Positions 1 to 27,342 of a stretch of DNA of 27,342 nt are shown piece after piece. The notes beneath the pieces were generated by a model that made no database searches, was not told the DNA's origin, and worked only from the letters and a program-made list of their open reading frames with translations. The position numbers and the translations under genes were made by a program. The first letter of the stretch is position 1. Each line of letters starts with the position of its first letter. The stretch is from a virus: IMG/VR virus record IMGVR_UViG_3300042453_004124, positions 1-27,342 of that record; one strand, written 5' to 3'.

Positions 1-2
1 CC

Positions 3-65
3 GGCAATTATAGCAAGATGCCAGAAAGAATTTCACAGAAAGTAGCAAAATACAGAAATGAATAA
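3..65 (+). CDS. C-terminal tail of an upstream gene (partial)
   Basis: Reading frame 3 is open from the window edge to a TAA at 63-65 and would encode a short hydrophilic tail ending KVAKYRNE. It overlaps the ATG of the next gene (58) by eight bases, the kind of overlap seen repeatedly in this operon. The alternative frame 1 closes at 43-45. The fragment is too short to assign a function. By position, upstream of MuF-like and scaffold genes, a portal or other head gene would be expected, but that is inference only. Confidence 0.35.
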   Translation, partial: GNYSKMPERISQKVAKYRNE

Positions 66-552
66 GTCGCGTCTCTGTCGCAAAGTTGTCGCGGTAGAGT
101 GCTGCTTTGACCGTCATTGTACAGTCTGTGCCGGCCTAAATAGGACTGTTATTTTTGCTGAAGTTACAGGAGAGGAACCTCTTCGGGAGAGAATCCCGAA
201 AAAGAAAGCAAACTACGAAAGAGGCAGTAGGCTTTCCGAAGAGAAAAGAAGTATTCTTCTGCGGTTTCTCTCAGAGTCGCCTCAATACAAGACCGATATT
301 GCAATTTTGAGCAATCTGTGTGCGAGAACCGTAGAGAATGCAGCAAACGGCAATAAGATGTTTAACGCGACGAAACGTGCTTTAGAGAATGGCATAGAAT
401 TGATGGTAGCATATGTCAGAGATAGCCAAGAGATACATTGTGACCCAGAGAGCAATGGCTCAAACTCCACGAATCGGCCTAGAAAGCGAAGAGAAAAAGG
501 CCCTTACAACACTCAGAAAAGAAGCCAAGCGCCACAAAGCTACTCTACATAG
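58..552 (+). CDS. Small helix-turn-helix protein with Cys-rich N-terminus
   Basis: A 164-aa protein with no firm family assignment. Residues about 59-112 (starting LSEEKRSILLRFL) read like a lambda-repressor/XRE-type DNA-binding domain: an initial helix, then TDIAILSNLCARTVENAANG, which fits the turn and recognition-helix pattern LAxxxGVSxRTVxNAxxG, then a further helix. The N-terminus has C15, C16, C21, C24 and H20, a possible metal-binding cluster. The last 30 residues are basic and low in complexity and lie over the start of the HNH gene in another frame, so the true C-terminus may be poorly constrained. No strong Shine-Dalgarno precedes the ATG at 58; translation may be coupled to the upstream gene. 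It may be a phage regulator or part of a homing cassette with the HNH gene. The HTH reading is inference from pattern only. Confidence 0.5.
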   Translation: MNKSRLCRKVVAVECCFDRHCTVCAGLNRTVIFAEVTGEEPLRERIPKKKANYERGSRLSEEKRSILLRFLSESPQYKTDIAILSNLCARTVENAANGNKMFNATKRALENGIELMVAYVRDSQEIHCDPESNGSNSTNRPRKRREKGPYNTQKRSQAPQSYST

Positions 553-856
553 AGAAGGCCAAGGGGGCCTTCCTCCCAGCGTAGCATTGGGTGTTTTTCG
601 TCGGGACGAGTTTAGATGCAAAGCCTGTGGAACGAGACAAAGACTTTACATTCACCACAAAGGCGGCATACCTCTCAGCCCTAGACTCAGTCGTCTCGGT
701 CACAGTGATGCAATGAACAATTTAGTTGTTCTCTGTGCCCGATGCCACGACCGATTACACGAACAGGCCAAAGCCCAAGGCATCGACTCGGATCAAGTTA
801 CACCCGTTGGAGACATCGCGACTAATCGAGATAAGGGCAGACCAATAGCTCAATAA
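455..856 (+). CDS. HNH endonuclease
   Basis: A 133-aa protein with a classic HNH (beta-beta-alpha metal) nuclease layout: a CKAC zinc pair (C55, C58), the H-H-K-G-G motif at residues 67-71 holding the catalytic histidine, N88/N89, and a second knuckle CARCH (C94, C97, H98) followed by H102. The family makes nicks or double-strand breaks in DNA. In phages it occurs both as free-standing homing nucleases and as a packaging partner near terminase and portal. I chose the ATG at 455, preceded by AGAG, over the in-frame ATG at 413, which would overlap the HTH gene by 140 bases and has no better ribosome site. Either start still overlaps the HTH reading frame. Nuclease identity is confident; whether it serves homing or packaging is not decidable here. 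Confidence 0.85.
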   Translation: MAQTPRIGLESEEKKALTTLRKEAKRHKATLHREGQGGLPPSVALGVFRRDEFRCKACGTRQRLYIHHKGGIPLSPRLSRLGHSDAMNNLVVLCARCHDRLHEQAKAQGIDSDQVTPVGDIATNRDKGRPIAQ

Positions 857-884
857 TGCGGTAGAGCAAAGAGAGAGAGGCCCG

Positions 885-1292
885 ATGAGCGAGCATTCAA
901 TTATTTTGCCGGAGTACCGAAATATCGTAGACGGAGAATCCGCCATGCCAGAGGCAAAGTTCAATCCTCCCAGCGTTGTAGAAAAAGAAGCAAAGCGAGG
1001 TCTGGAACTGAGAAAAAAGGTTCCAGCCTCTCGCCGAGGCGGCACCGCCGTCGGTATTTCGCGTGCACGAGACATCATTGCGGACAAGAATCTCTCTCTC
1101 AGCACGCTGAAGAGAATGAAGTCTTTTTTTGACCGACATGAAGTTGACAAGCAGGCCGAGGGATTTCGTCCGGGTGAAGAAGGATATCCGAGCAAAGGGC
1201 TACAGGCTTGGCTTCTTTGGGGCGGCGATTCCGGTCGTCGATGGGTTGAAAGAAAACTTGCCCAGTTGCAAAGAGCAAAACAAAAGAAATGA
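885..1292 (+). CDS. Conserved phage protein with ARD...WLLWGGD signature
   Basis: A 135-aa basic protein. After a poorly structured first half comes a compact conserved-looking block: SRARDII (59-65), LSLSTLKRMKSFFDRHEVDK (70-89), FRPGEEGYPSKG (94-105) and AWLLWGGDSGRRW (108-120). From memory this block recurs in small proteins, and as a domain of larger ones, beside portal and head genes of many phages, but I know no established biochemical role. It is likely a single alpha-helical domain. An AGAGAGGCCC stretch precedes the ATG. Its stop overlaps the next gene's start (ATGA at 1289-1292), implying translational coupling to the MuF-like protein. A head-assembly or DNA-binding role is inferred from context and charge only. 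Confidence 0.75.
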   Translation: MSEHSIILPEYRNIVDGESAMPEAKFNPPSVVEKEAKRGLELRKKVPASRRGGTAVGISRARDIIADKNLSLSTLKRMKSFFDRHEVDKQAEGFRPGEEGYPSKGLQAWLLWGGDSGRRWVERKLAQLQRAKQKK

Positions 1293-2161
1293 ATCTGAAA
1301 GCAGACGGCAACTATAACATCTATCAGCGCATCTTGCGGCAGAAGCACGCTACTGTCAAAAGACTTGCAAGCAATCTTTCTTGTGCGGAGATGCAGTTGA
1401 TATATGAGAACCTAGTGCGAAATCAGGCTATTGTACTAGCAGACTACAAGAACGAAAATCTAAGAGCAAAGGCGTTTCATCAGCTATGTCTTGCATTTTG
1501 TTCTTCACTGCATCCTATGCTCTTCGGCCCTATTTCGGAATTGCTTTGGCTTGCAATCTGTAGTGCGATTGACGACATTGAAAGCAAAGAGGCAGAGCTT
1601 TTAGAACAGATTTCTCTTGACTTCTCTAGTGTGCCTCAGAAACAAATTGCTTCTAAAGCAAAGAAGTTTTCTTCAGTGTCGGTGCAAGAGTGCATCGTTA
1701 GACTGTCCGCACGAATGGTTGACGCGACTACCGACATCTTACTCGTCGATGAGGCATCCTCGTCGGCTCGACTTGCGGATGCAGTTATTTCTCGATTTTA
1801 TGCTATGATTCCTCAGTTGAAGAGAATTCTCTTTACTGAAACATGCTCCGCCTATAATTTTACACAGTTGCTGTGCTATAGTGCTCTCGCCGAAAAAAAT
1901 CAGGAATTGATGATTCGCTGGTGTGAGCGCATCAATGACGAAGATGGCAGCTCGTTGCACAAATCTGTGTCAGAAGATTCGAAGAGACTACATGGCCAGA
2001 TTGTTCGGCCAAGAGAAGAATTCGTCTCCGAAGACGGGTCTTGGTTTCATCCGCCGAACCGTCCCTATGACCATGCTGTAATGATGCCTTGGCATCCCGT
2101 GTTTGAAGATATTTTTGTGTGGAAACAGCAGAAAAAACAAGGAAAAGCAGATGGCGATTGA
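1289..2161 (+). CDS. MuF-like minor head protein
   Basis: A 290-aa protein. The C-terminal third matches the layout of the Mu gpF/SPP1 gp7 minor-head domain: RILFTETCSAYN (179-190, the usual R..(R)TE..A.N helix), then a K/R-W followed by acidic residues (MIRWCERINDEDG, 208-220), H224, the HGQIVRP turn (235-241), and an aromatic/Pro-rich tail with GSWFHPP (250-256) and PWHP (267-270). In this family such proteins sit inside the head near the portal and are needed for DNA packaging or ejection; some carry toxin domains. The cysteines that often end the family motif (CRC) are absent here. The N-terminal 180 residues are helical and unrecognised. ATGA overlap upstream and a 2151/2161 overlap downstream place it firmly in the operon. 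Confidence 0.65.
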   Translation: MNLKADGNYNIYQRILRQKHATVKRLASNLSCAEMQLIYENLVRNQAIVLADYKNENLRAKAFHQLCLAFCSSLHPMLFGPISELLWLAICSAIDDIESKEAELLEQISLDFSSVPQKQIASKAKKFSSVSVQECIVRLSARMVDATTDILLVDEASSSARLADAVISRFYAMIPQLKRILFTETCSAYNFTQLLCYSALAEKNQELMIRWCERINDEDGSSLHKSVSEDSKRLHGQIVRPREEFVSEDGSWFHPPNRPYDHAVMMPWHPVFEDIFVWKQQKKQGKADGD

Positions 2162-2693
2162 ACCTCGCAAGATCAAATCATACCTCGACACGCAGAAGTC
2201 TAAGAAGCAGGCGATGATGCCGAATGTCATCAAAAAGGCGCAGTCTAAATTGCCGCCAAAGCCTGAAATGCACGAGGATGACTACGACATGGAGCATGAC
2301 GAGCATGCGGAAGAAGCAATGCAGTCTGCTCACAAAGGCGGCATTGGTAAGCCGATGCCCGCAATGAAGGGCAAGGATGCTGAAAAGAAAGCATTGCAAG
2401 CCATGAAGGCCATGGCAGAGCTTATCGCAGAAGAGCTGGAGGAAGGCGAATGCGATGACGACGTTATGATGCTCATGGCAGACTTCGATCCTGATGAAAT
2501 GCCCGAATGGGTCTTGGATGAAGATATTTGGAAAAAAGCCTCAGAGATTGTAGACCCTGAAGGAGAAGGCGCGGAGTACGCCGACCCCTACTCGGTAATC
2601 GCTCATCTATACAAGAAAATGGGCGGAAAGTTTGAAGGGCTTGAAGAGTACGAAGAGAGCGATGACGAAATGGAAGAGGAAGAGGAGGCATAA
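2151..2693 (+). CDS. Acidic head-associated protein with YKKMGG signature
   Basis: A 180-aa protein, basic at the N-terminus (KPRK-like start, QKSKKQ) and strongly acidic after residue 40, ending in a run of Asp and Glu. Residues 113-159 form a recognisable block: DPDEMPEWVLDEDIWKKA followed by VDPEG and then DPYSVIAHLYKKMGG. From memory this W-x(4-6)-W...DP...AH-x-YKKMGG block is common in small phage proteins near head genes, but its function is unknown to me. The start at 2151 is supported by AAGGA at 2139-2143; the upstream in-frame ATG at 2103 lies deep inside the MuF-like gene and lacks a ribosome site. The GAGGAGG near its 3' end serves as Shine-Dalgarno for the next gene. A scaffold-like or packaging-accessory role is possible. 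Confidence 0.7.
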   Translation: MAIEPRKIKSYLDTQKSKKQAMMPNVIKKAQSKLPPKPEMHEDDYDMEHDEHAEEAMQSAHKGGIGKPMPAMKGKDAEKKALQAMKAMAELIAEELEEGECDDDVMMLMADFDPDEMPEWVLDEDIWKKASEIVDPEGEGAEYADPYSVIAHLYKKMGGKFEGLEEYEESDDEMEEEEEA

Positions 2694-2926
2694 TGGCATC
2701 TAAAGCACTGTATGTCGGCTATCCGTACGACCAGCCTTCAATGAAGGGTGAGGGGACTCTATACAAAGAGTCTGAGTATCATGGCAGCGGTGCTCGAATT
2801 GCCCTGCCTCCTGAGTCAGAGATTCGCCGTCGTAAAGGCGACTTGAGCATGTCCAATATCAAGGACTTTGAACCGCGAGCGCTGTCTCATTCCGGATTGC
2901 CGTTCGCCAACCTAAAGAGAGGCTAA
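2693..2926 (+). CDS. Small protein, C-terminal PF motif family, member 1
   Basis: A 77-aa basic protein of unknown function. Its ATG shares one base with the TAA of the preceding gene, and GAGGAGG lies just upstream, so initiation looks efficient. The N-terminus is Tyr/Gly-rich (YVGYPYDQPS) and no fold is evident. The C-terminus reads GLPFANLKRG (68-77), related to the (M/L)PF-x-L ends of the next three small proteins. Next gene begins two bases after the stop. Possibly a capsid-interior or minor structural protein; this is inference from position. Confidence 0.7.
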   Translation: MASKALYVGYPYDQPSMKGEGTLYKESEYHGSGARIALPPESEIRRRKGDLSMSNIKDFEPRALSHSGLPFANLKRG

Positions 2927-2927
2927 C

Positions 2928-3152
2928 ATGGCTGCACACAAGGGCGTTGGATATCGGACACCGAGAACGCAGGCGATGAAGATGGGTACAGAGGCCAAGG
3001 GCTTTGAGGGTGGAATTCCCTACGATGCAATGGGTGGAGTTCCATCTTCGGTGGCTCGTGGCTCTTACAATGACTTTGCTGACGAGGCAAAGCTCAGCAT
3101 TGGCAAGAACAAAGCAAGCATCCACTACACGATGCCTTTTGTTTTGAAGTAA
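2928..3152 (+). CDS. Small protein, C-terminal PF motif family, member 2
   Basis: A 74-aa basic, Gly/Ala-rich protein of unknown function, with AAAGAGAGG upstream of the ATG. Residues 1-50 are probably disordered (GVGYRTPRTQ, GGIPYDAMGGVPSS). It ends with IHYTMPFVLK, the cleanest instance of the motif shared by the four mini-proteins. Its likely role, inferred from context, is a minor head component or a short partner peptide binding a common capsid or portal surface through its tail. Confidence 0.7.
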   Translation: MAAHKGVGYRTPRTQAMKMGTEAKGFEGGIPYDAMGGVPSSVARGSYNDFADEAKLSIGKNKASIHYTMPFVLK

Positions 3153-3164
3153 ACGGAGGGGATT

Positions 3165-3353
3165 ATGGCTCACATGCCGAACTGGAAATATGCAGAGAAT
3201 GTCGGTCAAGGTAAGAAACACAACGACGTGATGGAAGTGTATGATGCCCATTACGGCAAATACAACTGTCACTGTGTCGAACAGGCAAAACTTCCCGCAA
3301 ACAAGGTAAAGGGATCCGTTTACGAGTCTCTGCCATTTGAACTCAAAAAATAA
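3165..3353 (+). CDS. Small protein, C-terminal PF motif family, member 3
   Basis: A 62-aa protein of unknown function with a good ribosome site (CGGAGGGG before the ATG). It contains one Cys-His-Cys group (CHC at 40-42) and several His and Tyr residues, too few for a confident metal site. It ends VYESLPFELKK, aligning with the ends of its neighbours. Spacing to the flanking genes is about 11 bases on both sides. Confidence 0.7.
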   Translation: MAHMPNWKYAENVGQGKKHNDVMEVYDAHYGKYNCHCVEQAKLPANKVKGSVYESLPFELKK

Positions 3354-3364
3354 AGAGGTGTCAC

Positions 3365-3559
3365 ATGCTCAACATGAATGAAATCGGTGTAGGCAAGAAG
3401 TATCACACTGTAGAGGAAGCACTGAAGGCTAAGGGCATGTATCGCGACGCAGCGATGTCAATTCCACAGGCCGACCGCTTGCAAATCAACCAAATGCCAC
3501 AGGGTCGCGACCCTATGCCTTTCGCTCTCGGCCCAATGGCGAGCGGACAGCGTAAGTAG
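3365..3559 (+). CDS. Small protein, C-terminal PF motif family, member 4
   Basis: A 64-aa protein of unknown function; AAAGAGGTG precedes the ATG. It has a short predicted helix around YHTVEEALKAKGMYRDAA and the motif MPFAL (51-55), here followed by nine extra residues (GPMASGQRK), so the motif is not at the very end as in members 2 and 3. It closes the run of four mini-genes directly before two larger putative head proteins. Confidence 0.7.
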   Translation: MLNMNEIGVGKKYHTVEEALKAKGMYRDAAMSIPQADRLQINQMPQGRDPMPFALGPMASGQRK

Positions 3560-3561
3560 CA

Positions 3562-3957
3562 ATGGCTATTGGCAGCACTTCAAGCATCTATAAGTTGGCG
3601 GGAAGTTATACTACCGAGCCTGCACAGGGGAATCCGTCTGGAAAGACGAGTGACTCTGCGTTCATCAATGAAGTAATGTTTTTGTCTACAAAGACAACTT
3701 GTGAGTTGTTTTTGACCGACAATAACCCACTGGATGTTCCGTTCGGTGGTGTTGTCGAGGCAAACGTTGTGATGCTGAAGTCGGTAGGCGGCCCAATCGA
3801 GGTGAAAATAACGTCAGAATTGGGAACAGAACAGATAATTCCTGTTGACGGATTTTTTCAATTGATCACAATATCCAAACCTGTGTCGCAGATCTCTGTG
3901 ACACGTCTAACAAGCGCAAACACGTTGGTAAATGTGTTCCTTGGAGAGAAAGCGTAA
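3562..3957 (+). CDS. Putative head structural protein (unknown family)
   Basis: A 131-aa protein rich in Thr, Ser and Val with regularly alternating hydrophobic residues, suggesting an all-beta fold (for example VVEANVVMLKSV, IEVKITSEL, QISVTRLT, LVNVFLGE). No catalytic motif is visible. Its small size, beta character and location just before scaffold and capsid suggest a decoration or minor head protein, which is inference. The ATG follows the previous stop by two bases and there is no strong Shine-Dalgarno, so translation is probably coupled. I do not recognise the family. Confidence 0.65.
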   Translation: MAIGSTSSIYKLAGSYTTEPAQGNPSGKTSDSAFINEVMFLSTKTTCELFLTDNNPLDVPFGGVVEANVVMLKSVGGPIEVKITSELGTEQIIPVDGFFQLITISKPVSQISVTRLTSANTLVNVFLGEKA

Positions 3958-3961
3958 AACA

Positions 3962-4345
3962 ATGTCAGTGACAGCAACTTCAACCCCAACTCTCGGTCTT
4001 GCTCTTGAGCAGGCCAACCCAAACATCTTGGCCGACGCTCTTCGCAAGGTGAACTTGTCGAAGATGCTTGAGCCTCAAAAACTCGTATTGTCGGGTGCAG
4101 TAGCCTCCGCTTCTGTAACTCTCGACCCTCCTGCCTTGCTTGTTCAGAGCGCTCGCGTAACCGCAGGTGCTGCTGCGGCCGGTCTTCGCCAGATTGGCGA
4201 TGCTGCGGCTACTCTTAGTGGCACTGTGTGTCGTCTTTCCGACGACGGTGCGACCCTGACTTTTGAAGCCAATGTTACCGGCGTTATCGTTGTATACATG
4301 GCTCGCTCTGAGGCTTCTCTTTCGTCTCAGTTTCCAGTGCTATAA
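3962..4345 (+). CDS. Putative head structural protein (unknown family)
   Basis: A 127-aa protein from the ATG at 3962, which follows the preceding stop closely; the in-frame ATG at 3932 lies inside that gene and is less likely. The N-terminal 40 residues include a helix (NILADALRKVNLSKML) followed by Ala/Val/Thr-rich beta-like segments (KLVLSGAVASASVTL, AATLSGTVCRLSDDG, VTGVIVVYMAR). The pattern resembles small capsid-decorating or spike proteins, but no family is identifiable by eye. It is the last gene before a 132-base gap and the scaffold gene. Confidence 0.65.
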   Translation: MSVTATSTPTLGLALEQANPNILADALRKVNLSKMLEPQKLVLSGAVASASVTLDPPALLVQSARVTAGAAAAGLRQIGDAAATLSGTVCRLSDDGATLTFEANVTGVIVVYMARSEASLSSQFPVL

Positions 4346-4364
4346 TAACTGAAGCTGTTATTTT
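4344..4364 (+). terminator. Weak AT-rich hairpin after the 3962 gene
   Basis: AATAAC (4344-4349) can pair with GTTATT (4357-4362) around a 7-base loop, followed by TT and an A-rich stretch. The stem is short and AT-only apart from one C-G pair, and the T-tract is minimal, so it could at best attenuate transcription. The remaining 110 bases before the scaffold start hold no gene and no promoter I can support. Confidence 0.25.
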
Positions 4365-4477
4365 ACAATAAACCCATAACCTAAAACAAAACTATCGCTT
4401 GCTGTCTCTGGACGGTCAACACGCCTTACGGTCTGCGGTGAAACGACTGGTTCTAAGACAAGCCCAAGGAGCAGGAG

Positions 4478-5368
4478 ATGAGTGAAGAAAATGTTTCGCC
4501 GATTGACCCAAGTGTCACGGTTGAGTCGTCGCAGCCTGTAGATGTCTTGCCAGATGGCATGACTCAGCTTCCCGACGGTTCGGTGCAAGTTCTAAGCACT
4601 TCGGCATTCAAGCGCCTAAAAGAACAGGCGATGCAGAAAGGCCGAAAAGACCACGAAAGAGCATTCAACGACAAGTTGAAGTCTCTCGGATATTCTTCGT
4701 TTGATGAATTGGTCGGCGCATTGAACGCATCAAAGAGCAAGCAAGCGGCACCTTCATTGGATGAAGAGCTGTCGTTTGATGACGATTTTGAAGATGAGGT
4801 TGTTGAAGAGCAGCCACAGCAACAGATTCGTCAGAAACCTCAACCGACAAAGGCACAGAATAACATGGCAAAGCAATCAGCGAATGCAGCACAAGAGGAT
4901 AGAGAGAAGCAGCGCTTGCGAAGACAAGCAGAAGAGGCACGACGACGTATGGTCGAAGAGTCTCGTCGACGCAAAGAGCTGCAGCGCAGTCTCGAAGCAA
5001 AAGAGGCGGAGATGGCTATTCGAGAGACAGCAATGCAATGTGGCGTTCGCGACATTGATTATGCGGTCAGTCTGCTAGCCCGAAACCTTGATGCTAAGTC
5101 CGAAGAAGAACTGGCGGCCTTTGACGAGAAGCAATTCTTTTCGGGGCTTAGGAATACACATCCGTATCTGTTCGGAGAAGTTGCGCGTCCTGCTACTACA
5201 GGGCCGGGAGTTGGCGTTCAGCCAGCTCCGTTGAAACCGGGAACTGTCGCACAGGCGACCGCGCAGAATGCTCAGGTTGATGCTCGAAAAATGGAGAGAC
5301 AAGATTTTGAAGCGTATCTTCGCTCTAAAGGACTGTCCTCTCCCTATTCTTCTATAGGCGAGCTTTGA
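4478..5368 (+). CDS. Capsid scaffolding protein
   Basis: A 296-aa protein directly upstream of the major capsid gene, with the composition expected of a scaffold: an unstructured N-terminus, a lysine-rich helical segment (about 43-70), a strongly acidic stretch (about 92-112, with DDDFEDE), a Gln-rich linker, and a long charged coiled coil at about 138-185 (repeating Glu, Arg, Lys, Gln and Ala with heptad-like spacing). The C-terminal part contains a Pro/Gly/Ala linker and a short helix ending in SSIGEL. In tailed phages such proteins template procapsid assembly and leave before or during DNA entry. AAGGAGCAGGAG just before the ATG is a strong ribosome site. No protease motif is seen in it. 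Confidence 0.8.
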   Translation: MSEENVSPIDPSVTVESSQPVDVLPDGMTQLPDGSVQVLSTSAFKRLKEQAMQKGRKDHERAFNDKLKSLGYSSFDELVGALNASKSKQAAPSLDEELSFDDDFEDEVVEEQPQQQIRQKPQPTKAQNNMAKQSANAAQEDREKQRLRRQAEEARRRMVEESRRRKELQRSLEAKEAEMAIRETAMQCGVRDIDYAVSLLARNLDAKSEEELAAFDEKQFFSGLRNTHPYLFGEVARPATTGPGVGVQPAPLKPGTVAQATAQNAQVDARKMERQDFEAYLRSKGLSSPYSSIGEL

Positions 5369-5404
5369 CAGAGAGTTTTATGCGGTCACCTGTGTGCCGT
5401 AAAT

Positions 5405-5418
5405 AGTGGATATCCACT
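5405..5418. promoter_or_regulatory. 14-bp perfect palindrome abutting the capsid ribosome site
   Basis: AGTGGATATCCACT is a perfect inverted repeat whose last base is also the first base of TGAGGA, the Shine-Dalgarno of the capsid gene at 5430. It could be a protein-binding operator on DNA or, in mRNA, a short hairpin or a dimerisation site. With no loop bases it would need an opened centre to fold as a hairpin. Its function is unknown; the position is what makes it notable. Confidence 0.4.
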
Positions 5419-5429
5419 GAGGAAAAACA

Positions 5430-6839
5430 ATGGCTGATTTTAGTACAATTCTGCAAGCACCAGAGATTCGGGCGATTGTCCAAGAGAACATTCTTGAGCG
5501 TGCATTTCACGACGCTCTCTTCCCCAAGATCTTGTTCCGTGGTGAGGCTATGCCTCAAGCATGGCCGGCCAACGTTGGTGACACGATGGTGTTCACCGGC
5601 GTGGGCTTGATTAAGCCAAAGCTCCGCCCACTGGTTCCGGGACAAGACCCAACTCCTTCGGACTATCAGAAGGAGCAGTGGACTGCTCAGATTCAGCAGT
5701 ATGCCGACACTATCGACACACATATGCCGACAAGCATTGTGGCAATTGCGAACTTGTTCCTTCGCAATGCTCATCAGCTTGGTATGTCTGCTGGTCAGTC
5801 GCTCAACCGTCTCGTTCGTGACCGTATGTACAATGCGGCACTCAGCGGTTCTACGGTCGCTGACGGTGCTCAAGCGGCGGTAACGAGTCTTCGCGTGAAG
5901 CGTCTTAACGGATTCACTTCCGCTCGCAATCCGGGTCTTGCTTCTGGTTCTCCAGTTCGCTTTGACCTTGTCTCCGGGTCGAATCCTCTCGCAGTTCGTA
6001 TCCTTGACAACACTGTGCCAAGCGAAGTCAGCCGCAATGTTATCGGATTTGTTCCTGATGTTGCCGGTGACTTGGTCGGGCCGGGCGTTCTTCTTTTGGA
6101 TGCCGCTGTCTCCGTTGATGACCGCGCATTTGTGCTCGCTGTCGACCGCACCAACATCGTGCGCGTAGGCGGTGGCAACAGTGTTGATTCGATTGGTGCT
6201 GGCGATGTTCTTCGTCTTAGCGACCTTCGCACCGCTGTTGCTCGCTTCCGTCAGACCAACGTGCCAGAGTTCCCTGATGGCCGTTATCACTGCCATCTTG
6301 ACCCGATCTCTGAGACTCAGATCTTCGCGGATCCAGAGTTCCAGCGTCTCTTGACCTCGTTGCCCGACTACTACATCTATCGGCAGTTCGCGATCGGTGA
6401 GCTACTCGGCTGCGTGTTCTTCCGTAATACCGAGTGCCCACAGGTCGACACAATCGAGGGTGGCGCTAGCGCCTCTTACTCGGCGGACGATCCATTTGCC
6501 GGCGAGTTGTTCAATGACGGTACTCCTTCGGGCGTTCCCGTTCATCGTCCTCTGTTTGTTGGTCAGGGTGGTATCCTTGAGTACTACCAAGATCTCAACA
6601 ACCTTATTACTGAGGCCGGTATCACCGGTCGCGTTGGCGAGCCTCGCATCACCAACAACGGTATTGAGGTATTCAGTGAGCGCATTCAGTTGATTATGCG
6701 TTCTCCGCTGAACCGCCTTCAGGATCTTGTCAGCTCTTCGTGGAAGTTCATCGGAGACTGGCCCGTCCGTACCGACGCATCTACCGGCGATGCCGCACGC
6801 TACAAGCGTCTGCTTTGCATCGAGCACGGCGCTGCGTAA
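5430..6839 (+). CDS. Major capsid protein (HK97-fold, N4 gp56-like)
   Basis: A 469-aa protein following the scaffold gene, the usual place of the capsid subunit. The N-terminal helix (APEIRAIVQENILERAFHDALF) leads into beta segments, and the C-terminal half has an arrangement typical of N4 gp56/HK97-type capsids: RYHCHLDPI, then QIFADPEFQRL, then FAIGELLGCVFFRNTECP, and near the end FSERIQLIMRSPLNRL and SSWKFIGDWPVRTD. Codon use appears more biased (GTC, CGT, CGC, CTC, TTC) than in neighbours, consistent with high expression, though not counted. A strong terminator follows. Subfamily placement is from pattern memory; the structural role is firm from context. Confidence 0.85.
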   Translation: MADFSTILQAPEIRAIVQENILERAFHDALFPKILFRGEAMPQAWPANVGDTMVFTGVGLIKPKLRPLVPGQDPTPSDYQKEQWTAQIQQYADTIDTHMPTSIVAIANLFLRNAHQLGMSAGQSLNRLVRDRMYNAALSGSTVADGAQAAVTSLRVKRLNGFTSARNPGLASGSPVRFDLVSGSNPLAVRILDNTVPSEVSRNVIGFVPDVAGDLVGPGVLLLDAAVSVDDRAFVLAVDRTNIVRVGGGNSVDSIGAGDVLRLSDLRTAVARFRQTNVPEFPDGRYHCHLDPISETQIFADPEFQRLLTSLPDYYIYRQFAIGELLGCVFFRNTECPQVDTIEGGASASYSADDPFAGELFNDGTPSGVPVHRPLFVGQGGILEYYQDLNNLITEAGITGRVGEPRITNNGIEVFSERIQLIMRSPLNRLQDLVSSSWKFIGDWPVRTDASTGDAARYKRLLCIEHGAA

Positions 6840-6846
6840 TTGAGTT

Positions 6847-6873
6847 GCCCCGCCCTTTGTGGCGGGGCTTTTC
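6847..6873 (+). terminator. Intrinsic terminator after the capsid gene
   Basis: GCCCCGCC (6847-6854) pairs perfectly with GGCGGGGC (6861-6868) around a 6-base loop and is followed by TTTTCT. This GC-rich 8-bp stem with a T-tract is a textbook Rho-independent terminator, starting eight bases after the capsid stop codon. Confidence 0.9.
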
Positions 6874-7253
6874 TCACACTTGACCCGCTGCCTATCTATA
6901 ACGAAGAACAACCGTGTCAGTGATAGACCAGTGGTCATAGCCGTTATGAGCCTGAGGATTTTTACGGTTTCCTTCTCTGGTAAGGCGACAGTGCGAGAAT
7001 CTCTGGCAAACCCTAGGCATCTTGCCTATGGAACCGCCAGCAACCCGTAGTGGGCTAAGTCAAGATCTGCGGAAGGTTTTAGTCTTAGTTCGGGATAGAC
7101 GACGCTTTATAGGCGTAGCTCACCAAGTTGAGCGAAACGTTGACCTAAAGCCAAGAGGTGATGCTATGATGCGAGTCTCCCTGACACCGAGGGTTATCGG
7201 TGGTTATCGCATCCTATTCACTTCTTGGCTTTGCTACATTTAAGGGGAAAGAA
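6874..7253 (+). other. 380-base structured intergenic region, candidate non-coding RNA or leader
   Basis: No convincing gene is found between the capsid terminator and the next start at 7254; the two short + strand ORFs here (63 and 73 aa) lack ribosome sites and protein-like composition. Instead the stretch is rich in local inverted repeats: GACC/GGTC 6926-6936, GGTTT/AAACC 6966-7012 enclosing TTCTC/GAGAA 6973-6999, TAGGCA/TGCCTA 7014-7028 with a 3-base loop, CCGC/GCGG 7034-7072, ACGC/GCGT 7102-7116, GCTCA/TGAGC 7118-7133, and a large stem at 7147-7232. It may be a stand-alone RNA, a 5' leader controlling the connector operon, or a processing region. No known RNA family was recognised, and no promoter with good spacing was found. 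Confidence 0.4.
7147..7232 (+). repeat. Long three-tier hairpin before the 7254 gene
   Basis: AAAGCCAAGAGGTGA (7147-7161) pairs along all 15 positions with 7218-7232 (one G-U pair). Inside, GATGCGA (7168-7174) pairs with TCGCATC (7207-7213), and inside that CACCGA (7185-7190) pairs with TCGGTG (7197-7202) around a GGGTTA loop. The structure ends 11 bases before the AGGGG Shine-Dalgarno of the gene at 7254. It is not followed by a T-run, so it is unlikely to be a terminator; a translational control element, RNase processing site or mRNA-stabilising hairpin is more plausible. Confidence 0.6.
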
Positions 7254-7646
7254 ATGCCACGAAAAGCAGACGCACTCGACTCCGCAAAAATTACATCGAA
7301 TGGCTCTAGTGTAGAAATGAAAGATGTTGTCGCAATACCGGCAAGAAGAGGAAGGCCATCCGCCAAGAAAAGCAATAGCCAGCAGGAAGCTTCTGTCACG
7401 GACGCTGAAAAGGTTGCATCGGAGAAGCAAGCCGCACCCGTAGTTGTCGCCCCTCCTCCTCCTGTGCCTGTAGCGCCCGCCAAGAAATGCGACTCCTATG
7501 TCGTTGTTTCAGACGCAAGAGCGTGGATAAACGGACAATTGATTCACTTTCATGCAGGAAAAATTGTAAACGAGATTTTGTTTGGCCCGAAGTTTTTGGC
7601 TAGACTAACAGATCAGAACGTGCAGTTGAAAAAAGTCGAAGAATAA
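7254..7646 (+). CDS. Small predicted head protein with basic, Pro-rich N-terminus
   Basis: A 130-aa protein from the ATG at 7254, which has TAAGGGGAAAG upstream; the longer in-frame start at 7200 lies inside the hairpin. Residues 29-38 (ARRGRPSAKK) resemble an AT-hook-like basic patch, followed by an Ala/Pro/Val linker (PPPPVPVAP). The C-terminal 50 residues (YVVVSDARAWINGQLIHFHAGKIVNE...) form a small beta-rich domain of a kind I have seen in short phage genes next to capsid genes. The role is unknown; it may be a head-decoration or connector accessory. It begins the post-terminator gene block. Confidence 0.65.
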   Translation: MPRKADALDSAKITSNGSSVEMKDVVAIPARRGRPSAKKSNSQQEASVTDAEKVASEKQAAPVVVAPPPPVPVAPAKKCDSYVVVSDARAWINGQLIHFHAGKIVNEILFGPKFLARLTDQNVQLKKVEE

Positions 7647-7662
7647 GGATAGGGGGGCAAAG

Positions 7663-8073
7663 ATGCCGCTGAGCACACAAGACAGAGAAAAGATTCGTTA
7701 TCATCTCGGCTATCTGAATGTCCAGCCTGCGGCATCTATTACCTTTGGCGTTCCTAGACCACAGCAGACATTGTTTCTCGTCGAAACCGCCATGAGCAAT
7801 GTCTTAGAGGAGTCTATTCCGCGCGTGAGACAGATTGTGTCAATTCTCGATTCGATAGAGTGCAAGCTCGTAGACGCACAGGACAGACTAAAGGCAACAG
7901 AACTTGCCGAACTAAAATTGAGGAGAGACGAGACAGACGCTTTAGAGCACGAATATCTACGATGGGCATCAAGGCTAGCTGACCTGCTCGGAGTTCCTCT
8001 GTATGCGTATTCTATTCGCTTTGCGAGCCTGACACAGCGTCGTGCCGGCAATGTACCTGTAGTTAGGAGTTAG
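7663..8073 (+). CDS. Head-tail connector (adaptor) protein
   Basis: A 136-aa helical protein located just after the capsid block and before neck genes, the position of head-completion adaptors. It opens LSTQDREKIRYHLGYLNV, then has a middle hydrophobic helix (MSNVLEESIPRVRQIVSILDSI), a charged helix (about 65-95), and the C-terminal YLRWASRLADLLGVPLYAYS. The YLRW...LA.LLGVP pattern and overall helical make-up fit gp6/gp15-like adaptor proteins that dock onto the portal ring. Identity is from pattern and gene order. GGGGGGCAAAG precedes the ATG. Confidence 0.6.
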   Translation: MPLSTQDREKIRYHLGYLNVQPAASITFGVPRPQQTLFLVETAMSNVLEESIPRVRQIVSILDSIECKLVDAQDRLKATELAELKLRRDETDALEHEYLRWASRLADLLGVPLYAYSIRFASLTQRRAGNVPVVRS

Positions 8074-8075
8074 GT

Positions 8076-8615
8076 ATGGGCTGTGGCAAACCCAAGTTCA
8101 CAAAGTTGTCGGGAACGGAACTGTCGAAGACGTTAGCCTCGTGTCTCATCTCCGTCGCGGACTCTGTGCGAGATATCTATACGCAGTTAGGTCTTCGCAC
8201 CTATTCGGTAAAGATTATTCGCACCGCATGGACAGGAGGACGCAGAGGTGTCGGGATTGAATACATAAAAGACTCACTGGACATACTACCCACGCCGAGG
8301 ATCTCTTCACTCGACGAATTGACAGAGGTATTGCAGCCCGTCGGTCTTGATGAGTTAGGCTCAATTCGAGTATCTGAAATCAGTGGTCGATTCTCTGAAG
8401 ATCAGCTCCTTGGAAGGATTCCCGATGGAATACCTATCGACAAAGACGAACAAGTATTTTACGAGATAGAGTTTCCTCGTGCGGACGGCATTTCAGGAGT
8501 AAAAAGACGCTTTGCGCCTCGCAGTGCTCCCAATTATGAAGCAAGCACACTTCAGTGGTCAATGAGACTTGAAAGAACACGCGAAGACCGTGCTAGAAAT
8601 GGAGACTTAAGATGA
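8076..8615 (+). CDS. Head-closure / neck protein
   Basis: A 179-aa protein starting two bases after its neighbour's stop. It includes a WTGGRRGVG loop (53-61), a beta segment (YIKDSLDILPTPRI), then GSIRVSEISGRFSEDQLLG and a C-terminal block with FYEIEFPRADG, RRFAPRSAPNYEASTLQWSMRLERTREDR. The GxxxEISxRFSEDxLxG and Y-(E/D)A-x(3)-QW-x(3)-LERxREDR patterns match what I recall of neck-region proteins lying between adaptor and tail-completion genes in environmental myoviruses. The family name is not certain. Its end overlaps the next gene by ATGA. Confidence 0.55.
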   Translation: MGCGKPKFTKLSGTELSKTLASCLISVADSVRDIYTQLGLRTYSVKIIRTAWTGGRRGVGIEYIKDSLDILPTPRISSLDELTEVLQPVGLDELGSIRVSEISGRFSEDQLLGRIPDGIPIDKDEQVFYEIEFPRADGISGVKRRFAPRSAPNYEASTLQWSMRLERTREDRARNGDLR

Positions 8616-9082
8616 CTCCCAAAATCATGCTTCAGAAGATAAATTCTTTTCGCCAAGACTTTCGCCAAATGGCAATCAAAGCGGCGGAGTCTGCTGCCTT
8701 GGCCGTTGGCGCTGACGTACAAAGAGGCTCACTGAGATATAAGTTTACCGGAAGACACAGTGCCGGCTGGGATGTTACGAGCCATCCCCAAGGTGCAATT
8801 CTTCGGAATGATGTTCCATATGCAATCGTCCTTGAAACGGGTCGGCGAGCGGGGGCCAAAAGACCCCCAATCAAAGCGCTCATTCCGTGGGTAGCCAAGA
8901 AGTTTGGAATTCGTTCTCGGCTAAAGCAATGGTGGGTAGCCAAAAGAGTCGCGGACGGAATCAAGAGAAAGGGAAGTCCGGCGAAGGGAACTGTTTTCAA
9001 AAACATACATATGCTTGAACGACAAGCACAAAATGTATTTGCAAGAGAATTGGGAACACGAGTAAAGTCTGCATTGCCATGA
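8612..9082 (+). CDS. HK97 gp10-like neck / tail-completion protein
   Basis: A 156-aa basic protein with the HK97 gp10 layout: an N-terminal helix, then TGRHSAGWDV (46-55), a VPYAIVLETGRRAG segment (68-81, the usual YA..vEfGTr.g), PPIKALIPWVAKKFGI (84-99), and a helix with AKRVADGIKRKGSPAKGTVFKN. This family forms part of the head-tail joint. It overlaps the neighbours on both sides (ATGA at 8612 and at 9079), so it is translated in a coupled string with the neck protein and the presumed tail terminator. Confidence 0.75.
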   Translation: MTPKIMLQKINSFRQDFRQMAIKAAESAALAVGADVQRGSLRYKFTGRHSAGWDVTSHPQGAILRNDVPYAIVLETGRRAGAKRPPIKALIPWVAKKFGIRSRLKQWWVAKRVADGIKRKGSPAKGTVFKNIHMLERQAQNVFARELGTRVKSALP

Positions 9083-9708
9083 CAAAATCGTATGCAATTC
9101 TTCGTCCGGGCGAAGAGATAAATGCCAGACCAAATCAAGAGACAGACGCGAGATCCGCAATTACAAGAGGTCTTGTCGAATATCTTGAGAGCTTAGAGTT
9201 TGACACTTTTGGCGGTCGACCATTTCAGTTTCAGCGCGTTACTGAAAATTGGAGTGTGTTTGAAGAGAATGCGGTATATCCATCAGCGGTAGTCTGGTCG
9301 GAAGACGTTGCTCGCTATGATTCTAGCAGGCTGACTCCAGATGTTCTGACTACCGACGTTGAGATGCCTCTTGGCACTTACATGATGACGACATGCGAGA
9401 TGGTCTTGTCTTGCCGTATATCGGTCTGGGCCAATGACGAAGTAGAGAGAAGCGCATGCGTTGCGATGCTGGAGTCAGAGCTGTCTCCTACGGACTGGCG
9501 ATATGGCTTGCTTCTCGTGCTTCCGCATTATTTCAATGCTATCGGGGCATATGAACTTCAAACGGTTCAATACTTCGATACGGAAGCGGAAGCGACTCAG
9601 AGGTTCAAAAGAGCAGATGTTGTAGTCGAGGCGAGAGTACCTGTAATCAGGTTGAAAAACTTTCCTAAATCCAGAATACTTGCTGACATCACCGTCACGC
9701 AAGAGTAG
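9079..9708 (+). CDS. Putative tail terminator / completion protein
   Basis: A 209-aa protein of mixed alpha/beta type immediately before the sheath gene, the normal position of the tail terminator (lambda gpU/T4 gp15-type) that caps the growing tube. It contains ITRGLVEYLESLEF (helix), then VVWSEDVARYD, an internal TTCEMVLSCRISVWANDEVERSACVAMLESEL segment resembling the beta-strand plus helix of terminator folds, and a beta C-terminus (DVVVEARVPVIRL). No sequence motif is unique to the family, so this is mostly gene-order inference. Confidence 0.5.
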   Translation: MTKSYAILRPGEEINARPNQETDARSAITRGLVEYLESLEFDTFGGRPFQFQRVTENWSVFEENAVYPSAVVWSEDVARYDSSRLTPDVLTTDVEMPLGTYMMTTCEMVLSCRISVWANDEVERSACVAMLESELSPTDWRYGLLLVLPHYFNAIGAYELQTVQYFDTEAEATQRFKRADVVVEARVPVIRLKNFPKSRILADITVTQE

Positions 9709-9716
9709 AGGGAACA

Positions 9717-11711
9717 ATGGCAGGATTCATTCGTTACTTTTCAGCATTTCCTTCGGTTGCAGAGATCACAGAGATCTCAGGCGCATTCATTGTCGATGTG
9801 CCCCCTCCGACCACCCCACCGGTTCCGGGTTTTGGCAAAGTCATTATGATTGGCGAATTTGCTGACATGAGCTTTGCCACTGATGTTGATGACAGTGGAA
9901 ATGTCACTACACGCCTTCAGCCGGTTGAGATTCTTTCGTCGCAAGACCTGATCGACAAGGTCGGCGCTTTTGACCCGTCGCTAGGAGACTTTGGTGGCGC
10001 TTCTGGAAACGGCTTTGTTGCACTGCGCAACAAGCGATTCAATGGCGGCCTAGTCGCCGTTCCTCTGAATCTTGCGTCAAGCAAGGGCGTTCGTCTCGTT
10101 CGTGAGCTTCCCACGAATAAGTCTGTTACAGACCCTTCTCCCGTTGTGCCTATGCAGCAGGCTTTTGTTCTCGCAGGCTCCGAGTTTGTTCTCGGTGCCA
10201 ATAGAGTCCATCTTGCAAAGTCACAGGGCTTCACCGATGACAGTGCATACGTTGTCTCTACATCTGGCGAGACGACTGCTGTAGTCGCCGGCGCGAATTT
10301 TGACTTTGAAGATACAACTGCAACTTTTGTTACAGACGGAGTCGCCGTCGGTGACATCCTTGTACTTGGTAAGGTTGGCGCGGCCGGCGCTAACGGCCTG
10401 AATGCAGGCACATACCGCATCATTTCAATTATTGATGAGACTGCTCTTACCGCAGAAGCAATGGACGGCTCTAGCCTCGACATTGCTGCATCCGCTGGTG
10501 CCGAGCTTGTCTATCGTATTCACCCTGCAGCGACTGCAGATTCCGGTGCGGGCAAGGATTACTCAGATGTCGGCGGTTATTTGTTGCCGGCTCGTCCTCT
10601 TGACGCAACAATCGCGGAAAGCTCTTCACTTTTGCCGGTCATTCCTGCCGACCCCGCAAACGCAACATCTACAGACTGGGATGCTTTCTCCGGCTTGCAG
10701 ATGCTGATTATGCCCGGCTCGGGGAATGACCTAGTATTCACCTCGGCTATTCAATCGGCAAATCCGGTTAACGGCCCTGAGCTTGATCAGCTTTATGTTG
10801 ACGCGATCGAAGCAACAATGACGGATGACCTCCCTATCGGTGGCTCTTCGTTTATTCTTTGCGCAAGAACATCTTTGACGATTCGCCAGACTCTCGCTCA
10901 GCACGTTCGTATCGCCCTTGCAGATGGCATGCTCCGCATTACAGCCATTTCTCCGGAGCTGACGACCACGTCTCTCGCGACTGTTCTTGGCTCTTCTGAT
11001 CCGGGGGTCGGCGCAAACAGAAGCGACCGTGTTGTCTACAACTGGCCCGGCGCTCGTATCTTGATTCCAGAGGCCGTCGGCGTTTCCATCAAGGGTGCAG
11101 ATGGTGTTTCTCGCACAGATGGTATCCTTGACGTAACAACAGACGCATTTGCAATCTCAGTAATGAGCGGACTTCCTCAAGAGCGTGACCCCGGTCAGTC
11201 AGCAGAGCCTGTGCCGACGATTCTCTCTCCGATTTTGGGACTTCAGCGCAATGCTCCCAAACTCGGACTATCAGAGCACAAGCAGCTCAAGAAGGCCGGC
11301 GTAATGGCTCTTCGCATGACATTGGATGTAGGCCCTGTCTTTCAAGAGGGAATTACAAGCTCTCTTGTTGACGGCACTCAGGATGTGAATCGTCGTCGCT
11401 TTGCCGACTTCATTGAGCAGTCACTTGCAAGCATCTATAACCTATATGCTAAGCAGCCGCTCAATGACAATCTAAAGAACGACATCTTCTCCCAGACAGA
11501 TGCCTTCCTGTCTCAGTTGAAGTCTGCAAATAACCCTGCTCTTGCTCGTCTGAACGACTATCAGATCGACAAGATCAACGGTAATACTCCAGACCGAGAG
11601 CGACAGGGAATCTATGTCATTATTGTCAAAGTACAGATGTTCCCAATCGCGAAGTTCATTGGTATCCAAGCAGAGGTTGGGCCAAATGTCGTGATTCAGA
11701 CATCTCTCTAA
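9717..11711 (+). CDS. Tail sheath protein
   Basis: A 664-aa protein with the hallmarks of contractile-tail sheaths: an N-terminal PSVAEITEISG segment (interlacing arm), long variable beta-rich middle domains, and a conserved C-terminal core with VVYNWPGARI...PEAVGVSIKGADG (about 437-462), DAFAISVMSGLPQERDPGQ, then KKAGVMALRMTLDVGPVFQEGITSS (about 523-548), DVNRRRFADFIEQSLASIYN and an ending beta strand (GIYVIIVKVQMFPIAKFIGIQAEV). The sheath polymerises around the tube and contracts on infection. GAGGGAA precedes the ATG. Its presence defines the phage as myovirus-type. Confidence 0.95.
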   Translation: MAGFIRYFSAFPSVAEITEISGAFIVDVPPPTTPPVPGFGKVIMIGEFADMSFATDVDDSGNVTTRLQPVEILSSQDLIDKVGAFDPSLGDFGGASGNGFVALRNKRFNGGLVAVPLNLASSKGVRLVRELPTNKSVTDPSPVVPMQQAFVLAGSEFVLGANRVHLAKSQGFTDDSAYVVSTSGETTAVVAGANFDFEDTTATFVTDGVAVGDILVLGKVGAAGANGLNAGTYRIISIIDETALTAEAMDGSSLDIAASAGAELVYRIHPAATADSGAGKDYSDVGGYLLPARPLDATIAESSSLLPVIPADPANATSTDWDAFSGLQMLIMPGSGNDLVFTSAIQSANPVNGPELDQLYVDAIEATMTDDLPIGGSSFILCARTSLTIRQTLAQHVRIALADGMLRITAISPELTTTSLATVLGSSDPGVGANRSDRVVYNWPGARILIPEAVGVSIKGADGVSRTDGILDVTTDAFAISVMSGLPQERDPGQSAEPVPTILSPILGLQRNAPKLGLSEHKQLKKAGVMALRMTLDVGPVFQEGITSSLVDGTQDVNRRRFADFIEQSLASIYNLYAKQPLNDNLKNDIFSQTDAFLSQLKSANNPALARLNDYQIDKINGNTPDRERQGIYVIIVKVQMFPIAKFIGIQAEVGPNVVIQTSL

Positions 11712-11738
11712 TCAATAGATAAAAGAAGGAGTGTAGAT

Positions 11739-12185
11739 ATGCCTACAGCAGCCCCAGCACAGAGAATTAAAGGACAAGAGGTACAAGTCCGCTTGTTTGA
11801 GAACAATCGCCTGATTGCAAACATCACCGAGGTCAAGTCTTTTGAGATTTCTCTTCAGACGGAAATCATGAAGGAAGGCTACCTCGGCGAGACAACAGAC
11901 CGTCGTGACGAAGTCTTTCGTGGTGTGACGGGCAAGATGGACGTTCACATGAAAGACCCTGCGGTCTTTACTCTCATGCAGAAGATTTCCGACCGTGCTC
12001 AGCGCAGAACACCGGGAATTCAAATTGATGTTCGTGCGACGTTCAACTTCCCCAACGGGACACAGCGTACTGCCGTAATCTCAAATCTCTTTTTTGGAGA
12101 GATGCCAATTAGCGTCGGCGGTAGAACAGAGTACGTCTCGTCGACACTGAACTTCGAGGCGGACGCAGTAAACTTCATCTCCTAA
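11739..12185 (+). CDS. Tail tube protein
   Basis: A 148-aa beta-rich protein right after the sheath gene, matching the usual sheath-tube order and tube size. It has the tube-like pattern of strands around VQVRLFENNRLIANITEVKSFEIS, then MKEGYLGETTDRRDEVFRGVTGKMDVHM, and ends in RTEYVSSTLNFEADAVNFI. The segment GETTDRRDE followed by G-x-(T/S)G forms the conserved loop region of myovirus tubes. It stacks as hexameric rings inside the sheath. AGAAGGAG precedes the start, and a strong hairpin terminator follows the stop. Confidence 0.9.
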   Translation: MPTAAPAQRIKGQEVQVRLFENNRLIANITEVKSFEISLQTEIMKEGYLGETTDRRDEVFRGVTGKMDVHMKDPAVFTLMQKISDRAQRRTPGIQIDVRATFNFPNGTQRTAVISNLFFGEMPISVGGRTEYVSSTLNFEADAVNFIS

Positions 12186-12198
12186 TCTCTTTTCAACA

Positions 12199-12240
12199 AC
12201 AGAAAGAGTGAGAACGCCTGTCTTCACTCTTTCTGTCTTT
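12199..12240 (+). terminator. Intrinsic terminator after the tube gene
   Basis: ACAGAAAGAGTGA (12199-12211) pairs perfectly over 13 bp with 12224-12236 around a 12-base loop, followed by CTTT. The stem is long and exact; the T-tract is short, so read-through into the chaperone operon is likely. Confidence 0.75.
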
Positions 12241-12304
12241 ACAAATTCATGCCTGTATCTTATAACACCTTTGCCCATAGTTCCGGGCTAAAGGAGAAAC
12301 AGAC

Positions 12305-12691
12305 ATGGATCTATTGCAACTCGCCAACAAGCAGCAAGACAACATCGTTGTTTTTGAGTTTTCTATCCCGGCCAAAGCCCAGAGCACGGTGCCGGGTCTT
12401 GGAAAGATTGAAAGCATTGGACTTGCTGAGCTGACCGCCTCAGACGAATTGCTCGCAATTGCCAGAGCCAAGAATGGTTCTGCCATGCAGATTGCACATG
12501 AACTTGCCAAGCAGTCGATTGCCACCGCAAATGGTAAGGCAGTGAGCTTTGCCGATGGAACGATTGACCTTCTTTGGCAAAAGGCGAAGCCAGCTCTTCG
12601 TTCGATGATTCTTTCGGCGTATAACAAACTGAATCAGCCTAACGAGGAAGAGATGGACAGTTTTTTGAACAGCATGCAAATGAAAGTATAG
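12305..12691 (+). CDS. Tail assembly chaperone, short form (gpG-like)
   Basis: A 128-aa protein between tube and tape measure, the standard place of tail assembly chaperones, which coat the tape measure and recruit tube subunits. It starts with a good AAGGAG (12291-12296) before the ATG. A short beta segment (NIVVFEFSIPA) is followed by alpha-helices (ELLAIARAKNGSAMQIAHELAKQSI, IDLLWQKAKPALRSMILSAYNKL). It stops at TAG 12689-12691; just before the stop, a slippery heptamer lets part of the ribosomes shift into the -1 frame and make the longer form (see the 12305-12873 entry). Confidence 0.85.
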   Translation: MDLLQLANKQQDNIVVFEFSIPAKAQSTVPGLGKIESIGLAELTASDELLAIARAKNGSAMQIAHELAKQSIATANGKAVSFADGTIDLLWQKAKPALRSMILSAYNKLNQPNEEEMDSFLNSMQMKV

Positions 12692-12873
12692 AGCGCAAAA
12701 AAAGCATCTGGAAAATGCTCGCCTTCTGTGCTCGCTATGGGCATCAGCCTCTTGATGTAATTATGCGTATGCCGTTCAAAGATCTTCTTGCGTTTGCTCG
12801 TGCTCTTAGTAGTCTGTTAGAAGAAGAACGCGGAAATAGTTGGCAAGAACATCTTATCAGCGGTGGTAGCTAA
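12305..12873 (+). CDS. Tail assembly chaperone, -1 frameshift long form (gpGT-like)
   Basis: Reading codons from 12305 through TTG at 12665-12667 and then slipping back one base gives a 189-aa product. The -1 frame runs open from GAA at 12667 to TAA at 12871-12873 and adds 68 residues (EQHANESIERKKSIW...CARYGHQPLDVIMRMPF...SLLEEERGNSW...), a helical, charged extension like the T part of lambda GT. The extension frame has no ribosome site or credible own start, and its stop overlaps the tape-measure ATG. Open overlap between the two frames is limited to 12643-12691, which contains the slippery heptamer. In this family a fixed ratio of short to long product is needed for correct tail assembly. 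Confidence 0.85.
12644..12667 (+). promoter_or_regulatory. Programmed -1 frameshift signal
   Basis: The heptamer T TTT TTG lies at 12661-12667 with frame-0 codons TTT and TTG, the X XXY YYZ pattern for tandem -1 slippage. A Shine-Dalgarno-like GAGGAAGAG (12644-12652) sits about 8-12 bases upstream, as in bacterial dnaX-type signals. Downstream, AGCAT (12671-12675 or 12703-12707) can pair with ATGCT at 12715-12719, a weak possible stimulator. Confidence 0.75.
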
Positions 12874-15800
12874 TGCAGCCAGTTGTCCTTCCTTTTATAG
12901 TCGATGATAAAGCATCCGGCCCTCTTGCCGCCATTGCCGAGAACCTTGAAAAAGTTGCAAAAGCGACTTCAAGTGCATCTGCACGAGTACGGAATTTTGC
13001 AAAAACATTCACGGTATTAAATGAGGCGGTGACAAATGCTGCTCAAACCCTAAATACTACACAGTTCAAAAAAGGCAACCTAAACGCATACTTGCAGGTA
13101 ATGCAAGCGACCACGAATCAGTTAAAGGCGCAGGCCGCACATCAGAGACAACTGAACGCTGCACAAATGGTCGCCGCTCGACAACAGGCCGCAATTATAA
13201 GAGCGAATGCTTCTGCTTCGGCTACGGCTCATAAGGCGCAACAGGCGGCAATAGCTCAGACTGCGGCTTTGCAGCAGAAGACGGCCGCTCAAACGGCGGC
13301 AATGCAGCAAAAGGCGGCGGCCCAGACAGCAGCAATACAGCAGCAATCGGCCGCAAAAGCGAACGCGGCCAATGCCCTCGCCGCTCAGCGACAGGCAAGA
13401 ACAGCTCAGATACAGGCGAGAGGAAGTGGCGGTGGTGGTGGAGGCGGTGGAGGCGGTGGCTTAGGGGCAGTTACGTCTATTGGTGCTAACATTCTCAAGG
13501 CCGCCAGTTATGGCCTATCAATCGTATGGAAACTGACAAGAGATATTGTAGGTGTCGCTAAATTCCTTATTAGCATTCCGGGTCAGATATACTCTATTGG
13601 GAAAGCTGCATTTGACGTTATTTCCGGAGCGCTAGACAAGATAGTTCAACTTACAAGTCGTATCATTGAGATGGGCAACGAGTTTGAGAAGTTTCAATAC
13701 TCGTTCGCTTCAATGCTTATGGCCACAGGTGACTTTGAAGGAGTCAAAAACCAGTCTGAGAACATCATCGCGTCACTAGAATACGCAAACATGCTCTATG
13801 AAGACATGGTTGTCTTGGCGGCGGAACTTCCCGGTGAAGCTCAAGACTTCATGGACGCATTCTTGCTCGCGTTGCCTTCTGGGTCGAGAGTGGGTCTAAC
13901 CGACCCGCAAGAATTTATGGAGTTGTCCTCAAACGTTACCGCTATCGGTATCAGTTTGGGTCACTCCGCGTTGCGAGCCGGTAACTCTCTCAATCAGTTG
14001 CTGCAAGGAACGACTACCAAGCAAAATGCTCTTACGCAAAAACTCTTGACATCAATCGGAATGGCTACCGTTCAGTTCAACAAACTGAGGCCGGAAGAGC
14101 GACTAGCCAAGATCAAAGACATCGTAGACGCATACGGCGACGGCATCGAGTCATACAAGAATACCTATGACGCTCTCAACTCTACGATGCTTACTCACCT
14201 GAAGGAAATCGCTCGTATTGGTACAAAGCCAATCTTCGAGCATTCCAAGGTTGCTCTTAGAGAAATCAATCTACTGCTTGAACGATTTGGCCCGACGGTC
14301 ACCGACATGCTCTGGGAATTGTCAATGGATGTGCTCGACTATGTCGTAGCAATCCAGAACTATCTCAGGCCAATGTTTGATGACGCAACATACTATATAG
14401 CGGTTGCGCTAGATAAGAGTAGGGGATTCTTCGAGTCTTTCATCGAAGGAATTCTGTCAGTAATTCCATTCATCAAGCAGATTGGCAACGCCATCAAAGA
14501 AACGGCCATGAAAGTCTTTGGGTATCTTGGAGTCAAGATACCTAAAGTAGATGTCCCCAAAGTTGTCTTGGGATATCCAGAGCAAATTGAAAATTTCATC
14601 TCGGAACAATTCAAGGCCCATACACCAGAAGCAAAGAAGGAAAAAACGGCCAATAGAGAAGCACTCAAAGTTGCCTACAACGCGGCAATGGCAATTGAGC
14701 CATTTATTCCAAAGCAAATGGAGCAGTTCGCCAAGGCCGTCGGATTGAGCGGAGAGAAAGTCGCTCTGTTCGGAAAAGAACTAAAGTTTGAGGCCGAAAG
14801 AAAAGAATATGAAAAGAGATTCTTGGAAGTAAAATTTCCGTATCAAACAGTAGGTGGAGACTTCAGTTATCTCAAGAAGTCAATGCAACCCGCGTCTGAA
14901 AAGAAAAAACAAGCGGGAGAATACGACAAGTACAAAGATGTCGTTGAATACGAAAAGGGCCGTGCGAAGCCGACCATCGGAGAAGACCCTATTGTTTTCT
15001 ACGCGGGGAAGGTTATTGCATCCGTATTAAGTGCACTGATCGGCATTCCCGCCGCAATTGAGTCTTTCTACGCAGACCTTCCAAGCGGAATTGAAGTTGG
15101 ACTTGCCGCCGCATCTCAAGCTAGTCAGCAGTTCGCAGGTCTAACTCTTTCTACAAGCACGTCACTCATTAAACTGCATGATGGAATCTTTGGTTTAATT
15201 TTAGGATTTGGTCTAATAAAAGCTGCGGTACTGCCGATGCTCACGTCTTTAGCCGGAGGCATTGCAAGTATATTCGGCATGCTTGGGGGCTACTTCCCGA
15301 TCATTGGCCGAATCATATCTGCAATCAGCGCGGCCGGCCCAATTGCAATAATTGTTGGCATCATAGGAGGATTCCTCCGGTTTATGACATATACCGAGCA
15401 GTTCGCAATCTTCATGGGTGAACTACAGCTTGCTGGAGCTGAACTGGCCAGTGCATTACTACTCTTTGGTCGCATGGTAGGGTATATTTTCGACGCGATT
15501 GGTGCCGCATTTGCCGGACTGCTGCCCGGAGTGATGGCATTTATTTCGGGACTTGCTTCAGTGCTAAATGTAATTTTGTTTGTCGTTGAAAGAGTACTTA
15601 CACCGCTAATCAAGCCGTTTATAGCATTCATAAAACTGCTCGCATCCATATTTGGCTTTGTCTTCTCTCTGTTCGGCGCGATGGCTAAATCCGTCGCGTG
15701 GGCAATAATTGAAATATATAACTTCGCCAAAAGCAACACATGGATATCTTCCATAATTAAGGGGATTGGCGCAGTATTCCTTTGGTTTAATGACGCATTA

Positions 15801-16718
15801 GGCTCACTAGCGACGGCCGTTGATCGTGTTGCTGGATGGATGCTTGGAACCTCAACCAAGGGGCTAGGAGAAGCCAAAAAAGAATCTGGCATGTTTGGAG
15901 GACTCTACGACAAGGCACTAGATCTTTTTGGTTTGGATTCAGGTAAGTACAAGCCTAAATACAAATACTCGGAAGAGACGACCAAGGGCTTTTCTAAGAT
16001 CGCGGACATAGCCGCTACAAATTTTCAATCACAAGTACAAGGCAGTCTAAAGTCGGCACTTAGTTCAGGGGAAATCCTTTCCTCTGAGAAAATAAAAAAA
16101 CTTGGAGAGCCAGTCTCGGAGGCATTTAGAGAACAATTTGCAGAAGCGGAGAAACTAGCGTCGACAAAGGGAGACTACACAAAACTGTTTGAGATTGCCG
16201 CCGAGCAGTTGACTCTTTCACAAAGATTTAAGGGCTTTGGAAAAGATGTTGGATTGTCATCTACTGAATTCATTGAGACGGGTGCCGGAGCTATTGGACT
16301 TCAGGCTTTAGCTGTCGAACAGCAAAACAAGGCACTAAAAGCATACTCGGACAAGGCACTATCAGCATTAGAACCTCAGATTGAAGCAATGCTGCCCTCA
16401 GTCTATACCGAAGACATGAAGAAAGATGCACTTCAAATAATACTTGGCGATATCAAAGAAAGATACGCCGGGGCTACTTGGACACAGTTTGAGCCAATGG
16501 ATATACATACACCGGAAGCGGCCAAAGAAGTTCCGAAGTTCGCCGGCAAGGGCCTCAATAACTATCAAGACTTCCGAAATTCCCGATTCAGCATCAGTCA
16601 GAAATTTGAAGAGGGCTTTGACCCAGACCGTATTGCGGTTGCATTTACGCAAGATCTGTCGAAGATCGGCGAAAAGAGAATCCAGAGCGGTCTCTCCCCA
16701 CTTTACACTGTCAGATAA
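12873..16718 (+). CDS. Tail tape measure protein
   Basis: A 1281-aa protein, the longest in the window, located after the chaperones as usual. Residues about 1-185 are helical and very rich in Ala and Gln (repeats such as AAQTAAMQQKAAAQ), then a run of 11 glycines around residues 187-198, then amphipathic and hydrophobic helices. A large membrane-like block lies at about 765-960 (many Ile, Leu, Gly and Ala residues; for example GPIAIIVGIIGGFLRF and VFSLFGAMAKSVAW), typical of tape measures that insert into the host membrane during DNA delivery. No lysozyme or peptidase motif is evident. The protein sets tail length; its start shares one base with the frameshifted chaperone's stop (TAATG), implying coupling. 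The C-terminal third is charged and helical. Confidence 0.9.
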   Translation: MQPVVLPFIVDDKASGPLAAIAENLEKVAKATSSASARVRNFAKTFTVLNEAVTNAAQTLNTTQFKKGNLNAYLQVMQATTNQLKAQAAHQRQLNAAQMVAARQQAAIIRANASASATAHKAQQAAIAQTAALQQKTAAQTAAMQQKAAAQTAAIQQQSAAKANAANALAAQRQARTAQIQARGSGGGGGGGGGGGLGAVTSIGANILKAASYGLSIVWKLTRDIVGVAKFLISIPGQIYSIGKAAFDVISGALDKIVQLTSRIIEMGNEFEKFQYSFASMLMATGDFEGVKNQSENIIASLEYANMLYEDMVVLAAELPGEAQDFMDAFLLALPSGSRVGLTDPQEFMELSSNVTAIGISLGHSALRAGNSLNQLLQGTTTKQNALTQKLLTSIGMATVQFNKLRPEERLAKIKDIVDAYGDGIESYKNTYDALNSTMLTHLKEIARIGTKPIFEHSKVALREINLLLERFGPTVTDMLWELSMDVLDYVVAIQNYLRPMFDDATYYIAVALDKSRGFFESFIEGILSVIPFIKQIGNAIKETAMKVFGYLGVKIPKVDVPKVVLGYPEQIENFISEQFKAHTPEAKKEKTANREALKVAYNAAMAIEPFIPKQMEQFAKAVGLSGEKVALFGKELKFEAERKEYEKRFLEVKFPYQTVGGDFSYLKKSMQPASEKKKQAGEYDKYKDVVEYEKGRAKPTIGEDPIVFYAGKVIASVLSALIGIPAAIESFYADLPSGIEVGLAAASQASQQFAGLTLSTSTSLIKLHDGIFGLILGFGLIKAAVLPMLTSLAGGIASIFGMLGGYFPIIGRIISAISAAGPIAIIVGIIGGFLRFMTYTEQFAIFMGELQLAGAELASALLLFGRMVGYIFDAIGAAFAGLLPGVMAFISGLASVLNVILFVVERVLTPLIKPFIAFIKLLASIFGFVFSLFGAMAKSVAWAIIEIYNFAKSNTWISSIIKGIGAVFLWFNDALGSLATAVDRVAGWMLGTSTKGLGEAKKESGMFGGLYDKALDLFGLDSGKYKPKYKYSEETTKGFSKIADIAATNFQSQVQGSLKSALSSGEILSSEKIKKLGEPVSEAFREQFAEAEKLASTKGDYTKLFEIAAEQLTLSQRFKGFGKDVGLSSTEFIETGAGAIGLQALAVEQQNKALKAYSDKALSALEPQIEAMLPSVYTEDMKKDALQIILGDIKERYAGATWTQFEPMDIHTPEAAKEVPKFAGKGLNNYQDFRNSRFSISQKFEEGFDPDRIAVAFTQDLSKIGEKRIQSGLSPLYTVR

Positions 16719-16729
16719 TGAGGTAGTCG

Positions 16730-18133
16730 ATGTCCGTAGATTTGTTACTAAGTAATCCGCTCAATACTCCGAATGCGGCTCCGTTACAGCCTGTTTCGGC
16801 AAGCAGTTTCCTGCAGCCCGTTTCAGGAGCGGATGTTCTTCAGCCTGTACCCCGCAGTGACTTTCTTCAGCCTGTTGTTTTTCCGGGTGGTACGACCAAC
16901 ACACAAACACAGAATGCCTTTAGTAAACTAACATCAATAGCAACATCTTTTACATTCAAGGAACTCACTGGAGAAAAGCGAACACTTAAATTGACAGGAA
17001 GAGCGCTTCCCTATCGACCACTATCATTGTCTGGAACGATGAGAGCTGAGGTGACGTACTATCCCGGCAGTCCCGAGCCTACAGTTCAGATGCTCGGTTC
17101 TACTGAAGAAGAAACGACCATCACAGGAATGTGGAAGGACAGATTTATCACGCTTGACAGCGGGTTTGCAACGTTAGGCAATGTCCCGCTTCCCGATGCC
17201 AAGAGTGTCGTCGATGCAATGGATGACATGAGGCGCAAGGGCCAGCTCATTGAAATTGCTTGGGATGAGATCGTCAGGCAGGGATATATCAGTCAATTTG
17301 AGCAAATATGGGATTCTCGTAGAGATGTCTCATGGTCGGTGACCTTTCGTTGCATCAACCAAGGCGACTCCGTCGCGAATGCCCAGACCTCGACGGTCAG
17401 CAAGCCCGACCAGTTCGCCGCGACGATTCAAAACCTACTCGAAACAGCGGCACAGTCTTGGGGGCCAGATATTCTTCAGAAGTTTCTTGCTTTGACAAGA
17501 TTCCCTCGGGCGGGTGGAAACATCCTAGACAGGTTTAGGAAACTTGCTCAAGAGTCGTCGATTGTCCCTTCCGTCAAAAAAAGCAGTCTGTTTTTGAACA
17601 GGGCCAAAGAGTTTGCCACACGGTTTTCAACAGAAATCCGACTCGCAAGAGGTGCACTTGATAATGCGCTAAATGGAATCAGCAATAAGGCTCAACTCGT
17701 GGAGGATGTGCTTTCTCGCTCTAATGCCGTCTTAGAACGGGCAATAGACTTCAACAGAAAATTGCGCTCACGTCCTTTAGAAGAGCACATTCTCAACGCG
17801 GCGGCAAATTCTACAACTTTAGGGCAAGTTCTCGCCGTCGCGGCAAGCGTAAGAGAACTTTCCGGAAACATGCGTCAGCTCGCTCACGAGATGGCCAACA
17901 CTCGAATTACTCTCAAGACAACGAAGAAGAAGGACGCGACTCCAATTTCCGCTCCGTTCGTTGCTCGCCAAGGAGATGATTTGCGTACCGTCGCAAGAAT
18001 TACAATGGGAGACGCTAATGCTTGGCGAGTCATTGCCGCATACAATAATCTGCAGTCTTCAGAGTTAGAGCCGGGACAAAGAGTTTACATCCCTAACCGT
18101 TCGATGGTAGCAAAAGGCTCCAATCCGAGATAA
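16730..18133 (+). CDS. LysM-containing tail / baseplate protein
   Basis: A 467-aa protein after the tape measure. It opens with four 9-residue repeats (LQPV at 19, 28, 37 and 46), then a beta domain (about 64-215: FKELTGEKRTLKLTGRALPY, then GTMRAEVTYYPGSPEP, TGMWKDRFI, QIWDSRRDVSWSVTF), a helical middle, and a C-terminal LysM-type module (about 411-457: DLRTVARITMGDANAWRVIAAYNNL...LEPGQRVYIPN). Such proteins (P2 gpX-like, phage Mu gp43 region, T4 gp53-like) sit in the hub-proximal baseplate, where the LysM fold joins wedge or tube parts rather than acting as a cell-wall binder. GAGGTAG precedes the start. Exact homologue not determined. Confidence 0.75.
   Translation: MSVDLLLSNPLNTPNAAPLQPVSASSFLQPVSGADVLQPVPRSDFLQPVVFPGGTTNTQTQNAFSKLTSIATSFTFKELTGEKRTLKLTGRALPYRPLSLSGTMRAEVTYYPGSPEPTVQMLGSTEEETTITGMWKDRFITLDSGFATLGNVPLPDAKSVVDAMDDMRRKGQLIEIAWDEIVRQGYISQFEQIWDSRRDVSWSVTFRCINQGDSVANAQTSTVSKPDQFAATIQNLLETAAQSWGPDILQKFLALTRFPRAGGNILDRFRKLAQESSIVPSVKKSSLFLNRAKEFATRFSTEIRLARGALDNALNGISNKAQLVEDVLSRSNAVLERAIDFNRKLRSRPLEEHILNAAANSTTLGQVLAVAASVRELSGNMRQLAHEMANTRITLKTTKKKDATPISAPFVARQGDDLRTVARITMGDANAWRVIAAYNNLQSSELEPGQRVYIPNRSMVAKGSNPR
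16784..16891 (+). repeat. Four tandem 27-base coding repeats (LQPV nonapeptide)
   Basis: The LysM protein's residues 19-54 consist of four units of nine residues, each beginning LQPV: LQPVSASSF, LQPVSGADV, LQPVPRSDF, LQPVVFPGG. The DNA units differ at many third positions (for example TTACAGCCTGTT versus CTGCAGCCCGTT), so the array is old or selected at protein level rather than a fresh slippage product. Confidence 0.85.
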
Positions 18134-18147
18134 AGGAGTCCGTCGCC

Positions 18148-19986
18148 ATGCCTATGTACTACCCTTCTCTAGTGGTTTCTCTTCGCATTCGCTTTGACAA
18201 GTACTTCAATATCGTCCCTGAAAAAACGATGCAGTCTTTCAATACGGTTGAAGATCTTATCTTGCAACCAGAAGATGAAGTAAAAAAAATCCTTGAGCCA
18301 TTGGTTACAGCAGAAACACAGAGTAAAGACAGTTTTTCTCATCTTGTCTATGTCATGCCAATGTCTGCAAGCGTTGAGATTCCCGGTTATCGTCAGGCAG
18401 GAAAGTTTTCTTTGTCATTCAGATGGAGAGAGCTTCCTATAGACCCAAGACTTATCAGAGCATGCGGTGTAGAAATCCATTTAGGTTCTGTTACGCCTTC
18501 CGACTTTGCCACTGGAATGATGAAGAAAGAGGCAAACTGGACAAGAAAGTCCATAATCAATATTCGAGACTCTTTGGATGTAATCCGAAAGGACACCGTC
18601 GTCATGGTGGGAACTGTCGACTCGTGGTCAGTTGACTACGATGACTCCGGCGGTACTGTAAACTTAGAAGGACGAGACATTCGAGGCTTACTGCTTGACA
18701 TGAAGACAGGCCCGGAGATCTTCAAGAATATTGACGTGAATCAAGACATTAAGAGTGTTGTAGAGCAAGTGCTAGCGTCACATCCATTGCTTGGCCCCGC
18801 AAACTCCGCAAACGGCTCTCTTCGAGTAAGAGTAGAAGCAAATCCAGAGCTATTCCCCGGAGGTCGACTACCCCTTGTCTTCGACGATGACCTAACAACT
18901 AGAGTCAACAAAAAAGCAAGAGTTGCTGCAAGAAAAGGCAAAATTACAACGACCGAAAAAACCAAGGTATCGACAAAAGCCCCAAAGCCGAAGACAGGCG
19001 CGCAGCCTGATGGAGATAAAGACAGGCTAGGATATTGGGATATCATTGTCCATTATTGCTATCTTGTCGGTGTTATTCCTATCGTTGTTGGGGAGACAAT
19101 CGTCCTAAAGCCGGTGAGAAACGTTTACGATACGAGAGTCAATGCAGGAACGAATCCGAAAGAACCTACCGTATTTCAAGATGGACGGCCTCGTGTCGTT
19201 GTTCTCAGTGATGGAAGACAAGAGGAAATCAGGTTCCGCCGAATGGTATATGGCAGAGACGTAAAGACCCTGAAGTTTGAGCGCAAGATCGGTGGCATAA
19301 AGGCTCAGCCAATCAAGCTTGTTTCCGTTGATACGTCAAGTGAGGAGCGAGGGGCAGACAGAATGATCTCTGTGTTTCACCCTCCCGAGGCAGAGCCAAA
19401 AAATAAGAGAACCACTGGAGAGTCGGCAGACGGGTCAGCAAGTTCGGGCAATCCACTCATTATCCATATGACAGGTGTCAAGAGTAAAGAGAGACTTGCT
19501 CAGATTGCAGAAGCAATCTTTGAGGAGATTGGACATAGTGAGATTGGCGGCTCTTGCGAGACGCGTGCGCTTTGTTCGTTTGGTGGAGACAACAGCGACC
19601 CAGACTTGTTGCGACTAAGGCCCGGCGACCCGGTTCAGTTCCTTACGGATACTCGAACCCTGTCTAGTCGTGCTCCTCTCGTTTCCGAGTTGACAGACTG
19701 GTCTAGGATGGGCTTTGATGAGGCGGTCAAAACCACTGCGGAGAGGCTTGGCAATTCATCTGGAGATCTACAGTTGGCAAGAGCAATCGTAGCGGCCTCA
19801 AGAGGCATGGTCTTTGAGCTGTCTTCATTCTTTCGAGTCCATACGGTAAAGTATGATTGGAAGGCCGAGAGTGGGGTCAGTATCTCCTTTGACTTCCATA
19901 ACTTCATTGAAGTTCGCTCGCAAGATAGAAGCACCATTGACCTTCCGGTAACACCTAGTTCAAAAGCCCCGCTGAAAAAAGGATAG
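18148..19986 (+). CDS. Baseplate hub protein (late control D / gp27-like)
   Basis: A 612-aa protein between the LysM protein and the spike, where gpD/gp27-type hubs lie. It has the beta-rich N-terminal barrel pattern (VYVMPMSASVEIPGYRQAGKFSLSFRWRELPID), a conserved-looking segment GTVDSWSVDYDDSGGTVNLEGRDIRGLLLDMK (about 151-190) typical of gpD-like hubs, then SVVEQVLASHP. A Lys-rich, probably disordered linker follows (about 252-290), then GYWDIIVHYCYLVGVIPIVVGETIVLKP and further beta segments (KTLKFERKIGGIKAQPIKLVSV, MISVFHPPEAEP). The C-terminal part has RLRPGDPVQFLTD. Hubs form the trimer-hexamer adaptor between spike and tube. TAAAGGAG precedes the start. Confidence 0.8.
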   Translation: MPMYYPSLVVSLRIRFDKYFNIVPEKTMQSFNTVEDLILQPEDEVKKILEPLVTAETQSKDSFSHLVYVMPMSASVEIPGYRQAGKFSLSFRWRELPIDPRLIRACGVEIHLGSVTPSDFATGMMKKEANWTRKSIINIRDSLDVIRKDTVVMVGTVDSWSVDYDDSGGTVNLEGRDIRGLLLDMKTGPEIFKNIDVNQDIKSVVEQVLASHPLLGPANSANGSLRVRVEANPELFPGGRLPLVFDDDLTTRVNKKARVAARKGKITTTEKTKVSTKAPKPKTGAQPDGDKDRLGYWDIIVHYCYLVGVIPIVVGETIVLKPVRNVYDTRVNAGTNPKEPTVFQDGRPRVVVLSDGRQEEIRFRRMVYGRDVKTLKFERKIGGIKAQPIKLVSVDTSSEERGADRMISVFHPPEAEPKNKRTTGESADGSASSGNPLIIHMTGVKSKERLAQIAEAIFEEIGHSEIGGSCETRALCSFGGDNSDPDLLRLRPGDPVQFLTDTRTLSSRAPLVSELTDWSRMGFDEAVKTTAERLGNSSGDLQLARAIVAASRGMVFELSSFFRVHTVKYDWKAESGVSISFDFHNFIEVRSQDRSTIDLPVTPSSKAPLKKG

Positions 19987-19988
19987 AA

Positions 19989-20714
19989 ATGAGAACAAAT
20001 ATCTCGACATCGATTGATACTGGACGACTTGGTGAAGCCCTATCTCGACCCGGAATTGACCCGAGATGCTGGATATGCCTCGCCGTTGTTGAAGATATTG
20101 CCATTGACCCGGACGAGGGCGTATTTGTAGATGTCCTGACAATGCCATGGAGAGAAGAGATCACCGCGAGGCTTGCATCGCCTTATGTTGCAAGCGGCTC
20201 TGGAATGTATTTCCCGATCAAGGTTGGAGACGAAGTCTTGGTCGCCCTTCCCGATGGAAGCCCGATGCAAGGGGCTTGTGTTATTGGTCGTCTTTTCTCT
20301 CCTGCAGACCCGCCATCACTTCAGTTTGCTAAAGATCCCTCGACGGTAAATCCGGAGATTCCAGAAACGCTCAACATGACCGATGACGTTGTTTTGGTTG
20401 TTGAAAAAAATCAGTCGTTTCGTATTCAAGTGCAGAATGATACGAGCACAAACGAGTTTATCTTCAACGGCGACGAATTTCGTGTTACGCTGAACGGTAA
20501 TGCGAAGATTTATCTTGGCGGTGATTCTTCGACGACGCAACCATTGGCCTTGGCGAATGAGCTTGAAAACTTTTTTAGCCTTGTAGACCCATTGAGTGTC
20601 ACAAGTCTTTATGTTTGGCTGCAAGGACTAGCGGCGATGCCGGCTGTCAACTATCTTACTCCATTACCACCGTTTCCAAACTCGATAAAAGCGAGCAAGG
20701 TGGAAGGCAAATGA
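19989..20714 (+). CDS. Baseplate spike protein, gpV-like OB-fold
   Basis: A 241-aa protein starting three bases after the hub stop. Residues about 25-105 show the gpV/gp5 OB-fold pattern: RCWICLAVVEDIAIDPDEGVFVDVLTMPW, then YFPIKVGDEVLVALPDGSPMQGACVIGRLFSPADPP. The middle (about 125-180) has short beta repeats (FRIQVQNDTSTNEFIFNGDEFRVTLNGNAKIYLGG) that could form the beta-helical needle of a membrane-piercing spike. The last 60 residues are less clear. The C-terminus overlaps the next gene by ATGA (20711-20714). In this class the trimeric spike punctures the outer membrane of Gram-negative hosts; a Gram-negative host is therefore plausible but not shown. Confidence 0.8.
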   Translation: MRTNISTSIDTGRLGEALSRPGIDPRCWICLAVVEDIAIDPDEGVFVDVLTMPWREEITARLASPYVASGSGMYFPIKVGDEVLVALPDGSPMQGACVIGRLFSPADPPSLQFAKDPSTVNPEIPETLNMTDDVVLVVEKNQSFRIQVQNDTSTNEFIFNGDEFRVTLNGNAKIYLGGDSSTTQPLALANELENFFSLVDPLSVTSLYVWLQGLAAMPAVNYLTPLPPFPNSIKASKVEGK

Positions 20715-21502
20715 CAATCTTCGCGGGATACGGAATCTCTCCGTATGGAACTAGTGCCCTTGGGATGCCGACAGAGATGTCGGTCGGATTCGCCTTCGCA
20801 TCTTCTATTCGCAGGGTGCGAGTTCGATTGACTTCACCCCCACGAATGAAGACAAAGTCTGTACCCGGAGACGCACTCAATCCTAAGAGTTGGAGTGTAA
20901 CTAGACTTGATACACTAGAGTCTCTTTTCGTATTGCAGGTCGAGCCTGTAAACAGCACTACGTTCGACCTATACACAATGAAAAAATTCGGAGATTATCC
21001 CATAGAGCACGAGGTTCGAGCGGAGCTTTTGTTCTCGATGGGCGGTTCTGAAGTTGTTGCGCCTGTCAGCGCGATGTTCTGGGGAGTTACATGGATATTC
21101 CCGACAACTCCAGATATTCCTTTCACAAGTGACTTGAAGTACGTTCAGCCCGGAGTCTTTGATGTAGATTCTGGTGGCGACTACAGCAACATTTCCGAAC
21201 TAGAAGTGCTCAAGAAGGTGTTGCTGCGCAAGCTAACAACTGTGCCTGCATCCTTTTTTCACTTGCCAAATTTTGGTATTGGACTAAGAGCCAAAGAACC
21301 GTTTTCAACGACGGACTTGTTGAAACTAAAAAAACAAATAGAATTAGCGGCACTTGAAGAGCCAGAGGTTTTACAGGCCGTCGTAATGATGTCATTCTCT
21401 GCGGATGGAATCCTGATTATAAAATTGCAAGTGAGGACATCGGACAATCAGTCGCTAGAAATGTCTTCAACCATGCAAACCAACTACGCACCACTACTGT
21501 GA
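20711..21502 (+). CDS. Baseplate wedge protein, gp25/gpW-like with N-terminal extension
   Basis: A 263-aa protein from the ATG at 20711 inside the previous gene's stop (ATGA); an upstream in-frame ATG at 20615 would sit deep within the spike gene. The C-terminal about 110 residues match the gp25/gpW pattern: ISELEVLKKVLLRKLTTVPASFFHLPNFGIGL (161-192), a helix LLKLKKQIELAALEEPEVLQAV, and a strand ILIIKLQVRTSD. This wedge core normally spans about 110-150 aa. The first 150 residues form a separate beta-rich domain (YGISPYGTSAL, VRVRLTSPP, LNPKSWSVTRLD), probably an Ig/FN3-like module, so this looks like a fusion. It initiates sheath assembly with gpJ in related systems. Confidence 0.75.
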   Translation: MTIFAGYGISPYGTSALGMPTEMSVGFAFASSIRRVRVRLTSPPRMKTKSVPGDALNPKSWSVTRLDTLESLFVLQVEPVNSTTFDLYTMKKFGDYPIEHEVRAELLFSMGGSEVVAPVSAMFWGVTWIFPTTPDIPFTSDLKYVQPGVFDVDSGGDYSNISELEVLKKVLLRKLTTVPASFFHLPNFGIGLRAKEPFSTTDLLKLKKQIELAALEEPEVLQAVVMMSFSADGILIIKLQVRTSDNQSLEMSSTMQTNYAPLL

Positions 21503-21508
21503 GAGACA

Positions 21509-22663
21509 ATGGCTGACTTACCTATATTTGAAGACCTTTTTGAGATTGCCAAACGAGAGGCTCTGCTTCGCAATCCACGTCTCTCAAGGGATTCCGTAGA
21601 CAGGCCCGGCACTGATCTCAACATCCTTCTCGCTGCTGCAGCCGCCGTTGGAGACGAGGTTATCAATCAGGTGGCTAACGTAGCAATCGCCTCGTTTCTT
21701 GATAGTGCCGCCGGTGTCGACCTCGACAGACTAGTGTTCGATCGTTATGGGATCTTGCGAAAGAGTGCAGCTCCGGCGTTGGGCACAGTGCAGTTTACAA
21801 CGAACACGGCGACTGTTGCATCATTCAGCATTCCTGCCAATACGCAGTTGTCTACAAGCAGCGGAAATGTTTTTCAGACAACCATAGAACAGGTGTTTCC
21901 TGTCGGAGTGACAGGCCCCATATCTATTCCGGTTCGTAGTCTTCTTGCAGGAGCAAATCAGCAGACCAAGCCGGGAACAATCGTGAACATTGTCTCTCGC
22001 ATCAGCGGTTCTCCGAATGACTTATTCGTGACAAATGCTGAGGCCACGGCGGGGGCCGCCGACGACGAAACCGACGATCAGCTCAGAGAGAGAGCGAAGA
22101 ATTTCTTCGTAAATGCTCGAAGAGGAACCAAATCGGCAGTTGAGCAAGCTGCTCTTGCCTTTCAAGGAGTCGTTACCGCTCAACTATTTGAAATACTTGA
22201 TCCACTAGGTCGACCAGCTAGAGTTGCAGAATTAATCGTTGCAGATCAATACACTGACGTGCTGGCAACCTTGAACCAAAACTCGCCATCATATGATACT
22301 CAGTCTAATGCACTTGCAGATGCAGTATTCAATTCTCTTGAAGATGTAAGGCCCGCCGGAATCTATGTTGACGTGAAGGTCGCAAAAGTTGCCCTTATTG
22401 CAATTCAATTGGCTTTAACGTTTGATGCGGACACAAACATCCAAGAAACAGAGATTCAAGCAAGAGCGGCATTGGTAAATTACACAAACTCTTTGCGTCC
22501 CGGTGACAAATGGGTATACGATGATGCAATTGATGTTCTTCGTTCGGTACTAGGACTAACTGTCTTAGGCTCTGAGATTGTGTCTCCTTCCGGAGATGTT
22601 CAGCCGAATACATACGAAGTAATAAGAACGTCATTGGCCCTTACTGTAACAATCGTTTGCTAA
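21509..22663 (+). CDS. Baseplate J-like protein
   Basis: A 384-aa protein with the gpJ pattern: RDSVDRPGTDLNILLAAAAAVGDEVINQ (about 27-54), LDSAAGVDLDRLVFDRYGILRK (about 64-85), a beta domain with FSIPANTQLSTSSG, then DDETDDQLRERAKNFFVNARRGTKSAVEQAA (about 188-218), GVVTAQLFEI and a C-terminal strand-helix region (GIYVDVKVAKVALIAIQLALTF, LRPGDKWVYDDAIDVLRSV). gpJ-like subunits form the core of baseplate wedges in myoviruses and related contractile systems. Six bases separate it from the gp25-like gene, the standard partner order W-J-I. Confidence 0.9.
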   Translation: MADLPIFEDLFEIAKREALLRNPRLSRDSVDRPGTDLNILLAAAAAVGDEVINQVANVAIASFLDSAAGVDLDRLVFDRYGILRKSAAPALGTVQFTTNTATVASFSIPANTQLSTSSGNVFQTTIEQVFPVGVTGPISIPVRSLLAGANQQTKPGTIVNIVSRISGSPNDLFVTNAEATAGAADDETDDQLRERAKNFFVNARRGTKSAVEQAALAFQGVVTAQLFEILDPLGRPARVAELIVADQYTDVLATLNQNSPSYDTQSNALADAVFNSLEDVRPAGIYVDVKVAKVALIAIQLALTFDADTNIQETEIQARAALVNYTNSLRPGDKWVYDDAIDVLRSVLGLTVLGSEIVSPSGDVQPNTYEVIRTSLALTVTIVC

Positions 22664-22664
22664 G

Positions 22665-23810
22665 ATGATAAACAATCATTTTACAGCACAGTATTTTCTC
22701 TCGTTGTTTGAGAGACTTCTGCCTAGAGAATACCTCTCTCCCATTGAAGAGGCGGGGCCGGGCTATGAGATATTTCAGACATTCGCGGCTATTGGAGAAC
22801 GAATTTCTCTTGCAACATTCCGCCTAGATGAAGGTCTTTATGCTATTACCGCTCCAGAGGCTTCTTTTGCTTCTGTCGAGATTGAGCTGTCTCGAACGGT
22901 TACCCCGGCCGTTTCGATTGCATTCACGCAAAAAAAGGGCAGTCTTGTTGAGACGGCCTTTGGTGGAAGACGTTTTGAGCTTTTCGATGATGTATTGTTT
23001 GGAGAAGCGGAAGAGGGGCCAAAGACTGTAACTGTCAAAGCAATTTTTGCAAGCTACCAATGGAATGTCCTCGGAGAAGAAATAACGCCCGATGCAGAGG
23101 TTTTTAGCGGAGAGATAAACTCGCTTGTCTTCCCGATACAAGATCCGCCATTCGCCGAGAAGTCGGTAATCGTTCGGCAGTTCGATGACGCACTGGGTGG
23201 CGTTCCCGGCATGCTAGAGCAGATTGGTCTTGATAGAGGGATTGCTCGCGTCATAGGAGAAAGTGCGGACGCTTACAGGTTTAGAATCTCAGCTCTACCC
23301 GATACCGTCTCTCCAGCGGCGATGAAGAGAAATATTGATATCATTTGGCTGCCGATATTTCAAAGTTATGATTTTATTGAGACTTGGAATGTAACGTATC
23401 AGAGTTGCTACGACGCGCCCGAAAACCCAATCGATGGAAGTGCCTACGACCCATCAACCTTCGTGTACGATGACCCTCGCCCTAAAACTCCTTTTCGGAA
23501 TAGATGGCTGGATGATATTGAGTTCAGGGGAGCATTTATTGTCGTACTGCCTCGACTTGGCTCTTTCTCCCAGCGCTCTATCGCGATGGATGATTCATCT
23601 ATGTTGAATTTTGAATTCTTGACGGAGAATGGGAAAAGAGCATGGCCTGCATTTGACGTTACCAGCGACCTGCCGGCGGTAGGCATATTTATGGGCGCTT
23701 TTGATGGATATGATGCAGAAGCCAATGCGTTCTACGGAGCAACATTCTCTACGCTTCAACAGATAAAGCCTGCGGGGGTTGCCGCGATTCTTGAGTTACA
23801 AGGAAACTAG
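22665..23810 (+). CDS. Baseplate wedge / tail protein I-like
   Basis: A 381-aa protein directly after gpJ, the position of gpI. The N-terminus (FLSLFERLLPREYLSP, then PGYEIFQTFAAIGERIS) resembles the LLP...Y/IE helix start of gpI-like proteins. It is larger than P2 gpI and contains beta-rich segments (FASVEIELSRTVTPAVSIAFTQKKGSL, KTVTVKAIFASYQWNVLGEE), a LPDTVSPAAMKRNIDIIW helix, and Asp/Tyr-rich loops (YDAPENPIDGSAYDPSTFVYDDPRP). The exact family is not certain; context strongly favours a wedge component linking the baseplate to the fibre-like genes that follow. Only one base separates it from the gpJ stop. Confidence 0.65.
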   Translation: MINNHFTAQYFLSLFERLLPREYLSPIEEAGPGYEIFQTFAAIGERISLATFRLDEGLYAITAPEASFASVEIELSRTVTPAVSIAFTQKKGSLVETAFGGRRFELFDDVLFGEAEEGPKTVTVKAIFASYQWNVLGEEITPDAEVFSGEINSLVFPIQDPPFAEKSVIVRQFDDALGGVPGMLEQIGLDRGIARVIGESADAYRFRISALPDTVSPAAMKRNIDIIWLPIFQSYDFIETWNVTYQSCYDAPENPIDGSAYDPSTFVYDDPRPKTPFRNRWLDDIEFRGAFIVVLPRLGSFSQRSIAMDDSSMLNFEFLTENGKRAWPAFDVTSDLPAVGIFMGAFDGYDAEANAFYGATFSTLQQIKPAGVAAILELQGN

Positions 23811-23812
23811 AG

Positions 23813-25042
23813 ATGGCAAATAAGCCTTTTGATAGAGAGATCATAAACGTAAGAGAGCGCCCATTTTCCTCTGACATTAATCTGTCAGAGTATTATGCCG
23901 ACTTATCTTTGCGCGAAACAATAAAGAACATTATTACGTCGCGCACATCCATATCAGACCCGAATCCAAATGTATCAACAACAGCAAGGTTTCTTGGCTC
24001 TTCATTCAAGGTTGTGCCAACGTCTCCAGAGTCTGGCGCTGTTTTAATCTCAAAAGGATTAGGATTTGTAGGTTCCTCAGACCAAGAAATAAATATCAAT
24101 AGTGTTCTTGGACTGAATGAGACATCTGAGTTAAAGCCCTTAGTGTTGTCTGCAAATAAACTCGTAAATGTTCCTCAATTATCAGACCCTCTTTTTAGTC
24201 GGATTGATATCATTGAGGTTCGCTCTGAATATTTAACAACAGACAGCACAAGCAGGGACATTTTTGACCCAGTAAATGGAACGTTTAATCCTACGCCGGT
24301 TGCCAAAACACTCACATGGGCACTTGATCAGAGTCTTGGCTATGTAGACAGCTCGGACAATAGTACGACGGCGATAGGCTACAAAAAGGGACAACCAATA
24401 ATCACAATCGGCGGCCCTCCGAACGCTCCAGAGGTCACACAAGGATACACAAAGATCGCAGAGGTATTCGTCTCGGGTGGCGGCTCAGCATACTCCGCAA
24501 CAAATATTGTCGATTGCAGGAAAATTGCATCGGAGTATGGAATAGTAAAGATCTCAGGGAAGATAGAACTTCCGAACCTGATGGTCACGGATGAAACAGA
24601 CCTTGCCGTGCTTCAGCCGACACTCATTGAAGTCAGTTCTCCTCCCGGAGTTATCGTGTCAACGCGAATCGTAAGTGCCGTTGTCGATGCCGGAGATGCT
24701 ACTGCCGGGTCAAAGAAGACTTATGAGATAGTTGTCGTCGGTAATTTTGACATCGCTAAGTTTTCATATTCCTTGACCGGGAATTATGAAAAACGACTTT
24801 TGAACAATATTATTCAGCCGAAAACATACGCACTAGAAGCGTTGACCGACAATATTGGCAACGTAAGAAGGATAGCGTATCAGACCGACGGTAGCCCAAT
24901 TATTGTAGTTAATGGCTCGCAGCAATGCGCAATACTTCAATTCGTTTGTCAAGACGAAGTCGGCAGAATAGTGACTGGTTCATATTCTCCTCCGACGGTA
25001 ACAGACCCGGCAATTGTTGATTTCTTTGTTGAGTTATCATAG
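23813..25042 (+). CDS. Putative baseplate-periphery/tail-fibre protein, paralogue A
   Basis: A 409-aa protein, clearly homologous to the next gene product. Shared blocks include NKPFDR at the start, NVRE, SRxSIS, FKVxPxSP, GLGF/GLGV, GLN(D/E)TS, KPLVL/KPVVL, RIDIIEV, TxWxLD, GYTKIAEV/GYTKIAEI, DxRKI, YGxxxIS...LPNLxVT. The composition (Ser, Thr, Val, Ile, Asn rich, few cysteines) suggests a beta-rich trimeric or wedge-bound structural protein. No collagen repeat, lectin motif or enzyme site is visible. Location after gpI suggests a fibre base or baseplate decoration. The residues 200-225 vary most between the two copies. Confidence 0.65.
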   Translation: MANKPFDREIINVRERPFSSDINLSEYYADLSLRETIKNIITSRTSISDPNPNVSTTARFLGSSFKVVPTSPESGAVLISKGLGFVGSSDQEININSVLGLNETSELKPLVLSANKLVNVPQLSDPLFSRIDIIEVRSEYLTTDSTSRDIFDPVNGTFNPTPVAKTLTWALDQSLGYVDSSDNSTTAIGYKKGQPIITIGGPPNAPEVTQGYTKIAEVFVSGGGSAYSATNIVDCRKIASEYGIVKISGKIELPNLMVTDETDLAVLQPTLIEVSSPPGVIVSTRIVSAVVDAGDATAGSKKTYEIVVVGNFDIAKFSYSLTGNYEKRLLNNIIQPKTYALEALTDNIGNVRRIAYQTDGSPIIVVNGSQQCAILQFVCQDEVGRIVTGSYSPPTVTDPAIVDFFVELS

Positions 25043-25053
25043 GAACGACATAA

Positions 25054-26265
25054 ATGTCCAATAAGCCATTTGATAGAAACATATCAAACGTCAGAGAAAA
25101 ACTTATCTCCGGCGACTTCAATCTGATGCAATCATATTCGGACTTAGCGGTAAGAGAATTTATTCTTCACACCGCGTCTCCGAGGTCGAGCATTTCAAGT
25201 GACATTCTTCTAAGAAACTATGGGGCTAGATTCGCTTCCGATGGATTCAAGGTTCGACCCGCGTCCCCTTCTGGCATGTCAGTTGTTGTCGGTTCCGGGC
25301 TGGGTGTCATTGCAAACTCAACAGATGTGCCTACCGACATTGATTCTATTTCCGGGCTAAATGACACTTCCGCGATCAAGCCGGTCGTGCTGACGGAAAA
25401 CCAAGAATTCATCGTTCCAGACAACGTAGGATTCTTGACTCGTATTGACATCATTGAAGTAGCATACAATCGAGATGTTACCGATACGCAAACAAGAGAC
25501 ATCCTGAATCAGACGAGCGGTAGTTTTCTTCCGGGAGCAGTTGATAAGACCCTGAGTTGGGGATTGGACGGCCTAACAGGAAATGTCGTATTCCCCGCAT
25601 CAAGTTCAGAGCCTTTGTCATATAAGAGAGGGCCGGCAACTGGAGCGGTTCCTCCGACAACATCAGGCTATACTAAAATTGCTGAGATTGTTGTTGCGCC
25701 GGGAGCAACGACAATCGAGGAAAGTAACATTGCTGACTTTCGGAAAATTATTGGGCCTTACGGACAAATTGTTGTAGCAGCGACAATTCAATTGCCCAAT
25801 CTCAATGTCACCAATCCATTGCAGTTGATAAGTGGCTTGAAGCCGACAATAGTCAGTCTATCAGCTCCGGCCGGCATGTCGGTTTCATGCTATCCCGTGA
25901 CCAACAAAAAAACTTTTGACTTTGTTATTACAGGCGATTTTTCATCTGTCGCCGCTACTGTTCGAGCTGTCGGTTCTTTTGATGAGACATCCTCGGTACT
26001 GAGTGAGTTACGCTCAATGGCAGTAGACACTCGTATCAGAAGTGCTGAGGTTTCAGACATCGGAGCCTCTCGTGCTTCAAGCATGGCAAATAGTTCTATT
26101 GCCGACCCAGTACTTTCTCTCCCAGAGACGCAGCGAGCAGCAATTATAAATTTTTGTCCGTATCAGATTGTTCTTAGCGGCTCTGACATTGAGTACAAGA
26201 CAATCGTTAGTTCAACGGATGCAGATCCGATGACAGTATCTTTGATTGCAGTGTTGCAATACTAA
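25054..26265 (+). CDS. Putative baseplate-periphery/tail-fibre protein, paralogue B
   Basis: A 403-aa protein, the second member of the tandem pair, with the same order of blocks as the 23813 gene (NKPFDR, NVRE, SRSSIS, FKVRPASP, GLGV, GLNDTS, KPVVL, RIDIIEV, SWGLD, GYTKIAEI, FRKI, LPNLNVT) over about 260 residues. The C-terminal about 130 residues diverge (here Ser/Ala-rich with DIGASRASSMANSS). Only 11 bases separate the genes. The pair may form a hetero-oligomer or two successive rings or fibre segments; function not recognised. The following gene starts with GTG after GAGGTGG. Confidence 0.65.
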   Translation: MSNKPFDRNISNVREKLISGDFNLMQSYSDLAVREFILHTASPRSSISSDILLRNYGARFASDGFKVRPASPSGMSVVVGSGLGVIANSTDVPTDIDSISGLNDTSAIKPVVLTENQEFIVPDNVGFLTRIDIIEVAYNRDVTDTQTRDILNQTSGSFLPGAVDKTLSWGLDGLTGNVVFPASSSEPLSYKRGPATGAVPPTTSGYTKIAEIVVAPGATTIEESNIADFRKIIGPYGQIVVAATIQLPNLNVTNPLQLISGLKPTIVSLSAPAGMSVSCYPVTNKKTFDFVITGDFSSVAATVRAVGSFDETSSVLSELRSMAVDTRIRSAEVSDIGASRASSMANSSIADPVLSLPETQRAAIINFCPYQIVLSGSDIEYKTIVSSTDADPMTVSLIAVLQY

Positions 26266-26276
26266 GAGGTGGTGAC

Positions 26277-27342
26277 GTGGCTCAAGCTCTTATTACTATA
26301 GATGGCACACCCGGGTCTAACGACGACTTGACAATTGGTGCGACTGTTTTGTTGAGCAATCAGGATTCCGGCGGCGAGTTCTTCTATTTCTGGGAGATAC
26401 TTGATCAGCCTCCCGGGCCTGCGGACTTAATAATTCCGAACAATATCAGAGACACGTCATTTACGCCAAGGAAAGAGGGCTCGTACCTCATTCAGCTTAC
26501 TGTTAACAACAATACAGATATTGTGAACAGGGCAGTCGCCGCAGTTCGATTTTTAAAGACAAGAGAGCGAGCGCCAGCGGCACAGGAGCAAACGGAAGTA
26601 GACACCGCGAAGGGCTGGGGCGATGCCACTAATGATTGGTTCGCTCGACTGAATGACTCAATTTCAGACCCCGGAGTCGTTATCGGTGTAGCCGGAAGTT
26701 CGTTGTCGTATGGAGACATTATCGGCCTAGCCGCATTAGGCCCTTCCGCGACATTAAAGCCCGGCCTTCCCGGAGAGGAAGTCGTCCCGCAGTTTAGCAT
26801 TGTTAGTGGTGACAATCTGAACACAGTGCCCGTCTTTGTGTTCGTCGGAACGAGTTCCGGCTCTTCTAGTGCTATTGCCGGAGATGTCATAAAGGCACGC
26901 TTGTTTGGTCTTCTCCTCACGTCACTGTCATATACTCCTGTCGTTGGCAGTGCGGTCTACGTAGGGGCTTCTGGAGAACTTGTCGGGGACTTCACTACGG
27001 TTGATGCACCTAGACTTGTCGGGTACGTCGTTGGAGAGCCTACAGCGGGTACATATGCCATTTATTTCAATGGAATGATGTCGATGTCCGCGACGATGGA
27101 ACTTCTTTCTGCAAATACAAGTGCAATAGGTGTAGCCCCAGCAAATACAATTCGCCTTGTCAATGACGCGAATGTCTTGAAATACTCTGCAAATGGAGGC
27201 CCGTATACTGAAATCAGCGGAGGCTCCGGTAGTGGATCAGAGTTTGATTTAGGTGTTTACTTCCTAGGCAAGCCCGACTCTGAGGATTTAATTCTAAGGT
27301 ATACCTTCAACCAAGAGATAACGTTTCCGATAGACCTTGTCG
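26277..27342 (+). CDS. Tail-fibre-like protein with PKD/Ig-like N-terminus (partial, runs off the end)
   Basis: Frame open from GTG at 26277 (AAGAGGTGG just upstream) to the window edge, 355 codons with no stop; an ATG-only search would miss it. Residues 1-93 look like a PKD/Ig-like domain: DGTPGSNDDLTIGATVLLSNQDSGGEFFYFWEI, then PGPADLIIPN and EGSYLIQLTVNNNTD. A Glu/Ala linker and WGDATNDWFARLND follow, then a beta-rich central part, and at the edge a segment (EFDLGVYFLGKPDSEDLILRY) that I recall as a common phage tail domain start (F.PGKP....LLRY.F). Probably a large fibre or baseplate-periphery protein. No stop codon is in the window, so total length is unknown. Confidence 0.7.
   Translation, partial: MAQALITIDGTPGSNDDLTIGATVLLSNQDSGGEFFYFWEILDQPPGPADLIIPNNIRDTSFTPRKEGSYLIQLTVNNNTDIVNRAVAAVRFLKTRERAPAAQEQTEVDTAKGWGDATNDWFARLNDSISDPGVVIGVAGSSLSYGDIIGLAALGPSATLKPGLPGEEVVPQFSIVSGDNLNTVPVFVFVGTSSGSSSAIAGDVIKARLFGLLLTSLSYTPVVGSAVYVGASGELVGDFTTVDAPRLVGYVVGEPTAGTYAIYFNGMMSMSATMELLSANTSAIGVAPANTIRLVNDANVLKYSANGGPYTEISGGSGSGSEFDLGVYFLGKPDSEDLILRYTFNQEITFPIDLV

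Follow-up and report, generated by a model that had tools for sequence, protein, structure and literature searches.

Tailed phages from lambda to P2 make two forms of a tail assembly chaperone by means of a −1 frameshift; in lambda, the part shared by the two forms binds the tape measure protein, and binding of the tube subunit falls to the extension (PMC5009743). In P2, the gene concerned is E, whose slip site has been given as T TTT TTG (PMC3091744). Here we analyse a locus of the same layout in a 27,342-base stretch of DNA from an uncultivated virus, referred to below as the window. Judged from its sequence, a programmed −1 frameshift at T TTT TTG very probably yields a second, longer tail assembly chaperone. 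A first-pass annotation had proposed these two forms, and the proposal is borne out by the conservation of both frames and of the slip codon in homologues and by a chaperone-like predicted fold.

Gene order around the chaperone

The window carries a contractile-tail gene set comprising sheath, tube, chaperone, tape measure, a LysM-like protein, baseplate hub and baseplate J, the last of which matches PF04865 in Pfam (E = 3e-25). By sequence, then, the source virus is a contractile-tailed phage (myophage lineage). The chaperone gene is a short gene between those for the major tail protein and the tape measure (Table 1), which is the layout of the G/GT class. A near-identity search with positions 9717–16718 gave nothing useful among named phages, and neither did tblastn searches of named phages with the sheath, chaperone and extension of the window and the tubes of two relatives (L002 and L007).

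Table 1. Features of the window and of its chaperone locus
Feature	Position	Strand	Basis or remark
Whole stretch (the window)	27,342 bases		IMG/VR record IMGVR_UViG_3300042453_004124; uncultivated virus
Tail sheath gene	9717–11711	+	PHROG phrog_23 tail sheath, E = 1.1e-5
Tail tube (major tail) protein	11739–12185	+	3′ of sheath; tube family mark QRIKGQE; relatives in L002–L083
Shine–Dalgarno AAGGAG of chaperone gene	12291–12296	+	8 nt 5′ of ATG 12305
Zero-frame tail assembly chaperone (G-like/E-like), 128 aa	12305–12691	+	Position; 47-row alignment A4; AlphaFold2 model
SD-like GAGGAAGAG, probable frameshift stimulator	12644–12652	+	Family-wide anti-SD pairing peak
Slippery heptamer T TTT TTG (−1)	12661–12667	+	In phase; slip motif at homologous codon of relatives; same in P2 gene E
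−1 frame extension, 68 codons + TAA, motif ARYGHQ	12667–12873	+	Open frame; family alignment A5; −1-only profile matches; three-helix model
Tape-measure-like protein, 1281 aa	12873–16718	+	Position; length; weak phrog_339 tape-measure match, E = 0.003

The gap between the tube stop (12185) and the chaperone start (12305) contains an element resembling a terminator (12199–12236), in which a T-rich stretch comes after a hairpin of 14 perfectly matched bp (ACAGAAAGAGTGAG ... CTTCACTCTTTCTGT). The long tube–chaperone gap also holds stable hairpins in many relatives (L002, L034, L038, L041, L056, L062 and L075), and these hairpins perhaps lower chaperone expression relative to that of the tube. Elsewhere in the window, four small consecutive ORFs at 2693–3559 (77, 74, 62 and 64 aa) share a terminal or near-terminal motif, [LM]PF.., and look like diverged copies of one small protein. 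On the 3′ side of the baseplate genes, two adjacent paralogous genes of ∼405 aa occupy 23813–25042 and 25054–26265 (MANKPFDREIINVRE... and MSNKPFDRNISNVRE..., respectively).

Two overlapping frames share a probable slip site

The chaperone frame reads the heptamer as A_GT TTT TTG (codons AGT TTT TTG), and because of this phase both tRNAs, on TTT and on TTG, would be able to re-pair in the −1 frame. The −1 frame itself is closed by a TAA at 12640–12642, is open from 12643 to 12870, and ends with a TAA at 12871–12873 that overlaps the tape-measure ATG at 12873 (TAATG). The two frames overlap over 49 nt (12643–12691), or 16 codons, and the predicted fusion protein has 121 + 68 = 189 residues. The GAGGAAGAG stretch ends 8 nt 5′ of the heptamer, with its AGGA core 12 nt from it. 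The 128-aa ORF and the in-phase heptamer within the overlap, both described in the first-pass annotation, can be read directly from the DNA. By itself TTTTTTG is not rare, occurring 12 times on the two strands of the window against 8.35 expected; in-phase X_XXY_YYZ motifs make up 0.32% of the codons in the window's genes, so that 0.05 would be expected in a 16-codon overlap.

The two-frame layout recurs in relatives

Relatives were collected by way of the tube protein and not of the chaperone. Of the single sequences used to scan viral contigs, the tube alone brought up a relative, and the chaperone, the extension, the sheath and the tape measure brought up none. Direct searches with the chaperone were unproductive because the chaperone itself is too divergent. 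The tube search returned one relative, L002, and an alignment of its tube with that of the window then returned 80 loci. A collection of bacterial and archaeal genomes added one further locus, L083. L083 lies on a contig of 19 kb in the bin of a fen Armatimonadetes MAG, which is a hint as to the host of this phage lineage. The chaperone homologue of L002 is 33% identical to that of the window (E = 1e-13), has GAT TTT TTC aligned with the AGT TTT TTG of the window, and is accompanied by a −1 frame with a matching ARYGxQ motif.

With near-copies set aside, there are 62 distinct loci including the window, of which 59 were compared in detail; the others are L050, L052 and L064. The two-frame layout recurs across all 62, with the extension in the −1 frame and a slip motif at the same place both in the 59 and in the remaining three. 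In nearly all loci the zero-frame stop follows at most 8–15 codons after the slip site. In four relatives the −1 frame is closed by a stop codon right up to the slip site; in the shortest cases the zero-frame stop ends 27–30 nt later, and the switch is therefore confined to the interval from slip site to zero-frame stop. The first-pass annotation had suggested aligning homologues, and in about 60 relatives such an alignment places the slip site at the same codon and finds both frames conserved. Because of this conservation at the homologous codon, the slip site in the window is not a chance occurrence.

The same evidence bears on whether the −1 frame is simply a decayed remnant, or one half of a single gene split by a sequencing indel. 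Neither frame matches a known family, which would suit such a reading, but some sixty divergent contigs, drawn from many metagenomes, show this split at the homologous codon, and the extension is conserved. This conservation of split and extension refutes both versions, and we allow them a practically negligible probability.

A single relative, L051 (6918–7689), has its extension shifted by +1 from the chaperone frame. Its aligned codons are ATG TTT CTC, and a +1 slip at TTT_C, or a −2 slip, is possible there.

The slip codon is fixed and the motif changes

A canonical heptamer is present in 39 of the 59 loci (TTTTTTN in 25, GGGAAAA in 5, AAAAAAR in 4, AAATTTT in 3 and GGGTTTY in 2). The other 20 have a tetramer alone, T_TTT or T_TTC, mostly 5′ of a CTN codon. 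The three loci with displaced or shorter genes, L050, L052 and L064, carry T TTT TTT, T TTT TTT and G GGA AAC, respectively.

Codon choice at the site is strongly constrained. Where the P-site codon encodes Phe (45 loci), the preceding codon is NNT in 44 and the Phe codon is TTT in 43; the codon usage of the individual loci predicts about 9 of each, and 200,000 simulations reached neither count, although the sequences are related and not independent, the motif nonetheless changing repeatedly on the tree. The NNT–TTT constraint holds in loci of up to 72% GC. The one exception to NNT, L058, fits when the site is placed one codon further along (GAG TTT TTT CTG). The residue preceding Phe may be D, S, A, G, L, V, H or Y; what is kept is thus the base and not the amino acid.

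On the tube-protein tree, a minimum of 14 changes is needed to account for the six motif classes, compared with 28.6 in shuffles, and heptamers and tetramers interchange repeatedly. The nearest relative of the window, L003, also has T TTT TTG. Neither SD-like pairing nor downstream folding is significantly stronger in the tetramer-only members than in those with heptamers (P = 0.13 and 0.09, respectively). On balance, we favour the reading that the slip codon is fixed while the motif turns over freely, and that about one-third of the members would shift −1 on a bare T_TTY, a slip of one tRNA helped mainly by the SD-like stretch. No report of tetramer slips in tail chaperones was found in the freely readable literature that was covered.

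An SD-like stretch precedes the slip site

SD-like stimulators at such positions are known in bacterial frameshifting (PMC4066793). Across the relatives, anti-SD pairing has a sharp peak in windows of 8 nt that end 6–14 nt before the slip site, with a mean of −4.6 kcal/mol at the peak compared with about −1.2 kcal/mol upstream. When the sequences were resampled synonymously with each locus's codon usage, the SD-like pairing was −5.44 ± 0.27 kcal/mol as against −6.36 kcal/mol observed, and none of 100 resamplings was as low. The SD-like stretch is thus a family-wide feature, due partly to conserved acidic residues and partly going beyond what the protein needs. The stimulator proposed in the first-pass annotation accordingly stands at the level of the family; for the window taken alone, GAGGAAGAG is no stronger than the protein sequence dictates (synonymous P = 0.48). 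No downstream structure is consistent across the relatives (mean z −0.83 compared with −0.41 for the control; window z −0.32), and likewise no downstream hairpin has been reported for P2-like phages (PMC3091744).

The T6 homopolymer at the window's slip site would also suit slippage by RNA polymerase, in which case the fusion would be made from altered transcripts (transcriptional realignment). However, the GGGAAAA, AAATTTT and GGGTTTY motifs of relatives, or four Ts alone, suit re-pairing of tRNAs and not polymerase slippage, and the SD-like stretch points to the ribosome rather than the polymerase. We consider transcriptional realignment improbable in the extreme.

The extension is a conserved family lying in the −1 frame

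When searched with a profile of the extension, 52 of 60 loci give a match at E ≤ 1e-3. All of these matches fall in the −1 frame and none in the 0 or +1 frame; the eight unmatched loci are truncated contigs or distant members. R24 and E55 are invariant in the 43 rows of alignment A5. After the slip site and ahead of the RYGHQ motif, nearly all relatives have a hydrophobic stretch of ∼14 residues, like GLTSLAVGISLAEVR; the extension of the window (12667–12760) is without it.

Could the −1 frame be a separate small gene, translated from ATG 12715 by coupling or by re-initiation after the stop at 12691? This ATG sits 24 nt past the chaperone stop, and the 52-aa ORF that it opens ends on TAATG. 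It is the sole −1-frame start before the conserved motif in the window, but its upstream sequence gives no SD pairing (0 kcal/mol). Among the relatives, no start is conserved in the −1 frame: the starts are scattered and SD-poor, and before the motif five members lack one altogether. A separate gene would, moreover, leave the upstream NNT–TTT codon constraint unexplained, and we judge it very improbable. The description in the first-pass annotation of a frame with no ribosome site of its own, ending on the tape-measure start, thus agrees with the sequence, and the counter-evidence that it had named, a start and ribosome site belonging to the downstream frame in homologues, did not appear among the relatives.

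The extension is predicted to form a helical domain of three helices (pLDDT 89). Foldseek and VIA-align searches with this model gave weak matches to helical proteins, none of them informative, and for this reason the suggested function of the extension is taken from the T part of lambda.

Predicted fold of the chaperone

The AlphaFold2 model of the chaperone, made from alignment A4, has a pLDDT of 93 and a pTM of 0.81. In Foldseek, the first two ranks in the PDB are both the HK97 tail assembly chaperone 2OB9 (E = 0.03, probability 0.90–0.93). The best VIA-align match is YqbN 3KLU (Z = 7.4, 101 residues aligned, rmsd 5.9), with 3FGX at Z = 6.1, 2OB9 at Z = 5.9 (101 aligned, rmsd 5.0) and 5IR0 at Z = 5.6; the next row, an unrelated protein, has Z = 2.5. 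Among predicted viral structures, the matches include FS-gp41, the frameshift product of Mu, and phage proteins that carry the name ‘tail assembly chaperone’. The model therefore resembles the chaperone fold of the HK97/YqbN type with moderate scores, and a fold by itself shows no function. None of the Pfam Phage_TAC models, P2 GpE or the PHROGs gave a meaningful E-value for the 47 chaperone and 43 extension sequences, the one weak match being to Phage_TAC_7 (E = 0.09). As no Pfam or PHROG family recognises either part, the name rests on position, recoding and fold, and it is these together, the fold scores being moderate, that lead us to identify the gene as a tail assembly chaperone.

DISCUSSION

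The anatomy of the locus, its conservation and the chaperone-like fold are the observations from which we infer a course of events in the cell, with a slip rate, an action of the stimulator and roles for the two forms. Most ribosomes would stay in the zero frame and make the 128-aa form. At AGT TTT TTG, pairing of the GAGGAAGAG just upstream with 16S rRNA may pause or pull the ribosome, and for a minority of ribosomes the two tRNAs would leave TTT and TTG and re-pair one base back, on TTT and TTT. Reading in the −1 frame would then run to 12873 and give the 189-aa fusion. By analogy with gpG and gpGT of lambda, the shared N-terminal part would coat the tape measure protein and the extension would recruit tube subunits. 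Because the two forms have these distinct proposed roles, the ratio between them, set by the slip rate, would matter for tail assembly.

The locus adds an uncultivated phage lineage to the G/GT class, one of which family libraries miss both halves. Some 60 relatives, with one fixed codon and differing motifs that include tetramers in high-GC genomes, form a natural mutational series, and this series lets one ask what the motif, the SD-like stretch and the following codon each add to the slip rate.

The nearest parallel is gene E/E+E′ of P2, also a contractile-tailed phage, with the same order of sheath, tube, E/E′ and tape measure and with an extension that ends at the tape-measure start, as in the window. 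In the P2 genome (NC_001895), we see the site as GGT TTT TTG, the same in-phase heptamer. The suggestion that U UUU UUG might be a testable variant consequently falls, since P2 gene E uses an identical site (PMC3091744). What separates the two is sequence: neither the chaperone nor the extension of the window has detected similarity to known chaperone families, and the extension carries [AG]RYxHQ. Lambda, a siphovirus, likewise encodes its chaperone (gpG/gpGT) between the genes for tube and tape measure and has a −1 extension; its slip site is G GGA AAG. No sequence similarity was found between the window and either lambda gpG/gpGT or HK97, whose chaperone is among the best PDB matches of the predicted fold. 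This is, then, a new, sequence-unrelated lineage within the known G/GT (E/E+E′) class, and the novelty is modest, lying in the turnover of the slip motif and in the tetramer-only sites.

The −1 motifs given in the PRFect survey are other than these tetramers (PMC10885494). U_UU.C and U_UU.U are among the most slippery tetramers in Escherichia coli and occur in IS3-family elements (PMC4066793). The IS3-family sites slip −1 on T_TTT or T_TTC without a heptamer, as the 20 relatives of the window would. They differ in that the IS3 tetramers lie in transposase genes and were tested with a pseudoknot stimulator, whereas here the gene is that of a tail chaperone and an SD-like stretch lies 5′ of the tetramer.
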